Positions 1 through 64,000 of a stretch of DNA of 64,000 nt are shown here, in pieces. How positions within the stretch are numbered: position 1 is the stretch's first letter; each line of letters starts with the position of its first letter. Source of the DNA: Desulfosporosinus nitroreducens (GTDB taxonomy: Bacteria > Bacillota > Desulfitobacteriia > Desulfitobacteriales > Desulfitobacteriaceae). The position numbers were made by a program, and so were the translations under genes. Under the pieces are notes generated by a model. That model did not search any database and had not been told where the DNA came from. It saw nothing but the letters and a program-made list of their open reading frames with translations. The DNA lies in assembly GCF_023897015.1 (NCBI RefSeq), contig NZ_JAMHFY010000001.1:62001-126000 (forward strand). The letters are read 5' to 3'.

Positions 1-54
1 TTTTTCAACTTTGGAGTAAACGTCGATTCTTTTGTTTAACTTTCCCGGGTTCAT
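1..54 (-). CDS. Phage head closure / head-tail adaptor protein (5' end only)
   Basis: ATG at 54 reading leftwards opens MNPGKLNKRIDVYSK and runs off the window after 18 codons. This N-terminus (basic, followed by R-I-D/E-V/I) is typical of the SPP1 gp16-like head-tail adaptor family, which normally follows the gp6-like connector in HK97-type phages. The position directly downstream of the connector gene supports this. The rest of the gene cannot be seen. Confidence 0.6.
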   Translation of the reverse strand, partial: MNPGKLNKRIDVYSKVEK

Positions 55-68
55 ACAGGCATCACCGC

Positions 69-587
69 CTATAGTAAATTAATTGAGTGCATACCCAATA
101 TCGTATCAACCACTTTATTGAGATTATTTTTATCCACGTACAGGGTCCTATTGTCGTACATATCCTGCACTAAGATATAGACCACAATTACAAAATCAGC
201 ATATGCATCCAAGCCAATTTTATAATCTGCAGCGATAGCGTCCCCAAGAACCGGAACAGTTTTAAACCCAATGGCTCCGGAAGTATCGTTAAAAGAGTAG
301 TCCGTATCTTCTGCTTTGGCCACTTCATTGACGTAAATCGTTTGCGAATCTGGCACTACTGGAGTGCAGAGAACATTGAATACGCTTCTTGCCCCATCTC
401 CAGTTCCAACAACCTCATTGGATACATCAACATCATTTATCCCTGTATAGGCCCTAACAAATGATTTTGCCACATTCAGTAATGTATCCAGCTCTGCTTT
501 TTCTACATCTGTTAAGTCCGCATGTTCAAGCCTTAGATACTCGGCTAATTCTAGGTTAGTAATCTCACTTACTTTAGTTATTGGCAT
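69..587 (-). CDS. Phage head-tail connector protein (gp6-like)
   Basis: 172 aa, acidic and mostly helical. The N-terminal part contains a TNLELAEYLRLEHADLT-type segment and the middle an S-F-V-R-A-Y-T-G motif, as in gp6-like connectors that form a ring under the portal and start with a short helical DNA-packaging-protein module. It lies after the capsid gene and a 63-aa ORF and before the head closure gene, the expected place. It overlaps the upstream ORF by 14 nt, so translational coupling is likely. Function is assigned from family resemblance and order. Confidence 0.75.
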   Translation of the reverse strand: MPITKVSEITNLELAEYLRLEHADLTDVEKAELDTLLNVAKSFVRAYTGINDVDVSNEVVGTGDGARSVFNVLCTPVVPDSQTIYVNEVAKAEDTDYSFNDTSGAIGFKTVPVLGDAIAADYKIGLDAYADFVIVVYILVQDMYDNRTLYVDKNNLNKVVDTILGMHSINLL

Positions 588-765
588 CGGACTTCACGCC
601 CTTTTCAGGCTCACCCATATTAGCTTCTTGTTTTTGCACTTTTACTTTCTCGATGTACCCGGCTTTTAAAAGATCTTGGAGCGTAGCTTTGTCACTACAC
701 TCCTTAACCTCACCCTTGTGCATAGAAAAAGCACCAGCAAAACTTACTAGCGCTTTAATCTTCAT
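574..765 (-). CDS. Small phage protein between capsid and connector
   Basis: 63 aa. Start ATG at 765 is preceded by a good GGAGG site 6 nt upstream. The sequence begins MKIKALVSFAGAFSMHKGEV and ends in a polar tail. Many HK97-type phages have a short ORF here whose N-terminal half resembles a small SH3-like fold (K-V/A-L-x-S-F-x-G), but no function is established. Its gene overlaps the connector gene by 14 nt. Confidence 0.65.
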   Translation of the reverse strand: MKIKALVSFAGAFSMHKGEVKECSDKATLQDLLKAGYIEKVKVQKQEANMGEPEKGVKSDANN

Positions 766-777
766 ATGCTACCTCCA

Positions 778-1950
778 TTAGGCTGCAGCCATTTCAAGTT
801 TAGCAATCTTTTGCGCATTCTCAATCTTGGAGTCAATCTCCATCCAACCTACAACACCGATAGCGTGTTGGGTTGCAAATTTTTCGCGCAAGACTTCGAT
901 GCTCACATCTTCGGAAAGTTTGACGGCTAATCCGCTCATATCTCCATAGTAGATTGCTGTTTTCCCGATAGCCATAGTCGGCATATTGGAAGATACGTAG
1001 ACGTCTTTCCCGAACAAAGTGTAACCCCATCTTGCTGTAGCATCCTTGTTTAGGATGTAATCCCCGTTGCTATCCTTTAGCTTCCTTATAGCGGTTCTTG
1101 TCGCCTTATTCATAATCCAAATTGCTCCGCCCTGATACATATCTGGAACGGCCTCTTGAAGATCAATTAATTCATCAGCCGTTATAGCGATTGCGGCTTC
1201 CGCAGTTACTTTTTGTGTTACGCCACTTAATCCAGCTACTTTATCAGTGGTACCATTAAGTAGTTCGTTCTCAATCCATTTTGCAATAGAGTCAGCCATA
1301 GCACCGATTACAAAGTTAACAATATCGAATTGGCTGTTGTTGACCAATGATTTAGATACTTTACAAAGAGCACCAGCTAGGAACCCTTTTAGTTCAACGC
1401 TAAGGAATTTTCCAGACTTTGACTCTAGGTCGCTAAACTCGGTAGCATACGCCATGGTGATGGCTTGGGTTGACTCATCGTAATAAGGGACGCTTAAGGT
1501 GCCGCCAACATTATAACGAGTAGCCAACTGATAAATAGGGCAGATGTCGTACACTTTTTTGATGATCTTATTGGCTATAGAGGAAGGGATGATAGCGCCA
1601 TTATCACCTGTGGTAAGGTTTACGTCAGCACGCTGCTCGACGATTCCCCTGATGTAGTTGGAGAAAGCTCTTTCTTCGAGTTCTTCAGCTCTCAATTCCT
1701 CTTTTTTCTTGTCATCAATAACATTAAGAGTCAAATCTCTGGCTCTTTCCTCGGCCTTGATTGTCTTATCAATACTGGCAATGTCAGCTTCCAACGCGGT
1801 GAATTTTTCCATTTCCTCGGTGCTCATAGCTCTAGTTTCACCCTTGGCAGTATCGACAAGCGCTTGTAATTCTGTTACCTTGTCATTTCTTTGCTCATTT
1901 AAGCTTTTCAGGGTTGCCCGGAATTCAGGAACACGAATCTTCTTTTTCAT
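778..1950 (-). CDS. Major capsid protein, HK97 family
   Basis: 390 aa. Residues about 1-90 form a charged coiled-coil scaffold (delta) domain with a phage-capsid-like start (MKKKIRVPEFRATLKSLNEQ), followed by the HK97-fold body with GALCKVSKSLVNNSQFDIV and W-I-M-N-K-A-T motifs. Length fits the family. The prohead protease gene lies immediately upstream in the operon, consistent with removal of the N-terminal delta domain during maturation. The start is supported by its place 47 nt after the protease stop with an AGCGAGGG-type ribosome site. Confidence 0.92.
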   Translation of the reverse strand: MKKKIRVPEFRATLKSLNEQRNDKVTELQALVDTAKGETRAMSTEEMEKFTALEADIASIDKTIKAEERARDLTLNVIDDKKKEELRAEELEERAFSNYIRGIVEQRADVNLTTGDNGAIIPSSIANKIIKKVYDICPIYQLATRYNVGGTLSVPYYDESTQAITMAYATEFSDLESKSGKFLSVELKGFLAGALCKVSKSLVNNSQFDIVNFVIGAMADSIAKWIENELLNGTTDKVAGLSGVTQKVTAEAAIAITADELIDLQEAVPDMYQGGAIWIMNKATRTAIRKLKDSNGDYILNKDATARWGYTLFGKDVYVSSNMPTMAIGKTAIYYGDMSGLAVKLSEDVSIEVLREKFATQHAIGVVGWMEIDSKIENAQKIAKLEMAAA

Positions 1951-1996
1951 TAATTTTCCCTCGCTTTCATTTTGGCAATAAAATAAGCTGCTTTAT

Positions 1997-2605
1997 TTAG
2001 CAGCATTTAAGATCACTTATTCTTTTTTCATACCCAGAGTAGTCAATTGGCTCATCTTTAGCCTTTGGTTGTTCAATTTCCACCGTGATAGCCCTGAATT
2101 CATCTCCGCGTTGTTCGGCAATAACTTCTTGCTCAGCCCTGTGTTCTATTGATGTGCCGGTATAAATCGGAGACATACGGTCATCGATAATTGACACCTC
2201 GAACAGGTCTAGATCTTCTACATGACGGCGTGGAAGCTGATCAGCCCGCTCCTCCATCCTGTCCTTGTTTACATACTGCCCGAACGACCATCCTCTGAGC
2301 TTCTTTTGCCGCGCCTTTTCGATAACATCAGGATCAGTTACGGTGGCAATAGCTCGAAGGCCAATGTTATCCTCAAAGAGTTCAATGTTACCGTCTTTGA
2401 TTGATCCGAGCTTCCTTGTCTTGTCGTGATTGAGCAATAAATCAACGTTTTCTGTTCTGTCTAAGGCACGCTGAAATGCCCTTGGCTCAATCTGCTCGAC
2501 GCATTTACCACGCGGAGTGATGATTGGCTTACTGTCCCTGCCAACTGCATTCACATAGCCGTCAAGGAGCACACTATCGTTTCTAATTTCAATTCTAATC
2601 TTCAT
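1997..2605 (-). CDS. HK97-family prohead protease
   Basis: About 202 aa. The N-terminal catalytic region holds the L-L-L-N-H-D motif with the catalytic histidine (around residue 60) and the serine-containing L-R-G-W-S-F-G motif (around residue 107), followed by D-L-x-L-F-E-V-S-I, all hallmarks of herpesvirus/HK97 U35-type proteases that mature the capsid. It overlaps the end of the portal gene by about 11 nt. The codon before ATG 2605 is GTG; ATG 2605 is chosen because a G-rich ribosome site ends just upstream. Confidence 0.9.
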   Translation of the reverse strand: MKIRIEIRNDSVLLDGYVNAVGRDSKPIITPRGKCVEQIEPRAFQRALDRTENVDLLLNHDKTRKLGSIKDGNIELFEDNIGLRAIATVTDPDVIEKARQKKLRGWSFGQYVNKDRMEERADQLPRRHVEDLDLFEVSIIDDRMSPIYTGTSIEHRAEQEVIAEQRGDEFRAITVEIEQPKAKDEPIDYSGYEKRISDLKCC

Positions 2606-3827
2606 CACCCCCCTTCAAGCTTTTTTCTTTCAAGTTTTGCATATTTTGCGCACTATTTGTATTCGGGGTATATATCTCATGAGTTTTTGGATTAAATAAA
2701 ACACTGTCCAAGCCCAACTTGATCCATTCAATGCCCAACGATGGCAAATCCTCCATAAATCTCACCTCATCGATGCCAAGAAAATTAGCATCAATGCCTG
2801 TTTTGTAAGCGTCAAAGCGCTCTTTGATATCACCTTTTAGCATTTCTTTCGTATCGAAGGCAAAATAAAAGAACCCCTTCTCTTTTTCGAGAAGCAAGTC
2901 CTTGTTTAAAGCGCATTCAATTGCCCTCAGCACCGGCATAACTCCCATTTTAAAGGCATTGCTATATTCTTGAGAAGATGCAATTCCTTTAATAATGTTT
3001 ATCGGTATGTTAATTATCTTGCAAATTTCCGCCGAATTAGTCTCTTTATTCTCATTAAGCTGCATTTCTACGGATGTATTCGACGCTTCCTTAAAATCCA
3101 TACCGTCATTAAGAATGACAACATTTTCGGTATTATTGCTATAAAGATTTCTCCAAGCCTCTTTTAGCTTATCAATGGCGTCTTGCGTGAGCTTCTTGGT
3201 GGATTTCAGAAAACCCTTCTTATTTCCGCCCTTTTTGACCAGATTCTCTTCATACACTAGAGAATTATAGGCAACGCTTAGGATTAAGCTGTTTTCCTCA
3301 ATAATACTTACGCCTTTTGCCCCATCCTTGGTATTTCTAAGTATTTTTAAGAATTCATAAGGCTTATACGTCGTTCCATTGACTAAAATATCGTAATCCT
3401 TGAATATGGGGTCTACATTTTTGTTAACGGATACGCTTGTTTCATCGACGTAATATAGCCCTTCGAATTGATTCCTTTCTTTCTTTACATAGGCATAGCC
3501 CCCTTTCCCGAGAAAGTAGTCATTAATTAAAGCCCTCCAAAACTGTACTGCATCTAGTGTATCGCCCGTATCGTCGTTTAGTAGGTTTACTCGTTTGTCC
3601 CCCTTGACTTCTTCTGCTTTCCCGTCTTTCTCTTGGTAAAGTTTAATTGGCAGCATAGATACAGTATCTGCAACAAAGTTTATGCAACTTTTTACACTTG
3701 GAATGTTTAAGGCTTCTGTCTTTGTTACGGCTGAAGATCCCAGCAGAGCCCTTAATAACACATCGTCTGTCGTTGGCTCAACTGCTGTTACATCTGCTCT
3801 TTTTTCCTTTTGGCTAAATGGCCACAT
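2595..3827 (-). CDS. Phage portal protein, HK97 family
   Basis: 410 aa, normal size for the family. Motifs include I-P-S-V-K-S-C-I-N-F-V-A near residue 45, L-P-I-K-L-Y, and an F-W-R-A-L-I-N-D-Y-F-L-G-K-G-x-A-Y segment, all typical of HK97-type portals, the dodecameric ring through which DNA enters the prohead. It is placed between large terminase and protease, the canonical order. The polar C-terminus (NSAQNMQNLKEKSLKGGDED) overlaps the protease gene. Confidence 0.93.
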   Translation of the reverse strand: MWPFSQKEKRADVTAVEPTTDDVLLRALLGSSAVTKTEALNIPSVKSCINFVADTVSMLPIKLYQEKDGKAEEVKGDKRVNLLNDDTGDTLDAVQFWRALINDYFLGKGGYAYVKKERNQFEGLYYVDETSVSVNKNVDPIFKDYDILVNGTTYKPYEFLKILRNTKDGAKGVSIIEENSLILSVAYNSLVYEENLVKKGGNKKGFLKSTKKLTQDAIDKLKEAWRNLYSNNTENVVILNDGMDFKEASNTSVEMQLNENKETNSAEICKIINIPINIIKGIASSQEYSNAFKMGVMPVLRAIECALNKDLLLEKEKGFFYFAFDTKEMLKGDIKERFDAYKTGIDANFLGIDEVRFMEDLPSLGIEWIKLGLDSVLFNPKTHEIYTPNTNSAQNMQNLKEKSLKGGDED

Positions 3828-3846
3828 TTACAATCTCACCACCTTC

Positions 3847-5538
3847 CTAGATAACCTGAACATCAAAGTCATCCTCCCCAAACAACATATCTTGTTGCAA
3901 TAAATAAGTGGCATTTATTAATGCCACTACCATATCAACCTTACCGGCTGATTTCTTCTTGTTTACGTACTTATTGAGATTAGTATCCTCTGTACATCGA
4001 GCATTCTGGAAGTTAATCTCCAGCATCAGGTTTTCATCGTACCTAAAGTTCTTGCTCAAAATAAATTCTTTGATTAATTTGGTTGGCATGTGTAAAACTG
4101 AACTGTGTTGCTTGATTTCAACGCACTCTTTTTCGGCAGCTTCAAGCTTTTGTACTGTGCTGATAGCGTTCATCCGGTCATAGCCAATCTGTACGATTTC
4201 TACGCCATATTTTTCTTCAAGTCCAATGATGTGTCTTTCTACAAAGTCGTATCCTATAACCTCATCACCACACTCAAAGCAAACTCCTTGCCGAATTAAC
4301 TTGTTGTAATCAACGTTTTCCTTCTTGCTCTTGAGGTCTTTCTTGTCTCTTGGTATAAAGCCCCAAACTTTTGCGTAGATCTTTCCCTCGTATTCGCAAA
4401 CCATTGCAACCGATGTATTATCTTCAGTGAGTGATAAATCCAGCCCTAAATATACCTTCTTGCCTATCCAAAAAGATAAATCCTCTTTAATTTTGCATTC
4501 TCTGACCTTGGTTATTTCAATATAGCCCTCTACTCCAAGGCCTTTATACTTGATATTATTGTGTTTGCAGAGGTAATTTTCCCGTTTGTTTTCATAAAGA
4601 ATAGCCATAGTCCGCATGTCTTTTATGGCTTCAAAGATATATTCGTGAGCTACTGCTACCGGATTACTCTGGTAGATAACTAAATCTTCCTTTTGCCACT
4701 TGTCATCAGTTAAAAACTCATCGTTTGGCTCGTACAGTAAAGCAAATCTACGCTTATTATCGGCTAGTCCGTCCAGCACTTTCTTTGATATGTCGATCTC
4801 GTCTATCATGGCGTTGTTATCGTTTGGGTACTGGGTACTAATGATGATTCCAAGCTTATTAAACAAGGTTATCTGAGATGATCTCATGGCCTCAATAGGG
4901 TAACTATCCATAGCCCCGGCTTCATCAGCCAGGAATGCATTTGCAAGCTTACCGTCCATCTTATCTTCAGAGTATGCTAACGGTGTATATTCACTGTCAG
5001 TGATAAGGCAGCGTATTTCACTTCTTAGTACCTTAAATGTGTCATCATCAGCTAATGCCGGGCTAACCTTGATAATCTTTCTAATTGCTAACTGCAGCTC
5101 TTTAGAGAGTTTTAAGTCGGGAGCCACGGAAAAGAAACGTGAGAATTGAGGATCGGTAAGCATTAACAAAATAAAAATAACCGCGCTATTGAATGTCTTA
5201 AAATTCTTACGACTTATCTCCAATAAGGCGGTTATATAATATCTGATGTTCATGTTTTTATCATTTTTAAGTTTTGTACAAAGCGTTGCGACAACTAGGA
5301 ACCATGCATAATCTTCAAGTCCATCGTGCATGGAGCATTGTAAGTCCGGGTGAATCATGAGTTTTAGTATCTTGCAAATCTTGTCGTATGTATTCTCGTC
5401 AACGTATGCTTCTGAATTCTTACCGTCAACAATATCCATCCATGATTGCGCTTGCTTTTTGATATATACCCCGACTTTGCGATTGCCATCTTTCGTGCAC
5501 CATCCGGCATATTGATAGGCCTTACTATCCCTAACCAT
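3847..5538 (-). CDS. terL: Phage terminase large subunit
   Basis: 563 aa. ATPase half: a diverged Walker A region E-I-S-R-K-N-F-K-T (around residue 109; the family usually has G/S-R-K-N-G-K-S/T) and a Walker B N-A-F-L-A-D-E-A-G-A. Nuclease half: L-G-L-D-L-S and I-V-Q-I-G-Y-D-R-M with a C-terminal D-M-V-V-A-L-I-N-A, the acidic RNase H-fold residues. It powers packaging and cuts concatemers. It overlaps the small subunit gene by 8 nt. The Gly-to-Phe change in the P-loop is odd but is seen in other Terminase_1 proteins as far as I recall. Confidence 0.93.
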   Translation of the reverse strand: MVRDSKAYQYAGWCTKDGNRKVGVYIKKQAQSWMDIVDGKNSEAYVDENTYDKICKILKLMIHPDLQCSMHDGLEDYAWFLVVATLCTKLKNDKNMNIRYYITALLEISRKNFKTFNSAVIFILLMLTDPQFSRFFSVAPDLKLSKELQLAIRKIIKVSPALADDDTFKVLRSEIRCLITDSEYTPLAYSEDKMDGKLANAFLADEAGAMDSYPIEAMRSSQITLFNKLGIIISTQYPNDNNAMIDEIDISKKVLDGLADNKRRFALLYEPNDEFLTDDKWQKEDLVIYQSNPVAVAHEYIFEAIKDMRTMAILYENKRENYLCKHNNIKYKGLGVEGYIEITKVRECKIKEDLSFWIGKKVYLGLDLSLTEDNTSVAMVCEYEGKIYAKVWGFIPRDKKDLKSKKENVDYNKLIRQGVCFECGDEVIGYDFVERHIIGLEEKYGVEIVQIGYDRMNAISTVQKLEAAEKECVEIKQHSSVLHMPTKLIKEFILSKNFRYDENLMLEINFQNARCTEDTNLNKYVNKKKSAGKVDMVVALINATYLLQQDMLFGEDDFDVQVI

Positions 5539-6085
5539 CTCTCAAGGCTTCTAACAGTGGATTAGATGACTTTTCTTCCTTCTTTGGTATGCTCCTTAGT
5601 GCTGCCGCGATGGTCATAATGTTTTCTTTCTCGATATCAAGAAGCATCTTGCGTTTAGATTGAACTTGCTTGTCACAAGCTATCATCATCCCATATATAT
5701 GGGATATATCATTTATCGCTTGTCTGAGCTCATCAAACGATGCATCTCCGCCCCTCTCTTCTAATTTTGCTTCAAGTATTGTTGCGGAATCGAAAATCTT
5801 TTCTCTTTTAGTTTCGAGATCAGAGCATTCGGCAATCATTAGGCAATACCGATTAATAATTGTTTCGTAAATTGCATCGTTCTTGCCTATGGCTCCAAGT
5901 AGATCATTTAGTCTTTTAAACTCTTTATAAGCCACTCGATTTCTTTTTACTTCGAGACGAGCTTTCAATGCTACGCCGGTTGTTAGTGACTCTTCGCCAT
6001 TTTTTCTCTGCTTTAATTCAGCTTTGGTGCGATGTGATTTCTTTTCTGATTTCAATACTGTGAATGGTTTTGGAGGTGTAGGCAT
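5531..6085 (-). CDS. terS: Phage terminase small subunit, P27-like
   Basis: 184 aa. N-terminus M-P-T-P-P-K-P and a R-T-K-A-E-L-K-Q-R segment, followed by helical regions, match P27-type small terminases that recognise the packaging site. The start at 6085 has AAGGAG with 9 nt spacing. It is directly upstream of terL and downstream of two HNH genes, an arrangement typical of cos-type phages in which HNH proteins assist terminase. Confidence 0.85.
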   Translation of the reverse strand: MPTPPKPFTVLKSEKKSHRTKAELKQRKNGEESLTTGVALKARLEVKRNRVAYKEFKRLNDLLGAIGKNDAIYETIINRYCLMIAECSDLETKREKIFDSATILEAKLEERGGDASFDELRQAINDISHIYGMMIACDKQVQSKRKMLLDIEKENIMTIAAALRSIPKKEEKSSNPLLEALRDG

Positions 6086-6189
6086 TGTTTTCGTCTCCTT
6101 TCAAAAGCTGATGTGGGAATATATCGTTTTCAGAGGAGGGCATGTGGTGTTGGAGGTTTTCGGAAATATCAAAAAAGTTTGGTGGGGGG

Positions 6190-6957
6190 TTATATTGCGT
6201 TTGTTTTATTGCCTTGTGATTCAAATTTTAAATTCAAAGAATCGTTTTTATCCGCATTGCATTTACAATGCGCTAGTTGAACATTATCCCATGTATGTGT
6301 TCCGCCTTTTGACACAGGGATTATATGGTCTATCGATGGATACATTCCTTTAGCTATGAATATATCTCCATCATTATCATAAGCTTCTACATCTACTTGC
6401 ACCCCACATAATGCGCATATGCCATTATCTCTTATGATTAGTTTAGGCAAGGTTATTGAGTAATCGATTTTTCCATTTCTTTTTAACTGTTTTCTTCTGC
6501 TTACTTCTTTGTACCTGTTCTCTATTCGCTTTCTACAAACATCTGAACAGTATTTAGCATTATGGTGTATAGATTCAAACTCTGCTCCGCATTCAGCGCA
6601 CACATATTTACGTAATCTTTCTTTTAGTTTCAGCTCTTTTTCTTTTAACTGAATTATTTCTTTTTCCCTTATCTTTAATAATTTTATCTTTTTTCTCTCT
6701 GCCTTAGCTTCCTCATATCTTAGATGCCTGTTCTGTTTAGCTTCGATCGCTCTACAGTTCGCACAATATATTTTGGTATTACTTGCATTTCTGCTATCCC
6801 TCACTATTTGGGCGTTATATTTAAAAACAGTGTCACATGTTCTGCACTTAAGATATAAGAATCCCCTTCCTCCGATATATCCTCTTGTATACTCATAATC
6901 AGAATATTTTTCTTTGATTACTCTCCGCACTTCTTCCTCTGTCTTTTTGTAGCTCAT
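6190..6957 (-). CDS. HNH endonuclease with zinc-finger N-terminus (possibly free-standing homing type)
   Basis: 255 aa from ATG 6957, which has AAAGGAG 6 nt upstream. The centre has Cys pairs C-R-T-C and C-A-N-C and a second ribbon C-A-E-C-(x)n-C-S-D-V-C. The C-terminal HNH core reads C-A-L-C-G, S-I-D-H-I-I-P-V-S-K-G-G-T-H-T-W-D-N and C-H/K-C-N. It sits between the other HNH gene and terS and is more AT-rich and Lys-rich than its neighbours, which fits a mobile homing endonuclease rather than a packaging partner; that is inference. Confidence 0.82.
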   Translation of the reverse strand: MSYKKTEEEVRRVIKEKYSDYEYTRGYIGGRGFLYLKCRTCDTVFKYNAQIVRDSRNASNTKIYCANCRAIEAKQNRHLRYEEAKAERKKIKLLKIREKEIIQLKEKELKLKERLRKYVCAECGAEFESIHHNAKYCSDVCRKRIENRYKEVSRRKQLKRNGKIDYSITLPKLIIRDNGICALCGVQVDVEAYDNDGDIFIAKGMYPSIDHIIPVSKGGTHTWDNVQLAHCKCNADKNDSLNLKFESQGNKTNAI

Positions 6958-7020
6958 AACTTCTCCTTTCTGTTTATGCAACAAAAAAGAGAAGTGGCTG
7001 GTTTTTATCCAGCAAACTTC

Positions 7021-7413
7021 TCAACTAAACTTCTGTCTTTCCTCCTGCTCTCTAACAATATCAAGTACCACTTGTATGGGTATCTCTCCGTTCTCAGCCA
7101 TCTCATGATGCCTCTCGCATATAGTCAGTAGGATATCGTTGTCTAATCTCTTATCAAAGTCTTCTTCTAATGGAACAGCGTGGTGTACCTGCAAGTCGCT
7201 ATAGGTGTACTGGTTATGTGTATCATATAGTTTTCGGATACACACCTGGCATAAGTAGTTATCTCTTTGCTTGATCTCTTCCCTTTTCTTTTGCCAAGCT
7301 TGGGTTGATCTGAATTTATCCTTATCGTTGCCTTGCTTCTTTCGCTTAGGTTTCTTCCCGCAATCATATTTGCTATCGTGGATCTTCATGCAGTATTTGC
7401 AACTCTTTAACAT
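7021..7413 (-). CDS. HNH endonuclease, terminase-associated
   Basis: 130 aa with the compact form found next to terminases: F-R-S-T-x-A-W-Q-K-K-R, C-Q-V-C-I-R, the L-Q-V-H-H-A-V-P-L catalytic segment, and L-T-I-C-E-R-H-H-E-M. HNH proteins of this type are known partners of HK97-like terminases in cos cleavage. It overlaps the upstream small ORF by one base (7413). A cos site would be expected in this vicinity, but I could not identify one. Confidence 0.88.
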   Translation of the reverse strand: MLKSCKYCMKIHDSKYDCGKKPKRKKQGNDKDKFRSTQAWQKKREEIKQRDNYLCQVCIRKLYDTHNQYTYSDLQVHHAVPLEEDFDKRLDNDILLTICERHHEMAENGEIPIQVVLDIVREQEERQKFS

Positions 7414-7610
7414 CAGTCTATCCTTGATGCGCGATTCCCACGCATCATCCGATCCATCGCCCTAAACCCAGGGCTCTCTTCGTACAACTCATTCAACACT
7501 GTCTTAACCAAACATGTCTTCCCATTATATTGTTTGCAGTTCCCACAATTAGGATTGAGCCCTGACTTCCTGGGCTCATATCCTACGCAAGAGAAAGCTG
7601 GCTTAGCCAT
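7413..7610 (-). CDS. Small Cys-containing phage protein
   Basis: 65 aa from ATG 7610 (a longer in-frame start exists at 7622). Contains P-N-C-G-N-C-K and T-C-L-V-K, a likely metal-binding module, and a basic R-G-N-R-A-S-R tail. It overlaps the upstream ORF by 8 nt and the HNH gene by 1 nt. Function unknown. Confidence 0.6.
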   Translation of the reverse strand: MAKPAFSCVGYEPRKSGLNPNCGNCKQYNGKTCLVKTVLNELYEESPGFRAMDRMMRGNRASRID

Positions 7611-7833
7611 GATGATCACCACTTACTGTATAGCCATCCTCAACGCCATGACCGCAACATGCAGACGTTGCTCCATCTATGATGCCAAGGCACTCATCAT
7701 GCCCTTCATGGGTTGGTGGCCTTCCGCATCTTGCACATGGTCTTTCAGTGGTAATTGATTCGTTAGTGTCTGCGTATACCCATGCGCCGTCTATGTATTT
7801 AATTAAATGACCACGTTGATGTGACGTAATCAT
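7603..7833 (-). CDS. Conserved phage zinc-ribbon protein
   Basis: 76 aa with AAGGTGG 7 nt before ATG. The pattern I-K-Y-x-D-G-x-W-V-Y-A-D-T, R-P-C-A-R-C-G-R-P-P-T-x-E-G-H-D and A-C-C-G-H-G recurs in many actinobacterial and Firmicute phages near late or packaging genes. The function is unknown; two Cys-pair knuckles and a His suggest metal binding. It is the first gene of the late operon in this window. Confidence 0.7.
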   Translation of the reverse strand: MITSHQRGHLIKYIDGAWVYADTNESITTERPCARCGRPPTHEGHDECLGIIDGATSACCGHGVEDGYTVSGDHHG

Positions 7834-7860
7834 GTTATCACCACCTTAATGCAAATAAGA

Positions 7861-7890
7861 AGAGCGCTCCCCTTCGTTTGGGAACGCTCT
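7861..7890 (-). terminator. Hairpin between late regulator and late operon
   Basis: Inverted repeat AGAGCG-(C)TCCC ... GGGA-(A)CGCTCT with a short loop, followed on the minus strand by a pyrimidine-rich TCTTCTTATTT tract. It lies downstream of the late regulator gene and upstream of the first late gene, so it could end early transcription. Confidence 0.55.
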
Positions 7891-7910
7891 TTACACATCT
7901 CGATACAAGC

Positions 7911-7916
7911 ATTATA
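7911..7916 (-). promoter_or_regulatory. Candidate late promoter -10 element
   Basis: TATAAT on the minus strand, 78 nt upstream of the first late ORF and downstream of the late-regulator gene. No good -35 hexamer is present at 16-18 nt, which would fit an activator-dependent late promoter. The hairpin at 7861-7890 would then lie in its leader. Inference from position only. Confidence 0.35.
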
Positions 7917-7969
7917 TATCAGCCAAAGTCAAAAAACCGTCTACTCTTTTTCGCTTATCTAAAACGATT

Positions 7970-8431
7970 CTAAATAACTTTCATAACCTCAAGGCCAAAA
8001 TGCCTGACAGCAAACTTCTTAATCGCCCTATCTTTGAGCCGGTAGATTGTGCTCTTATGGGAATACCCGATGTTGCTGGCTATCTCTTCCTTCGGTGTCC
8101 GCACAATATACCACTCTCTTAATACTTGCCCATACAGCTCACACCCAGGCTCTTGACTGATATCATCAAGCATCTGGTCAACCTTACTTAACTCTGTCAT
8201 CGTCGTATTTAGATTATCCATCAACGTCTTGATCTTAAACATAAGGTTATACGTATTATCGTCTGCATCCCCACTGCCGCGGACCCCTGTTGGCTCAAGG
8301 CTGATAGCGTTCAGCGTGCTCGGGCTTTGGCGACTGACAATCTTAGCTATCTCTCGGTTCATGTTCTCGACACTACGGTATAAGTCGTTATAGTACCAGA
8401 GGATGTTCTCGGCCTCTTTGATGTAATTCAT
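7970..8431 (-). CDS. Phage late transcription regulator (ArpU / sigma-70 region 4-like)
   Basis: 153 aa. The N-terminal two thirds are helical; the C-terminus has a sigma-like helix-turn-helix: R-T-P-K-E-E-I-A-S-N-I-G-Y-S-H-K-S-T-I-Y-R followed by L-K-D-R-A-I-K-K. ArpU-family and sigma-like proteins of this size sit at the end of early regions of Gram-positive phages and switch on late genes. The location, last gene before the packaging operon, is exactly that. Confidence 0.8.
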   Translation of the reverse strand: MNYIKEAENILWYYNDLYRSVENMNREIAKIVSRQSPSTLNAISLEPTGVRGSGDADDNTYNLMFKIKTLMDNLNTTMTELSKVDQMLDDISQEPGCELYGQVLREWYIVRTPKEEIASNIGYSHKSTIYRLKDRAIKKFAVRHFGLEVMKVI

Positions 8432-8433
8432 TA

Positions 8434-8787
8434 TTATTCCCCCTCTGCAGCCTCAGGCTCCCAATAGCTCATCTCTTCTTCCATGGCGCTAATAAGATCC
8501 TCAACGGTTTCAATTGGCTCTTCATACTCTGCGAATGCTTCAAACTCCGACTTTAAAACTCCTTCAGCCTGACTGTAAATATTAATTAACTCAAGAAGTC
8601 TCAGTAACCGGCTGTTAGTTTGTCTTATTGCTAGCTTTTTCTCATGCTGGATGTGAACTAAGCATCGTTTACAGGTGACTCGTTCGTCTGGAATACCGTG
8701 TTGACGCTGCCAATGTGGTGACTTTAGACCGCATCTGGTTTTCTCAACGTTCTTGGGGCTGATAGAGTGAATGATATCGCTGCTCAT
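8434..8787 (-). CDS. Hypothetical phage protein with CxxC
   Basis: 117 aa, start with GGGGAT 6 nt upstream. The N-terminal third has C-G-L-K-S-x-H-W and V-T-C-K-R-C-L-V-H (possible zinc knuckle); the rest is helical and ends very acidic. Two bases separate it from the late regulator. Function not recognised. Confidence 0.65.
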   Translation of the reverse strand: MSSDIIHSISPKNVEKTRCGLKSPHWQRQHGIPDERVTCKRCLVHIQHEKKLAIRQTNSRLLRLLELINIYSQAEGVLKSEFEAFAEYEEPIETVEDLISAMEEEMSYWEPEAAEGE

Positions 8788-8910
8788 TTACTTATCCCCT
8801 TTCGGTTCAACCCATATCGCAAGGGCCATGTAAAAAATAGCATTATCCATATTTTCTGTAGCAAAATAAACAATGCTTATAATCCCAAAGATAGCACTAA
8901 AAATTCTCAC
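8788..8910 (-). CDS. Small membrane peptide
   Basis: 40 aa from GTG 8910, with GGAGG 7 nt upstream. Residues 3-17 are hydrophobic (IFSAIFGIISIVYF), followed by a second apolar stretch near the end. The start overlaps the stop of the upstream gene as GTGA, and the stop directly precedes the next ATG, so it fits the tight early operon. Function unknown. Confidence 0.6.
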   Translation of the reverse strand: MRIFSAIFGIISIVYFATENMDNAIFYMALAIWVEPKGDK

Positions 8911-9389
8911 GCACTTACCTCCTCCACACAATACGGACACTCTCCCGGCCTCGGACTAAGATTAGCAACCGGCACATCATACTGGATAAACAACTCTCTT
9001 AGCCTGCAATCCCTCGACCTGTCCTCACAACTCGAACAAATCCCCAACGCCTGTCCACATATCTCATAAAAGTCATCAGTCTTCACCGGCGTCACTCCGT
9101 CGATCTCCTGCATCCGTTTATATTCCCTAGCCGCCTCGTCCGAGTATTTGACGACAATTTCCATCTTCGAGACTTGATTAAGGACTTTTCTGATCTCCAG
9201 AGGATCCAGGCCTTTGAATAACGAGTCCATCGCTCTGCTCATAAACGACTTAGCCATACGGAGAGATTTCACGGCGTCTTTGTCTCGACTGTGCTTGGCC
9301 CATTCGTTCGCCGTGTCAGTGACATAGGCCACGAAGGATGCTATCGTTAGGGCTTGAGTTTTCTCGGTTCGGTTGAGGTAGGATTTCAT
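8907..9389 (-). CDS. Conserved phage protein (DUF5651-like)
   Basis: 160 aa. Begins M-K-S-Y-L-N-R-T-E-K, helical in the middle, and ends with a Cys cluster (C-S-S-C, C-R-L-R-E-L, E-C-P-Y-C) that probably binds metal. The N-terminus resembles DUF5651 proteins of Firmicute phages as I remember them. It begins in an ATGA overlap with the 57-aa ORF upstream. Role unknown. Confidence 0.65.
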   Translation of the reverse strand: MKSYLNRTEKTQALTIASFVAYVTDTANEWAKHSRDKDAVKSLRMAKSFMSRAMDSLFKGLDPLEIRKVLNQVSKMEIVVKYSDEAAREYKRMQEIDGVTPVKTDDFYEICGQALGICSSCEDRSRDCRLRELFIQYDVPVANLSPRPGECPYCVEEVSA

Positions 9390-9559
9390 AAAACAGCCCT
9401 CTTTCCCCGAATCAACATTTCACCAAGCGCATTCAGTACCCTGAAATTCTTAACGACTCGACCACTTCCACACTTCCACGCATCACACATCCATTTTCCA
9501 TTGACCTGTCGTGGTGAACATGCGTTGTAGAGTTGACCGCCATATTTTAGCTGTTTCAT
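9386..9559 (-). CDS. Small conserved-looking phage ORF
   Basis: 57 aa. ATG 9559 overlaps the stop of the upstream gene (ATGA) and its own TGA overlaps the ATG of the next gene (ATGA), so it fills the gap between them exactly. Contains C-S-P-R, M-C-D-A-W-K-C-G and a basic C-terminus. The double ATGA linkage is the main evidence that it is translated. Confidence 0.65.
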   Translation of the reverse strand: MKQLKYGGQLYNACSPRQVNGKWMCDAWKCGSGRVVKNFRVLNALGEMLIRGKRAVL

Positions 9560-10245
9560 AGTATCGCTATTTCTGATCTTACTTCATTTATTAGATCCTC
9601 TATGATAACCGCTTTTTTATAAGTTTCAGTGAAAAGATATAAACTCTCGCCTTGTTCCTTTTCCCATTGATTAATTAGCTCTTGAGCCTGTGTAATCAGC
9701 GGACTTCCCGTACTAAGGTTACTGTACATATCTTCGTAGCCATCTTCACATTTTTCGGATATAACGTCTTGTAAGTCGATTGAAAAATGAGTTTCGCCTT
9801 CTACTGCCCACAAATACTCCGGGACATCTTCGCCATTGGATAACTTGTCGTAAATCCAGTCTCTTACATCTTCGATTTCTTGAAGGCGCTCGCTATGCGG
9901 CAAAAGAAAATATCCGTCATAATCCTTGTAATTTACCTTTTCAGCCTTTTCATATGCTGCCGCTGATTTTCGAGATTCCTCAAGATCGAATTTATCTCGT
10001 CGTTCCTGCCGCGCCTCTTCGCATTCGCAATGGTCAGTTTTATTGCCTTTTCCGCAACGTTTGCAGATGTACTGCTTCCCCGTATAGCAGCGCTTACAAT
10101 GTTCGATATAGCCCTTCTCGCCGCGTTCAACAAAAACAAACCGTAAGCCTTTGCATTCTGGACAAAGTATTTCATTTTCCCCTAACTCAATCATGAGTCT
10201 ATCTTGTAACTGTGAATATAATTCTCTGGTAGTTACTCTCTCCAT
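9556..10245 (-). CDS. Phage protein with DnaJ-like Cys cluster
   Basis: 229 aa from ATG 10245, which has AGGAGG 6 nt upstream (an in-frame start at 10278 would overlap the previous gene more). Residues 25-75 carry C-P-E-C-K-G, C-K-R-C, C-K-R-C-G-K-G and C-E-C, like the zinc region of DnaJ. The C-terminal half is acidic and helical and not recognised. Overlaps the 57-aa ORF by ATGA. Confidence 0.65.
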   Translation of the reverse strand: MERVTTRELYSQLQDRLMIELGENEILCPECKGLRFVFVERGEKGYIEHCKRCYTGKQYICKRCGKGNKTDHCECEEARQERRDKFDLEESRKSAAAYEKAEKVNYKDYDGYFLLPHSERLQEIEDVRDWIYDKLSNGEDVPEYLWAVEGETHFSIDLQDVISEKCEDGYEDMYSNLSTGSPLITQAQELINQWEKEQGESLYLFTETYKKAVIIEDLINEVRSEIAIL

Positions 10246-10255
10246 GATTTCCCTC

Positions 10256-10360
10256 CTATCCGCACTGACTCCATCCACAAGCCGGATCTGGGCACTGAAT
10301 GCAGCCGCCTGTGTGGATTACAGTTAATCCGCAGTAAGGGCAGGCGTTTTGGTCGCTCAT
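10256..10360 (-). CDS. Minimal zinc-ribbon peptide
   Basis: 34 aa: [10 protein letters not shown] near the start and [15 protein letters not shown] at the end. Its ATG overlaps the TGA of the DUF5131 gene (ATGA at 10357-10360), and the next gene's ribosome site overlaps its stop. Very short zinc-ribbon proteins of this shape are common in phage accessory regions; function unknown. Confidence 0.65.
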
Positions 10361-11256
10361 CTCGACACCTCCGGCATTTCATCCCATGTTTGTCCGTCTA
10401 GTTCACGTCCGGCTTTCTTTTTGCCAACACGTACCATCCACGCCTTAAATCTTTCATCATCAACAAAAGTCCCAGGGTATTTCATACTATGGTGACCACC
10501 CTGATACCATCCCCACTCACCCCACTGTTTAAAGAAAAACGGTACTTTAGACCCGTGGCATTGATCCCTCAAGTTCCTTACCCAATCCGGATGTACAGGC
10601 CTTGCTCCCGGCCCTGATTCTCCGCCAACGATTACCCAATCAATTCTTTGAGCTCCCCAATCATTCGGATTATCCTTGGCAAAATCCATGCATCCACCAC
10701 AACGACATAATGTATCACCTAAAATATCAGATTGCAGATCAACTGGCCCTAATAACGGCTCTGCACTTATAAATCTTACTGCAGCTGGTGTCTGAAGGAG
10801 CAGTGGTATCCGTTCGTCAGCCGCTGCTTGATTCTCGACTGAAACACCTAACCAGACATTAGGCAATGGTTTATCATCATAAATAGGCCCGTTCAATCGT
10901 AACCATTTCAATCCTTCCGGCCTCTTTGTAAGAATCATGAAGGTATGTTGTTTTGCTAATCTCATAACGTCAAAAACTTCAGAAAGAAATGAAAGAGGAA
11001 CATCTTGGTGAAAAAGATCACTCATTGAGTTAACGAATATTCTTCGCGGCTTTCTCCATCCCAACGGCTGCTCTAATCGCTCTGGATGACAAGCCACATC
11101 ATTGAAGCTACGGTCTTTATAAGCAGGATTGCCCATTGCTCTTAACCTTGGCCATAATCGCTCGGCATAACAGTGCGCACATCCGGCAGATACCTTTGAG
11201 CAGCCAGTAACAGGATTCCATACAGCGTCAGTCCACTCAATTTTACTTTCAGCCAC
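10357..11256 (-). CDS. Phage Gp37/Gp68-type DUF5131 protein (radical-SAM-like)
   Basis: 299 aa from GTG 11256, which has GGAGG 8 nt upstream; an ATG at 11295 lies inside the preceding Cys-rich gene and is less likely. Motifs: [16 protein letters not shown], then [21 protein letters not shown], and [14 protein letters not shown]. These define DUF5131, abundant in phages and plasmids. The Cys motif hints at an Fe-S/radical-SAM-like enzyme but no reaction is established. Confidence 0.9.
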
Positions 11257-11380
11257 GTTTCTTCCCTCCAATCTCATCCCATCGACAAAAATCAATTCTC
11301 ACATATCCACACTTGCCCTTATCTACACAAGTCTTGCACTGGCAAGCTTGTCCTTTGCAGGAAGTTAGGCATTTACACAT
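11249..11380 (-). CDS. Cys-rich small phage protein
   Basis: 43 aa with six Cys in the first 20 residues (C-K-C-L-T-S-C, C-Q-C-K-T-C) plus two later. ATG 11380 has AGAAGGAGG 8 nt upstream, one of the strongest sites in the region. It overlaps the DUF5131 start by 8 nt. It may bind a metal cluster, possibly for the DUF5131 enzyme encoded next; that link is only positional. Confidence 0.6.
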
Positions 11381-11396
11381 TATCTCAATCCTCCTT

Positions 11397-11729
11397 CTAT
11401 ATGACCTTTCCGTGCTTACGCGGCCTTCCTTCGTTGTATTTCATTTTAAGATCAATAGCAGCTTGTAGGTCTATTCCGTAGCGTCCACAAGTGTCGAATA
11501 TGCGAATTACAGTGTCTGCTAATTCAATTGGTATTCCCTCCGGTTTATCTACCTTTGTACAATGCTTGTAGGTTTCGTTTGGACTGTAACCTTTCCTAAA
11601 CTCCTCCAAAGCCTCAGATAGTTCGCTATGCATTAATGCAATTTGCTCACCGAATGTTCTTTCTTCATCCCAGAAACCTTTATTTACAGCGTTTTCATGA
11701 GCTTTCTTGACTAATTCATTAATTTTCAT
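11397..11729 (-). CDS. MazG-like nucleotide pyrophosphohydrolase
   Basis: 110 aa with the all-alpha NTP-PPase pattern: A-L-M-H-S-E-L-S-E-A-L-E-E-F-R (ExxE pair) and I-P-I-E-L-A-D-T-V-I-R-I-F-D (ExxD pair) that bind Mg2+. It hydrolyses (d)NTPs to monophosphates, clearing odd nucleotides or ppGpp-like signals. Phage versions are common in replication regions. Gap to RecU is 3 nt. Confidence 0.85.
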   Translation of the reverse strand: MKINELVKKAHENAVNKGFWDEERTFGEQIALMHSELSEALEEFRKGYSPNETYKHCTKVDKPEGIPIELADTVIRIFDTCGRYGIDLQAAIDLKMKYNEGRPRKHGKVI

Positions 11730-11732
11730 TCC

Positions 11733-12236
11733 TTACTTCCTCCCCATTAAATTCAAATAATCCAACACAATCCCACCGGATTGCTTAACCTCCAGAAACC
11801 TCTCGAAATCCTTAACCGGTATGCTCTTTCGACCATCGTTCAGCGACTTCAACCAGTACATATGCACATCGGCCAATTCAAGCCGGTAGATCTTTTTTAA
11901 CACCGTCATCTCGATGATGAAGAACGCTGTCCCGCCTTGCTCCTGCCAACTCCCGAGGAAATCCATTTGATGCGGCTCGATGTTTGACAGCGGGAACCTC
12001 GTTTTGTCGTGGCATTGCTTCGCGTCGAAGGCGATTGCCTTATCTCCAGCTACGCCGATAAAGTCTACCGTGCTTTTTTCTTCAGGGAAGGCAGAAACGA
12101 TCTGCTTCCCTTTTCGGATGACCTGCCATGGTGTGGCCACTTTTTGCACAAGGGCTAGACCTTTGGCTCTGTATTGTTTATTGGCGTGTTCGATGAGGGT
12201 TTCTAGGGATTTGCCGAGGTTTGCGTGGTTAGCCAT
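11733..12236 (-). CDS. recU: Holliday junction resolvase, RecU family
   Basis: 167 aa from ATG 12236. Motifs: G-K-S-L-E near the start, S-T-V-D-F-I-G-V (catalytic Asp), A-F-D-A-K-Q (D-x-K of the PD-(D/E)xK core), and the P-L-S-N-I-E-P-H-Q segment typical of RecU. It cuts four-way junctions during phage recombination and concatemer processing. It overlaps the preceding gene by 8 nt. Confidence 0.88.
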   Translation of the reverse strand: MANHANLGKSLETLIEHANKQYRAKGLALVQKVATPWQVIRKGKQIVSAFPEEKSTVDFIGVAGDKAIAFDAKQCHDKTRFPLSNIEPHQMDFLGSWQEQGGTAFFIIEMTVLKKIYRLELADVHMYWLKSLNDGRKSIPVKDFERFLEVKQSGGIVLDYLNLMGRK

Positions 12237-12888
12237 GTTGCACTCTCTCGAACTCAATCACCCATACCCAAGGATTGATATCCCATCCATAACCGCGTTT
12301 TGAGTTGATGCTATTCCATAGATTTTTAAAATAATCCTTACAAGCTATGGTTGTCTTAAAATCACAAGGATGCGCAGAACAAACATAATCATCGTGTTTG
12401 CAATTAAGCTTTATTCCTTCTGTTTGGGTATCCTCAGCGGTTATATCCTGTAATCTCTCAACTCGGATGCTTTTGACTTTGAGGAATAATCTAGCTGCTG
12501 AGCGCGGCATATGGATTGATGGTTTCCATTTCCCCTCGTACCATTCGCATGATTTCTGTATATAGTTGTTATCTCCATCGGCTTTGTATGCCGGAAATTG
12601 CTTAACTCGAAAACTCTCACCTTTGCCAACTGCTTTTTCGTAATATTTCCACGTTTCCCTCACCCAAAGGATGTCGCCGACTTGCCAAGGGCACTTAATT
12701 TCCTTTTCTCCGATTTGCGGCAATAATCTATTCCAATCATCGGCGTTGTAAGGATTCTCTTTGCCCGCAATATCCCTATGGCAATGATCCGGTTGAGGCT
12801 TTATGGCTAACCTCTTCATCGTCTTTCGTCCTGCTAAAATATCCTGAACTTCTTGAGTTGTAAGAGGGATCGGTTTTTCTTTAGGCAC
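12229..12888 (-). CDS. Conserved phage protein, ASCH-like
   Basis: 219 aa from GTG 12888. Shows I-L-A-G-R-K-T-M-K-R (family often has GRKTQTRR), W-Q-V-G-D-I-L-W-V-R-E-T-W and S-I-H-M-P-R-S-A-A-R-L-F-L-K-V, then I-T-A-E-D and W-D-I-N-P-W-V-W-V-I-E-F. These are features of a very widespread phage/prophage family with an ASCH/PUA-like beta-barrel, probably nucleic-acid binding. Function unknown. Confidence 0.8.
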   Translation of the reverse strand: MPKEKPIPLTTQEVQDILAGRKTMKRLAIKPQPDHCHRDIAGKENPYNADDWNRLLPQIGEKEIKCPWQVGDILWVRETWKYYEKAVGKGESFRVKQFPAYKADGDNNYIQKSCEWYEGKWKPSIHMPRSAARLFLKVKSIRVERLQDITAEDTQTEGIKLNCKHDDYVCSAHPCDFKTTIACKDYFKNLWNSINSKRGYGWDINPWVWVIEFERVQHG

Positions 12889-12894
12889 TAATCA

Positions 12895-12981
12895 TCACTC
12901 CTCCCCATCATTTCTGTGGGCACCATAATTCCATATTAGGCAAAAGGTTAGGATAGCGAGATAGGTTATGAAATATTTCAT
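12895..12981 (-). CDS. Small hydrophobic peptide
   Basis: 28 aa with one membrane-spanning stretch (YFITYLAILTFCLIW) and a charged tail. ATG 12981 has GGAG 8 nt upstream, and its stop region contains the GGAGG site of the next gene. Small, so uncertain. Confidence 0.45.
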   Translation of the reverse strand: MKYFITYLAILTFCLIWNYGAHRNDGEE

Positions 12982-13007
12982 TGTCCACACTCCATATTCA
13001 GAATGTT

Positions 13008-13409
13008 CTAAAAAGGTATATCATCGTCCAAATTCACTTCGTGTCCAAACGAACTAGATGAACTATTCGTCGATTCAGACGATCCTCCATCTTTCGGGCT
13101 CAAGAACCTTACATTCTCGGCAATAACCTCAGTAACCCATCGCTTTTGCCCATCCTGCCCAGTGTATGACTTAACCTGCATCCGACCGTCTACAGCTGCC
13201 ATTTTGCCTTTCGCTAGGTAATTTGCACACAACTCTGCAAGCTGCCGATAAACCACAACATTTATATAATCAACCTCACGCTCTCCCTGAGCGTTTTTAT
13301 AATTACGTTCGACTGCCAATGTAAACTTACAGACGGCTATTCCTGTTGGCGTGTAAGTGAGCTCACTGTCTTTTGTGAGGCGTCCAATCAAAACAACTCT
13401 ATTTAACAT
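13008..13409 (-). CDS. ssb: Single-stranded DNA-binding protein
   Basis: 133 aa, OB fold: [14 protein letters not shown]-x-[17 protein letters not shown], followed by a Ser-rich linker and the acidic tip D-D-D-I-P-F that recruits partner proteins. Coats ssDNA in phage replication and recombination. Overlaps the preceding 58-aa gene by 7 nt. Confidence 0.97.
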
Positions 13410-13579
13410 TTCTTATTACCCTCGCTTTTCCCATTTACTAGCCATCTATTATGCGGCAAGTCGTTTTTCTTCCTCCAGATACACACAGCAGCCTTCGTGC
13501 AATTCATAATTTCCGCTATCTCTGTGTCAAGAAGGCCGCCTTCCCAGAGGTTTGTCGCTCTTTCTTTGTCAATTTTCAT
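13403..13579 (-). CDS. Small helix-turn-helix protein
   Basis: 58 aa from ATG 13579 (AGGAGG 12 nt upstream). The pattern [21 protein letters not shown], then W-R-K-K, is a homeodomain-like HTH of the kind found in small phage DNA-binding or terminase-like proteins. It lies between the replication protein and SSB genes. Role unknown. Confidence 0.6.
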
Positions 13580-13596
13580 AGCAAGACTTGTCCTCC

Positions 13597-14403
13597 TCAC
13601 AAATAAAATCCATCGTACTTACCTTTTTGTGATTTACCAAGATTGTCGGTTGGTCCCTTCGGAGGTGGCTTATCCTTTTTCTTGTAATTCGAAAACGGAT
13701 CACTCTCAGTCTTGAACTTGTCCAGGCCTCTAACCATGAAATCACCCAACCCCCACTTGTAACTCCAAAAGTAAAGTTCATTATCACTAAGAATGATTTT
13801 ATAATTGTCAATCGCTGTTAGAATTTCCTCAAGTGAAAACCCTTCCTCGAACCTTGCATTTATGTGTCCATACGTTTTGTCGTTGAGAGATTTATGCGTG
13901 ATTATTTTTTTGGAATTCCAATGCGAAAAGACTATATATATACTTTCTTTATAGTTTTCTTTACTTTCTTTGTTAGGGGTCTTTTTAGTCCCCTCCTCAG
14001 GGGACTTTTTAGTGCCCTGCCAGGGTACCAATTGGTCCCCTGGTGACTGATTAGTCCCCTCCTCAGCAGGGGACTTTTTAGTCCCCTCAATCCATGTCTC
14101 GAAATCCTTATTAAATTTCAAAGTTCGAGATTCAGACTTCGTGCTTCCTTTTGTGACTAAAAGGATGTTTCGATCAATAAGAGATTTTAACTCTCTCTTA
14201 ATTACTCTTCCGACGGTTCCTGTGGCATTAGCAATGAAAGTAATCGAAAGTTCGTGCTCTCGCCTTTGAAATCCGTAAGTAAATCGCCACACAGTCAGAA
14301 TGATTGAATATTGTGTCCCGTTCAGGTGGAGTTGCGCTGTTTTCTCCAGCAGGATATTTGCAATCCTTGTAAACTCCCCTGAATCAATTTGAACGTCAGC
14401 CAC
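13597..14403 (-). CDS. Phage replication initiator (replication protein O-like)
   Basis: 268 aa from GTG 14403. Residues 8-110 form an O-type winged helix (F-T-R-I-A-N-I-L-L-E, Q-Y-S-I-I-L-T-V-W-R-F-T-Y-G-F, I-A-N-A-T-G). A Gly-Thr-Lys-Lys-Ser-Pro repeat region (residues about 107-143) is encoded by a DNA repeat array, and a DnaD-like helical C-terminus follows. It binds the origin and recruits host helicase. No helicase loader was recognised nearby. Confidence 0.85.
   Translation of the reverse strand: MADVQIDSGEFTRIANILLEKTAQLHLNGTQYSIILTVWRFTYGFQRREHELSITFIANATGTVGRVIKRELKSLIDRNILLVTKGSTKSESRTLKFNKDFETWIEGTKKSPAEEGTNQSPGDQLVPWQGTKKSPEEGTKKTPNKESKENYKESIYIVFSHWNSKKIITHKSLNDKTYGHINARFEEGFSLEEILTAIDNYKIILSDNELYFWSYKWGLGDFMVRGLDKFKTESDPFSNYKKKDKPPPKGPTDNLGKSQKGKYDGFYL
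13931..14087. repeat. Putative phage replication origin: five 19-bp iterons plus AT-rich region inside the O-like gene
   Basis: Five 19-bp repeats start at 13976, 14000, 14023, 14042 and 14069. The consensus core is GGGGACT-TTTT-AGTCCCC, itself a 7-bp-arm palindrome; the copies at 13976, 14000 and 14069 differ by 1-2 bases and the central two are more diverged. Immediately beside them is a strongly AT-rich stretch (13931-13975, ACTATATATATAC and T-rich). This is the layout of lambda-type origins: iterons within gene O next to an unwinding region. Seen directly; the origin role is inference. Confidence 0.7.
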
Positions 14404-14433
14404 TTCTCCACCTACTCCGTTGCTTGGTCTTTA

Positions 14434-15510
14434 CTACTCAGTCCTCACGGGAAGAATTAACTGTGTATATCCATCTTCGCAAATAGTCATTGGGCCATTC
14501 GATCCGGAATATTTAAACACTAACCTTTCTTCGCTCGTTGCATTTATGGCCTGAAGTAAAAACTCAGAATTAAAAGCAATCTTCACTGCTTCGCCTTCAT
14601 GCTCAACCTTGATTGTTTCCTTGACCTCGCCAAACAAGGATGAAGATCCTGATACGGAAAGACTCTCCCCGCCAGCCATTTTTACGATCCTATAATGCTT
14701 TTCACAGAATATACTGGCCCGATCAATTGCGTTTCGCAGAATCATTTTATCGACTGAAAATTTAGCAATTGGATCACTGGGAATAACCGCTTTGTAGTTC
14801 GGGAATTGGCCTTCGATCAGTTTTGTTATAACCTTTATTTCACTGCAGCTGAAGACGGCAAACTCCTCTCCGAATTGCATTCTTACGACCTCATCATCAA
14901 AAATACTGGACATCGCCTTGGTGGCCTTACTCGGAACAATTGCATTAACTTCTACACTTTCTTCGATATGGCGACTTAACACAGCCATACGATGGGTATC
15001 GGTTGCCACAAAGTTAATTAAGTTTTCTTTGGCTTTAAATAAAACTCCAGAAAAAACAGGTCTAATGTCGTCAGACGAAGTGCAATGAATTGTCTTATTT
15101 AATGCAGTTTTCAATGCTTTTGTCGGTAAACGTAGCTCTTTAGGGTTCAAGATCGCGGGAATTGCAGGAAAATCCTCAGAATCCAAAACATTTAGATTGG
15201 CGCTCAATTCTCCGCAGGTGAGCTTTAATTTATCGCCGTTCGTTTCGATAGCTATTTCTCCAGACAGCTTTTTGAGTAGATCGTTGAAAAACTTAGCTGA
15301 TATCAAGACTCGTCCTATCTCCTGGATATCTACCCCTTGGATAATGCACTGAATTGTCAGTGATAAATCTGTAGCGGTTAGCTTTAAATAATCCCTCTCG
15401 GCCTCTATTAGGATTCCGCGAAGAAACGGGAGAGAAGATCTTTGGTCGGTTGCTTTTTGGACTTTATTGACTGCCTTGAATAGGATTGATTTATCGATGG
15501 TGAATTTCAT
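14434..15510 (-). CDS. dnaN: Phage-encoded DNA polymerase III beta subunit (sliding clamp)
   Basis: 358 aa, near full length for DnaN. Starts M-K-F-T-I-D-K; contains P-F-L-R-G-I-L-I, the A-T-D-T-H-R-M-A motif in domain 2, E-G-Q-F-P-N-Y and the C-terminal M-T-I-C-E-D-G-Y-T-Q-L-I-L-P-V-R, the last replacing the chromosomal M-P-x-R ending. It tethers the polymerase to DNA. Located beside the initiator gene, so the phage probably loads its own clamp on host replisomes. Confidence 0.95.
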   Translation of the reverse strand: MKFTIDKSILFKAVNKVQKATDQRSSLPFLRGILIEAERDYLKLTATDLSLTIQCIIQGVDIQEIGRVLISAKFFNDLLKKLSGEIAIETNGDKLKLTCGELSANLNVLDSEDFPAIPAILNPKELRLPTKALKTALNKTIHCTSSDDIRPVFSGVLFKAKENLINFVATDTHRMAVLSRHIEESVEVNAIVPSKATKAMSSIFDDEVVRMQFGEEFAVFSCSEIKVITKLIEGQFPNYKAVIPSDPIAKFSVDKMILRNAIDRASIFCEKHYRIVKMAGGESLSVSGSSSLFGEVKETIKVEHEGEAVKIAFNSEFLLQAINATSEERLVFKYSGSNGPMTICEDGYTQLILPVRTE

Positions 15511-15521
15511 ACTCTCACTCC

Positions 15522-16337
15522 TTACAACTCCGTATACTTAACAACCTTAGTCAGTACTTTTGTAGCCCTACAATAATCGCAGCACTCACAGCGCCTTGGT
15601 TCTTCCAGCCCTGATTTAACTGCAATTATCCTCGGCATATTAGCCTCAACCTCCGCCAACTCCTTAACCAATCTCTCAGGATCAGTCATGTTAATGATCG
15701 CCTTGTCGGGTGATTTCTCCTTACTGACCGCCACAATTAAAAACTCCGACCAATCTCCTTCATCCCTGCCCATCGCGATCCGTTCAACCTCTGAGTAAAT
15801 AGCATTTTGGAGGGGATATTGATAAGCCTCGACAAACGACACCTTTCTGTTAACTTTTTTACCAAACTCATCCTCCACGACTATCCAAACATGTTCAGTG
15901 ACGCTTCTAGTTGTCTTGAGATCAACTATTCTACGTCTCTCGTTGTTCTGGACGTCCAACATAACCTTCCACCATGCGCCGAACATAAACGCCGTCACAA
16001 TGACCTCTTTTTGTCCTTCGAGGCAATACATGGCGAAGGGATCTCGTTCTAGGGTTTCAATCATTTTGTCAGCGTCTTGATATTCTTTTTTTAGGGTTAG
16101 CTTTTGAGTAAACATGTTACTGTGATTAGCTATAAACTCTCGTCGTGTTCCGTCATTCCACGAATGCACATACTGCCCTACCTCCAGGGCAATGGATGAA
16201 GGTTCCACCCATTGCCCGTTCAAACTTGCCATTACGCTGGCTTCGCAATCAAGAAAATTTTTATATTGGCCTCTCGACATATAACAAGTGTTTGCCAAGG
16301 TACTATGATAATTATCTTTAGTTAAAGGGAACATCAC
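15522..16337 (-). CDS. PD-(D/E)xK nuclease, RecE/exonuclease VIII-like
   Basis: 271 aa (ATG 16337 or 16334). Motifs: S-R-G-Q-Y-K-N-F-L-D-C-E-A, E-V-G-Q-Y-V-H-S-W, W-W-K-V-M-L-D-V (catalytic Asp), R-I-V-D-L-K-T-T (D-x-K) and Q-Y-P-L-Q-N-A-I-Y, followed by a C-terminal Cys set C-E-C-C-D-Y-C (an Fe-S or zinc site). It fits the DUF3799/RecE-like exonucleases that make 3' tails for annealing. It starts in an overlap with the downstream-acting partner gene upstream. Confidence 0.85.
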   Translation of the reverse strand: MMFPLTKDNYHSTLANTCYMSRGQYKNFLDCEASVMASLNGQWVEPSSIALEVGQYVHSWNDGTRREFIANHSNMFTQKLTLKKEYQDADKMIETLERDPFAMYCLEGQKEVIVTAFMFGAWWKVMLDVQNNERRRIVDLKTTRSVTEHVWIVVEDEFGKKVNRKVSFVEAYQYPLQNAIYSEVERIAMGRDEGDWSEFLIVAVSKEKSPDKAIINMTDPERLVKELAEVEANMPRIIAVKSGLEEPRRCECCDYCRATKVLTKVVKYTEL

Positions 16338-17230
16338 TTACCTTCTTTCTCAGCAAGTTCAGCGTCTAGCTTAAGACTTTCTTGGCGGTCGAATTCTTCT
16401 TTAGCCTTGCGCTCCTGCTCTGCCTTGAATTCGGCCTCGACCTTACTTTCTGTCGTTGGTGGTTTTTCTACCTCGAAATAATCCTCCTTGGCTCCCATGC
16501 CATCCTTGAGACTGTTGTAAATTTTAAATAATCCTACGAGGTCTTTCTCGGTAAATGCTTCGGACTTACAACCAACACGTTTTTCGAGCATTTCGCGAGT
16601 AACACCATATGTTGTAAACCTCTCAAGCATTTTCTTTATGCGGTCAACGATTGGATCTGAGTTAATTCCAGCCAATGTCTTATCGCATTCCTCGACTGCA
16701 GAATCAACGACATCTTTAGGAATAACGGCCAGAATACAAGCTCTCTGCCTACGGGCTCCCATGTTTGCGATATGCTCATAAATGTCGCGAGGATCCTCAA
16801 GTTTCTTGGCTCCATAGTTTTTTGTCCAACGTTCATGCTTTACGGTAAAAATCTTTTCATCCCTGAAGTTTGTTTCTAAGTCCCAAGCGAAAGCCATGCA
16901 AGTTGATTCGCCGTTCTTCTGCTCGAGCTCAACCACTCCAGTTGACATGTTCCCCCAGTTTTGAGCAAGCACCTCAGCCAATCTGATAGATGGGCCTGTT
17001 ATTTTCTCCTTGCCGCGAGGATAAGTATATGACGCAACTTCGGCCAATGATTTCCGTGAGCACGCTTCCTTTATTCTCTTCCAAGAGTCAAACTGGTTGC
17101 GCGGGTATTGCTTGGCCATAAACACAAGGCCTTGTATATCTTGGGTATGTCTACCGATTGTAGTTTGAACGGCTGTACTTTGGTTCTGTGTGCTAGATTT
17201 TTGTAAGGCTAATTCAAATTCGTTGTTCAT
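16334..17230 (-). CDS. Conserved phage recombination-locus protein (possible ssDNA-annealing partner)
   Basis: 298 aa. Conserved-looking blocks: F-M-A-K-Q-Y-P-R-N, G-P-S-I-R-L-A-E-V-L-A-Q-N-W-G-N, A-F-A-W-D-L-E-T-N, N-M-G-A-R-R-Q-R-A-C-I-L-A-V-I-P, then a basic/acidic helical tail. This is a common phage protein found next to exonucleases, where RecT or Rad52-like annealases usually lie, but it has no clear RecT, Erf or Redbeta signature I can identify. The annealing role is inference from context. Confidence 0.65.
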   Translation of the reverse strand: MNNEFELALQKSSTQNQSTAVQTTIGRHTQDIQGLVFMAKQYPRNQFDSWKRIKEACSRKSLAEVASYTYPRGKEKITGPSIRLAEVLAQNWGNMSTGVVELEQKNGESTCMAFAWDLETNFRDEKIFTVKHERWTKNYGAKKLEDPRDIYEHIANMGARRQRACILAVIPKDVVDSAVEECDKTLAGINSDPIVDRIKKMLERFTTYGVTREMLEKRVGCKSEAFTEKDLVGLFKIYNSLKDGMGAKEDYFEVEKPPTTESKVEAEFKAEQERKAKEEFDRQESLKLDAELAEKEGK

Positions 17231-17412
17231 TTCTCGTTACCTCCACAAATTTTATCTATACATTTTTCGCAAAATGGACCAACTTCTTGGCAATCATCCT
17301 GAATATAATCAGCATCGTCTGGATGGACTAAATCGCCACAACCTCTGCATTCTAACTTTTCCAAGCAGTAGGAACACGGAGGGTTTATGTGGCATGTGCA
17401 TTCGTTAGTCAT
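17227..17412 (-). CDS. Small zinc-binding phage protein
   Basis: 61 aa with Cys motifs C-T-C-H, C-S-Y-C, C-R-G-C-G and C-E-K-C. It overlaps both neighbours by 4 nt (ATGA type). Probably a structural zinc ribbon or knuckle; function unknown. Confidence 0.65.
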   Translation of the reverse strand: MTNECTCHINPPCSYCLEKLECRGCGDLVHPDDADYIQDDCQEVGPFCEKCIDKICGGNEK

Positions 17413-17798
17413 TTGGTTTCCCCCTCAAATTTCTTAACGCTTTTAAGTTTGCTGGTTTGGAATACCATCATTAAGTTGTGCCATGGTGGAACATCCAGAA
17501 CATTTTCGTAAAACTCACCCTTGCCCGTAATGAATCCTTTAGGGACCTTGCATGGTTTTCTTCCGAATTCAAGCCATGCGTTTTCTGCGCTGTAACCGTA
17601 GTGACTTTCCCATTCTTTCCGCACTTTAACTGGTAGCTCGTCCCAAGTTTTATAAAGTGCATCACTGTCCTCTATGTCGCATATGCGCTTCCATCCTTTG
17701 TGTTGGGAACACCATTTTTTAGCGTGCTCAGAAGCTTGCTCTGTTGTGTAAGATTCCTGATCAGGCAAAGGTTCTTCCCACGGGATAACTCCAGTCAT
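17409..17798 (-). CDS. Hypothetical phage protein
   Basis: 129 aa, aromatic-rich (T-W-D-E-L-P, W-E-S-H-Y-G-Y, A-W-L-E-F-G), not recognised. Start codon overlaps the stop of the SMC-like ATPase gene by one base, so it is translationally coupled in the recombination operon. Confidence 0.6.
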   Translation of the reverse strand: MTGVIPWEEPLPDQESYTTEQASEHAKKWCSQHKGWKRICDIEDSDALYKTWDELPVKVRKEWESHYGYSAENAWLEFGRKPCKVPKGFITGKGEFYENVLDVPPWHNLMMVFQTSKLKSVKKFEGETK

Positions 17799-19432
17799 TA
17801 AATCTCACCCTCGATCTTCACATTCAGATCACCTTCGGTAGTTTCTAAAATTACATACTGATACTCGTCCTCGTTAATCTCCTTCTCGATCCACTCGCGG
17901 TCACTAGGATTAATCTTGTTCCACCCATCGAGGCATATAAGCTTCAATTCACCGGCTTGAGCCTTCGCGACCCTAAAAGCTAATTCAAGTTTCTCTCCAT
18001 CACTGAGCCCATCGATCAGCGTCTGCCCAATCCGAATCAATCCGTCCGAATCCACCGTGATCCCAGGGATCGGCAACGCTGCAATCTTCAAGAGTTCCAT
18101 AGGTAATTCGCGCCCCTTCTCAATTCTCTGAGTAAGGGTTTTGCTGAGTTCTTCTTTTGGTGCTAACTTCTCCCTGATCATAGTTGCCATGAGGTCATAA
18201 TCACGGAGGAAGCTTTGCATGTGAGCCACTTGATCAGCCGCCAAGCGCAGGGGTTCAACTTCAACCGGAACTGTCTCGGTGAGGATTTGTCGAGCACTTC
18301 CCACCTTGGCATCCTCAGTTTTTATCTTCTCGTCCGCTTTTTCACTAATGGCCAATAGGGATTGCTCTTCGAGCTCGTCAATGCTGGAGAATTCCTGATC
18401 TTTTGTTGCAATGGATTGCTCATAATTGACAATTCTTTGTTCTGTAATCTTAATTTCGTCATTCACTAAACTTTTGGCAACTTGCTTTTTAATGGCATAT
18501 TCATCCTTCAATTGTTGTAATTTACGTTCAAGTTCTAGGTCAAGTTCGTTTTCAGATTGCTTAATTTTGGTATCTGCTTGGGAAATAACAGTTTGAGATT
18601 CTACGATTTTATTTTCAAGAAACTGCTTGAACTCCTTAATCTCATTCCGCTTTTGGTCCATCTGATTTCGCTTTGCTTGCTTCTCTGTTTCAGCCTCAGC
18701 CCTAATCGTTGCAATTCGGCTTTCTAGTCCCTCAATGATGTTCTTGGCACTATCTATCCGCTTATTAACTTCCTCAGCCTCAGCGACCTTTCCGTAGTAC
18801 TCAGAGACTTTCTTTAATCGCCATTCTTCCCCGTCATAGTTGGGTGGAAGTTGATCCTTGTAGCCTTTGATTTGAGCCTTGAGAACAACGATCTCTTGAT
18901 TAATGGCAGCTCTTTCTTCATAGTAATGAGCCACGATCTGACCGAGGATTTGGAGGATATGAGCTTCATAATTCACGCCCTCTGGGATCTCGCCAAACCA
19001 GTTTGTAATGTTATCCATAGTCCATGGTATTTCCAGAAGATTGAGGATGATTTTCGCTTGCTCGGTTGGGGATTTATCAACGAATTCCAAAGGCTTAAAG
19101 ATATCGCCATTGATAAACTTCCTGAGAAATGCTTCAGACGATGGGACAGCTTCGCCGGGTTGCTTGACCTTTAGGTAATCTGCTTTGCCATTCCGAATCT
19201 TGCGATCAATCTCAAGTCCAGTGTCAGTTTGAATGAATATCGTGGCTTCATCTTCACCATGGCGGACAATTTCTGTTCGTTCCGATTTGTTCGTAAATCC
19301 CTTTTGGAGGGATTCCACAAAGCTACTCTTGCCAGAACCTTTGCGACCGGTTAGACGGTTGACCTTACCGAGATCCTTAGATATTTCAGTAATCCCGAGA
19401 AAATTAGATGCACTAATGTGTCTTACCCACAT
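17798..19432 (-). CDS. SMC/Rad50-like AAA ATPase
   Basis: 544 aa. Walker A T-G-R-K-G-S-G-K-S-S at residues about 29-38; long coiled coil about 190-380 rich in E, K and Q; ABC-type signature G-L-S-D-G-E-K-L-E-L-A near 474; Walker B-like L-K-L-I-C-L-D-G-W-N-K. The residue after the Walker B Asp is Gly, not the usual catalytic Glu. Phage proteins of this type accompany exonucleases and annealases, like SbcC with SbcD. It probably acts on DNA ends. Confidence 0.8.
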   Translation of the reverse strand: MWVRHISASNFLGITEISKDLGKVNRLTGRKGSGKSSFVESLQKGFTNKSERTEIVRHGEDEATIFIQTDTGLEIDRKIRNGKADYLKVKQPGEAVPSSEAFLRKFINGDIFKPLEFVDKSPTEQAKIILNLLEIPWTMDNITNWFGEIPEGVNYEAHILQILGQIVAHYYEERAAINQEIVVLKAQIKGYKDQLPPNYDGEEWRLKKVSEYYGKVAEAEEVNKRIDSAKNIIEGLESRIATIRAEAETEKQAKRNQMDQKRNEIKEFKQFLENKIVESQTVISQADTKIKQSENELDLELERKLQQLKDEYAIKKQVAKSLVNDEIKITEQRIVNYEQSIATKDQEFSSIDELEEQSLLAISEKADEKIKTEDAKVGSARQILTETVPVEVEPLRLAADQVAHMQSFLRDYDLMATMIREKLAPKEELSKTLTQRIEKGRELPMELLKIAALPIPGITVDSDGLIRIGQTLIDGLSDGEKLELAFRVAKAQAGELKLICLDGWNKINPSDREWIEKEINEDEYQYVILETTEGDLNVKIEGEI

Positions 19433-19458
19433 AATTAAACCCTCATTTCTTTAAAATC

Positions 19459-19830
19459 TTAGAACTCACACAGTTCCTTCAATGATTCAACTTCCGGATG
19501 TTCTATGGTACAATCTAGGTGAGAATTTTCCTTTTCAGCTTCCGTTGGCGCGGGAGCTTTTTTCATGAGCAAATTTATAAGCGTTTCGCCGTTGTAGTCG
19601 ATAAAATGAAGCTCACTATCATCATCGATGGCCGGAGCCCCGCGATACTCCATCCCCGGGAATACTTTCCGCAGAAAGGTATCTATCCCAAATAGCTCAA
19701 CATCAGGCTTAGAAATAATCGTCACGCGCATCAGACCATTGCTATGGAAGTCAACACTGGCTTGTGATATTAAGGGATCATCCATGAGGTTTTGAACATC
19801 TGAGAGTTGAGAGGGTGTTAGTTTCTTCAT
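19459..19830 (-). CDS. Hypothetical phage protein
   Basis: 123 aa. Begins M-K-K-L-T-P-S-Q-L-S-D-V-Q; the middle is beta-rich and the C-terminus acidic. Not recognised. Its ATG overlaps the stop of the Spo0A-C-like gene (ATGA at 19827-19830). Confidence 0.6.
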   Translation of the reverse strand: MKKLTPSQLSDVQNLMDDPLISQASVDFHSNGLMRVTIISKPDVELFGIDTFLRKVFPGMEYRGAPAIDDDSELHFIDYNGETLINLLMKKAPAPTEAEKENSHLDCTIEHPEVESLKELCEF

Positions 19831-20162
19831 GCCGCACCAACCAACTTCAACCGCACAACCTCAGCCAATGTGGCTAGAAACTCAGCGTTGCACAACTCCC
19901 GATTCGTGCCTAAGATCCTCTTTTGATCGTGGTAATCAGACTTGGCGCTTTGCAAGGCATTCCTAATTCCAGACGATACGGCTTTGTGCGTAGTGCCATA
20001 TTCTTGAGCAACGGCCTCGTAAATTTTACCGATAGAGTAAATGGCGTTCGGATCGTCACGGATTATCTTCATCGCGGACTTAATTAATTCATAACCCTTT
20101 AAGTGGGCTGGGATTCTGAGTTCTTGGAGGGCGTTATGGACTTCTAGGTCGAATTTATCCAA
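19827..20162 (-). CDS. Spo0A C-terminal-like DNA-binding protein
   Basis: 111 aa from TTG 20162, chosen because AAAGGAG lies 9 nt upstream; the longer frame would overlap the methyltransferase by 200 nt. It shows the layout of the Spo0A effector domain without the receiver: L-Q-E-L-R-I-P-A-H-L-K-G-Y-E, a run of helices, I-Y-E-A-V-A-Q-E-Y-G-T-T-H-K-A-V-S-S-G-I-R-N-A-L, the HTH with a recognition helix. Spo0A controls sporulation; here it is phage-borne and lacks the phosphorylation domain. Confidence 0.8.
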   Translation of the reverse strand: MDKFDLEVHNALQELRIPAHLKGYELIKSAMKIIRDDPNAIYSIGKIYEAVAQEYGTTHKAVSSGIRNALQSAKSDYHDQKRILGTNRELCNAEFLATLAEVVRLKLVGAA

Positions 20163-20178
20163 GGGGATCACTCCTTTC

Positions 20179-21759
20179 TTAGTTGAATATCTCCATTTGA
20201 CTTGGCGCGATATCGCCACATAACTCGGGCAAATTAGCCCTGACAAGTGCATCAGGCCATACTGGAGGAACTGAGTTTCCGCACTTTGCAACCTGTGTTG
20301 CCTTAGAAAGCTTCTTGCCGTTAATATCTCGATCAATGATGTAGTCAGGTGAGAAACTTTGAGCATTGAACAGCTCTCTTGGTTCCAGCATCCTCATGCC
20401 GATATCTGATATAAAATATAATTCTCCATTGATTTTCAATAACAAGATTTCATCGCTAGCAATGTTATAACCGCAGTATTTGTTCAACATTTCCCTGACT
20501 TCCGGCCAACGTCCCAAGTCTTGATCACTATCAATCTTTGTCAATACTGTTTTAATTTCCGCAAAATGACCAGGACTTGTCGTTATTGTGGGTAAAGGCT
20601 CCTTTAGCTCCTTGCAATCCATGTGGTTGCGTAGTATGCAAAGGTGCGTTTCAATTAACGCGTTTCGATCTTTTGTCGTTACCGTATGCAATGGGTCCTT
20701 CAGGTTACTACCTTCGCCTGTGCCGTAATACTTTGAGACAAAAACCGCCGTTAGCGCGTATCTTGGGTTTGTATCAATCGTTAATATCGGCCTGTCAATT
20801 GTTTGTCCTCTAACTCCATCACTTTCGTAGCTGTGGTATTGCATTAGCGTAGGCGTTATTAAGCAGGCTTCAGCTTTTGTAACTATCGTGTTCAAAGGTT
20901 GGTGTATGCTCCTTACCCTGTCATCGGTAAAGCCTGTCTGTCCTATGCTCATAATAAAAGGTTGGGGATTATTGATCACAAACTTATCTGTGCCCTTGGC
21001 AATCCTTTTCATTGTGTTGTCTGCCAGAGGTCTAACAGCCTTAACGCCATATTTATCTTTTATTTCTTTGGTTGTATCGAAGATGGATGGGCAGGGCTTT
21101 GTCCAATCAACAATCTCAGCGGCCGTTCGCCACGGCTTCAATATTCCTGCCTTTACCTCGTGGCCCGAAGGATCACCGTGCGTAGGCTTAGGCCAAGTGA
21201 TCGGCAATCCATCACACCTAGCAATCAAGAAAAACCTCTTCCGGATGGTTGGAGCCCCATAATCACAAGCCCTTAACTCTCTGTACTGGACTTGATACCC
21301 TTGGCGCTTGAGCGCATTAACAAATGCATTGAACGTCCGGCCTTTCTGTTTAGTGTCCGGCATTCCGTTTTTAAGTAGAGGGCCCCATGTCTTAAACTCT
21401 TCCACGTTCTCCAGCATAATCACCCTTGGTCTGACTGTGGCCGCCCAACGTACTGCTACCCAAGCCAAACCGCGAATATTTTTAGCTACTGGCTTTCCAC
21501 CTTTCGCCTTGCTAAAATGTTTGCAATCAGGGCTTAACCAAACTAAGCCAACGGGCCGACCGTTCGCCGCCTTCCTCGGATCAACTTCCCATACTGACTC
21601 GCAATAGTGATCTGTGTCTGGATGATTGACCTTGTGCATGGCGATAGCTTCGGGATCGTGGTTGATGGCGATATCGACTGAGCGTCCGATGGCTAAGGCT
21701 ATTCCTGTGCTTGCTCCGCCTCCACCCGCAAAATTGTCCACAATAATCTCTCTCGTCAT
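20179..21759 (-). CDS. DNA (cytosine-5-)methyltransferase
   Basis: 526 aa. Motif I D-N-F-A-G-G-G-G-A-S-T-G (SAM binding), motif IV L-S-P-D-C-K-H-F-S-K-A-K-G with the catalytic Cys (S-P-D-C in place of P-P-C), motif VI M-L-E-N-V-E-E-F, and a late G-N-S-V-P-P motif X. A long target-recognition insert lies between. It probably protects phage DNA from host restriction; no cognate restriction enzyme is seen. ATGA overlap with the upstream 49-aa gene. Confidence 0.93.
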   Translation of the reverse strand: MTREIIVDNFAGGGGASTGIALAIGRSVDIAINHDPEAIAMHKVNHPDTDHYCESVWEVDPRKAANGRPVGLVWLSPDCKHFSKAKGGKPVAKNIRGLAWVAVRWAATVRPRVIMLENVEEFKTWGPLLKNGMPDTKQKGRTFNAFVNALKRQGYQVQYRELRACDYGAPTIRKRFFLIARCDGLPITWPKPTHGDPSGHEVKAGILKPWRTAAEIVDWTKPCPSIFDTTKEIKDKYGVKAVRPLADNTMKRIAKGTDKFVINNPQPFIMSIGQTGFTDDRVRSIHQPLNTIVTKAEACLITPTLMQYHSYESDGVRGQTIDRPILTIDTNPRYALTAVFVSKYYGTGEGSNLKDPLHTVTTKDRNALIETHLCILRNHMDCKELKEPLPTITTSPGHFAEIKTVLTKIDSDQDLGRWPEVREMLNKYCGYNIASDEILLLKINGELYFISDIGMRMLEPRELFNAQSFSPDYIIDRDINGKKLSKATQVAKCGNSVPPVWPDALVRANLPELCGDIAPSQMEIFN

Positions 21760-21905
21760 GCCCCCAACTCCCTAATCTCACTCGTAATCCGATGTATCAC
21801 CTTAAGCCGTCCTTGGTTATCGCTAACCACGAGCCAATTCTTAGGCGCTGGCAGGCACTTCATTTTTTCTTTTTGCTTGCGGGTAGGCCGCTTGGGGTTT
21901 TTCAT
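21756..21905 (-). CDS. DUF6906-like small protein
   Basis: 49 aa: basic N-terminus M-K-N-P-K-R-P-T-R-K-Q-K-E-K-M-K, then P-K-N-W-L-V-V-S-D-N and I-H-R-I-T-S. This matches the pattern of DUF6906 proteins (P-T-R-x-Q-K, NWLVVK...) common in Firmicute phages. Both ends are in ATGA overlaps with neighbours (21902-21905 and 21756-21759). Confidence 0.7.
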   Translation of the reverse strand: MKNPKRPTRKQKEKMKCLPAPKNWLVVSDNQGRLKVIHRITSEIRELGA

Positions 21906-22273
21906 GATGCGGTCACCTTGTTTTTATCGGTGCAATCTTGGCAGATATTCCCGATATTGATGCGCGTACTAAATTCCCCACATTGCTTACAAGTCATATC
22001 TTTATACGGTGGCACAGCCCCAGTGAAGTACATATCTTTTTCAGAAAGATCTTCTGTGCGTGTTTTCTTAGCAGTACACGACATTTCGATCTTGTGCCTA
22101 ACAACCGTGATTTTATCCCCACGCTTCAACCTCGAAACTCCGACATAGATGTGATCTTTCGGGCAATCTTCCCATTTAGGAAGTTCAGTCCTGCGCTTGA
22201 TCTCCTTGACTATTACAATCGCAGGCGTTCCTTTCCAGTAATCTTTAATCCGTTGTTCAATATCACTTATCAT
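21902..22273 (-). CDS. Hypothetical phage zinc protein
   Basis: 123 aa. The first 70 residues are beta-rich (HIYVGVSRLKRGDKITVV); the end holds C-K-Q-C and C-Q-D-C, a zinc ribbon. Not recognised. Ends in an ATGA overlap with the DUF6906-like gene. Confidence 0.6.
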   Translation of the reverse strand: MISDIEQRIKDYWKGTPAIVIVKEIKRRTELPKWEDCPKDHIYVGVSRLKRGDKITVVRHKIEMSCTAKKTRTEDLSEKDMYFTGAVPPYKDMTCKQCGEFSTRINIGNICQDCTDKNKVTAS

Positions 22274-22291
22274 TTTTCAACATCCATCCTC

Positions 22292-22774
22292 TCACGGATA
22301 TTTAATAAAAACCTCTAATCTCTGCACCCCAAACCTCAGCGCATCCTCACGCCTCTCCATGTAGAGATCCAATCGATTGCCCTTAATTGCGCCACCACGA
22401 TCACTAACGACGAACGTCCCAAGTACGGGTATATGAATCTCCGTCCCAAAGGGAATTCTCTCAGGAGCCGCTATCGTCAGCCCTTGCCGGACTCTCTCGC
22501 CGCTGGTTGTAATTCCTCGGCCATTCATGCCCTCATCGTCCTTGGTGTAAGCCGTAATGGTCATCGCCCTACGCTCGATCTGCTGACTACTCCGGCTAAC
22601 CTGTTTCCTAGCCACGACAGGCCTTGGAACCAACGACTTAAGGTCAATCGCAACGACGTGTGATGGCTCCTGCTTCACTTGGATTGGTGCGCTAGATAGT
22701 GCTAAGATCAATGCAATAATTAAAATCCTTAGAACTTTTGACAACTCCTTTTGAGCTAAAATGCTAGTCCGCAT
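22292..22774 (-). CDS. Membrane-anchored 3D domain protein
   Basis: 160 aa. N-terminal hydrophobic segment V-L-R-I-L-I-I-A-L-I-L-A-L (signal or anchor), a short linker, then a 3D domain: T-I-T-A-Y-T, G-I-T-T-S-G, P-F-G-T-E-I-H-I-P, V-V-S-D-R-G-G-A-I-K-G-N-R-L-D-L-Y, carrying the three conserved Asp residues. The domain occurs in cell-wall lytic transglycosylase-like proteins. Oddly placed among early genes. Overlaps the methyltransferase gene by 19 nt. Confidence 0.8.
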   Translation of the reverse strand: MRTSILAQKELSKVLRILIIALILALSSAPIQVKQEPSHVVAIDLKSLVPRPVVARKQVSRSSQQIERRAMTITAYTKDDEGMNGRGITTSGERVRQGLTIAAPERIPFGTEIHIPVLGTFVVSDRGGAIKGNRLDLYMERREDALRFGVQRLEVFIKYP

Positions 22775-23823
22775 CGCTCTTTGGCTATTTCCGTGTATTC
22801 GGGGTTTAAATCGATATAGATGCTGTCCATTCCTAATTCAGAGGCCACCATTGCAACGGTTCCGCTGCCTCCGAATGGATCCATGACAGTTCCCCCAACA
22901 GGGCACCCGGCTAAGATACATGGCCTTACTAAATCGGGAGGAAATACTGCAAAATGTGCTCCCTTAAATGGCTTAGTTGCTACAGTCCAGACTGATCGCT
23001 TGTTTCTTGTGTTTCCTTCCCATGGAATTGATCCGCCAATGTGCGAATCAGGTCTGCCTCGAGCTGATCCTAGTTTTCTCTCGATATTTCCACTTCTGCT
23101 TTTACGGTGCTGCGCAACAGATTGACCGGGGATAATGTGATTTGATACCGGTCCTGACCTTTCGAAGACAGCAGCTTGTCCAGTCCATTCTTTTGCAGGC
23201 TCCTTTATGGCATCAGTATCGTAGTAATACCTCGAGCTCTTACTAAGTAGAAAAATATATTCATGCGATCTGGTCGGCCTATCTTTAACACTTGACGGCA
23301 TTGCATTTGGCTTGTTCCATACGATGTCTGAGCGTAAGTACCATCCGTCTGCCTGAAGTGCAAAGGCTACTCTCCAAGGTATACCGACTAAATTTTTAGG
23401 CTTAAGTCCCAGTGGATTCTTCTCCAAGTGCTTATAATCGCTACTCTTGGGAGTGTACGATTCTTTAACTTTGTCGCTTGGATTATCCCACGCCCCCTTA
23501 CAGCTTCCTGTGTAGCTATCTCCGAGGTTAAGCCACAATGTTCCATTGCTCCTCAAAGCCCTTCGCACTTCACGGAAAACAAAAACTAGGTGAGCGATGA
23601 ATAATTCGGGACTTGGTTCTAAGCCTAAGCATCCAATCCATGCAGGAACTTTGATTGTTGGTAATCCGGACATTGGTATATACTCAACTTCCGGCCAACT
23701 TGTAGGTGGTAAACCGTAATCGCGAAGACCGTAATAAGGCGAAGATGTCACGCAACAGTTGATTGACTCGCTCGATAACAGCTCGAGTATTTTAATAACA
23801 TCGCCGGTGTAAAAAGTGTTCAT
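22756..23823 (-). CDS. DNA methyltransferase, N4-cytosine/N6-adenine (beta class)
   Basis: 355 aa. Catalytic motif IV T-S-S-P-Y-Y-G-L-R-D-Y-G near residue 27 comes before the SAM-binding motif I V-M-D-P-F-G-G-S-G-T near 320, the beta-class order. W-L-N-L-G-D-S-Y and H-E-Y-I-F-L-L-S are further hallmarks. Probably modifies phage DNA against restriction. Its start overlaps the stop of the adjacent zinc protein (ATGA). Confidence 0.93.
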   Translation of the reverse strand: MNTFYTGDVIKILELLSSESINCCVTSSPYYGLRDYGLPPTSWPEVEYIPMSGLPTIKVPAWIGCLGLEPSPELFIAHLVFVFREVRRALRSNGTLWLNLGDSYTGSCKGAWDNPSDKVKESYTPKSSDYKHLEKNPLGLKPKNLVGIPWRVAFALQADGWYLRSDIVWNKPNAMPSSVKDRPTRSHEYIFLLSKSSRYYYDTDAIKEPAKEWTGQAAVFERSGPVSNHIIPGQSVAQHRKSRSGNIERKLGSARGRPDSHIGGSIPWEGNTRNKRSVWTVATKPFKGAHFAVFPPDLVRPCILAGCPVGGTVMDPFGGSGTVAMVASELGMDSIYIDLNPEYTEIAKERCGLAF

Positions 23824-24056
23824 CGGCGCTTACCGTTGCTGTTTCTCCAGCGCATGTACTTCTGATAGTGGTTAAGCTTAGGCGGCTTTGCTAAAATCGG
23901 GGTAAACACGCTTCTCGTCCACCCGGTAGCCCAATATCCGCCTTCGACTTTTTCCTGCACAACACTGCATCCTGGGTTTTTGCAAAATGTCCGTGTTTGG
24001 CCGGGCTTGAACATCATTGGATAACCGCATAAGCAGGTTGGGGTTAACTTTTTCAT
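23820..24056 (-). CDS. Small zinc-ribbon phage protein
   Basis: 78 aa from ATG 24056 (AAAGGAG 8-9 nt upstream; a longer start at 24086 is less likely). C-L-C-G-Y-P-M near residue 9 and F-C-K-N-P-G-C form one metal site. Basic C-terminus. ATGA overlap with the methyltransferase start. Confidence 0.65.
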   Translation of the reverse strand: MKKLTPTCLCGYPMMFKPGQTRTFCKNPGCSVVQEKVEGGYWATGWTRSVFTPILAKPPKLNHYQKYMRWRNSNGKRR

Positions 24057-24079
24057 CGTCACCACTCCTTTCGCGGGAG

Positions 24080-24268
24080 CTACCACTCGGCATTAAGTAA
24101 TATCAGTTGTGCTTTGAGTAATTGCCTGAACTCCTTAACGCTACCAATAAATCCCCACAGGTAGACTGGTCTAAAATCGTTGTCGCGTGGTATAATAACT
24201 CTAGATTGAATTTTTCCTTGCTCCGTTTGGCATTGCACTGCTGGGCGGAGTTTTTCGTTTGCTTGCAT
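24080..24268 (-). CDS. Hypothetical phage protein
   Basis: 62 aa. ATG 24268 has GGAGGTG 9 nt upstream. Sequence has V-I-I-P-R-D-N-D-F-R-P-V-Y and a helical end. It abuts the stop of the preceding gene. Not recognised. Confidence 0.55.
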   Translation of the reverse strand: MQANEKLRPAVQCQTEQGKIQSRVIIPRDNDFRPVYLWGFIGSVKEFRQLLKAQLILLNAEW

Positions 24269-24697
24269 TTAGGTTGTCACCTCCATCTTGGCTAAGAGTG
24301 CGGCCTTACAGATGGCTTCTGGCGCGGTATCTCCCATGCTGGATATATTCAAAAAACCAGCTGCATACTTTCCGCTAGGAGTTTTCCTTAAAAAGAACTG
24401 ATCTCCGCTACTCTCCAGTATTTCCATCGCTGCTGATATGTCGGCTGAGTACTGGCGATAAAATTCCTTGCGAACGATATGCCCTCCGTCTGATGAATAT
24501 CGATGATTTTTGTATTCTCCAGTTATTTTGACGTGCCAATCTTGGGCCAAACGACGACATTCAAAATCCATAAAATAGGCAGTTTCATTTTTGTTCATGG
24601 CGTACCACTTGACTACCGGAGTAGCGCCCATTAACTTGCCAACTAACTCATCTAACTCTGGCCCTGGCTTCATGGCTAAGATCTCAGCCTTTGTCAT
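24269..24697 (-). CDS. Phage ABA-sandwich-domain protein
   Basis: 142 aa from ATG 24697 (GGAGG 6 nt upstream). Begins M-T-K-A-E-I-L-A-M-K-P-G-x-E-L-D-E-L-V and ends A-P-E-A-I-C-K-A-A-L-L-A-K, with Y-S-A-D-I-S-A-A-M-E-I-L in the middle: the pattern of the phage ABA sandwich family. Function unknown. Confidence 0.75.
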   Translation of the reverse strand: MTKAEILAMKPGPELDELVGKLMGATPVVKWYAMNKNETAYFMDFECRRLAQDWHVKITGEYKNHRYSSDGGHIVRKEFYRQYSADISAAMEILESSGDQFFLRKTPSGKYAAGFLNISSMGDTAPEAICKAALLAKMEVTT

Positions 24698-24884
24698 GCG
24701 CAACCTCCTTCCCTCTCAGCTGATCCATGAGATTGATTGCCGAACCTTGGGGGTTATTCACGACTCTGATTGTCCCCGGCATAGCGCCCATAAGTATTTC
24801 AAAGGTCTGATTCTGCTCTTCCGTCAGGGCTACCGGCAGTATTGCATCGTCCTTGACGTAGAGGAGAACGAGTCCGTCTTTCAA
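24684..24884 (-). CDS. Hypothetical phage protein
   Basis: 66 aa from TTG 24884 with GGAGG 7 nt upstream. Contains L-T-E-E-Q-N-Q-T-F-E-I-L-M and a G-T-I-R-V-V-N-N-P segment. Overlaps the zinc-ribbon gene upstream and the ABA gene downstream by a few nt. Not recognised. Confidence 0.55.
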   Translation of the reverse strand: MKDGLVLLYVKDDAILPVALTEEQNQTFEILMGAMPGTIRVVNNPQGSAINLMDQLRGKEVAHDKG

Positions 24885-25021
24885 GGTGCAACCTCCTTAT
24901 CGCTATCAACAAGTAGATGAATACTAGGTGTGAATCTGGAGAAGTCTTTATCGCAATAACAACAAGGTTCGGCGGTTTCCTTTCTCCACATATAATGACA
25001 GTTGGAGCACTCCTTTATCAT
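24881..25021 (-). CDS. Small zinc-ribbon protein
   Basis: 46 aa: E-C-S-N-C-H-Y-M-W and P-C-C-Y-C-D-K-D form a four-Cys site. The ATG overlaps the stop of the upstream gene (ATGA at 25018-25021), the stop overlaps the next start, and the frame fills the gap completely. Function unknown. Confidence 0.6.
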   Translation of the reverse strand: MIKECSNCHYMWRKETAEPCCYCDKDFSRFTPSIHLLVDSDKEVAP

Positions 25022-25509
25022 CCCTCGCACCCCTTACACAACCTCGGCTCACCAACCGGCTCCCCGATAACCTCACCACACTGCTCACAGAGCGTTCCGT
25101 CTTGGTGCATGGTGGCGATTTCGGGAGAGGAGAGTTGATCCAAGATCACATCATCATCCACAACAACATGTTCCAAGGCTTTACGCCAGCAGATAGCACA
25201 ACTTTCTCCGCAATCTGTATCTTCAGCGATTGGCAAGTCAACAGAATTCGGACACGTATTCCCTAGGGATATTGCTTCAAGGACCTTTCCAAGTTGGAGT
25301 TTTAATCTGAGATTTTCATTTTTTGCGTCCGTTACGATAGCTTTAACCTTTTCAAGATTTTCGACGTCGACTTTCACCTCAAGAATTGCCATCCTTACAT
25401 CTCCTTTCACTTTTTCCCCGCAATACGGGCACTCCCAGTCCTCGCGGAATGTCGACGAGTACGCCGACCTGTTACATTTGGGGCATTTACGTGTTTCGTG
25501 GGTGTTCAC
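25018..25509 (-). CDS. Phage protein with N- and C-terminal zinc ribbons
   Basis: 163 aa. N-terminal C-P-K-C-N ... C-P-Y-C-G-E-K; a central helical segment; then C-G-E-S-C-A-I-C and C-E-Q-C-G-E-V ... C-K-G-C. An internal ATG at about 25393 has AAAGGAG in front, so a shorter product lacking the first ribbon may also be made. Not recognised beyond the ribbons. Confidence 0.65.
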   Translation of the reverse strand: MNTHETRKCPKCNRSAYSSTFREDWECPYCGEKVKGDVRMAILEVKVDVENLEKVKAIVTDAKNENLRLKLQLGKVLEAISLGNTCPNSVDLPIAEDTDCGESCAICWRKALEHVVVDDDVILDQLSSPEIATMHQDGTLCEQCGEVIGEPVGEPRLCKGCEG

Positions 25510-25513
25510 ATCC

Positions 25514-25669
25514 TTATAGATTAATTTCCTTATAGTGAATCTCTTTAATTCCTACCTCAGATATGTTCACTTCCCAAAATTCAAATTTTGCACAATTCTT
25601 AATCACTATTCCTTGTCCGTATTTAGTGGTCACATAATCGCCTTTTTGAAATAAATTTGTATTAGCCAT
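25514..25669 (-). CDS. Small SH3/KOW-like phage protein
   Basis: 51 aa. ATG 25669 has GGGGAG 3-4 nt upstream. Sequence F-Q-K-G-D-Y-V-T-T-K-Y-G-Q-G-I-V-I suggests a small beta-barrel (as in CarD/Tudor/KOW starts). Fits the space between neighbours exactly. Function unknown. Confidence 0.55.
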   Translation of the reverse strand: MANTNLFQKGDYVTTKYGQGIVIKNCAKFEFWEVNISEVGIKEIHYKEINL

Positions 25670-25680
25670 TTTCTCCCCCC

Positions 25681-25848
25681 TTACCTATTCCGCTTCCGGG
25701 ACTGTTTCGCGATCTTGCTCCGAGACTTGCGCTTGGACCAGGCTTTGCCTGTTAGACCGCGATACTTAACGTGATCGTCGTACTCTGTCGATCTTTCTGG
25801 TTCGACTAGGTTGTTCATGAGCATTAGTTCTGCTAGGCTTGGTTTCAT
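25681..25848 (-). CDS. Small very basic phage protein
   Basis: 55 aa from ATG 25848 (AGGGAG 9 nt upstream); the longer frame to 26001 overlaps the radical SAM gene by 140 nt. The C-terminal half is Arg/Lys-rich (SKRKSRSKIAKQSRKRNR), probably nucleic-acid binding. Confidence 0.5.
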   Translation of the reverse strand: MKPSLAELMLMNNLVEPERSTEYDDHVKYRGLTGKAWSKRKSRSKIAKQSRKRNR

Positions 25849-25861
25849 GGGTTTCAGCTCC

Positions 25862-26788
25862 CTAAAATAAATTTTTCCTAGCTGCGTACTCTTCCCAAGT
25901 TTCCTTCCGATAACATCCGCCATAGACATACCTTTGCGCGAATTCCATTTGCATAGAATCTGGAATAATACCCTTTCGTTCGTTTCTTTCGGGTTGAGCA
26001 TAAAGATTGATCGCCTTAAGATGCTTTAGTTTTTCAACTCGGAAAGCCGCGTCATTAATTTCCCTTTTGACTAGCAGGTAAATAAATAACCTATATGGAC
26101 GAACGCCGTATTTTAAAAGCAATTCTGCAGCATTTAGGATTGCCGGAATTTGTGAAGTTTGGTCACAAGAGAATCTTATAAAGCGAATCCATTTCAGGCG
26201 TGCAAGGATTTCGGCTATTTGATCATTTACCAGTCGTGCATCCATTCCTTGGTTTAGGTCAATTTTGTATCCGGTTCTAGTCATTCTTTCGAGTTGACCA
26301 ATTCCATATTCGCTAGCAAGAATGTTGTTATCCATTAGGATTAATTTTTTTGATTCAGGTCGAATAACTTCTCGCCAATGACGGTAGGGTTTTATTTCCC
26401 CCTCTTTTTCCGGTACATAGCACCAAGAGCATTTATTCGGACAACCTCTTGTTAAGTAACCAATTGCGTAGTCACATTCGGGATACATAGAGTAGTCAGG
26501 ATAGAGGTTGTCAATTTCTTGAGGTAATTTGTGACTCATAGGAATATTTTTATATCCTGTTCCTCCCCTAATTGCGGTTATTGGTAAATATGGATTTTCA
26601 GGGGTAAAGTCAAAAACTTTGCTTGAATAAATCAGGTCATATTTTTCAATTGGGTCCCACCATTCAACCAAGTCACCTTGCGCTTTGTGATATGCGCTAA
26701 TTTTCATTAATGCAAAGTTTGGAAATGTCTTTTTTCGAAAATGTTCTTTCTCGGCATCATGTAATCCGATCCGCATTTCTATTTTCAC
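25862..26788 (-). CDS. Phage-encoded radical SAM protein
   Basis: 308 aa. The Cys motif G-C-P-N-K-C-S-W-C (C-x3-C-x2-C, residues about 120-128) binds a 4Fe-4S cluster. Upstream, A-I-G-Y-L-T-R and an N-terminal part with Y-D-L-I-Y-S-S-K-V-F resemble B12-binding-type radical SAM proteins; R-I/L-F-I-Y-L-L-V follows. Start has AGAGGAGG 9 nt upstream. Substrate unknown. It may modify nucleic acid, protein or a nucleotide. Confidence 0.88.
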   Translation of the reverse strand: MKIEMRIGLHDAEKEHFRKKTFPNFALMKISAYHKAQGDLVEWWDPIEKYDLIYSSKVFDFTPENPYLPITAIRGGTGYKNIPMSHKLPQEIDNLYPDYSMYPECDYAIGYLTRGCPNKCSWCYVPEKEGEIKPYRHWREVIRPESKKLILMDNNILASEYGIGQLERMTRTGYKIDLNQGMDARLVNDQIAEILARLKWIRFIRFSCDQTSQIPAILNAAELLLKYGVRPYRLFIYLLVKREINDAAFRVEKLKHLKAINLYAQPERNERKGIIPDSMQMEFAQRYVYGGCYRKETWEEYAARKNLF

Positions 26789-26885
26789 CTCCTCTCATTA
26801 ACGTTTTTACGCTATCGCCTTAACGGTGCGGCGGGTGTGCTAGCCTATATTGACGAGATCCCTAGTCTGAGTAAGCAACAACAAC

Positions 26886-27149
26886 CTAAACGTCTCTCTC
26901 CCTCGCGATTTTTACTCCACAGAATGGGCAAAACTCAGGAGTTATCGTGTAATTCCTCCGGCACTTCGTTTCCTTGCCACGCTTACTTATCGTTCGATAA
27001 TCAACGATCGTGGGAATGTACAAGGGGAATTCGCTCCCAATAAGAAGGTTTTCAAAGTGGCATCTTGGATCGATAACATCAACTTGGGACACATCTTTTT
27101 TAAATAGATCAAAGACGCTTTGTTGGACTTGCTCTATACACTCACACAT
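26886..27149 (-). CDS. Hypothetical phage protein with C-terminal Cys pair
   Basis: 87 aa. C-E-C at the start and F-C-P-F-C-G-V-K at the end, a rubredoxin-like knuckle common in phage ORFs. Its ATG overlaps the TAA of the antirepressor gene (TAATG). Function unknown. Confidence 0.6.
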   Translation of the reverse strand: MCECIEQVQQSVFDLFKKDVSQVDVIDPRCHFENLLIGSEFPLYIPTIVDYRTISKRGKETKCRRNYTITPEFCPFCGVKIARERDV

Positions 27150-27925
27150 TAGGCGCTCGCCTTTCTTTCATCCTTAAGCTTATTAACAAAGTAAATCTGC
27201 CCTTTCCCGGTTACCTTTGTTGTAGTTGTTGCCCTCACGCTTCCATCAGGGTTATTGATAGTTCGCTTCTTTATCTCGAATAATCCAAGTTCCATGCTGT
27301 ATTGAGTTGGTTGGTTATAGTTCTCACCTTTCTTGATTAAGTACCCATCTTTCCTGAGCTTTTCAAATAGCCGGTTCTGCCCAATCTCGATTCCGTTTTG
27401 CCTAAGTATTTTTGCAAGTTCTCCAATAAGGATGGTGTTATTTGAGACTTCCAGAGCTTCAGCAAAGATAACCTTTGGACGTTGTGCTTCAAGTTGTAGT
27501 GTTAGGGATTGTCTTTCTTCTGCTTCGATTATCCATGCTTTAGCTCTGGCAATGGGGTCATCAATCATATAGGAGTCTTTGGACTGGATATCCTTGATTC
27601 GGTAATACTCGTCCACTAACATTTCGTAGGCTTCCCATGCTTTGTCAGTGTTGAGGGATTTGGCGTGGAGCCACGCTCCTTTTTCTGTCCAGAGGTAGAG
27701 ACTGGATGCAAATTTAAGGCTATCGGGAATTTTCGTATACCCTTCCTTGAATCTTGCCAAATCCTCACCCATCAATTTGAAGAAGTGCTTTCCCTCGGTA
27801 TACCTTGCTGAGTTGTTAATGTAGTTTTCTGAAATATGCTTATTGTCTGTACCGTAAGCATCAGCTAGTTGAGTACTAGGCAATATTCTTTGGCCTTTAT
27901 GTTCGATTGGAATTAAGTTGCTCAT
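27149..27925 (-). CDS. Phage antirepressor, ORF6N + KilAC/ANT domains
   Basis: 258 aa from ATG 27925 (AAGGAGG 5 nt upstream). N-terminal ORF6N domain: I-E-H-K-G-Q-R-I-L-P-S-T-Q-L-A-D-A-Y-G-T, Y-T-E-G-K-H-F-F-K-L, L-Y-L-W-T-E-K-G-A-W-L-H-A-K-S-L. C-terminal KilAC/ANT domain: I-L-I-G-E-L-A-K-I-L-R-Q-N-G, L-F-E-K-L-R-K-D-G-Y-L-I, T-T-K-V-T-G-K-G-Q-I-Y-F. Such proteins interfere with the CI repressor or promote lytic growth. Confidence 0.9.
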   Translation of the reverse strand: MSNLIPIEHKGQRILPSTQLADAYGTDNKHISENYINNSARYTEGKHFFKLMGEDLARFKEGYTKIPDSLKFASSLYLWTEKGAWLHAKSLNTDKAWEAYEMLVDEYYRIKDIQSKDSYMIDDPIARAKAWIIEAEERQSLTLQLEAQRPKVIFAEALEVSNNTILIGELAKILRQNGIEIGQNRLFEKLRKDGYLIKKGENYNQPTQYSMELGLFEIKKRTINNPDGSVRATTTTKVTGKGQIYFVNKLKDERKASA

Positions 27926-27935
27926 GGTTCCCTCC

Positions 27936-28295
27936 TTATCCCTTATCAAGCTTGTACACAGTAAGTTCAGCCAAGATCTTCAATGATTCCACAATGCTAA
28001 GATTGGGAAGCTCTCTTTTTCTGACCGATTCATTAACCTCATTGAGTAACGCGCCAATGATCGAGTTAAGTTTTTTAGAGTTGGATGAGTCATCAAACCG
28101 GAAGCTTGTCCTTCCCAAGAGATAATCTACGGAAATACTGAAATAATCCGCAACCCTTTGGACCTTATCAACTGCTGGAAATGAGCTATCCCACTTATAA
28201 ATGGACCCACTTCCTAACTCAAGTTCCTTTTCTAACTTGGGAACTGAGACATTATTTTCCTTGCAAATTTGCTTAACATTTTCCAGGAGCGACAT
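27936..28295 (-). CDS. XRE-family regulator
   Basis: 119 aa from ATG 28295 (GGAGG 9 nt upstream). HTH: V-K-Q-I-C-K-E-N-N-V-S-V-P-K-L-E-K-E-L-E-L-G, then I-Y-K-W and V-A-D-Y-F-S-I-S-V-D-Y-L-L-G, typical of XRE phage regulators. The C-terminal part is an unrecognised helical dimer-like region. Precedes the antirepressor, so it may regulate this operon through the repeats at 28347-28366. Confidence 0.85.
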   Translation of the reverse strand: MSLLENVKQICKENNVSVPKLEKELELGSGSIYKWDSSFPAVDKVQRVADYFSISVDYLLGRTSFRFDDSSNSKKLNSIIGALLNEVNESVRKRELPNLSIVESLKILAELTVYKLDKG

Positions 28296-28346
28296 GCATG
28301 ACAACCTCCTTCCCCTTGATAAAATCTACTTTTCTTGAATATTTTC

Positions 28347-28366
28347 GCAAATTTAGCAAATTTAGC
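28347..28366. promoter_or_regulatory. Overlapping GCAAATTTAGC repeats (candidate operator)
   Basis: Two copies of GCAAATTTAGC overlap by two bases, about 50 nt upstream of the XRE gene start and downstream of the putative ncRNA promoter on the other strand. AT-rich and nearly palindromic. A plausible site for the XRE or Cro-like protein; not proven. Confidence 0.4.
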
Positions 28367-28387
28367 TGAAAATTTACAGAAAACATA

Positions 28388-28417
28388 TTGACTAAATGGA
28401 AAATAATAATGTATAAT
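28388..28417 (+). promoter_or_regulatory. Promoter of the putative phage ncRNA
   Basis: TTGACT (28388-28393) and TATAAT (28412-28417) are separated by 18 nt on the plus strand. There is no plus-strand gene downstream until the repressor at 29250, so transcription would run into the structured gene-free segment. Confidence 0.55.
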
Positions 28418-28423
28418 ACGTAC

Positions 28424-28765
28424 ATCAAGTTAAAGACGGGCACGCTTAATAAACCTTTAGAGGTTGTGCGTTTTATAGACAATTGGCGTTGACTATAAAA
28501 AATTAGTCTTTAATTATTGCCTTAAGTCGTTTGGCGACGACTCTGGCTAGAGTGAATTGTTCTTGGTGGAACAAATAATTAGAGCAACGTTGCTCAATCG
28601 GCGTACTTTCGGATTATCAAACCTGGTCCGTTTGATGAACTGGAAGTGCGCCAAGTCAAATTTTTAAAGCAAAAATAATTAGTAAGTTACTAACCCAAAA
28701 ATCCCGGTCTAAGGAATTTTGGGCTAAACTATTGTCCGGCGCAATATATAATGCCCCCTTTTTTT
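28424..28765 (+). ncRNA. Putative structured phage non-coding RNA with repeated UUGGYG hairpin loops
   Basis: A 0.34 kb gene-free segment behind a good promoter and ending at a seven-T run (28759-28765). It is packed with inverted repeats: 28471-28500 (8-bp stem plus 3 bp, loop TTGGCG), 28525-28542 (6 bp, loop TTGGCG), 28557-28574 (6 bp, loop TTGGTG), 28582-28595 (GAGCA/TGCTC), 28616-28636 (7 bp), 28679-28693 (TTAGT/ACTAA) and 28694-28723 (10 bp, one mismatch). Three hairpins with different stems share nearly the same hexaloop, which argues for conserved RNA loops. No known family recognised. Confidence 0.5.
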
Positions 28766-28778
28766 GCCATCTTGTTTA

Positions 28779-29072
28779 CTAACTAGACTTATGTTTGGAT
28801 AGATACTCTTCCAGTGTTGCTCCACTCAACCGATGGGGAAAAAAATAGTGAAGTATTTTGTCAGTATCGATTTCTAGTCGATCTGCAATTGCGTCAACTT
28901 CATTACAATCAAAAATCTGTTCCCCATTGATTTTTCTGCAAAGTGTATTAGGAGCAATATTCAAAGCTTCAGAAATCTTAGCATAGGAGTCTTTCTTTTC
29001 CCTAATCAATCCCTTGATAGCTGTCAACTCACAATACTTTTGATTTCTTGGCGTCGATCTCTTTCTTGGCAT
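28779..29072 (-). CDS. Cro-like XRE regulator
   Basis: 97 aa from ATG 29072 (GGGAGGTG 5 nt upstream). HTH: I-K-G-L-I-R-E-K-K-D-S-Y-A-K-I-S-E-A-L-N-I-A-P-N-T-L-C-R-K-I-N-G, followed by V-D-A-I-A-D-R-L-E-I-D. Divergent from the LexA/CI-like repressor, the position of cro. Presumably controls the lysis-lysogeny switch. Confidence 0.85.
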   Translation of the reverse strand: MPRKRSTPRNQKYCELTAIKGLIREKKDSYAKISEALNIAPNTLCRKINGEQIFDCNEVDAIADRLEIDTDKILHYFFPHRLSGATLEEYLSKHKSS

Positions 29073-29123
29073 AATTTCACCTCCCAATGAATAATTTGTT
29101 TAGTTACGCAACTGCTTAGGTAT

Positions 29124-29153
29124 AATATATTCCTTTTCGGTTAAGTTTGTCAA
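29124..29153 (-). promoter_or_regulatory. Early (PR-like) promoter
   Basis: On the minus strand TTGACA (29148-29153) and TATATT (29124-29129) with 18-nt spacing, upstream of the Cro-like gene. It is the lytic promoter of the switch region. Confidence 0.6.
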
Positions 29154-29158
29154 CCACT

Positions 29159-29201
29159 TTATCAACAATAATAGTATAAATTATCTTTTAGGTGTTGATA
29201 A
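29159..29201. promoter_or_regulatory. Candidate repressor operator (inverted TTATCAACA pair)
   Basis: TTATCAACA at 29159-29167 and its reverse complement TGTTGATAA at 29193-29201 lie between the divergent repressor and Cro-like genes; the second half overlaps the repressor -35 element. A related TTGTCAACC lies at 29147-29155 over the opposite -35. Suited to a dimeric repressor that controls both promoters. Confidence 0.5.
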
Positions 29202-29223
29202 TATAAACATGGTTGCATATAAT
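29195..29223 (+). promoter_or_regulatory. Repressor (PRM-like) promoter
   Basis: TTGATA (29195-29200), 17-nt spacer, TATAAT (29218-29223), 26 nt upstream of the repressor start. The ribosome site AGGAG is 14 nt from the ATG, longer than usual. Confidence 0.65.
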
Positions 29224-29249
29224 ACAAGTTAGGAGTGGACTAATAAATA

Positions 29250-29879
29250 ATGCAAAGCAAAACCTTTGATCAAAACAAGTTCGCCGAAAGGCTAATGCAA
29301 CTAATGTCCGACAATAACGATACTATTTATAGCCTAGCGGAATTCCTCCATTTGAGTCCTTCGGCAATTAGCCGATATACCTCTGCTACCATGACGCCTA
29401 AGATCCTCACTATCGAAGCGATTTCCGCTAAGTATGGCGTTAGTCCTGCATGGTTGATGGGTGCTGATGTGGACAAGTACCCAGAGACTGTCAAGTTATC
29501 TAAGCAAATCCCAGTTATGGGTACGATTGCAGCCGGACAACCCATATTGGCTCGACAGAATATTGAAAGCTTTGAATACGTTCCCGAGGATGCGAATGTA
29601 GATTTCTGCCTTAGGGTCAAGGGAGACAGTATGACTGGAGCAAGGATACTAGATGGTGATGTGGTTTTCATAAGGCAACAACCAGACGTAGAAACCGGAG
29701 AGATAGCAGCTGTTATGATTGATGGTGAGGCAACGCTAAAACGTGTTTACAAAATCAATGGAACCGTTATATTAAGGCCAGAAAATCCTAACTATCAAGA
29801 TCAAGTGTACTCAAAGAAGGATATGAAGGATGTCGTCATATTGGGTAAGGCAATAAGATTTCAGTCGGAGGTGAGATAA
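29250..29879 (+). CDS. LexA/CI-like phage repressor (XRE + S24 peptidase)
   Basis: 209 aa. N-terminal HTH (S-L-A-E-F-L-H-L-S-P-S-A-I-S-R-Y) with Y-G-V-S-P-A-W-L-M-G; cleavage region G-T-I-A-A-G-Q-P (Ala-Gly); catalytic Ser in V-K-G-D-S-M-T-G; catalytic Lys in E-A-T-L-K-R-V-Y. Maintains lysogeny; self-cleavage after RecA activation would induce the phage. The next ORF starts one base after its stop. Confidence 0.95.
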   Translation: MQSKTFDQNKFAERLMQLMSDNNDTIYSLAEFLHLSPSAISRYTSATMTPKILTIEAISAKYGVSPAWLMGADVDKYPETVKLSKQIPVMGTIAAGQPILARQNIESFEYVPEDANVDFCLRVKGDSMTGARILDGDVVFIRQQPDVETGEIAAVMIDGEATLKRVYKINGTVILRPENPNYQDQVYSKKDMKDVVILGKAIRFQSEVR

Positions 29880-30119
29880 GTGGCAAGTATAGTTAGACGG
29901 CCTAACGGAACATACCAAGCAACGATTTGTTTTGGAGTTGATCCTGAAGGAAAACGAGCGAGGAAATACCTAACAAGGAAAACCCTTAAGGAGATCAAGG
30001 ATGCTGTTTTCGAGATTGAATTAGAACGAAAATTAGAGATTGGGGATGGCGTAAATGGCAAGCATAAAAAAACGCCCCAACGGGACGTATCAAGCGACGA
30101 TCTATGTAGGGCGCGATGA
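29880..30119 (+). CDS. Stand-alone integrase arm-DNA-binding-domain protein (duplicate of the integrase N-terminus)
   Basis: 79 aa from GTG 29880 (CGGAGG 5 nt upstream). V-A-S-I-V-R-R-P-N-G-T-Y-Q-A-T-I matches the first 16 residues of the integrase (M-A-S-I-K-K-R-P-N-G-T-Y-Q-A-T-I), and T-L-K-E-I-K-D-A matches T-L-K-E-C-K-A-A. It overlaps the integrase start by 65 nt in another frame. It may bind the arm sites on its own, or be a split tandem domain of the integrase. Confidence 0.7.
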   Translation: MASIVRRPNGTYQATICFGVDPEGKRARKYLTRKTLKEIKDAVFEIELERKLEIGDGVNGKHKKTPQRDVSSDDLCRAR

Positions 30120-31170
30120 AAACGGAAAACAGTTATTCGAGTATGTTACCAAGCCGACCCTAAAGGAGTGCAAGGCGGCCGCCAGAGAGATTGAGCAGGA
30201 GCTTGTAGATGGTGCATTGATTACAGTTAAGAATATTAGGATTGCTGAGTATATCAAGAATTGGCTTGAGATCCACAAAAACAATTATAGCCCAAGTACG
30301 TATGTATTGTACTTAGGCTATTTGAAAAATCACTACAAACCATATTTTAAGCAAATGAAATTTAAGGATTTAGAGGAAATACACATCAAAGAGTTTCGCG
30401 GTAAGTTACTCGGAAAAATGTCACAGACCAGCACCAGAAGAGTATTATCTTGCCTTAGGCCGATCCTGCATGACGCTCTGAAAAACAAAAGCCCAATGAA
30501 GGAAATTAAGCTGCCTAAAGAAGACAAGGTTGACTATTCGGATGTCCCGACTCCTGAAAAATTTAGAGCGATCCACGACTCAGTGCGTGGAACAAGGGAT
30601 GAACCAATTATACTTCTTGCTGGTTGGTGCGGTTTAAGGAGAGAGGAAATATTTGCGCTTAAGCCAAATGACCTGGACTTTATAAACAACACCATACAAA
30701 TTGATGAGGCTTATGTGATTAATGATCAGGGAGAGTATCAAATCAAAACAACAAAATCAGAGAATGGGCTTCGTGAAGTAGCGGCTCCACCATACCTTAT
30801 GGATCTTATAAAGATAGTCATACGAGATGGATTTGCCCTAAGAAAGAAGGAGCGCAAGGTAATTGAAATAACCGACAAGAAAGATAATAACGACAAACTT
30901 ATATTCCCGATGCGTCCAGACAGTTACACCAGCTATCTGGCAAAGCTCGTAAAAAACAAAAAAATACCGAAGACTCGATTGCACTTTCTCCGGCATTATC
31001 ACGCCACTTGGCTATACGAAAATGATGTACTAGATCATTTAGCAGCCGAGCGACTTGGACACGATATTAGAGTTTTAAAAGCAGTTTATCAGCACCTTGG
31101 AGTAAACAAAAAAGAAAAATTAAATAGAAAAATTATTGACCTTCAACAGGCAGAAGGTAGCCAACGATAA
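30055..31170 (+). CDS. int: Tyrosine-family phage integrase
   Basis: 371 aa. N-terminal arm-binding domain (1-60), SAM-like core-binding domain (N-Y-S-P-S-T-Y, about 75-150), catalytic domain with Arg in G-W-C-G-L-R-R-E-E, H-x-L-R-H-Y-H in L-H-F-L-R-H-Y-H-A-T-W, and the nucleophile in V-Y-Q-H-L-G. Ends 116 nt from tRNA-Pro, where it recombines attP and attB. Terminator follows at 31189. Confidence 0.95.
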   Translation: MASIKKRPNGTYQATIYVGRDENGKQLFEYVTKPTLKECKAAAREIEQELVDGALITVKNIRIAEYIKNWLEIHKNNYSPSTYVLYLGYLKNHYKPYFKQMKFKDLEEIHIKEFRGKLLGKMSQTSTRRVLSCLRPILHDALKNKSPMKEIKLPKEDKVDYSDVPTPEKFRAIHDSVRGTRDEPIILLAGWCGLRREEIFALKPNDLDFINNTIQIDEAYVINDQGEYQIKTTKSENGLREVAAPPYLMDLIKIVIRDGFALRKKERKVIEITDKKDNNDKLIFPMRPDSYTSYLAKLVKNKKIPKTRLHFLRHYHATWLYENDVLDHLAAERLGHDIRVLKAVYQHLGVNKKEKLNRKIIDLQQAEGSQR

Positions 31171-31188
31171 GTTAGATACATTTTATAG

Positions 31189-31217
31189 TAGACCGATCAA
31201 AAGGTCTATTATTTTTT
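31189..31217 (+). terminator. Integrase terminator
   Basis: TAGACC (31189-31194) and GGTCTA (31203-31208) form a hairpin with an 8-nt loop, followed by TTATTTTTT. Confidence 0.75.
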
Positions 31218-31260
31218 GTTAGGCATTTGTTGGGCATTCGCAGTACTTCTAGCCTAACAA
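31216..31260. repeat. Candidate integrase arm-type sites (TGTTRGGCATT repeats)
   Basis: TGTTAGGCATT (31217-31227) is followed directly by TGTTGGGCATT (31228-31238), 10 of 11 identical. A reversed copy GCCTAACAA lies at 31252-31260. They sit between the integrase and the tRNA-Pro attachment site, where arm-type sites for the N-terminal domain are expected. Confidence 0.6.
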
Positions 31261-31285
31261 AGAACCCTAAGACCGTTGATATTAC

Positions 31286-31362
31286 TGGTCGGAGCGACAT
31301 GATTTGAACATGCGACCTCTACCACCCCAAGGTAGCGCTCTACCAAGCTGAGCCACGCCCCG
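31286..31362 (-). tRNA. tRNA-Pro (anticodon GGG), prophage attachment site
   Basis: 77 nt including encoded CCA. Acceptor stem CGGGGCG/CGCTCCG pairs fully (one G-U); D arm GCTC/GAGC-like; anticodon stem CTACC/GGTAG with loop TTGGGGT, anticodon GGG; T arm with TTCAAAT. The discriminator base is A. The 3' end faces the prophage, so the attachment core overlaps its 3' half. Confidence 0.95.
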
Positions 31363-31421
31363 ATTAATGCCCTCTTGTTAAGGCTTTTAAAGGATACCAT
31401 ATTTACTCCAAAATCGCAACC

Positions 31422-31868
31422 CTAAGTTTGACCGATAACTTCAATTTTTCTTACTCCAACGATTTCCCCAAGCCCAGTCAAAAGGTTCTCCGGAGTATCC
31501 GCCATTCCAGCAGTTTCTATGGAAATCGAGACATTGGCAACTCCCTGCAAGGGGATCCCTTGGTTAATCGTAAGAACGTTACCCTTTACTGAGGCAATAA
31601 AGTTAAGAACGTGAGAAAGCACACCTGCTTTGTTTTCTAGAATCAAGGAAATCGTAACGATTCTTTCACGACTAGCCTCGTAAAACGGAAATACGCCATC
31701 CTTGTATTTATAGAAAGCGCTTCGGCTAAGCCCTACACGCTCCACAGCTTCATTAATTGTCTCGCAATCTCCTTTTACAAGGAGTTCTTTCACCTGCGCA
31801 GTCTTTAAAATGGCCTCCGGCAAAATATTTTTACTGACAATTAAAAAATCGTTAGTCTTGCCAGCCAC
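31422..31868 (-). CDS. UPF0735 ACT-domain protein (PheB-like)
   Basis: 148 aa. N-terminal helical HTH-like part (L-L-V-K-G-D-C-E-T-I-N-E-A-V-E-R-V-G-L-S-R-S-A-F-Y-K-Y-K-D), then an ACT domain (R-I-V-T-I-S-L-I-L-E-N-K-A-G-V-L-S, V-L-T-I-N-Q-G-I-P-L-Q-G-V-A-N-V-S-I-S-I). The family, common in Firmicutes, is thought to sense an amino acid; its exact role is not known. Just beyond the prophage. Confidence 0.9.
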   Translation of the reverse strand: MAGKTNDFLIVSKNILPEAILKTAQVKELLVKGDCETINEAVERVGLSRSAFYKYKDGVFPFYEASRERIVTISLILENKAGVLSHVLNFIASVKGNVLTINQGIPLQGVANVSISIETAGMADTPENLLTGLGEIVGVRKIEVIGQT

Positions 31869-31994
31869 TAAATCGCCCCTATCTAACTCTTCTAACCTTA
31901 CCCGATAATAATGATTTATGCATATTATATGTTAATTTGTGTGAGTATTGCAAGAACATTCAATTCTTAATAAGCAAGAGGTAATTTATTAAAT

Positions 31995-34115
31995 CTAATT
32001 ATTGTCCAAACCTGAACTGACAAGCACCCCATCTAGGATTTTTGCGCCCCGGCCTTGGGGCAGAACCGTTACTGGGTTTATATCAAGACTGAGTAGATTC
32101 TCTCCTGCCTCTACTGCTAATTGACTGACTCCAAGCAATATTTCTACTAAAGCCTCTTTGTCTGCTGGTTGTCCGCCCCTGACACCGTTTAAGAGAGCAC
32201 CTCCTTTGATCTGATTCAACACCTCAAGGGCATCTTCACGACTTAAAGGTGCTGGTTTTAATACGATATCTTTAAACACCTCTACAAAGATCCCACCGAG
32301 ACCAAACATGATTTGAGTACCTAAAACCGGGTCCCTCTGAAGCCCAATGATTGCCTCTACTCCTGCCGGAACTTGTTCCTGCATTAAGATTCCATTGATT
32401 TTGGCTTGAGGATTGTAATTTAGGGCCTTTTTCATTATTTCATTAAACGTGGCTTCTACGCTTTGTGCTGAGTTAATATTTACTGCAACTCCTCCTGCTT
32501 CAGTTTTATGCAAAATATCAGGAGAGTCAATTTTCATCACTACCGGGTAGCCCATTTTTTCAGCAATAGCTACAGCTTCTTCCGCGCTCTTAGCAACATA
32601 TTCTTTAGTAACTGGAAGCCCATATAGTTCTAATAATTCCTTTGTAGCATGTTCACTTAAGGCTTTGTTACTTTCTTTAAGGGCATTTTGGACTTTGGTT
32701 TGCCTGGAGATGTTTATTTTTTCTGCAACGGTTGTTTTCCAGCCATTTTTAAATCTGGCATAGTTGTATAAAACCCCCATAACTTTAGCCGCCCGGGCTG
32801 GAGAGTGATAGAGGGGGACACCCGCATCCTTTAGGACATCAAATCCTGGCTTAGCTACTTGCCCTACACTCCAGCAGACGACTAGGGGTTTATCTGTCTC
32901 TAAAGCCGCTTCGGCAACGTCACGGCCGATTTTTTCTGCCAATTTCCCAGTAGCCATAGTTATAGCAACGATCAGCATATCTAGTTCATCTGACTCCAAG
33001 AGAATTTTTAGACATTTCTTAAACTCTTCTCCCTCGTTTAGAGATTGGGCAGTGACATCAACTGGATTTTGAGCGCAACCAAAGGCCGGAATGACCTTGC
33101 GCACCTCTTCTTGCAATGCTTCGCTTAATTGCGGTACTTGCAACCCAACTTCTTCTAAACGATCTGCCAGCAAGATACCAACTCCACCTGACATTGTTAC
33201 AATACCCAACCTAGCTCCTTTAGGCAATTTTCCGGGCACAAAGGCCTGAGCCAAGTCGATAATATCATCACTGTCTTTGGCCTGTATGATGCCCATTTTA
33301 TCAAAGTAGCTTTTGTAGGCGGCTCCTGAGCCGGTTAAGGCTGCCGTATGAGTAGCGGCTGCTTTTTGACCACTGGCAGAATTGCCAACTTTTAAGGCAA
33401 TAATTGGTTTACCTGCCTCGGCAGCCTTTTCAATTGTTCTTTTAAAGGTCTCTCCATCCCTTAAACCTTCCAAATAGGTTAAGATTACTTTAGTACTCGG
33501 ATTCTCCACCAAATATGCCAGACCTTCACTAACAGTTACATCTGCTTCATTGCCAGTAGTGATAACATAATTTACTCCAACACCAGCATCTTGCAGTAGA
33601 TTAAACAGCAGAAAACCAACAGCCCCACTCTGAGATACTAAAGCTACCGGGCCCTCCTTGATGCTGTCTAGTTCCATCGAGGCACTGAAAGAAGCGATCA
33701 GCCCTGTAGATACATTAAGGACACCCAGGCAATTTGGACCTATCAGGCGCATCTGGAATTCTTGGGCGATCTTGATAATTTCTTCTTGGATTTTCTTACC
33801 TTCTGACCCGGTTTCAGAAAATCCAGATGAAAAAATGACAGCCCTTTTAATCTTTTTGGCACCGCAATCCCTTAAAATTCCCGGCACCCGCGCTGCGGCC
33901 ACAGCAATCAGAGCTAAATCTACTAGTTCTGGAATTGCGTCAACCGAAGGATAACAAGGCAACCCCTCAATTTCTCTGTACTTTGGATTTACCGGATAAA
34001 TCTGGCCCTGATACTTATGCTTTAGTAAATATTTAAGGATTTTACCATTAATAGTTTTAAAATCCTGGCTAGCTCCTATAATAGCAACCCCTGTTGGCTC
34101 CGTAAAATAATCCAT
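31995..34115 (-). CDS. ADP-forming acetate-CoA ligase (acetyl-CoA synthetase), fused alpha-beta
   Basis: 706 aa from ATG 34115 (a start at 34142 adds 9 residues). CoA-binding domain V-A-I-I-G-A-S and G-P-N-C-L-G; succinyl-CoA-synthetase-like part V-S-Q-S-G-A-V-G; catalytic His in A-A-T-H-T-A-A-L; C-terminal ATP-grasp domain P-V-V-M-K-I-D-S-P-D-I-L-H-K-T-E-A-G-G-V. Converts acyl-CoA + ADP + Pi to acid + ATP, or the reverse. Downstream of the TRAP genes on the same strand, so it may activate the imported acid or conserve energy as ATP. Confidence 0.9.
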   Translation of the reverse strand: MDYFTEPTGVAIIGASQDFKTINGKILKYLLKHKYQGQIYPVNPKYREIEGLPCYPSVDAIPELVDLALIAVAAARVPGILRDCGAKKIKRAVIFSSGFSETGSEGKKIQEEIIKIAQEFQMRLIGPNCLGVLNVSTGLIASFSASMELDSIKEGPVALVSQSGAVGFLLFNLLQDAGVGVNYVITTGNEADVTVSEGLAYLVENPSTKVILTYLEGLRDGETFKRTIEKAAEAGKPIIALKVGNSASGQKAAATHTAALTGSGAAYKSYFDKMGIIQAKDSDDIIDLAQAFVPGKLPKGARLGIVTMSGGVGILLADRLEEVGLQVPQLSEALQEEVRKVIPAFGCAQNPVDVTAQSLNEGEEFKKCLKILLESDELDMLIVAITMATGKLAEKIGRDVAEAALETDKPLVVCWSVGQVAKPGFDVLKDAGVPLYHSPARAAKVMGVLYNYARFKNGWKTTVAEKINISRQTKVQNALKESNKALSEHATKELLELYGLPVTKEYVAKSAEEAVAIAEKMGYPVVMKIDSPDILHKTEAGGVAVNINSAQSVEATFNEIMKKALNYNPQAKINGILMQEQVPAGVEAIIGLQRDPVLGTQIMFGLGGIFVEVFKDIVLKPAPLSREDALEVLNQIKGGALLNGVRGGQPADKEALVEILLGVSQLAVEAGENLLSLDINPVTVLPQGRGAKILDGVLVSSGLDNN

Positions 34116-34257
34116 TTCCTCTGTCCCCCTCTCGGAAGTCACAACATTCGGACATTTAACAACCTACCGATATTTTGTCAGGCTGTTAAGCAGCCCGTTA
34201 GTATCCTTTCCATAAGTTTGATCTGTAAAATTATTGCAAACATAACTTTATTAATTA

Positions 34258-36252
34258 CTACACATTAATACTCTCAGCCTTTACTGAATTACGCTGATAC
34301 CGTTGCCAGAGGAATACAATTATCAATACCGAAATACCCACTGTATCTGTTATCAATCCCGGCTTAATCAATCCAAGGGCTGCTACAAACAAGAATATTC
34401 TTTGGATAACATTCGTTGTTCTTAGCATATAGCCTTGTACCGCACAGGCTAGCGTAATAATCCCAATACTTGCCGTTACAGCCGCCAACAGAATCTCACC
34501 CAGACTTCCCTGGGCAATTAAGGCGGGTGAATAAATCCATATAAAAGGGATTAGAAATCCAGCGGATGCCAGACGAGCTGCTGCCCACCCCGTTCGACTT
34601 GGACTGGCTCCGGCAATCCCGGCTCCTGTAAAGGCAGCCAAGGCTACAGGGGGGGTAACATTCGAGATGTTGCCAAAGTAGAATACGAACAGGTGAGCGG
34701 CCAACGGAGCAATCCCCAGTTTCAGGAGAGCCGGGGAGGCTATAGTAGCTCCCACAATGTAAACCGCAGTGGTCGGCATTCCCATGCCCAGAATGATGGC
34801 GGTAATCATCGTCAAGACTAAGGTTGCAAACAAGTTTCCGTGAGCAAAGGCAATCATATTGTCTCCCAGCGTTATGCCCAGGCTCGTCAGTGAGGATACT
34901 CCGACGATAAACCCGACGACCGCTGTGGCTATCGCTACACCCACACTCCCTTTCGCCCCCATTTCCAGGGCCATTAGTAGCCCGCGCCAACTCATTCGTG
35001 TCGTTTTCCGCAAGAAGCTGGCCCCAATGGCTGTCAAAATCCCGTAAAAGGCTGCAAACGTTGGGGTTACCCCTTTCATCAGCAGATAAACAATCGCTAT
35101 CAGGGGCAATATGAGATGACCCCGCTCTTTCATGACCACTCCCATTATCGGCAATTTGTCACGCGACACGCCCACTAATCCCGTCTTAACGGCTTCTAGA
35201 TGCACCATCGTAAAGACCGCTAAGTAATAGAGAAACGCCGGTATTAACGCTGCCAGCATTATGTCCTTATAAGGGATATTTAAGAATTCTGCCATGATAA
35301 ACGCCGCTGCTCCCATGACTGGAGGCATTAACTGACCGCCGGTGGAAGCGACGGCTTCCACCGCCCCCGCAAAGTGAGGCTTATAACCAATGTTTTTCAT
35401 CAAGGGGATGGTAAAGGCACCGGTTGTCGCTACGTTAGCCACCGCGCTGCCACTGATGGTTCCCATGATTCCGCTCGCAAATACGGCAACCTTGGCTGGC
35501 CCGCCCGGTGAGGTTCCCGCCATGGACATTGACGCATCATTAATCAATTTGGCCATGCCCGTTTCCCCAAGGAAAGCACCAAATAATACAAAGAGAAAAA
35601 TAAACGTGGCCGACACACCAAGTGCAACACCGAAGATCCCTTCTGAACCCAGATACATATGGGCAATAATCCGATTCAGGCTGAAACCGCTGTGCCCAAA
35701 GGTCCCTGGGATGTATTCTCCGAAGTAGGCATAGAGGAGAAACAGTACGCCAAGGATCGGCAACTCTTTGCCAAGGGCCCGACGTCCCGCCTCTAGGACT
35801 ACCAAGATGCCTAACGCGCCCATGATGTAATCCCGGGTTATCGGCAGACCTCCACGCATGGCTAATTGCTCATTGGCGAAGACCATGTAGAGACCCGTTA
35901 CAATACTAAGCGCGACCATTGCCCAGTCCGTAATGCCCGGTTTGTTACGCATCCCTTTCCTGTGGGCCGGATACAGCAGGAAGATCAGCACCATGACAAA
36001 GGTTAGGTGAACAGAGCGCAATTTAATGGCCTCCAGCGCCCCAAAACCCGCTACCCACAAATGAAAAAGAGAAAATGAAACAGCGATCGCCGAAACCAAT
36101 AACGCAAGTTTTGTCCGGGGCATAAACTTCCGGAATTGAGATTCCTTATCGTACTTTTCCAAGAATTCTTGGACGACTTCCTCTGAGGCAATTCCATCCG
36201 CTGATAATCTCTCAACTTGGTTATCATCACTCGTTCCTTCCCGGACCTTCAT
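34258..36252 (-). CDS. TRAP transporter fused permease (4TM + 12TM, TAXI type)
   Basis: 664 aa, about 16-18 hydrophobic segments. Motifs: G-x-x-P-G-G-P-A-K-V-A-V-F-A-S-G-I-M-G-T-I-S-G-S-A-V-A-N-V near residue 250, and G-M-G-M-P-T-T-A-V-Y in the C-terminal half, both hallmarks of DctM-type subunits in TAXI systems. Cation-coupled uptake of a carboxylate; ligand unknown. 28 nt downstream of the receptor gene. Confidence 0.92.
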   Translation of the reverse strand: MKVREGTSDDNQVERLSADGIASEEVVQEFLEKYDKESQFRKFMPRTKLALLVSAIAVSFSLFHLWVAGFGALEAIKLRSVHLTFVMVLIFLLYPAHRKGMRNKPGITDWAMVALSIVTGLYMVFANEQLAMRGGLPITRDYIMGALGILVVLEAGRRALGKELPILGVLFLLYAYFGEYIPGTFGHSGFSLNRIIAHMYLGSEGIFGVALGVSATFIFLFVLFGAFLGETGMAKLINDASMSMAGTSPGGPAKVAVFASGIMGTISGSAVANVATTGAFTIPLMKNIGYKPHFAGAVEAVASTGGQLMPPVMGAAAFIMAEFLNIPYKDIMLAALIPAFLYYLAVFTMVHLEAVKTGLVGVSRDKLPIMGVVMKERGHLILPLIAIVYLLMKGVTPTFAAFYGILTAIGASFLRKTTRMSWRGLLMALEMGAKGSVGVAIATAVVGFIVGVSSLTSLGITLGDNMIAFAHGNLFATLVLTMITAIILGMGMPTTAVYIVGATIASPALLKLGIAPLAAHLFVFYFGNISNVTPPVALAAFTGAGIAGASPSRTGWAAARLASAGFLIPFIWIYSPALIAQGSLGEILLAAVTASIGIITLACAVQGYMLRTTNVIQRIFLFVAALGLIKPGLITDTVGISVLIIVFLWQRYQRNSVKAESINV

Positions 36253-36280
36253 GTCCGGTTCACCCCCTTCCTTACTTCAC

Positions 36281-37282
36281 TCACTTCATAATCCCAACTT
36301 CTTTGAAGTATTTAATGGAACCAGGATGCAAGGGCAGAGGACCCATCCCTTTATTAGAGTCTTCTTTCTTAATGTTCTTGGTGATGGAGTGGGCATTCAA
36401 CAGATCCGGCAGGTTTTCATAAATACCTTTCGTAAGATTATAGACTAAATCTTCGCTGAGATCAGCCCGTGTAAGTAGTAGATTAGCTAAGGCTACGGTG
36501 TGTACCTCTTCATCCTGTCCCTTGTAGGTTCCCTTGGGAATGACCACCTCATAGTAGAAGGGATATTGGGTGACAATCTCTTTAATCATCTCCGGTTCAA
36601 GGGAAATCAGCTTAATGTCAATAGAGTTAGAGACATCCATAATCGCCGCTAAGGGCATGGCACCGGAGAAGTTAGCAGCATCGACTTGCTTATTTTTTAA
36701 CAATTCGCTCGCCTCAGTAAATCCAACGTAATCCGCTTTCACATTGCTCTTATCCGTCTCCCAAAAATTGAGCCCATAAGCCCCCAAGACTTCTTTAGAG
36801 TTGGTTACAGTCCCGCTTCCGGTTGCCCCTGGAGCAAATCTCTTGCCTTCGAGATCCTTGAGCGAGTTGATTCCGGAATCCTTACGTACGACAATTTGAG
36901 TCACATTAGGATATAAGAACGTCATACCGCGCAGATCCTTGTTAGCCCGTCCCTTAAATGTATCCTGACCTTCATAAGCGTACACAGCCACATTGGCCAT
37001 AGTAAAAGCTACTTCGACTTCCTTTTGTTGCAAGAAATTCATATTAGCAGCGCTTGCCTCGGTTGACTGAGCTGAAGCTTTAACGCCTGGAACCTTGTCC
37101 GACCAAATTTTAGCTAAGGCATTTCCTATTGGGTAATAAGCACCCGAAGTCGTCCCCGTAGCAATGTTCACTTTTTGAATCTTCGCGGTCGTCTGACCAT
37201 CGCCCGTGGAACTGGTGCTTCCACACCCCGTCAGAGCCAGAGTTATAATGATAACCATAATTAACGCCAGTTTTTTGTGCAT
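36281..37282 (-). CDS. TAXI-family TRAP solute receptor (lipoprotein)
   Basis: 333 aa. Signal peptide with lipobox L-A-L-T-G-C; mature protein starts N-I-A-T-G-T-T-S-G-A-Y-Y-P-I-G-N-A-L-A-K, a TAXI hallmark, with R-F-A-P-G-A-T-G-S-G-T and Y-P-F-Y-Y-E near the end. AGGAGGAGGG lies 10 nt upstream of ATG. Delivers the ligand to the permease. First gene of the operon under the palindrome at 37426. Confidence 0.93.
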   Translation of the reverse strand: MHKKLALIMVIIITLALTGCGSTSSTGDGQTTAKIQKVNIATGTTSGAYYPIGNALAKIWSDKVPGVKASAQSTEASAANMNFLQQKEVEVAFTMANVAVYAYEGQDTFKGRANKDLRGMTFLYPNVTQIVVRKDSGINSLKDLEGKRFAPGATGSGTVTNSKEVLGAYGLNFWETDKSNVKADYVGFTEASELLKNKQVDAANFSGAMPLAAIMDVSNSIDIKLISLEPEMIKEIVTQYPFYYEVVIPKGTYKGQDEEVHTVALANLLLTRADLSEDLVYNLTKGIYENLPDLLNAHSITKNIKKEDSNKGMGPLPLHPGSIKYFKEVGIMK

Positions 37283-37425
37283 TTTAGATTCGCCCTCCTC
37301 CTATAATTTTTCCCTCTTAAACTTTGGATAAGTAAACCTAGCTTTTATCACCTCCTTCCTTGATTATTGAAACTTATATCAATAACACCAATATACGGTA
37401 TTATTTCCCCAATTCTGCTATGCTA

Positions 37426-37442
37426 GTTCCGATTATCGGAAC
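37426..37442. promoter_or_regulatory. Perfect palindrome upstream of the TAXI operon
   Basis: GTTCCGAT-T-ATCGGAAC, 8-bp arms, 144 nt upstream of the receptor start, followed by a further GTTCC half-site at 37446. Looks like an operator. A weak -24/-12-like GG-N10-GC pairing overlaps it, and another possibility is a sigma-A promoter nearby; neither is convincing. Confidence 0.5.
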
Positions 37443-37620
37443 AATGTTCCTTGATAAAATTATATCACACCCCTCTTTTTAAAGTCTATATATTTTACTA
37501 GTATTTTCTAAATTTTCATTATCTTTGCTATTATCTAATTGTTCTGACTCAGTTCAACTTTCTCCATCTTCTTGGGAGAAATAATCTCAATAAGCAATAT
37601 CGACATAAACTTAACAAACG

Positions 37621-37661
37621 AGGGCGTATAAAAGTCGCTCTTCGCTACTTCCATACGCCCT
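37621..37661 (-). terminator. Terminator-like hairpin after the zinc-ribbon gene
   Basis: GGGCGTAT / ATACGCCC with an inner AAGT/ACTT stem. It lies 70 nt beyond the stop of the 131-aa gene in the minus direction, with a T-rich tail (TCGTTTGTT). The rest of 37283-37730 is AT-rich intergenic sequence with no gene that I can support. Confidence 0.55.
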
Positions 37662-37730
37662 TCATTGATGTCTAAAATTCTTTAAGGCACTTTTCTCATA
37701 AGTAGATAGCGCCTGCTGCAACAGGTCTTT

Positions 37731-38126
37731 CTATAATGTAAAAGAGATTTTAGAGGGTATTTTTTTAAATCTTCTGCTCATTCTGCCTTCTTCTCCGACA
37801 AAGGTGTTAAAGGGTCCGAGCTGTTCATCTTTCTGAAAAGGAAACCATCCCTGATTACAGGTCAGACAAATACATTCGGTTCTATTGTAACCCACAAAAC
37901 CAAAAACCGGACCGAGTGGACCACAAACACAAGTGGCTAATAACGCCCGGATGATCGCATAACCATACTTATGATAGACATAATTCTCCGATTTACATTT
38001 GGGGCATCTGCTATATATTCCTGGAGCTCCAACCTCACAGTTCTGACAATGATGAGAATTTTCTAAGACAGTCTTGCCACAGGCTCTGCAATTTTGTTCT
38101 TTACTTGTAACTTGATACATACGCAT
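37731..38126 (-). CDS. Membrane-associated zinc-ribbon protein
   Basis: 131 aa. Three Cys sets: C-R-A-C-G ... H-C-Q-N-C, C-P-K-C, and C-I-C-L-T-C near residue 95, flanking a hydrophobic segment (AIIRALLATCVCGPLGPVFGFVGY). Similar to small TFIIB-type-zinc-ribbon membrane proteins of unknown role. Isolated gene. Confidence 0.7.
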   Translation of the reverse strand: MRMYQVTSKEQNCRACGKTVLENSHHCQNCEVGAPGIYSRCPKCKSENYVYHKYGYAIIRALLATCVCGPLGPVFGFVGYNRTECICLTCNQGWFPFQKDEQLGPFNTFVGEEGRMSRRFKKIPSKISFTL

Positions 38127-38238
38127 AACTCCTTTTTCACCAGAAATCCTGCCGCATGTGGTTTTAAAAGTTCCCGCCCTTTAGCCCTCGTATCAGGTTT
38201 CTTAGCGGGCTGTATTTTACCAGCTCGCTTTATTAATC

Positions 38239-38477
38239 CAAAGAAGACTCCCACTTCTTGTAAGTGGGTGTTCCTTATTCTGCTTCGGTGCAGAGTCCAT
38301 CCTACGCCGCGAATGTATTCGTCTGTGCATATGCGCCTTCGGCATAAGTCTATCCTCAGCGCAATTGTATTCGTTACGGGCCGTGCGCTTTCGGCGATAA
38401 TCTCCACCGGAGACTATCGTACCGGAGACTTATGCCACCGACGTCTCGATGTTCAGCTTTAACTGAACGAGTTCACT
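38239..38477. repeat. Intergenic hairpin repeat, long copy
   Basis: Begins with CAAAGAAGAC and the hairpin CCCACTT-CTTGT-AAGTGGG (38250-38268), ends with GTTCAG-CTTTAA-CTGAAC and GAGTTCACT (38451-38477). The same two modules occur at 57841-57908. Between them this copy holds about 175 nt with two related ~52-nt units, each with GTATTCGT and a CTTCGG/TTTCGG hairpin loop. Sits directly downstream of gcdA. Confidence 0.6.
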
Positions 38478-38492
38478 CATGCTTTAAACAAA

Positions 38493-40274
38493 TTAATTAT
38501 CTCTTACCGTGCTTTTATTTACATATACATCCATATAATCTTTAATGGTTCTCGGAGTTATCATTTGATGTATTGGGCAAATCGATTTTGGATTTTGATA
38601 GACTCCTCCCACGAATGCCTGAATATAATTACGTAATGCCGGCATCTTAACGATTTCATCAACGAAACCTTTCTTAGCACAGAATATCGGTCTGGATTTT
38701 TCAGCATAATCCTGAATCAAGGCATTCATCTTAGCAATGGTACCATCCAAAGATTTACCATCGTCTTGATCTTTAACCAGTCTGCGTGAATACATAGCTG
38801 CGGCAGCAGTTTCCCCATGCATTACGTTTATCTCTGTCGCTGCAGTACCAATACTAAAAGCATTGGCAGCACCTTGAGGTCCACCTAAAACATAGTGAGC
38901 TGCAGCGGTACCTTTTCTGAGGGTAATTTCCATCTGAGGAATATCAGTATTCTGGATAGAATAAATTAGAGACTGTCCTAAACCAAGCAGTTCCGCAGAC
39001 TCCGCAGTATCCCCAACATCAATACCCGTTGTATCCTGAATCCAGACTATCGGCAGTTTGTCACGATTACACAGTGTCACAAATTCGCTCATCTTGATCA
39101 AGCCCTGACGATAGAGCTTACCACCAACACCTATATAATCTTTGGTATATTCCGGATAGTTCTTCAATATCCCCTGTTTGTTAGCAACGAAACCGCAGAC
39201 TAAACCATCGATTTTGGCTATCCCAGTATACATTTCCAAGCCATAGTCAGGCTTATATTCCATATGTTCGCTGTTATCAAAGAGACGGGCCAATACTTCG
39301 TATATATCGTAAGCTCTCTTCTGATTAGTAAGAACAATAGTACGAAGATCTTCGCCAGCAAATTTAGGTTCGGCAGGATCAGCAACTCTAAAGAATTCCG
39401 GATTATAGGCAGGCAGTGCTCCCACATACTTTTTAATAGCGTCCAGAACGGCTTCTTCACTTTCAGCTACTTCACGAAAGAAACCAGTAACCCCATGGTG
39501 AATTTCCACTCTCCCGGGAGGAGTTGATTTAAATCCGCGTGTTGCATCAATCAGTGATTGAGCAGCTTCTTCATCGACATAACCCTTCGGGCTCATACCT
39601 CCAACGATTCCGGCACCGCCTACAGCCATGTTAGCCTTTTTATGAGCGATAAGAATAGTTGGGCTGATGCTATGATAGCCGCCACCAGCTGGATTAGTTC
39701 CGTAGATACCTACGATAACCGGCAGACCTAACTGTTCCAGTTCATTATGTCTATAGAATGGAGTCCCTCCACCGATACGGTTAGGGTATACTTCTTCTTG
39801 ATTGCTCAGCTTAACACCACTACAGTTCAATATCCATACTAAAGGCAGATTCATTCTCTTAGCCATGTCAGTCACTCTGGTAATATTATCGGCCTGTCCC
39901 GGAATCCAAGCACCTGCCAAATATTTGTTATCAGAAGCAATCACGACTACCCATTTACCGTTAACTTTTCCAATTCCATCGATAACCCCGGTAGTACCCT
40001 CTTCGTTGGCAGTAGGATCATATATTGTATGGAGCGGGCACCAAGTACCAGGCTCAACTAAGTAGTCAATACGCTGCCATGCAGTCCATTCTCCCCCGGC
40101 ATTCACCTTTTCGCTTGGTTTTCCACCAGTTTTAATCCGATTAACCTCAGCATCAACTTCAGCTTCCACCGCTAACAGTTCTTCGGCATTTTTCGTGTTT
40201 ACCTTTTTTATGGGATTACCCAGATCGTCCATTTTTGCAAAATATCTAGGCATAGAATATCCGAATTCACTCAC
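38493..40274 (-). CDS. gcdA: Glutaconyl-CoA decarboxylase alpha subunit (carboxyltransferase)
   Basis: 593 aa, close to characterised GcdA (about 587). Two carboxyltransferase (crotonase-fold) halves: N-terminal with G-G-T-P-F-Y-R-H-N-E-L and N-P-A-G-G-G-Y-H-S; C-terminal with Y-I-G-V-G-G-K-L-Y-R-Q-G and R-K-G-T-A-A-A-H-Y-V-L-G-G-P-Q. Moves CO2 from glutaconyl-CoA to biotin, giving crotonyl-CoA; cytosolic, bound to the membrane complex. Last gene of the gcd cluster. Confidence 0.92.
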   Translation of the reverse strand: MSEFGYSMPRYFAKMDDLGNPIKKVNTKNAEELLAVEAEVDAEVNRIKTGGKPSEKVNAGGEWTAWQRIDYLVEPGTWCPLHTIYDPTANEEGTTGVIDGIGKVNGKWVVVIASDNKYLAGAWIPGQADNITRVTDMAKRMNLPLVWILNCSGVKLSNQEEVYPNRIGGGTPFYRHNELEQLGLPVIVGIYGTNPAGGGYHSISPTILIAHKKANMAVGGAGIVGGMSPKGYVDEEAAQSLIDATRGFKSTPPGRVEIHHGVTGFFREVAESEEAVLDAIKKYVGALPAYNPEFFRVADPAEPKFAGEDLRTIVLTNQKRAYDIYEVLARLFDNSEHMEYKPDYGLEMYTGIAKIDGLVCGFVANKQGILKNYPEYTKDYIGVGGKLYRQGLIKMSEFVTLCNRDKLPIVWIQDTTGIDVGDTAESAELLGLGQSLIYSIQNTDIPQMEITLRKGTAAAHYVLGGPQGAANAFSIGTAATEINVMHGETAAAAMYSRRLVKDQDDGKSLDGTIAKMNALIQDYAEKSRPIFCAKKGFVDEIVKMPALRNYIQAFVGGVYQNPKSICPIHQMITPRTIKDYMDVYVNKSTVRDN

Positions 40275-40415
40275 TAATTAACACTCCTTTCAAGTACAAA
40301 ATACTGCTTAAATTAGTGTGCATAAGCAATCACTTTAAGTGTCATTTAGATATAAAGGTAGAGGAAGCTGAATATCCATTCAACTTCCAATCTTTGCACC
40401 CATTATCTAAAAGAA

Positions 40416-40628
40416 CTATTCCAGTACAACTAGTACATCACCTTCGGTGACTTGCTGACCTTCTTTAACGTTGATTTCTTTTATAACGCCATCTTCGGGT
40501 GCAAATATAGGATTTTCCATTTTCAAAGCTTCGAGAATGATTACTTCGTCATCTTCCGCAATAGTGTCTCCCACCTTAACAAGGATTTTCCAGACTTTAC
40601 CTGACATTGGGCATTCAATGTTTGCCAT
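40416..40628 (-). CDS. gcdC: Biotin carrier subunit (GcdC-like), minimal form
   Basis: 70 aa, a bare biotinyl domain: M-A-N-I-E-C-P-M-S-G-K-V at the start, E-A-L-K-M-E-N around Lys36 (the site usually reads A-M-K-M), ends V-V-L-E. Characterised GcdC proteins have a long Pro/Ala linker in front, which is absent here. It carries carboxybiotin from GcdA to GcdB. Between gcdB and gcdA. A 7-bp inverted repeat (40705-40725) lies upstream. Confidence 0.9.
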   Translation of the reverse strand: MANIECPMSGKVWKILVKVGDTIAEDDEVIILEALKMENPIFAPEDGVIKEINVKEGQQVTEGDVLVVLE

Positions 40629-40775
40629 TTTAAATCTTCCTCCTTTTAAAATTTTTTCTCTTTATACTAAAGTTAAGGATTAACCCTGTACGCAGTTTTT
40701 TTGCATATGTTCGCTGCAAACATATATCGTGCAGTTGATCAGATAACCTCCTTAACCTCAGGAACAAATATTGGG

Positions 40776-41888
40776 TCACTTCAATACGCTGAGAAACATA
40801 CCTGCTGCTACCGCAGTACCAATAACACCTGCTACGTTCGGACCCATGGCGTGCATCAAAAGATAGTTCTTCTTATCCGCTTCAGAACCCATTTTATGAG
40901 CTACACGAGCTGCCATAGGCACAGCTGAAACACCGGCAGCACCAATTAATGGATTGATTTTCTCTTTAAGGAACAGGTTCATTAAATGCGCTAACCCTAT
41001 ACCACAGGCCGTTGCACAACAAAATGCTACCGAACCTAGAATAAATACGCCGATAACCTTGGTTGTCAAAAACACTTCTGCAGGCATAGTAGCACCAACA
41101 GATATTCCTAAGAATATGGTGACTATATTCATCAATTCATTTTGTGCTGTTAGACTCAAACGATCGACCACCCCGGATTCCCTCATCAAATTACCGAAAC
41201 AGAACATACCCATCAAGGCAGCGGCATCTGGTACAACCAAGGTGATAACAATAACCGTAATAATAGGGAAGAATATTTTTTCCAGTTTGGATACCTTACG
41301 CAAGGATTTCATGCGGATCTTTCTTTGAGCTTCAGTGGTAAGTAATTTCATCACAGGCGGTTGAATAACCGGTACCAGAGCCATATAGGAGTAGGCAGCC
41401 ACCGCACAGATACCCATCATTTCCGGAGCTAGTTTAGACGCTAGGAAAATAGTGGTCGGGCCGTCCGCACCTCCGATAATTCCGATGACAGCCGCCTGGT
41501 CAATATTGAAACCCAAAGCTAAAGCTCCAAAGAAGGTGACATACACCCCTCCTTGAGCACCAGCACCCAGCAGCAGAGTCTTTGGATTGGCAATCACCGG
41601 ACCAAAATCGGTCATGGCTCCAATGCCTAGAAAGATGAGGGGAGGAATTATGGCCCACTCCTCGCCATAATGGTAGAAACGCCAAAGCAGTCCTTCTCCG
41701 GGCGTCATAATTTCTGAGGGCAGATTAACTAAAAGGATACCAAAGGCTATTGGTAATAACAGCAGGGGTTCAAAACCCTTATTAATAGCAAGATAAACAA
41801 ATGTTAACGCAATCACCCACATGACGAAATTACCCCAATAGAGGTTGTCAAAAGCCATGGACGTCCACATTCCTTGTAATAGCTCCAT
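40776..41888 (-). CDS. gcdB: Na+-pumping decarboxylase beta subunit
   Basis: 370 aa, highly hydrophobic, matching OadB/GcdB/Mmd[40 protein letters not shown], and near the end [18 protein letters not shown]. Decarboxylates carboxybiotin and pumps Na+ outwards. Belongs to the gcd operon. Confidence 0.95.
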
Positions 41889-41933
41889 TTTCTAATCTCC
41901 TTTCTTTAACTAATTTGTTTAGTATAATTACGC

Positions 41934-42071
41934 CTATAACTCCTGTTTTTCTTGTTTCTTCTCTAAAGCTATTGCAAGTTTTGAGCTCAATTTAATCATT
42001 ATCAGTAGAAATGTCATAACTAAAAACACTCCAGATATTCCTGAGATAAAAGTAGTTAGTGCCAATGACAT
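41934..42071 (-). CDS. gcdD: Small membrane subunit of the decarboxylase (OadG/GcdD-like)
   Basis: 45 aa. ATG 42071 with GGGGGG 6 nt upstream. One transmembrane helix (GISGVFLVMTFLLIMI) followed by a charged cytoplasmic tail (KLAIALEKKQEKQE). Short single-span subunits of this kind assemble OadB/GcdB-type pumps. It is the first gene before gcdB (45 nt apart). Assignment rests on position, size and topology. Confidence 0.75.
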   Translation of the reverse strand: MSLALTTFISGISGVFLVMTFLLIMIKLSSKLAIALEKKQEKQEL

Positions 42072-42422
42072 TCACTTCCCCCCTTTCATGCATTAATCAA
42101 AGGTCATTAGTCTTTTAAGCCAAGCATCTCTTAAACCATTAAACGCTGAGGATCCATTTTAAAATCACTATTCTTACAAATCCACCCAGTGCAATGTGAT
42201 CATAGTCATCACTTTGCTTTTATAACCCACACGGCTCTCTCCAATTTATATAAACAACCCCTTTTCAAAATTGGTTCTTCGTCTGAATTATTCAGCCTTG
42301 CTCCATTGTTATTGTTTCGGCTCAATAGGAGCAACGCAATTGGAGCAATTCATGACAGTTTTCTTCTAGCTTCACCACCTAATCCATCATTTTCAGTCCA
42401 ATGTGATCCTGTTAGTGTATAT

Positions 42423-42439
42423 TGCAATATACATGCCAA
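42423..42439 (-). promoter_or_regulatory. Sigma-54 (-24/-12) promoter of the gcd operon
   Basis: Minus strand TTGGCATGTATATTGCA: GG and GC are exactly 12 nt apart as required. Followed by AATATACA. About 350 nt upstream of gcdD. The same element, TTGGCAT-N5-TTGCAATAT, precedes the glutaryl-CoA dehydrogenase operon at 47423. Confidence 0.75.
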
Positions 42440-42477
42440 TTTATCAGATTATTTAGTTTAATTATCTTTCTGCAAGT

Positions 42478-42700
42478 TAGTTGGTAAAAGACTATCCTTA
42501 TCGATTTTAAGAAAACAGGCTGGCTCCAAGGCGCAGGCGATCGGCCTCAGTTCCACTTATACTCTGACCATGGACCGTCGAATTTCCCTGCCGCATGACT
42601 CGGACATGGATGTTCGAGGTTAGTGCACCGCCATAGATACCAAGGGGCGTGATGGCGAAGAGGGACCTTCCAGAAACGTCATACTTTCTGACCAGTATAA
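42478..42700. other. Unexplained GC-rich intergenic segment
   Basis: A clearly GC-richer stretch in AT-rich surroundings, between the thiolase terminator and the gcd promoter. On the minus strand a frame of about 60 codons is open (ends TAA at 42507-42509) but has no credible start codon or ribosome site. Could be a remnant or a repeat. No RNA family recognised. The rest of 42072-42422 is AT-rich leader sequence with nothing else I can support. Confidence 0.4.
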
Positions 42701-42702
42701 AG

Positions 42703-42732
42703 AAAAGAGCATCCTGATCGGATGCTCTTTTT
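42703..42732 (-). terminator. Terminator of the beta-oxidation operon
   Basis: AAAAGAGCATCC / GGATGCTCTTTT with a TGATC loop; T-rich on both strands. Lies about 165 nt beyond the thiolase stop. Confidence 0.8.
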
Positions 42733-42897
42733 CACAAAACTGTATTAACAAATGATTTTCGCTCAATAATTTCAATTAATTGCTGAAACCATCTTCCCAG
42801 TCATCATGCCCTGGGCTTTTTAAGAATGTAATCTCCTCAACTGTTGTGTTTTCAGGACACATCTCCTGCAATCAATAAAGGACAATGAACAGGTCTT

Positions 42898-44076
42898 TTA
42901 ACGTTCTACAATCATGGCGATCCCTTGACCTCCACCTATACACAATGTGGCTAATCCACGACGGGCATTTTTACGTTTCATTTCGTGCAACAATGTTACT
43001 AGAATACGAGTTCCAGAAGCACCCACAGGATGACCGATAGCAATCGCTCCACCGTTTACATTCGTCTTCGCCATATCAAGTTGTAACTCTTTAGCAACTC
43101 TTAAAGTTTGAGAAGCAAATGCTTCATTGGCCTCCACAAGATCAATATCTTCAATTTTCAGTCCCGCTTTTTCTAATGCCTTACGGCTAGCCGGGATGGG
43201 GCCAGTTCCCATAATTAAGGGATCTACACCTGCTGAACCCCATGATGTGATGGTAGCAAGAGGGGTTAATCCCAGCTCCAAAGCCTTCTCTTTGGCCATA
43301 ACGACGACAGCAGCCGCCCCGTCATTGATCCCCGAAGCGTTCCCGGCAGTAACGGTTCCCTCCTTTTTGAAAGCGCCTTTTAGTTTGGCAAGAGCTTCAT
43401 AGGTTGCATCAAAACGTGGAAATTCATCCTGCGAGATAACGAGGGGATCTCCTTTGCGTTGCGGAATGGACACGGATACAATTTCCTCTTCAAATTTCCC
43501 GGCTTTAATAGCCTCCTCGGCACGATTTTGACTGGAGACTGCATAGTGATCTTGTTCATCTCGAGAAATACTAAACTGTTCTGCGATGTTTTCAGCCGTT
43601 AAGCCCATATGAATATTGTTCATGGCATCAGTTAATCCATCAATAATCATAGTATCAATCAAGCTGCTATTACCCATCCGATACCCTGTACGTGCTTTGG
43701 GAAGCGCATAAGGCGCTAAGGACATGCTCTCCATCCCGCCTGCAATAACAATATCAGCGTCCTCAGAGATAATGGCCTGGGCAGCACAAACAACAGATTT
43801 AATTCCGGATCCGCATACTTTATTAAGTGTCCATGAAGGAACCTCCTGTGGAATTCCGGCTTTAATAGACGCTTGACGAGCGGGATTTTGTCCTAGCCCG
43901 CCTTGCAACACGTTACCCATAATAACCTCATCAACCTGATCAGCAGTAATACCGGCTCTCTTCATCGCTTCCCTAATAGCAATCGCACCTAAATCAGCTG
44001 CCGAGATCTGCCCTAAGGCGCCTAAAAAAGAACCCACAGGTGTCCGAACAGCACTTACGATAACAACTTCTCTCAT
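42898..44076 (-). CDS. thlA: Acetyl-CoA acetyltransferase (thiolase)
   Basis: 392 aa. Catalytic Cys in [10 protein letters not shown] (about residue 88), [26 protein letters not shown] with the His, and C-I-G-G-G-Q-G near the end. Cleaves acetoacetyl-CoA to two acetyl-CoA. Last gene of the operon, 66 nt after crt. Confidence 0.96.
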
Positions 44077-44142
44077 TTATAATCAACTCCTTCATAATGT
44101 TCGACTCGAGTTAGACATTCCCATTTAACCTAGAAAACGTTA

Positions 44143-44925
44143 TTAACACCCTTTAAAATCTGGTTTACGTCGCTCTAAAAAGGCTGAGCAGCCCTCTTTT
44201 TGATCAAGTGTGCTGAACGTGAGGCCGAAAACCTCTGCTTCGTAAGCTTGTCCGCTGTCAATATCTATGTTTTTTCCACGCTGGACGGCACTTTTGCTTA
44301 GCTGTACAGCTGCGGGAGCACGCCCAGCAATACGGTTGGCAAGCTTTAGTGCTTCTTCTATAAGGGTTTCTAATGGATAGACATGATTTACCAAGCCGAT
44401 GCGATAAGCTTCTTGGGCGTCAATGATGTCCCCTGTAAATAGCAACTCGCTAGCCCGTCCGGCACCAACAAGGCGAGGTAAACGCTGAGTGCCTGCAAAT
44501 CCGGCCGTAATTCCCAGAGTTACTTCTGGTTGACCAAATTTTGCGGTTTCACTCGCTAAACGGATATCACAGGCCATGGCTAACTCGCATCCACCTCCCA
44601 AGGCGAATCCATTAACTGCGGCGATTACCGGTTGAGACAGAAGTTCAAGCTTACGAAACGTTGTTTGCCCTAATTGAGCGAACCGTCTGCCTTCTAAAGC
44701 GTTAAGCTCTTTCATCTGAGCTATGTCTGCCCCCGCAACAAAGGCCTTCTCTCCACTTCCTGTGAGTATCACCACTTTGACACTGGAGTTCTTCTCTAGC
44801 TCATCAAGCACAGAAGAGAGTTCCATCAGTGTGTCTTCATTCAAGGCATTTAAGGCTTTAGGCCGGTTAATAGTTAAAATGGCGACAGCACCCTTTTGTT
44901 TTAAGATGAGATTATTATACTCCAT
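44143..44925 (-). CDS. crt: Enoyl-CoA hydratase (crotonase)
   Basis: 260 aa. Oxyanion-hole motifs G-A-D-I and G-F-A-L-G-G-G-C-E-L-A; both catalytic Glu are present (G-G-G-C-E and F-G-Q-P-E). G-Y/F-x-G-T-Q-R-L-P-R follows. Hydrates crotonyl-CoA to 3-hydroxybutyryl-CoA. Between hbd and thl. Confidence 0.95.
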   Translation of the reverse strand: MEYNNLILKQKGAVAILTINRPKALNALNEDTLMELSSVLDELEKNSSVKVVILTGSGEKAFVAGADIAQMKELNALEGRRFAQLGQTTFRKLELLSQPVIAAVNGFALGGGCELAMACDIRLASETAKFGQPEVTLGITAGFAGTQRLPRLVGAGRASELLFTGDIIDAQEAYRIGLVNHVYPLETLIEEALKLANRIAGRAPAAVQLSKSAVQRGKNIDIDSGQAYEAEVFGLTFSTLDQKEGCSAFLERRKPDFKGC

Positions 44926-45021
44926 GGTTTGTCCTCCTCGTTATACTAAGTTTCACTAACTTAATATCATTTGATCCGGGAGATCTTCCACTAAACATTA
45001 AACAAGATATTGAATTTATAA

Positions 45022-45867
45022 TTAAGCCTGGTAGTTATAAAAACCTCGACCGGATTTCCGTCCAAGCCAGCCGGCTTTGACGTACTTACGAAGTAACGGG
45101 CAGGGGCGATATTTATCCCCTAGCCCTTCATGCAGAACTTCCATAATGGATAAGACGGTATCCAGTCCAATTAGATCTGCTAACGCTAATGGACCCATGG
45201 GGTGATTCATCCCTAACTTCATAACATTATCGATTGCTTCCACCGAAGCTATGCCCTCATTAAGTGTACAGACAGCTTCATTGAGCATGGGGATTAAAAC
45301 CCGGTTGGCAACAAATCCGGGGGCATCATTGACTTCCACTGGCGTTTTGCCCATTTTCTCACTTAAGGTTTCTATCGTTTTATAAACTTCGTCGCTGGTG
45401 GCCAAGCCACGAATAACTTCGACGAGCTTCATAACCGGAACCGGGTTCATAAAGTGCATTCCAATCACTCGATCCGGACGTTTGGTAAAGGCTGCTATCT
45501 CAGTGATGGGTAATGAGGATGTATTGGTCGAAAGTATTGTGTGTTCAGGGCAAATGACGTCAAGCTGAGAAAACACTTGGGCTTTGATGGCCATATTTTC
45601 CACAGCGGCTTCGATAACTAAGTCAGCAGCTACCGCATCTTGCAGAGAGGTTGATTTAGTAATAAGACCAATTATAACCTCTTTATCTTCAGCAGTAAGT
45701 TTTCCTTTTTCAACACTGCGACTAAGGTTTTTCTGGATGATGCCGAGACCCCGTTCAACAAATTCATCCTTAATGTCATTTAAAATAACAGAGTAGCCTG
45801 CTTGGGCAGCAACTTGAGCGATTCCGCCCCCCATTTGTCCGGCCCCTATGACCATGATTGTTTTCAT
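45022..45867 (-). CDS. hbd: 3-hydroxybutyryl-CoA dehydrogenase
   Basis: 281 aa from ATG 45867, which has GGAGGGG 5 nt upstream (a longer frame reaches 45915). NAD motif [23 protein letters not shown]; catalytic His in [10 protein letters not shown]-terminal P-G-F-V-A-N-R and G-R-K-S-G-R-G-F-Y. Oxidises 3-hydroxybutyryl-CoA to acetoacetyl-CoA. Confidence 0.96.
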
Positions 45868-45972
45868 ACTTGCCCCTCCACTTTCATTGTTCCAAGTCCT
45901 GATCCAAGTACTCATCTTTGGCTTTCAATAATTGCTAACTCATTCAGGACTACAGATTATAGTTTAATGCCT

Positions 45973-45997
45973 CAAGCCCTTGCTCTGCAAGGGCTTG
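45973..45997. repeat. Perfect 10-bp hairpin between acd and hbd
   Basis: CAAGCCCTTG-CTCTG-CAAGGGCTTG without a T tract on either strand. It lies 40 nt after the acyl-CoA dehydrogenase stop. Probably an mRNA processing or stability element inside the operon rather than a strong terminator. Confidence 0.6.
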
Positions 45998-46035
45998 AAA
46001 TCGATCTTTGCCAGCTGTGGTTTCTATTATCGGAC

Positions 46036-47193
46036 TTACCGATTGGGTTGGTAACCTAGTTCGATGCCCGCGATAATCTGCATATGAATGTTAGATGTCC
46101 CTTCCAGAGTTTCAAACTGCTTAGCGTCGCGGAGCCATCTGCCACAAGGATATTCAGTTGAATAACCATAGGAGCCATAAATTTTCATGGCCATGTTAGC
46201 ACCATGAACGGCTGCAATACAACCGTACAGCTTAGCCATGGAAGTTGCTTGCTGGCTGGGCAAATTATTATCCTTTAACCAGGCAGCATGATAAACGAGG
46301 TATTTAGCTGCTTCATCTTCTAGTTTCATTTCAGCAAGTTGTGCTTGGATCATTTGAAACTTTCCAATGGATTGACCAAACTGAGTACGCTCATTGGCAT
46401 ATTGAACGGCACCTTCCAAGCAAGCTGCTGCAAGCGCTGCTGAACCAGTGGCGCAACCCATGCGAGTGTTGTTCAACATCCACATGCATATTAGAAAACC
46501 TTTATTTAGCGGACCTAAAAGGTTTTCCTTCGGAATCACAGCGTTTTCAAACACCAGTTCTGAGGTCGGTGCTGGCCACATACCGACTTTCGAGAGAATT
46601 GGGATTCTGGTAATGCCAGGGGTTTTATTGTAATCAACAATAAAACATGATAATCCTTTAACTCCCGCGCCCTTTTCTGTGACGGCGTAGAGAAGCCCGA
46701 CATCAGAAGTGTGTCCTCCGGAAATCCACATTTTTGAACCATTCACTAACCAATGGTCTCCTTTGTCTTCGGCAAAGGTCTTCATACTAGCCACATCAGA
46801 ACCAGTATTAGCTTCGGTTATAGCAAAACTCCCTACAAATGAACCATCTACCAGCCCCGGAATATACTTTTGCTTTTGCTCTTCTGTACCATATTGATTT
46901 ATCGTCATAGCCGGACCCCAGCAATTGCCGCTGATTGCCAGTCTCCAAGAGGTATGAACCTTGGCTATTTCATACAGAGCCAGAACGCCTTCCATCCAAC
47001 CCATGCCATTTCCGCCGTACTCCTCAGGTATACTCCAACCCAACATCCCCAAATCGCCCAATTTACTCAGAATTTCTCTGCGGTAATAGTGGTTTTCTTC
47101 ATCCTCTTCGACAAAAGGAGCCAGTTCCTTCTGAGCAAAATTTCGAGCCATATCTTGTATCATTTGCTGATCTTCAGTTAATCCAAAATCCAT
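46036..47193 (-). CDS. Acyl-CoA dehydrogenase, probable non-decarboxylating glutaryl-CoA dehydrogenase
   Basis: 385 aa from ATG 47193 (GGGGAG 8 nt upstream). FAD/acyl-CoA motifs A-I-T-E-A-N-T-G-S-D and W-I-S-G-G; R-x-Q-F-G near 275. It aligns with glutaryl-CoA dehydrogenase: Arg84 in S-W-R-L-A-I matches the Arg that binds the distal carboxylate, and Glu364 in T-L-E-G-T is the catalytic base. The preceding residue is Leu363, where decarboxylating enzymes have Tyr and the Desulfococcus non-decarboxylating type has Val. Consistent with product glutaconyl-CoA for the Gcd pump. Confidence 0.8.
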   Translation of the reverse strand: MDFGLTEDQQMIQDMARNFAQKELAPFVEEDEENHYYRREILSKLGDLGMLGWSIPEEYGGNGMGWMEGVLALYEIAKVHTSWRLAISGNCWGPAMTINQYGTEEQKQKYIPGLVDGSFVGSFAITEANTGSDVASMKTFAEDKGDHWLVNGSKMWISGGHTSDVGLLYAVTEKGAGVKGLSCFIVDYNKTPGITRIPILSKVGMWPAPTSELVFENAVIPKENLLGPLNKGFLICMWMLNNTRMGCATGSAALAAACLEGAVQYANERTQFGQSIGKFQMIQAQLAEMKLEDEAAKYLVYHAAWLKDNNLPSQQATSMAKLYGCIAAVHGANMAMKIYGSYGYSTEYPCGRWLRDAKQFETLEGTSNIHMQIIAGIELGYQPNR

Positions 47194-47422
47194 AATTTCC
47201 ACTCCCCGTTGCAATTTATTATTACACTTTAGCAATTTGCTTTCAGACGTAACGCAGGAATTTAATTCACAAGAATATTTAGCTCCTATCTCACCTCCGC
47301 CTATTTGTTAATGTGCTTTTGCCGTAAGTCTAAGGTTTTTAAAACATTTCATATAGTTACCTGCGCCACTGCTTTCCAATGATGAGGCAATACAATTGCA
47401 GTTCCTATCTTTGTATGAATAT

Positions 47423-47439
47423 TGCAATAATTATGCCAA
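47423..47439 (-). promoter_or_regulatory. Sigma-54 (-24/-12) promoter of the acd-hbd-crt-thl operon
   Basis: Minus strand TTGGCATAATTATTGCA, GG and GC 12 nt apart, followed by ATATTCATA. 230 nt upstream of the dehydrogenase start. Twin of the element at 42423. Confidence 0.78.
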
Positions 47440-47475
47440 CTATGATTTACTTGTTTAGCTGTGGGGGCAATCCCC

Positions 47476-47566
47476 CTGTCCGTCCGCAAAATTTTAATAT
47501 TTACTCTTATTGTTAACTTCAAAACACCCAAAACCTGTTCTTTAAATTGTATGGTTAGGCGGACAG
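47476..47566. promoter_or_regulatory. Candidate upstream activator half-sites
   Basis: CTGTCCG (47476-47482) and its reverse complement CGGACAG (47560-47566) lie 40-130 nt upstream of the sigma-54 promoter, the distance range used by enhancer-binding proteins. The remaining part of 47194-47687 shows no gene. Confidence 0.35.
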
Positions 47567-47687
47567 TTTCCGGTTTTACGAACACATTTACATCGTTGTT
47601 ACAACTTAACTATTTGACGGCAAGCACATTAAGGTGATATTTTAATTTCAATTACTCTTGATCTAAGAAGGGGGATTTAGGTTTTTT

Positions 47688-48491
47688 ATGGAACACAGGT
47701 CTATCGAAGAAGAGGCTTGCTTACCTCATAAGCACATTAGCCTGCTAGGCAAGGAAATATATTTATATCCAGAGCTAACTTCAACCAACAGTGTCGCAAG
47801 ACAAATGGCTGTATCCGGAGCTGCCGAGGGCACCATAGTGATGTGCAGGTCCCAATCCGCCGGCCGTGGCAGGATGCAACGCCAGTGGCATTGCCCACCC
47901 GGTAAGGGGCTTTTGTTGTCCATGATATTAAGACCTCAAATCAGCGTGCAATTTGTGCCTCAGCTTACCCTTTTAACCGCAGTAGTTGTTGCCGAAACCA
48001 TAAAAATAGTTACTGGCTGCGCGGCTGGAATCAAATGGCCTAACGACATCTTCATAAACGATAAAAAAGTCTGCGGCATACTTGCGGAGAGCAGTTTTTC
48101 CAAATCTAATTTCGAGTATATAATCATCGGCTTAGGTATAAATGTTAACTTAGGAATCCATCATCTCCCCTCGGATTGTCAGAAAACCAGCACTTCACTA
48201 AGCTTAGAACGGGGTGAAAACGTGTCCCGCGTCAAGCTTCTTAAACAGTTTATTATTAGCTGGGATGAACATATCCAGGGCTTTGTAAAAGCTGGACATC
48301 CCTATCTCCGCGACAAGTGGATTAAGAACAACGTTACATTAGGAGAAAACGTTATCGTTAACAAAGGCGACTCTTGCCTTCATGGGCTGGCCGTAGATAT
48401 AAGTGAAAACGGAGGACTAATCGTGCGTTTGGCTGATGGATCACTGCAGGAGTTCCTCGCTGAAGATGTTAGTATAAGAAAAAGATTTTAA
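47688..48491 (+). CDS. Biotin-protein ligase without DNA-binding domain (second BirA)
   Basis: 267 aa. Ligase core: S-T-N-S-V-A-R, biotin loop G-R-G-R-M-Q-R-Q-W, G-I-K-W-P-N-D-I, K-V-C-G-I-L-A-E, G-L-G-I-N-V-N; C-terminal SH3-like cap G-G-L-I-V-R. The HTH of regulatory BirA is missing. Divergent from the glutaryl-CoA dehydrogenase operon; probably serves the GcdC carrier, in addition to the full BirA at 53380. Confidence 0.92.
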   Translation: MEHRSIEEEACLPHKHISLLGKEIYLYPELTSTNSVARQMAVSGAAEGTIVMCRSQSAGRGRMQRQWHCPPGKGLLLSMILRPQISVQFVPQLTLLTAVVVAETIKIVTGCAAGIKWPNDIFINDKKVCGILAESSFSKSNFEYIIIGLGINVNLGIHHLPSDCQKTSTSLSLERGENVSRVKLLKQFIISWDEHIQGFVKAGHPYLRDKWIKNNVTLGENVIVNKGDSCLHGLAVDISENGGLIVRLADGSLQEFLAEDVSIRKRF

Positions 48492-48640
48492 TAGTCTTCT
48501 ATTTAGATAAATACAACCTTGGCTGGCAATAATGCAGAAAATGCATTTTATAATGCTTAATTTTATAGTATAATTTAATTATTCAGAAAAAAGACTGGCA
48601 TATGCTTAAGTATTGTAAACAACGGGAGGAGAATAGCATA

Positions 48641-50743
48641 ATGGTGGTTCCTGAAAACTTAAATTACACTTCATGGCTAACCGTTAAGCAGATGATGAAT
48701 AAACATTTTATAGTTATTCATCCAAATGATTCTCTGCGAACTGTAATCCAATATTACCAGGATTCCAGGCTGGATACTCTTCCAGTCGTTGATAATAACG
48801 ATAAGCTGATTGGGGTTTTTCCCAAAAAGAGGTTATATAAGGCACTGCTGGATGGTTCTAGCTTAGATGATCCTTGCACTCCTTACATAGTTAATGAACC
48901 AATTTCTGTATCATGTGACCTATGCTATGATGAAGTATCAATGGTAGTGCGCTCCAGCCAAAGTCTGGTTGATTACGTAGTTGTTGTTGATCATCAAGGT
49001 GCGCCAGTTGGAATGATTGGAACGGCAGAATATCTTCGGGGAAGTCAGAAATTGATCATGACGTCAAACGTTCTGCTTGAATCTATATTCAACGCAAATT
49101 ATGAAGGTATCATCGTTATTGATAATAACGGAAAAATTCTGCGGACCAATCCTGTCGCCGAAAAGATGTTCGGACTGATCTCTTCTGAGATCAAGGGTTT
49201 GCACCTGGAATATGTGCTCCCTGATCTTAAGCTATTTAGTAATCGCAGCCGGGGAGTAAAGCAGATAATACAGGATCTCCCCGTTATTGTTAGTCAAATG
49301 CCAATTATGGCAGATAATATTCAGATTGGCACAAAAATTGCTTTTGTAGATATATCGGATATGGAACAAATGGCACGAGAACTGGAAATCGTTAAGGACT
49401 TGCAGACCAATCTTGACGGAGTCCTTAATGCTTCCTCTGATGGCGTTTTCGTTTCAGATATTTCAGGTTATGTAAAATATATAAATGAAAGTGGATGCCG
49501 ACTTATTTCAAATACCTCAGAAGCAATGACTGGAATGCCGATCAAAAAACTTTTACCAAGCGGACTTCCCGCCGAGGTCAGCAAAACAGGCATTACTGAA
49601 GTTGAAGTATGTAGCATTAACGGCAGAAATTGCATTGTTTCTCATATACCTATTAACAAGGTTATCTACGATGAGACTCAGACCGTAGGGGTGGTCAGTA
49701 CTGTCTATCTTGATGATAATAGACTCACTGAAGAAATAGCCCGGAAATGGCTGTCTTTAAGGCAACAAGTCCAATATTATCGCGATGAACTCGAAAAACG
49801 TGGGAATAGCTTTGATAATCTGGTTTCAAAAAATCCGGCCTTCATTAAGATGAAAAAGGATGCCCATCGGATTGCTCGCAGCAGTTCAACGGTTCTTTTG
49901 ACCGGGGAAAGCGGCGTAGGTAAAGACATGTTTGCCCATGCCATTCATTCCGCAAGTCCCCGAGCAAATCAACCGTTTGTTAAAGTTAATTGTGCCGCCA
50001 TTCCCGAATCTCTCTTAGAATCCGAACTCTTTGGCTACGCCCCGGGTTCTTTTACAGGCGCTTCCCGGAAAGGTAAAACTGGGTATTTCACCCAAGCCCA
50101 TGAGGGAACTGTTTTCCTAGACGAAATTGGAGATATGCCTCTTTCTATACAGGTTAAGATATTACAGGTTTTGCAGGATAAAGAATTTATGCGAGTGGGT
50201 GGAATCAGGACTCAAAAAGTGGATGTTCGTATTATTGCCGCCACAAACAAGGATTTGCGGGAGGCGATAAGTAAAGGAGCTTTTCGAGAAGATCTCTTTT
50301 ATCGTCTAAATGTCATTCAGTTCAACCTCCCTCCGCTTCGGGAACGTTCCGAAGATATATGGCCTTTGACCCAGGTTTTTATTCAGAAATATAACGAAAT
50401 TCTAGGATCGAATGTCGTCGGCATAACCCAAGCTGCCAAAGATGCTTTACTAATTCACTCTTGGCCCGGCAATATCAGGGAACTTGAAAATACCATCGAG
50501 CGAGCTGCCAATTACGTTTTGGAGGGCGAAATAGGAATAGAACACCTCTCAGCCCAGATCTTTCAATTCGGCCAGAAAGCGTATGAACCCTCCTCCTATC
50601 GAGCGGTATTGAGCGATGTTGATAAAGAAATGCTTTTGGTGGCTTTGAAAAAAGCAAAGGGCAACAAGAGTGCGGCTGCCCGGCTCCTTAAAATGAGCAG
50701 ATCTGCATTTTATGAAAAACTGGGCAAGTATAATCTATCTTAA
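48641..50743 (+). CDS. Sigma-54 enhancer-binding regulator, CBS-PAS-PAS-AAA-Fis
   Basis: 700 aa from ATG 48641 (GGGAGGAG 9 nt upstream). Two CBS motifs (about 8-125), PAS domains (about 135-240 and 255-365), AAA+ module: Walker A T-G-E-S-G-V-G-K-D, sigma-54 loop G-S-F-T-G-A (a variant of GAFTGA), Walker B V-F-L-D-E-I-G, R-finger region F-R-E-D-L-F-Y-R-L; Fis HTH N-K-S-A-A-A-R-L-L-K-M-S. Probably activates the twin sigma-54 promoters; CBS may sense adenosyl ligands. Confidence 0.9.
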   Translation: MVVPENLNYTSWLTVKQMMNKHFIVIHPNDSLRTVIQYYQDSRLDTLPVVDNNDKLIGVFPKKRLYKALLDGSSLDDPCTPYIVNEPISVSCDLCYDEVSMVVRSSQSLVDYVVVVDHQGAPVGMIGTAEYLRGSQKLIMTSNVLLESIFNANYEGIIVIDNNGKILRTNPVAEKMFGLISSEIKGLHLEYVLPDLKLFSNRSRGVKQIIQDLPVIVSQMPIMADNIQIGTKIAFVDISDMEQMARELEIVKDLQTNLDGVLNASSDGVFVSDISGYVKYINESGCRLISNTSEAMTGMPIKKLLPSGLPAEVSKTGITEVEVCSINGRNCIVSHIPINKVIYDETQTVGVVSTVYLDDNRLTEEIARKWLSLRQQVQYYRDELEKRGNSFDNLVSKNPAFIKMKKDAHRIARSSSTVLLTGESGVGKDMFAHAIHSASPRANQPFVKVNCAAIPESLLESELFGYAPGSFTGASRKGKTGYFTQAHEGTVFLDEIGDMPLSIQVKILQVLQDKEFMRVGGIRTQKVDVRIIAATNKDLREAISKGAFREDLFYRLNVIQFNLPPLRERSEDIWPLTQVFIQKYNEILGSNVVGITQAAKDALLIHSWPGNIRELENTIERAANYVLEGEIGIEHLSAQIFQFGQKAYEPSSYRAVLSDVDKEMLLVALKKAKGNKSAAARLLKMSRSAFYEKLGKYNLS

Positions 50744-50821
50744 CTAAAACGCTAAAGAAAACTTGTTCTGGCCTCAAGCCACAGTCGCTGCGCATCTTCC
50801 TTAATTGCACTCAATGGATAT

Positions 50822-50884
50822 CTACCTCCTTTGTTATAGTGCGGCTGACGAAACCGGCACTATAACAAAGGTAGGTAGTTTTTT
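50822..50884 (+). terminator. Long terminator hairpin after the regulator gene
   Basis: About 21-bp stem (50822-50842 with 50857-50878, one bulged base) and TTTTTT at 50879-50884. Strong rho-independent terminator for the plus strand. Confidence 0.85.
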
Positions 50885-50947
50885 CTACTCATAGCTAAAG
50901 CTTTATGGAACCACCTGCACAGCAGGTGATTTTCGTTCAGACAATAA

Positions 50948-50977
50948 AAGAACGTCCCGATAAAATGGGCCGTTCTT
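50948..50977 (-). terminator. Terminator of the biotin-transport operon
   Basis: AAGAACG / CGTTCTT with inner CCC/GGG, followed on the minus strand by TTTATT. Just beyond ecfT. Confidence 0.7.
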
Positions 50978-50983
50978 GTTATT

Positions 50984-51769
50984 TTACCCTACTACAACCG
51001 CTATCGATATTATAATGATTGCCGCTATTAAACAATAATCGCTTCTGGATAAGACCAGCTCGCGCAGATAGGTACGATGGCCTTGCTGATATCCCCGTGC
51101 TTCCATGGCGTCAACCAGTTCATCACAACGGCGAAAAATATTTATCGCTAAAGGGACTGCCAGATATCTAATCGCTCTAATTTTCCCGCTTAAATGTCGT
51201 GGATTGAAATTCGCGCCTCGAGCCAATTGAGCTTGGCTGACGCAATTCATTTCGTCTAGCAACGTGGGCATAAACCTTAAGGCTAAAGATAATAACATAG
51301 CAACATCATGAGAAGATATTCCAGCAATTCTTATGGGGCGCAGGAGTCGCTCCAGCCCCATAGTAATCTCAGATTGCGTGGCAGTCATGGTCAAAATGGA
51401 TGCCGCAGCCACCAGCAGCAAGAACTTCCAGACCTGTAAAATCCCGAGGTTTAAACCCTCGTAAGTGATTTGCATCGGACCGATAGGAAACGGTGGCAAC
51501 GGGCGCCCCGGAGTAAAAAATATATAAAGCAAGAATAGACAGCAAAAGAAAGGCAGTACTGGGCGCAAAGTTTTCAGCACTGATCCCAAGGATAGACGAG
51601 CAAGCAGCGAGATGGCTAAGGCTATGGCACTGGCTGTTGTGAGACCTATAAGATTCACGTGTAGAATTATTATGCTAAGAGCTATCACTGCTATAAGTTT
51701 GACTCGAGGGTCCAGTCTGTGAACAGGGGATTCGAAATAAACGTATTGCCCAAGCCTATACATGTCCAT
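50984..51769 (-). CDS. ecfT: ECF transporter transmembrane protein (BioN/EcfT)
   Basis: 261 aa, 5-6 hydrophobic segments; H-R-L-D-P-R-V-K-L near the N-terminus and the coupling motif A-Q-L-A-R-G-A-N and M-E-A-R-G-Y in the C-terminal cytoplasmic part. Links the ATPase to the substrate-binding BioY. Overlaps ecfA by 14 nt. Confidence 0.92.
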   Translation of the reverse strand: MDMYRLGQYVYFESPVHRLDPRVKLIAVIALSIIILHVNLIGLTTASAIALAISLLARLSLGSVLKTLRPVLPFFCCLFLLYIFFTPGRPLPPFPIGPMQITYEGLNLGILQVWKFLLLVAAASILTMTATQSEITMGLERLLRPIRIAGISSHDVAMLLSLALRFMPTLLDEMNCVSQAQLARGANFNPRHLSGKIRAIRYLAVPLAINIFRRCDELVDAMEARGYQQGHRTYLRELVLSRSDYCLIAAIIIISIAVVVG

Positions 51770-52640
51770 CCGCCTTTCTAGGAAAACAGAAATTGCTTGA
51801 ACTCCTTAGTCTTTCCAGCAGGGCAGTTATTTCTTCAACCGCATCTTCAACCGAAAAAATGCAGGTACTTACATCTTTTCCTCCTTGCTGCAGCTGCCAC
51901 ATCAACTCGGTGATCTGGGGTGGGGCCAGGCTCAGCGTCTTAAGCCACTCCACTCTGCTCAATATGTCTCCTGGACTTCCATCAGCAATCAATTCGCCCT
52001 GATCCATCACCAGCACCCGGTCCGCTAAGGCGGCCTCGTCCATGCTGTGGGTCACATGTATGATACCCAGCCCCTGGGAGTTCAATTTCCGCAGTAAGGT
52101 TAGTACCTTCTTTTTACTTTCCGGATCCAGCGAAGCGGTAGGCTCGTCAAGTACAATAATTTTCGGTTCCATAGCCAGCAGACCAGCCAAAGCCAGAAGT
52201 TGTTTCTGGCCTCCGGAAAGTGTATGGGGAGGTCGGGATCGCAGCCCGATCAGACTTACTCTGGTTAGGGCCTCATCCACTCGCCGGCGCACCTCAATTG
52301 GCGGTAAGCCAAGATTGCCAGGACCGAAAGCAACATCTTCTTCTACACTCATGCCTACAATCTGATTATCAGCATTCTGAAAAGCCATCCCTACCCGGCG
52401 CCGAATTTCCAGAAGACTTTTCGAGTTGCGAGTACTTAACTCATCGACCAAGACTTCGCCGGCGGAAGGAATCAGTAAGGCATTTAAATGCCGAATGAGG
52501 GTAGTTTTGCCACAACCGTTGGGGCCGATAAGAGCAATATACTCGCCTTCAGCTATATGTAGATTGAGGTCTTTGAGAACCGGTGAGTCACCCTTTTCAT
52601 AAGCATAAGTCAGGTTATGAACCCTGATCATATTTTTCAT
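51756..52640 (-). CDS. ecfA: ECF transporter ATPase (BioM/EcfA)
   Basis: 294 aa ABC ATPase: Walker A G-P-N-G-C-G-K-T-T, Q-loop Q-N-A-D-N-Q-I, signature L-S-G-G-Q-K-Q, Walker B I-I-V-L-D-E-P, His switch V-T-H-S-M. One ATPase gene only, as in BioMNY systems. Energises biotin uptake. Confidence 0.93.
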   Translation of the reverse strand: MKNMIRVHNLTYAYEKGDSPVLKDLNLHIAEGEYIALIGPNGCGKTTLIRHLNALLIPSAGEVLVDELSTRNSKSLLEIRRRVGMAFQNADNQIVGMSVEEDVAFGPGNLGLPPIEVRRRVDEALTRVSLIGLRSRPPHTLSGGQKQLLALAGLLAMEPKIIVLDEPTASLDPESKKKVLTLLRKLNSQGLGIIHVTHSMDEAALADRVLVMDQGELIADGSPGDILSRVEWLKTLSLAPPQITELMWQLQQGGKDVSTCIFSVEDAVEEITALLERLRSSSNFCFPRKADGHV

Positions 52641-52647
52641 GGCCCCC

Positions 52648-53184
52648 CTAGATTTTAACTTGATTGCGTAATTTTAGGCCGATTAAGGCCGTCGCGACTA
52701 GCTTGAGCACGTCACCAACCAAGAAGGGAACTACGCCTGCAAGCAGTGCTTTTGGTATTGATAAGTGAGCTACTAGCGATAGCTGTGCTACTCCCAGGGT
52801 ATAAATCACCAGATTGCCTACGACCAGGGACAAACCTAGCCATGCTAAACCCGGCTCTTTCTTGGCTTCTACCATTTTACCGATAACGTAAGCGGCTACA
52901 ATAAAGCCAATCAGGTAGCCACCCGTAGGACCTATCAGCGTCCCAAGACCAGCTTTTCCCCCTGAAAAGACGGGCAGGCCGATTACGCCTAAAAGTACGT
53001 AGACAACCTGGCTCAATGCCCCAGCATATCCTCCCAAAAGGACTCCGGCCAAGCCCGTAAAAAGAGTCTGTAGGGTAATAGGCACCGGCTGCATGGGGAT
53101 GGTTATTAAGGAGCCGGCAGCAGTCAAGGCTCCGAACATGGAAGCGTAAACCATACGCCGTAGGGAATTATTACTTTTAACCAT
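52648..53184 (-). CDS. bioY: Biotin transporter substrate-binding subunit
   Basis: 178 aa, six hydrophobic segments. BioY hallmarks: S-L-I-T-I-P-M-Q-P-V-P-I-T-L-Q-T-L-F, L-L-G-G-Y-A-G-A, G-P-T-G-G-Y-L-I-G-F. ATG with AGAGGGAG 8 nt upstream. First gene of the operon with a BirA-regulated promoter. Confidence 0.96.
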   Translation of the reverse strand: MVKSNNSLRRMVYASMFGALTAAGSLITIPMQPVPITLQTLFTGLAGVLLGGYAGALSQVVYVLLGVIGLPVFSGGKAGLGTLIGPTGGYLIGFIVAAYVIGKMVEAKKEPGLAWLGLSLVVGNLVIYTLGVAQLSLVAHLSIPKALLAGVVPFLVGDVLKLVATALIGLKLRNQVKI

Positions 53185-53246
53185 CTGTTTATCTCCCTCT
53201 ATTTGAGTTTTTGCGGCATTCCGCTGCTAGTACCAGAAACCGACAA

Positions 53247-53284
53247 GGGACTTGCGACAGGAAACTTTCCCTGTCACAAGTCCC
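53247..53284. repeat. Hairpin in the bioY leader
   Basis: GGGACTTG (53247-53254) and CAAGTCCC (53277-53284) with an inner ACAGG/CCTGT stem. It is within the roughly 145-nt 5' leader of bioY; no T tract follows, so it is not a standard attenuator. Confidence 0.55.
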
Positions 53285-53336
53285 CTGCAACTCTTTCCAA
53301 GTCCTTAGTATCTGAGCAACTGTGAATCTATAATTT

Positions 53337-53392
53337 ATTATAATATCTTCCAATTATATTGTCAACTAAAAATCTACTTTTAGGTTGACAAT
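53337..53392 (-). promoter_or_regulatory. bioY promoter with BirA operator
   Basis: Operator: ATTGTCAACT (53358-53367) and AGGTTGACAAT (53382-53392), an inverted pair that matches the Firmicute BirA consensus WTTGTNAAC-N-GTTNACAAW. Promoter on the minus strand: TTGACA (53360-53365), exactly 17 nt, TATAAT (53337-53342). One operator half covers the -35 box, so biotinyl-BirA would block transcription. It overlaps the end of birA. Confidence 0.9.
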
Positions 53393-54387
53393 ACCTCAGT
53401 AGGATGGAGAGGCAAGATTGTTATCTCCCCAGAAATTATGGTATGGACAATACCAGACTGGTCTCGGAGTAAGAGAAATCCATTTTCATCGATATCGATG
53501 GCCTTACCCACCAGAAAGCCGTTGATTGTATCCAGTCTTAGCTCTTGTCCGATTGCCACTGACAGGCTTTTGCCTTTTTTAAGGGTTCCCTCAAAACTGC
53601 CGGCTAGTAAGTCTAAATAATGGCTTTCCAGCCGTGCCAGCAGGCCTTGCAACACCTTGACCCGGGAAACTGGGCGTGCATCTTCGGCCCGGGCAGAGGT
53701 GGCGGCAGTTCGAAAGTCACCAGGAAATTCCTGAAGCTGGTTGTTTATATTCATGCCGATACCGACCACGATATATTCGATGCCATCCATGTCGGTGACT
53801 GCTTCGGACAGTATACCAGCTACTTTTTTGTCATTTATCAATATGTCATTAGGCCACTTAATTCGGGCTGGCAAGTTTAACTCCTCTTCGAAAGCTTCTG
53901 CCACAGCCACAGCAGTTAAGAGGGAAATTCTCGAGATTTCCTTTAAAGGCAAGACCGGTCGCAGAATTACCGACATATATATTCCCTGGTTGCTTGGCGA
54001 GTACCAACTCCGACCGCGGCGTCCCCGTCCGGCTGTCTGCATATCCGCCACTACTACAGTACCCTCCGGGTATCCCTCAGATGCCAGGACTCGGGCTCTG
54101 TTATTGGTCGAATCAAGTTCTTGGTAATATAAATAGTCCGTTTGACCAAATACTTTACAGGTAAGCCCGGGACCCACTTCTGCAGGGGACAGGATATCTG
54201 GAGGAGAACAAAGCCGGTATCCCTTTTTCGGGGATGAATCCACTTCATAACCCTCAGCTAGCAGGGCCTTGATCTGATTCCAAACTGTCGTCCGAGATAC
54301 ATTCAGGCTTTCACTCAAAGCTTCTCCCGAAAGCCATTCCCCTTTTTTCTCTTTTAATGCCTGCAACACAGCCTCGCGCAGAGTCAT
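53380..54387 (-). CDS. birA: Bifunctional biotin-protein ligase / biotin repressor
   Basis: 335 aa. N-terminal HTH (G-E-A-L-S-E-S-L-N-V-S-R-T-T-V-W-N-Q-I-K-A-L), ligase core S-T-N-N-R-A, G-R-G-R-R-G-R-S-W, I-K-W-P-N-D-I, K-V-A-G-I-L-S-E, and a C-terminal SH3-like domain. Attaches biotin to carriers and represses bioY. Adjacent to its own operator. Confidence 0.96.
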   Translation of the reverse strand: MTLREAVLQALKEKKGEWLSGEALSESLNVSRTTVWNQIKALLAEGYEVDSSPKKGYRLCSPPDILSPAEVGPGLTCKVFGQTDYLYYQELDSTNNRARVLASEGYPEGTVVVADMQTAGRGRRGRSWYSPSNQGIYMSVILRPVLPLKEISRISLLTAVAVAEAFEEELNLPARIKWPNDILINDKKVAGILSEAVTDMDGIEYIVVGIGMNINNQLQEFPGDFRTAATSARAEDARPVSRVKVLQGLLARLESHYLDLLAGSFEGTLKKGKSLSVAIGQELRLDTINGFLVGKAIDIDENGFLLLRDQSGIVHTIISGEITILPLHPTEVLST

Positions 54388-54444
54388 TCACTTAACACTC
54401 CCTTTGTTTATAAAGAAAACTTGGCTAGCGCCAAGCCTTCAGTA

Positions 54445-54840
54445 TCAAGCCATTTGCCTGACCATAAATGTCGCGGTACCTACGGCCAGTACTTGACCAG
54501 CTTCATTCTTAATCTCACCTTGGGCAACCACAATCTTTCTGCCTTTTTGAATAACCTTTCCTTCAGCCCAAAGTGTTCCTTCACTGATTGAACGCAAATA
54601 ATTTATTTTAATTTCCACAGTAGAAGCGCCTTCTCCCGGGTCTAATTGTTGATTGACCGCCACGGCAATAGCTGAATCAATCAAAGCAGCAATAACCCCT
54701 CCATGAAGATTTCCATAAAACTGTTTCAGGTTCTCATTAACTGTTAATTGTATTCGAGTTATTCCATCAACTCCAACAACGGTTGTCATGCCAATATGTT
54801 TCCAAAAGTTCCCTGATTCCAGATCGGCGACTCGAACCAC
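54445..54840 (-). CDS. PaaI-type hotdog thioesterase
   Basis: 131 aa from GTG 54840 (AAGGAG upstream). Hotdog motif N-L-H-G-G-V-I-A-A-L-I-D-S-A-I-A-V-A; typical PaaI sequence is H-G-G-x-x-x-x-L-x-D. Hydrolyses acyl-CoA; substrate unknown, could relieve CoA trapping in this pathway. Confidence 0.88.
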   Translation of the reverse strand: MVRVADLESGNFWKHIGMTTVVGVDGITRIQLTVNENLKQFYGNLHGGVIAALIDSAIAVAVNQQLDPGEGASTVEIKINYLRSISEGTLWAEGKVIQKGRKIVVAQGEIKNEAGQVLAVGTATFMVRQMA

Positions 54841-54882
54841 TATGTATCATCTCCTTATAATTATTTAAAAAGTATACCATAG

Positions 54883-55701
54883 TTAAACGAATAATTCAGG
54901 TTCACTTCGAGATGCAAAATCAATTTCCAATTCATATTTATGTCTTAAATAATCTGCATCATCGTAAAACTTTGCTTGAGACGGACATTTTTTTATACAA
55001 GCACCGCATTTAATGCAAATTCCATTTAATTTACTGACATCTTCATGATCAATGGAACCCATAGGACAGACATCTGCGCAAAGCTTACAATCAGTACAAT
55101 TGCTATTTGTCTTTGGAGTAACCTTTCTAATATCAACTGGGCTGTCATCTTTATTTTTAGGCATATAATATTTTCGATAAGGGGTATTTCCTTTTACATT
55201 AAGAATTTGGAAATTATCTTGAGTCGTAATTTTTTTATATATTCGAATAGCAAAATCACTTGCTATGTCCATGTCTTTTTCATCGGGTCTGTCTTTGGCA
55301 AGCACTTTAGAAAATGAATGTTCACCTATAAAAGCACCGCCAGCAACAATCTTAAAACCGTTGAGTTCGAGAATATCTCTAAGTTCTATTAATGCATCGT
55401 CATAATTTCTGTTTCCGTAAACAACTACAGGAATAGCTAAGGCATCATTACCTTTAACGGAGTTTAAATATTTTAATAATACATTGGGAACTCTTCCAGC
55501 GTATACCGGAACTCCTACAACAACAATATCTTCTTTTGTAAAAGACACTGGTTCTTTTCTGACATCAGGCAGAGTAAAATCAATAACATTTACATCACTT
55601 GGCTTGTCAAGGTTCTCTGAGATTTTCTCTGCAATTCTGGATACTATTTTTTTAGTAGTATCTGTGGCACTAAAATACAGCACACTAATTTTCTTATCCA
55701 T
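54883..55701 (-). CDS. Flavodoxin-domain ferredoxin protein (EFR1-like)
   Basis: 272 aa. N-terminal flavodoxin-like fold (Y-F-S-A-T-D-T-T-K-K, V-V-V-G-V-P-V-Y-A-G-R-V-P), C-terminal two 4Fe-4S clusters: C-T-D-C-K-L-C-A-D-V-C-P and C-I-K-C-G-A-C-I-K-K-C-P. A small electron carrier. No direct link to neighbours is visible. Confidence 0.88.
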   Translation of the reverse strand: MDKKISVLYFSATDTTKKIVSRIAEKISENLDKPSDVNVIDFTLPDVRKEPVSFTKEDIVVVGVPVYAGRVPNVLLKYLNSVKGNDALAIPVVVYGNRNYDDALIELRDILELNGFKIVAGGAFIGEHSFSKVLAKDRPDEKDMDIASDFAIRIYKKITTQDNFQILNVKGNTPYRKYYMPKNKDDSPVDIRKVTPKTNSNCTDCKLCADVCPMGSIDHEDVSKLNGICIKCGACIKKCPSQAKFYDDADYLRHKYELEIDFASRSEPELFV

Positions 55702-55717
55702 AATACACCCTCCTCCT

Positions 55718-57811
55718 TCATTGACCCCCCAGGTTATGTTTCGATTTCTGCAACTTCCGTACTACCGTGGATTGATTGACCCCTAACGCCTCAGCAGCTT
55801 TAACCGTAGTTCCGTAAAGTTTCATAGCTAAGGTGACAAGCTGTTGTTCTAAATCGTCGATGGCTTCCTTCAGCGGAACCACCCCGGTCACAGTGATTGT
55901 CTTCAGAGGGGTCTGTTCCTTTTCATAAAGTACGCCGTCCACTTCTTTGCCAGAAATAACTTTTTCTTTAGATGTGACTATCAGCCTTTCTATCACGTTC
56001 GCCATCTCCCGTATATTACTCAGCCAAGGATAATCCAACAATAACTGAACAGCTTCCGGAGAAAAGATCTTATCAAACCCATGGCGCTTATTATTCTTCT
56101 CCAAGTTAAAAAGAACAAGGGGAATTAGGTCCTCTTTCCGTTCTCGCAGTGCCGGAACTTTAATTGGTACAATATTAAGAGTATAGAAGAGGTCTGAGCG
56201 GAAGCGCTCTTTTTCAACTAGTTCCTTTAATGGTCTGTTTGTACCGGCAAGAATTCTAGTATCTATGGAAATGGCAGCCTTTTCATCCGTTACCTGCAAT
56301 GTTTTGTCACGAAGAACTCTCACTAGACGACCTTGTATATTTAAGGGCATCTTATCGATATCCTCTAGGTAAACGCTCCCATGATTAGCTAACTCTAATA
56401 CTCCCGGTTTTGCAATATTTCTGCTATAAGAGATCTCTTGACCAAACAGCTCAATCTCTAAAAGATTTTCTGGCAATGAACCGCAATTAATTTTGTAAAA
56501 AGGCCCTTTACTTCGTTTACTTTGGATATGTATTGATTTGGCAATTTCCTCCTTTCCTACCCCTTGTTCTCCGACTAATACTACAGGCGAATCAACCTGA
56601 CTTACCCTAAACGCCAGATCTAGGACATTGTTCATGATAACGGAACAGGACCTTAATTCAGCCCCTGCTTCCTGTTGATTCCTCATCTGAGCGATCTGTG
56701 ACTGATATTTTTCAGATAGTTGTTTACTCTCTTCAAGTGCTTCCCGTAAAAACTCCAACTCACTCATATCTCGTATGTTGATTACGATCTTTACAATTTC
56801 CCCTTCTTCACTAAAGACTGGGTTGCCTGTGATAACTAGGGAATGTTTAGCAAAAGGTCTTTCCAAGATACTGACAAAACCGCCTTGCTTCTTAACTAGA
56901 TGTATGATGTTATTCTGAAAAATGCCTTTATCCACAAGCTCTTTAAAGGGCCTTCCCACTAACTCTTCCCATGAAGCTTCCAAAATTCTCCCCACTGCAG
57001 GGTTGCAACGAAGAATATCACCCTGTCCATTACAAATGATTAACCCATCATAAGAGGATGCAATAATTGTCTGAAGTTCTTCGTTAAGTTGCTTTACGCT
57101 TTGCAATTCTTGTAAAACCTTTTCTATCTCAGAAACATCTTGGAAAACCCCTACCGCCCCTACTACTTCTCCATCTTTAAGAATCGGTGTCCGATTGGAG
57201 ATATACAGTCTGCGCCCCACTTGAAATTTCGCCCCATATTCAGGTATTCCGTTACGTACAACCTCCAAGAGACCTGTAGGGATAATAACATCGTTTAAAA
57301 AACGTCCAACTGCTTCCTCTTTAGTTGTGCGAGTTGGTTTTTCTGCTGCTGGATTGAGGGAGGTAATAATTCCTTGTTTATTAATCGATAAAATACCATT
57401 GTGCGCCGAGTTAAAGACTGCCTCAAGTTCTTGACTTCGTGATCGAACCTCTTGAAAATATGCTTGTAATAACGAATACTTAGAAACTACGCCAATAATC
57501 TCTTCCAGGTTGTTTAAAACTGGGTATATATCAAATGGTAAATTCCAAACATCTTCTAACGACGTTTCTTCGTTTAGGGGGAGAAAGCGATTCGTAAGAT
57601 AATCAGCAGCCTTATTTTCGGCGACATAGTTTTCTATGCCCTTTTCTAGAATCTGGTTTTTAGTGAGCATACCTAAAAGATAACCTTGTTCATTAAGAAA
57701 AGGCAAGCCGGCAACTTCTTTTTCCATCATTATTGTCATCGCATCCCCAATAGTATGATATTTATAAAGACATATGGAAAGTCGTGACATTACTTGCCCC
57801 ACACGCAACAA
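55718..57811 (-). CDS. CBS-PAS-PAS-AAA-HTH regulator lacking the GAFTGA loop
   Basis: 697 aa from TTG 57811 (GGAGGGG 9 nt upstream; ATG 57790 possible). CBS pair (1-110), PAS (about 125-230 and 240-345), AAA+ with Walker A V-G-E-Q-G-V-G-K-E and a Walker B-like V-Y-L-E-D-I-D. After E-L-F-G-Q the sigma-54-contact GAFTGA is replaced by E-I-S-Y-S-R-N. C-terminal TyrR-like HTH T-V-K-A-A-E-A-L-G-V-N-Q-S-T-V. May be a sigma-70-type regulator like TyrR or a partner of the other EBP. Confidence 0.88.
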   Translation of the reverse strand: MLRVGQVMSRLSICLYKYHTIGDAMTIMMEKEVAGLPFLNEQGYLLGMLTKNQILEKGIENYVAENKAADYLTNRFLPLNEETSLEDVWNLPFDIYPVLNNLEEIIGVVSKYSLLQAYFQEVRSRSQELEAVFNSAHNGILSINKQGIITSLNPAAEKPTRTTKEEAVGRFLNDVIIPTGLLEVVRNGIPEYGAKFQVGRRLYISNRTPILKDGEVVGAVGVFQDVSEIEKVLQELQSVKQLNEELQTIIASSYDGLIICNGQGDILRCNPAVGRILEASWEELVGRPFKELVDKGIFQNNIIHLVKKQGGFVSILERPFAKHSLVITGNPVFSEEGEIVKIVINIRDMSELEFLREALEESKQLSEKYQSQIAQMRNQQEAGAELRSCSVIMNNVLDLAFRVSQVDSPVVLVGEQGVGKEEIAKSIHIQSKRSKGPFYKINCGSLPENLLEIELFGQEISYSRNIAKPGVLELANHGSVYLEDIDKMPLNIQGRLVRVLRDKTLQVTDEKAAISIDTRILAGTNRPLKELVEKERFRSDLFYTLNIVPIKVPALRERKEDLIPLVLFNLEKNNKRHGFDKIFSPEAVQLLLDYPWLSNIREMANVIERLIVTSKEKVISGKEVDGVLYEKEQTPLKTITVTGVVPLKEAIDDLEQQLVTLAMKLYGTTVKAAEALGVNQSTVVRKLQKSKHNLGGQ

Positions 57812-57840
57812 ACTATTCCCCTCCGCCCTTACTTATAAAT

Positions 57841-57908
57841 TCAAAGAAGACCTCCCACGTCTTGTAAGTGGGTGTTCCTCGTTCAGCTTTAGCTTTAACG
57901 AGTTCACT
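57841..57908. repeat. Intergenic hairpin repeat, short copy
   Basis: CAAAGAAGAC, hairpin CCCAC-GTCTTGTAA-GTGGG (57854-57872), GTGTTCCT, then GTTCAGCTTTAGCTTTAACGAGTTCACT-type end. Same modules as 38239-38477 without the central 175 nt. Its end reaches into the last codons of the crotonase-like gene. Confidence 0.6.
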
Positions 57909-58782
57909 GGCCGGTAAAAATCGGTTTACGCTTCTCGATAAGGGCCTTCAATCCTTCTTTATGGTCGGACATTTCGGAAACAATAGCCATTTGTGATGAA
58001 ATAAGATCTAAAGCCGTCCGTAAATCGTTTGTTCGTTGCGCGGAATAAACTGCCCGCTTAATCATTTGAACGCATACTGGAGGAGATTCAGCAATTTTCC
58101 TTGCCAATTCTAAGGTGGCCTGCTCTAATTCCTGAGCAGGGACAACTTTGTTGATCATTCCTATTTCTTTAGCCTCAGAAGCTGAAATATAATCCCCCGT
58201 CCATAAGATTTCTAAGGCCTTTGCAACTCCTACCAAACGAGGCAGATAGAAGGCGCCGCCATCCCCTGGCACAATTCCAGCTTTAACATAACCTGCTGAA
58301 AGTTGAGCATCTTCTGCAGCTACCCTAATATCGCACATCAACGCCATATCAAGGCCTGCCCCTATAGCAATTCCATTAATACCGCAAATTACAGGCTTAT
58401 CCATCATTTCTAATGTTAGAGCAACTTTATGCACATGGTTTGTTAAAGCTCGTTTCCGGTCAATGGCTTTATTCCCCCATGTCTCGCCCTGATCATCACA
58501 TCCAACAAATCCTTTTCCGTTTGCCATGGCTTCGATGTCACCACCAGCTGAAAAGGCCTTACCCTTGGCTGTCACCACGACAACCCTTATGGTTTGATCA
58601 TCTTGAGCGTCTTGTAATGCTTCCGCCCATTTTCGAATCATTGGCAAGGAAAAGGCATTATACTTCTCTGGTCTGTTTAGGATAATCCTTGCCAAAAAGC
58701 CGTCTTTCTGATAGAGCAAATGACTATCGTTATCCTTATTAGGGGTTTTTACGAAGTTTAAACATTCCCGTCTTGCCATCAC
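57904..58782 (-). CDS. Crotonase-superfamily protein with altered active site (PaaG-like)
   Basis: 292 aa. Crotonase motifs F-S-A-G-G-D-I and G-I-A-I-G-A-G-L-D-M-A-L. The two catalytic Glu of hydratases are replaced: G-A-G-L-D (Asp) and S-A-G-Y (Tyr). An Asp follows in I-V-P-G-D-G-G. This resembles isomerases of the PaaG/dienoyl-CoA type rather than a hydratase. Acts on an acyl-CoA; substrate not deducible. Stands between the second regulator and the ion transporter. Confidence 0.88.
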   Translation of the reverse strand: MMARRECLNFVKTPNKDNDSHLLYQKDGFLARIILNRPEKYNAFSLPMIRKWAEALQDAQDDQTIRVVVVTAKGKAFSAGGDIEAMANGKGFVGCDDQGETWGNKAIDRKRALTNHVHKVALTLEMMDKPVICGINGIAIGAGLDMALMCDIRVAAEDAQLSAGYVKAGIVPGDGGAFYLPRLVGVAKALEILWTGDYISASEAKEIGMINKVVPAQELEQATLELARKIAESPPVCVQMIKRAVYSAQRTNDLRTALDLISSQMAIVSEMSDHKEGLKALIEKRKPIFTGQ

Positions 58783-59092
58783 TTCTCAACTCCAAAATAT
58801 TATTTTTAATCCTACTTAGAATACAGCCCTTATGCTCACTATGCCTAATTGCATTAATTATTGCTTTTGCATAATAAATATCGTTTCAGCGTTTAGTCAC
58901 TTAATATTCTTGATATAATCATGCTATTCCTTGACTAATGTATGCACCTAAACATTTACCCCGCTTATCATATCTGCATACTTGAAATCTCCCTATTGTT
59001 AGAATATACTATTTATTCTAAATTTACAATAATTAATATGCGCATATGCAGGATGATTTTTCGAACTAGCTATAATCTTTTCCCTGTATGAT

Positions 59093-59130
59093 CAAAAAAG
59101 AACGCAAGATACATCACAGTTCTTGCGTTC
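59093..59130 (-). terminator. Terminator of the NhaD-like gene
   Basis: GAACGCAAGA (59100-59109) and TCTTGCGTTC (59121-59130), a perfect 10-bp stem; on the minus strand followed by TTTTTT. The remaining 58783-59092 is AT-rich with TATGCGCATA at 59037-59046 and no gene. Confidence 0.85.
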
Positions 59131-59224
59131 CAATCTTTTAACCTTACATTACACTTAATTCAAAATTCAAATGCATCCGACTTTACAAACCGAAACGAAG
59201 TTTTCTTCCTTACTAAAAGAAATT

Positions 59225-60499
59225 TTAAAAATAAAAAATCAGAAGATAAACCATAGAAATGAAAATCGAAAGCAACATCAAGGGAAACGCGAATTTCATA
59301 AAGCCAATAAAAGGGATGTGGACTCCATTTTTCTCAGCCATGCCCGCAACAATAACATTCGCAGAAGCACCAATAAGGGTTCCATTTCCGCCTAAACAGG
59401 CTCCCAAAGATAACGCCCACCAGAGAGGTTCCAATCCAGTTTGCGAAATTCCCCCTAAGTCGCCCATTTGATGAATAAGAGGTATCATAGTCGCTACAAA
59501 AGGGATATTATCCACAAAGGCAGAGGCAATAGCCGAAAACCATAAAATCAGCATACCTGTCAGTGTGAAATTTCCAGCTGTGGCCGTGATTGCCCAATGG
59601 GCCATACTGTCTATTATACCCGTCTCAATCAGACCGCCAACCACAATAAAAAGCCCAATGAAGAAGAAGATTGTGGGCCATTCAACGGTTAATAAAATTT
59701 GTTCTGGCTCTTCTTTAGTAATAAACATTAAGAGGACACCACCTGATAAAGCAATCGTCGCCGATTCTAAATCTAAGGCCTGATGCGTGAAAAAGCCTAT
59801 TAAAATAAGACCCAGGACGAACAGACATTTTTTCAAGAGGGCAGAATCTTTTATCGCAGAAAGAGGATCGATCTTCATAAGATCTGCTTTAAGTTCATTC
59901 GATACTTTCATTTCATTCCGGTATATAAAATAAAAAACCGCCATGGTTGCGACATGAATGACTATAACAACAGGTGTTAAGTTGGTTATAAAATCAACAA
60001 ATCCCAAATGCGTTTGACTTCCAATCATTATATTCGGGGGGTCCCCGATTAAAGTAGCCGTTCCGCCAATGTTACTAGCAACTATCATGGCTACTAAAAA
60101 AGGCATTATCTTAAGATTGAGCTTATCATTAATGCTAAAAACTATCGGAACAATCAATAAAACCGTTGTAACATTATCAAGAAACGCAGAAAGTATGGCC
60201 GTGACGCTGGCCAAAGCTATTAAAATTCTAATCGGTTCCCCCTTAGCTAACCGAACCGCCTTCAAGCCCAGATACTCAAAAACTCCTGTTCGACGTGTAA
60301 TACCTACCACAATCATCATTCCAACCAACAGTCCCAAAGTATTCCAATCAATATGCTCGATTGCTTTTTCTTGAGCCAATACCCCCAAGAGAATCAGCAG
60401 CATGCCCCCGAGCAAAGCGGCAATTGTTCGATGGACTTTCTCAGAAAGAATCAAAGCATAAACAATAATAAAGACAATAATTGCAATATACGCCTGCAT
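59225..60499 (-). CDS. ArsB/NhaD-superfamily ion transporter
   Basis: 424 aa from ATG 60499 (AAGGAGG 8 nt upstream; the frame is open to 60541). About 11-12 helices. Signatures: F-L-D-N-V-T-T-V-L-L, S-N-I-G-G-T-A-T-L-I-G-D-P-P-N-I, A-F-V-D-N-I-P-F-V-A-T-M, and G-A-C-L-G-G-N-G-T-L-I-G-A-S-A-N-V. Family exports arsenite or exchanges Na+/H+ (NhaD). Next to a Na+-pumping pathway, a Na+/H+ role is attractive but unproven. Confidence 0.88.
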   Translation of the reverse strand: MQAYIAIIVFIIVYALILSEKVHRTIAALLGGMLLILLGVLAQEKAIEHIDWNTLGLLVGMMIVVGITRRTGVFEYLGLKAVRLAKGEPIRILIALASVTAILSAFLDNVTTVLLIVPIVFSINDKLNLKIMPFLVAMIVASNIGGTATLIGDPPNIMIGSQTHLGFVDFITNLTPVVIVIHVATMAVFYFIYRNEMKVSNELKADLMKIDPLSAIKDSALLKKCLFVLGLILIGFFTHQALDLESATIALSGGVLLMFITKEEPEQILLTVEWPTIFFFIGLFIVVGGLIETGIIDSMAHWAITATAGNFTLTGMLILWFSAIASAFVDNIPFVATMIPLIHQMGDLGGISQTGLEPLWWALSLGACLGGNGTLIGASANVIVAGMAEKNGVHIPFIGFMKFAFPLMLLSIFISMVYLLIFYF

Positions 60500-60759
60500 T
60501 ATTTTATCCTCCTTACAATAATCATTTGTCCCTGCATCCATGTATCGACTTACCAGATAGCCTACTCAATTTTTGCCCTGTGAATGAATTCACTCCCAAT
60601 ATCACTGAAGACCTTGATAATTCTCGATCGCCAATGCACGATTGCATATATAATCAATAATGCATAATGCGATTCATTATATTTTTAGTTACCTTGGATA
60701 TTGTCATCGTCTCTCAAATTAGGTCACTAAATCACTTCTTCCAATACTTCTATTTCTTT

Positions 60760-60841
60760 TGCATATATGCATTTCGATTTTAATCTCAAATTAAAATATA
60801 GCACTTTCCGAAAATTTTACAATATCTCTATGCATATATGC
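60760..60841. repeat. Two TGCATATATGC(A) palindromes
   Basis: TGCATATATGCA at 60760-60771 and TGCATATATGC at 60831-60841, about 70 nt apart, upstream of the NhaD-like gene. A related GCATATATAATC is at 60644. They could be regulator-binding sites. 60500-60759 holds no gene. Confidence 0.4.
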
Positions 60842-60883
60842 TGAATATTTTATTACTTATCCTCTTAATGAAAAAACTAAAGA

Positions 60884-60915
60884 ACGCTGGATACGCATAA
60901 GTTGCGTTCCAACGT
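60884..60915 (-). terminator. spoIVA terminator
   Basis: Imperfect stem ACG..TGGA..CGCA with TGCG..TCCA..CGT; the minus strand continues into TTTAGTTTTTT. It lies 37 nt beyond spoIVA. Confidence 0.65.
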
Positions 60916-60951
60916 CCTTTTTATATCCTTAATGCTTTTTGATTCAATGAC

Positions 60952-62436
60952 CTAAATGATTATGCAGATCAGGCCTCCGCTGCCATCATTAACAATCCGT
61001 TGCAAGGTGTCTTGGAGCTTGTTCTGAGCGTTTTCCGGCATCCGATAAAGTTTATTTTGGATACCTTCACGGACTAAGTCATGCAGTGATTTGCCAAAAA
61101 TATTCGATTCCCAGACTTTCTTGGGATCACTCTCAAACTCATCCAGCATGTACTTCACGAGCTCTTCCGCTTGCTTTTCTGTACCAATCAAAGGCGTAAT
61201 TTCGGTTGTAACATCTGCTCTTATAATATGCAACGATGGAGCGCTCGCTTTGAGTTTGATTCCATAATGTCCGCCTTGCTTTACTAGTTCGGGCTCATCA
61301 AGGAACATTTCTTCAAGTTGTGGTGTAACCACACCATATCCGTTAATTCGAACCTCCTCGATAGCCTGTGACAGTTTATCCCATTCCTTCTTACCTTTAC
61401 TATAGTCTAAAACTAAACGCAGTAAGGAATGATCGCCTTCAATTTCAATCCCTGTAAGATCTTGCAGAACAGTTTTAAAGAGCCCGTCAACAGCAGTGAT
61501 TTCTACATTGGCAATACCAGTGCCTAAGTTCATCTCTTTGAGGAGAACATCTTGGGCGTATTGGCAATCAGACAAGGCGTCTAAAGCCTGGTCGATATCT
61601 CTCAGACGTCTTACTCCGTCAATTGCTTTGCGAACTGTATCCTCAAAAGCAGCTCTAACTGCATGAGAGGGGTCAAGTTCCTCAACCCATTTTGGAAGGT
61701 CAATGTTTACTTCAGCTACAGGGAATTCATAAAGCACTTCTTCCAAAATCTGTGTTATATCTTCTTGGGCCATCTCAAGGCAATTCACCGGAATGACGGG
61801 TATTGCATATCTTTCCTCTAAGGAACGGCTTAGTTCCAGTGTATTTTCGGCATAGGGACGTGTCGTATTCAGTACTACCACAAACGGTTTTCCTAGTTGG
61901 CGAAGCTCAGTAATTACCCGTTCTTCAGCGTCTAGGTATGCTTCCCTGGGGATATCAGTGATTGATCCATCGGTAGTTATTACAACTCCGATCGTAGCAT
62001 GATCTGAAATTACTTTACGTGTTCCCATTTCAGCTGCATCTTGGAAAGACATAGGCTCGTCGCTCCATGATGTTTTCATCATGCGCGGCTCTTCGCCGTC
62101 TTCTGCATCATACCCCAAAGCGCCTTCCACACTGTATCCGACACAGTCAACCAATCGAACATTCATGTGAATCGAGTCTCGTACAACGATTTCCACCGAT
62201 TCTGATGGAATAAACTTAGGTTCCGTCGTTGTGATCGTTCTTCCAGTCCCGCTTTGAGGAAGCTCATCCTTAGCCCGCTCCCGCTCAAAGGCATCTTGGA
62301 TGTTGGGCAAGACCAGGAGGTCCATGAATCGTTTGATAAAGGTGGACTTTCCCGTACGGACTGGCCCAACGACACCGAGGTAGATATCGCCTCCTGTTCG
62401 TTCTGCGATATCCCTGAAAATGTCTAGTTTTTCCAT
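60952..62436 (-). CDS. spoIVA: Stage IV sporulation protein A
   Basis: 494 aa, matching SpoIVA (about 492). P-loop G-V-V-G-P-V-R-T-G-K-S-T-F; S-G-T-G-R-T-I-T-T-T-E-P-K-F-I-P; V-D-C-V-G-Y; the C-terminus ends G-G-L-I-C-I-I-I. The ATPase polymerises on the forespore surface as the base of the spore coat. Shows the host forms endospores. Confidence 0.98.
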   Translation of the reverse strand: MEKLDIFRDIAERTGGDIYLGVVGPVRTGKSTFIKRFMDLLVLPNIQDAFERERAKDELPQSGTGRTITTTEPKFIPSESVEIVVRDSIHMNVRLVDCVGYSVEGALGYDAEDGEEPRMMKTSWSDEPMSFQDAAEMGTRKVISDHATIGVVITTDGSITDIPREAYLDAEERVITELRQLGKPFVVVLNTTRPYAENTLELSRSLEERYAIPVIPVNCLEMAQEDITQILEEVLYEFPVAEVNIDLPKWVEELDPSHAVRAAFEDTVRKAIDGVRRLRDIDQALDALSDCQYAQDVLLKEMNLGTGIANVEITAVDGLFKTVLQDLTGIEIEGDHSLLRLVLDYSKGKKEWDKLSQAIEEVRINGYGVVTPQLEEMFLDEPELVKQGGHYGIKLKASAPSLHIIRADVTTEITPLIGTEKQAEELVKYMLDEFESDPKKVWESNIFGKSLHDLVREGIQNKLYRMPENAQNKLQDTLQRIVNDGSGGLICIII

Positions 62437-62561
62437 TGTTAATTTCCCTCCCTTTTGAGTGCTGTCCCAAAATTTGGGGAAGGGCCTCCACCTTAATCTC
62501 CCCTTCCACCTCCCAGTAACACGTGGATTCCAATAACTGGACTAGCACATTAAGCAGTATA

Positions 62562-62591
62562 AGTATATTGGCTGTTTGGGGCAAATATGAC
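62562..62591 (-). promoter_or_regulatory. Sigma-E-like promoter of spoIVA
   Basis: Minus strand GTCATATT (62584-62591), 14 nt, AATATACT (62562-62569), close to the mother-cell sigma-E pattern (TCATA...CATACANT). 125 nt upstream of the start. Confidence 0.65.
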
Positions 62592-62604
62592 AATACAACA
62601 AAAA

Positions 62605-62639
62605 ACGCAGAAAAGGCATTTAAACAACCTCTTCTACGT
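62605..62639 (-). terminator. gpsA terminator
   Basis: 12-bp stem (ACGTAGAAGAGG with CCTTTTCTGCGT, two G-U pairs), then a T run on the minus strand. Lies directly upstream of the spoIVA promoter. Confidence 0.75.
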
Positions 62640-62668
62640 CTATGTTCCTAAACACTAAAATATGTATA

Positions 62669-63682
62669 TTATCTTAACCAGCTCATCTCGACAACTTCTT
62701 CAAGTTCGTGACGTTTACCTCGCAACATCAAGTCTGCAACGGCAATTTTCGGATCGGCATTTTCAAATAAAACTTTATAGGCCTGCTCCGTAATTGGCAT
62801 AGCGATATTTTTCTCAATTCCAAGAAAGTGAGCTATACGAGTCGCTCTTACTCCTTCAACGACCATTCCGACCTCTCTCAGCACCGTTTCTAAAGGCTTG
62901 CCCTGACCGAGAGCGACTCCGGCGCGACGATTACGGCTATGAAGACTGGTACAAGTCACAATGAGGTCACCAACCCCTGATAATCCAGCAAAGGTCAGCG
63001 GATTCCCTCCCAAGGCTACGCCTAAACGGGCAATCTCTGCTAATCCTCTGGTCATTAGAGCCGCTTTTGTATTGTCTCCAAACCCTAGCCCCTCAGCAAT
63101 ACCTGTGCACAAAGCAATAACATTTTTTAAAGCCCCACCGAGTTCAACTCCGATAACATCCGGATTGGTATAGACTCTAAACTTCGGAGTCATCATCATA
63201 TCTTGAACAGTTTTCGCAGTCTCTACATCTGAGGCAACTACAACAGTCGTCGGCATATCCCTGCCGACCTCTTCAGCATGGCTGGGACCAGACAAAACAG
63301 CCACCGGATTGTTAGGCAACTCCTCAATCAATACTTCGGAGAGGCGGCAATGTGTTCCTTCTTCCATCCCTTTAGCTGTATTGACAACAATACAGCCTCT
63401 CCTCAAGAAGGGATTTATCATACGCGCAGCTTCTCGAACACTATGAGATGGAACACTCAAAACAACCAGATCCGCGTTTAAAAAAGAAAGATCTGTTGTA
63501 GGAAAAAGTCCTTGAGGCAGGACAACACCTGGTAAATAACGCTTATTTTCGTGTTGATTTCTCATGTTTTCCATTTCATCTGCATGGCGGCCAACAAGGG
63601 CAACCTGATGACCAGCCTTCGCCAAAAGAACTGCTAAAGCACTTCCCCAACTCCCAGCCCCATAAACTGCAATCTTAGGCAT
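62669..63682 (-). CDS. gpsA: NAD(P)H-dependent glycerol-3-phosphate dehydrogenase
   Basis: 337 aa. V-Y-G-A-G-S-W-G-S-A-L-A near the start, A-T/V-L-S-G-P-S-H-A-E-E-V, the catalytic Lys region G-A-L-K-N-V-I-A-L, and G-D-L-I-V-T-C-T-S. Makes sn-glycerol-3-phosphate for phospholipids. Usual partner of plsY, which is upstream. Confidence 0.97.
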   Translation of the reverse strand: MPKIAVYGAGSWGSALAVLLAKAGHQVALVGRHADEMENMRNQHENKRYLPGVVLPQGLFPTTDLSFLNADLVVLSVPSHSVREAARMINPFLRRGCIVVNTAKGMEEGTHCRLSEVLIEELPNNPVAVLSGPSHAEEVGRDMPTTVVVASDVETAKTVQDMMMTPKFRVYTNPDVIGVELGGALKNVIALCTGIAEGLGFGDNTKAALMTRGLAEIARLGVALGGNPLTFAGLSGVGDLIVTCTSLHSRNRRAGVALGQGKPLETVLREVGMVVEGVRATRIAHFLGIEKNIAMPITEQAYKVLFENADPKIAVADLMLRGKRHELEEVVEMSWLR

Positions 63683-63801
63683 TTACTTCCCCCCGTATCG
63701 ATATTTGATATTCGATATTAGAAGTTCGTGGTTCGTTCAACCTCAATTTCAAGCTTTTTGCTCTTCGAGCTATCGGGACTTCTTCGGACCTCGGTCTCCG
63801 C

Positions 63802-64000
63802 TTATTTTTTATCCCCAAATCGATGTTCTGTTCCATTCAGAACACGTTGAATATTAGCCCGATGAAGAACTAGTACTGCCAAGACAGCGACCACCGCAAA
63901 AACCCGATATTCAAACGGTTCTGGAAAAACAAAGACCATGATTAGAACCGTGAGAGCACCCGTAACCGAACCCATAGAAACATAACGTGTCAACCATACT
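63802..64000 (-). CDS. plsY: Glycerol-3-phosphate acyltransferase PlsY (3' part)
   Basis: C-terminal about 65 residues: [11 protein letters not shown] and [13 protein letters not shown], the end of PlsY. The reading frame stays open to the window edge, so the start lies beyond 64000. An intergenic segment of about 120 nt separates it from gpsA. Confidence 0.92.

Follow-up and report, generated by a model that had tools for sequence, protein, structure and literature searches.

What does a 474-nt gap in the immunity region of a prophage encode, and how might its product act? The gap (28305-28778) lies in Desulfosporosinus nitroreducens, within the 64,000-nt stretch that was analysed as a whole and is called the window here (NZ_JAMHFY010000001.1, positions 62,001-126,000); L-numbers denote fetched loci and contigs. 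On the plus strand the prophage carries an integrase and a CI-like repressor with an S24 peptidase domain (29250-29879). On the minus strand are a Cro-like regulator (28779-29087; its DUF739 match lies just below the cut-off), the XRE-type regulator XRE2 (27936-28304), and an antirepressor (27149-27949) with ORF6N and ANT (KilAC) domains. A second Cro-like gene (L030; G000:C11:36295-36528, minus strand) was located on the same contig approximately 54 kb from the first, with 40% identity over residues 13-90, which suggests a second prophage or remnant.

The gap and its hairpins

No convincing gene was found between XRE2 and the Cro-like gene; among ORFs of at least 50 amino acids, one on the minus strand (69 aa, 28273-28482) extends into the gap. 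On the plus strand, divergent from XRE2, is a promoter (TTGACT at 28388-28393, 18 nt, TATAAT at 28412-28417) with 11 of 12 matches to the consensus. From this promoter and a run of seven T (28759-28765), the presumed 3' end, we infer a structured non-coding RNA (ncRNA) of approximately 340 nt at 28424-28765, which would be expressed as a plus-strand transcript; the interval is matched by a covariance model (R2, below) and folds with a z-score of -5.3 against shuffles. Between the divergent ncRNA and XRE2, operator-like repeats (GCAAATTTAGCAAATTTAGC, 28345-28385) were read by eye, and a block containing TTTTTGCAA is seen, also by eye, at the corresponding place in family loci.

The initial annotation, made from the sequence alone, had described the gap without a gene, the promoter, three hairpins with loops TTGGCG, TTGGCG and TTGGTG, and at least seven inverted repeats. 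All of these are real, and folding raises the number of hairpins to at least nine. Of its claim that the RNA ends in the seven T, the run itself stands, but the hairpin formed there is weak and a simple terminator scan gave no intrinsic terminator at this point of the plus strand. Its placement of the RNA antisense to the Cro-like gene has to be corrected: the two are convergent and the RNA stops 13 nt before the cro ORF, without overlap.

The 5' domain (28429-28470, from the R2 alignment) comprises the helix-1 strand GTTAAAG and helix 2, with ACC in the loop region; GTTAAAGAC.GGC in this domain is common to the window and L235. H2 (28471-28500; 8 bp, an A-A mismatch and 3 bp) has the loop UUGGCG (28483-28488), which recurs in H3 (28525-28542; loop 28531-28536), and both hairpins are insertions relative to the other aligned members. 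The small H4 (28541-28552) overlaps the foot of H3 and has the loop GGCU, or UGGC counting the closing base. H5 (28557-28574) carries UUGGUG (28563-28568); UGGU is found here in 15/17 aligned members, the exceptions being L174 (UUGGGA) and L183 (UUGACG). H6 (GAGCAACGUUGCUC, 28582-28595) has four of five stem pairs invariant, and the long H7 (28600-28652), with the loop CUGGUCC (28623-28629), shows both-sided changes in 12 of its 20 pairs across the family. The loop of H9 (28694-28723) is CGGUCUAA, its counterpart in the family being CUGGUAA, UGGUAAG or UGGUCAG. All of these elements are on the plus strand.

The family order from the 5' end is helix 1 (GUUAAAC), helix 2 (RCC-bearing loop), H4, H5, H6, the long H7 and H9, with a terminator hairpin after H9 in some loci. 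Where the family has a single H4, the window carries three hairpins, two with UUGGCG and the small one with UGGC. Downstream of H7, a different sequence has taken the place of the family's in L167 and L183. Visual inspection of the 17 distinct family loci listed shows a promoter-like block whose spacing from GTTAAAC hardly varies; L235, too, has such a block, reading TTGACA..TATACT.

GGGC (28438-28441) and GCCC (28753-28756) are predicted to pair over this long range with a probability of 0.81-0.82. Helix 1 might alternate with a long-range 5'-3' helix in a conformational switch, for which 9/9 pairs are formed in 6/14 sequences (0-6 of 500 shuffles reach 9/9) and at least 8/9 in 11/14, a value also reached by 38-66 of 500 shuffles. 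The minus strand folds as well as the plus strand (z -5.6 and -5.3, respectively), so that folding energy alone does not indicate which strand is the RNA.

A narrow RNA family in a fixed place

The relatives of this RNA were missed by nucleotide search and were found through a model of a single sequence together with the neighbouring genes. Among 60 genomes the only match was to the own genome. Of 73 genomes from the same order, 56 gave matches with E allowed up to 1, all but the own short (best E 0.0026), and the loci fetched from them contained no TTGGYG hairpin with at least five pairs. Phages and plasmids yielded no homologue (best E 0.4 and 0.3, respectively). Protein searches with the Cro-like regulator in viral contigs, with XRE2 in viral and genome contigs, and in genome contigs with the helix-turn-helix (HTH) gene that adjoins the viral RNAs, offered no route to the family. 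Among 130 genomes of relatives the Cro-like gene had relatives in 8 (own included) and XRE2 in 51, mostly weak ones; an HTH alignment gave two weak matches there, none in the own genome.

The covariance model R1 was built from window positions 28470-28655 alone and run on 48 of 80 viral loci fetched with the antirepressor, R2 covering the remaining ones. It matched L078 (E 1e-15) and L068/L069 (E 2e-10), in each case immediately upstream of an HTH gene with an antirepressor relative behind it, in L078 with one more gene between. It had no match in 17 loci obtained by Cro-like, XRE2 and CI searches in relatives. Searching with the HTH gene led to 19 contigs at first and later to 24 viral contigs; a DNA pattern from the 5' end of the RNA, in which the protein was not used, returned 23, the same set minus L235. 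R2, built from seven viral sequences with the window excluded, finds the RNA in all 24 HTH contigs and, reciprocally, in the window at 28429-28654 (94.7 bits, E 1.2e-24); the E-values of both models are rough, given the short calibration. No match to R2 was obtained in 82 other antirepressor or CI loci, and in the genomes of relatives R1 and R2 detected the own genome only, apart from one match at E 0.6. The closest CI relatives found, L061 and L062, possess the Cro-like gene and no R2 match, the space from this gene to the next being 15 and 111 nt. The contig names assign L235 to metagenome 3300005326 and the other 23 contigs to seven metagenome numbers, with 13 under 3300024999. Within the collections searched, the family is narrow.

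For the comparisons below, removal of six duplicates over 200 nt and of L181, which is cut short, reduced the 23 pattern contigs to 16 distinct viral sequences; L162 was omitted from one comparison as a duplicate of L161. Among 18 distinct sequences, changes on both sides were observed in 25/52 pairs and 97.0% of cells were paired, against 27.6-40.3% and 1-5 both-sided pairs in a control with slid partners. A plain MAFFT alignment of the 16 viral sequences, made with no structure fitting, gave 22/51 both-sided pairs and 96.8% paired. Read in the plus-strand sense, 923 cells include 114 G-U and 3 C-A (109 and 3 among 872 without L235), an excess which identifies the plus strand as the RNA strand. 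The early (minus) strand retains only 85% of pairs, and structural selection is therefore mainly on the strand of the ncRNA. By inspection, no ORF is common to the homologues.

The gap thus encodes a real structured RNA with conserved structure, strand, promoter and position. The initial annotation had proposed a new phage ncRNA on the plus strand, which a lack of covariation or a conserved ORF in related phages would have spoken against; the relatives found by structure, the compensatory changes, the G-U bias, the conserved promoter and the lack of a shared ORF support the proposal. That it recognised no Rfam family also holds: in the window and in 13 homologue loci no Rfam 15 family reached its gathering score over the ncRNA, and relaxing the limit to E 10 added nothing in the gap but a snoRNA model (18.8 bits, E 2.5). 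Among the matches listed in a literature search, no description of this RNA was found.

The HTH gene of all 24 viral contigs is immediately preceded by the RNA, encoded on the other strand, an arrangement that the window repeats with XRE2. The order in L171 (CI, cro, ncRNA on the opposite strand, HTH gene, antirepressor) is that of the window, and among contigs with genes listed a small XRE-type gene is present beyond the RNA, in the place of cro, in L068, L078, L170/L171, L184, L185 and L235. The gene following the HTH gene varies: in 14 of 15 loci examined it has ORF6N/ANT (1), ORF6N (1), pRha (7), Bro-N (4) or T5orf172 (1) domains, and in the remaining locus, L148, no Pfam domain matched it and the antirepressor relative stands one gene further on. 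XRE2 replaces the family HTH gene in the window and shows no convincing similarity to it (BLASTP E 0.017 over 34 residues, in a single comparison); the domain make-up of the repressor differs between the window and L171. Since both the HTH gene and the following gene are exchanged, neither is a constant partner of the RNA. The constant features are the RNA and its place, i.e. a structured RNA family stays at the centre of a temperate-phage switch in which the antirepressor is swapped.

The repeated UGGY loop

Three hexaloop hairpins with one loop, allowing one transition, were obtained in 1 of 3000 dinucleotide shuffles, and across both strands of the 64 kb 5 of 1274 overlapping 345-nt windows reach three such hairpins, probably at this same locus. 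The repetition of the loop, on which the initial annotation had centred, is a true feature of the family, but UUGGYG is too narrow a description and the common core is UGGY. For the count across the family, 17 RNAs (L235 excluded) were cut at 245 nt, or at 190 nt for L167 and L183 on account of their replaced 3' parts, and each loop was read together with its closing bases. UGGY occurs in 2-4 hairpin loops per RNA in 17/17 RNAs, compared with 0.03-0.20 in shuffles; none of 100 shuffles reaches the observed count in 15 of the RNAs, one does in L167 and two do in L187. In H7 UGGU is kept in 17/17 while five of the seven upper-stem pairs change on both sides. It also appears in the H6 loop of 5/17 members; 6/17 have GGA in the H4 loop, and all 17 have RCC, as ACC or GCC, in the helix-2 loop region. 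Loop size and the register of UGGY vary across the family. We regard the RNA as belonging to the phage switch and as unusual in its repeated loops; the scans made here found no entry for its family in Rfam 15.

L235 departs from this pattern. Its RNA (L235:1736-1906, minus strand) has the window as its nearest relative here (75.5% identity over aligned columns), and none of its predicted loops contains UGGY. H7 of L235 has, on the same seven-pair upper stem, the loop GGACCAG, which is exactly reverse-complementary to CUGGUCC in the window and gives the impression of an inverted apical hairpin. As a single sequence it carries little weight, and its RNA may be non-functional.

Several general explanations of the loop were tried and dropped. 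The YUNR U-turn is not clearly enriched as a unifying rule, since 3-55 of 100 shuffles, per sequence, reach the observed count in the 17 RNAs. Mimicry of an anticodon, in which CUGGUAA would be an anticodon loop with GGU, does not account for the different register of UGGU in H5, the other H9 class and the terminator loops. Nor is a general preference of the host for UUGGYG or UGGY in hairpin loops supported: in 464 kb of genome, window included, UGGY was found in 15 of 756 six-base loops (2.0%; k-mer rate 1.6%) and 22 of 711 seven-base loops (3.1%; k-mer rate 2.1%), although TTGGCG, with three cases (one in the ncRNA, one at window position 19545 and one elsewhere on the contig), ranks with the most frequent six-base loops of this sample. 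A UUGGCG-CGCCAA pseudoknot would be possible in the window only.

Hairpins with the loop TTGGCG and varying stems were also seen at window positions 19505-19570 (plus strand), where the hairpin is opposite a coding end, and in L026 (approximately 760, plus), L027 (approximately 2087, minus), L030 (approximately 24, plus) and L059 (approximately 605, plus). A T run follows those viewed (window, L026, L030 and L059), and a TGGTAYA(A/C)T-like sequence precedes those of the window, L026 and L059. The hairpin looks like an antisense terminator with the same hexaloop. By eye, versions of H4 and H7 appear mixed between contigs L167-L187 as though hairpins were exchanged singly, for example in L180 and L187, which have H4 in common but differ in H7; recombination among the phages of a single community could produce such a mixture.

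Possible action: countertranscript, sponge or self-assembly

A role in the lysis-lysogeny decision would fit the conserved position, and the ncRNA probably controls the adjacent antirepressor gene. The design raises a testable question, namely whether one repeated four-base loop serves RNA-RNA kissing, a protein sponge or self-assembly, and the inverted loop of L235 is a natural experiment for separating the three. Because the RNA runs towards cro from a position between this gene and the HTH-antirepressor genes, any early cro-to-antirepressor transcript must contain its exact complement. Our preferred reading, put forward tentatively and with somewhat less than even confidence, is that the ncRNA is a phage-encoded kissing-loop countertranscript of the early lytic operon, restraining the HTH-antirepressor genes as a pro-lysogeny brake. 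It would be transcribed independently as a multi-hairpin regulatory RNA, and early transcription would read from cro through into the HTH and antirepressor genes. The UGGY loops would make the first kissing contacts with mirror-image RCCA loops of the early transcript, pairing would spread to a duplex that leads to cleavage or a transcription stop, and the antirepressor would be kept low. The conserved structure and strand and the position opposite the HTH gene are consistent with this, as is the reverse-complement loop in H7 of L235. A swap to the complement should be tolerable for a sense-antisense pair and hardly so for a fixed protein, and it suits kissing between RNAs no less well than a sponge.

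There are precedents among plasmids and phages. The title of Asano et al. 1998 (referenced in PMC10724649) names 5'-UUGGCG as the motif in the loop of the ColIb-P9 RNA to which the antisense Inc RNA binds. Kissing in I-complex plasmids starts at nucleotides of the loops (PMC10724649). With the IncIalpha target RNA and its Inc RNA (RNAI) the window RNA shares the UUGGCG hairpin loop, present twice next to one UUGGUG (UGGU in other members), and the countertranscript geometry. This is a likeness of motif and geometry: the plasmid system controls replication through one stem-loop pair, whereas the ncRNA belongs to a phage immunity region, has several hairpins and bears UUGGCG on the short RNA itself. 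Inc-type YUNR U-turn loops are, moreover, not clearly above shuffles in the 17 RNAs. The P22 sar (68/69 nt) and P1 c4 (77 nt) RNAs are described as brakes on antirepressors that pair with ant mRNA (PMC12197685). Like sar and the c4 of P1/P7, the ncRNA is a phage RNA in an antirepressor context, adjoining HTH and antirepressor-type genes and encoded opposite them (relative to the HTH gene in the viral contigs). Unlike them, it is approximately 340 nt long, has no Rfam match and, lying upstream of XRE2/HTH and hence of the antirepressor, overlaps no HTH or antirepressor start site.

Further points weigh against a countertranscript. Cis-antisense pairing needs neither one loop in several hairpins nor an invariant H7 UGGU across phages, features which speak for a constant partner in trans, and the pairs are incompletely kept on the early strand. 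Weak terminator-like sites on that strand (12/18 sequences scanned, mostly 5 pairs, 3 of them G-C) would, if working, stop early transcripts before the HTH gene, and an HTH promoter inside the gap is possible. In L068 (1796-2314) and L184 (1257-1775) a gene that looks HNH-like by eye lies between the cro-like gene and the RNA. The loop-swap argument comes from one sequence, L235, and gene order was read in some contigs only.

The initial annotation had read the repeated loop as a sign of recognition by a protein or RNA, as in sponge RNAs; a multi-site decoy of this kind we regard as possible but unlikely. CsrB and RsmZ are sponges with many hairpins showing one repeated loop motif, GGA, for CsrA. 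Here the UGGY loops would titrate one constant host factor, probably a protein, during the lysis-lysogeny decision. One loop core in several hairpins with unrelated stems recalls CsrB/RsmZ, and the invariant UGGU of H7 above a changing stem, the variable number of hairpins (with two extra UUGGCG hairpins in the window) and the exchange of the neighbouring proteins examined, which makes a phage-encoded partner unlikely, all point the same way. The motif differs, however, CsrB/RsmZ are not phage switch RNAs, and we know of no protein with UGGY-loop specificity. Variable loop size and register also argue against a sponge, as does L235 with the reverse complement in H7. A sponge thus accounts better than a countertranscript for the repetition of the loop and worse for L235.

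Rather improbable is a self-assembling or pseudoknotted RNA, in which the UGGY loops would pair with the RCC of helix 2 in the same or another copy to form a compact fold or a multimer. RCC is found in the helix-2 loop region of every RNA counted, and in the window CGCCAA (28649-28654) is complementary to the UUGGCG loops. Prophage RNAs that multimerise with the help of kissing loops are known: GOLLD and ROOL are ornate prophage- or phage-encoded RNAs in which conserved loops make contacts between copies (PMC12286853). The ncRNA resembles GOLLD, ROOL and OLE in being ornate with conserved loops; these are larger (many GOLLD RNAs exceed 800 nt), and it has no Rfam match to them. Each UGGY-RCC contact would consist of three base pairs only, several UGGY loops would face a single RCC loop, and CGCCAA is not conserved in the family. 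As the GGU side is invariant, covariation of this pairing cannot be shown.

More speculative, and distinctly improbable, is a polyvalent loop-display device with a four-base UGGY-RCCA handshake code. Hairpins added (as in the window), apparently swapped between phages, or inverted (as in L235) would reprogram which RNA is met, be it the countertranscript, another phage's version or tRNA acceptor ends. If this were true, the phage switch would have an RNA-coded, rapidly evolving specificity of immunity. That tRNA ends are the principal target is very improbable. On this reading the UGGU loops would bind uncharged tRNAs by pairing with their RCCA ends, in the manner of the bulge of a T-box, and the phage would sense or sequester tRNA. 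In T-boxes UGGN pairs with NCCA, with wobble allowed at N (PMC7778990), and UGGU in H7, H5 and some H6 loops would suit such pairing. The ncRNA resembles a T-box in using UGGN as a pairing element but would display it in hairpin loops instead of a bulge, on a predicted free-standing transcript; it matches no T-box or other Rfam model, no specifier loop was identified, four-base contacts are weak and L235 is without the motif. That the gap is no RNA gene at all but hairpin-rich DNA (an attachment, operator or origin element) or decayed sequence is hardly credible and already largely refuted: good folding on both strands and absence from the two closest CI relatives found, as in an accessory element, would agree with it, but the compensatory changes, the promoter placed at the RNA start across the family and the G-U excess do not, as a DNA cruciform would not prefer G-T.

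The neighbouring genes have peculiarities of their own. The HTH genes of L078, L068 and L235 have no clear Shine-Dalgarno sequence before the first ATG; AAGGAGG lies just inside and is followed at the usual distance by ATA (L078), ACG (L068) or ATG (L235), so the start codon may be unusual. Beside the early genes of L068 (4136-4828) is encoded a protein with many tandem GDAQVSGNARVFGNAQ-like repeats.
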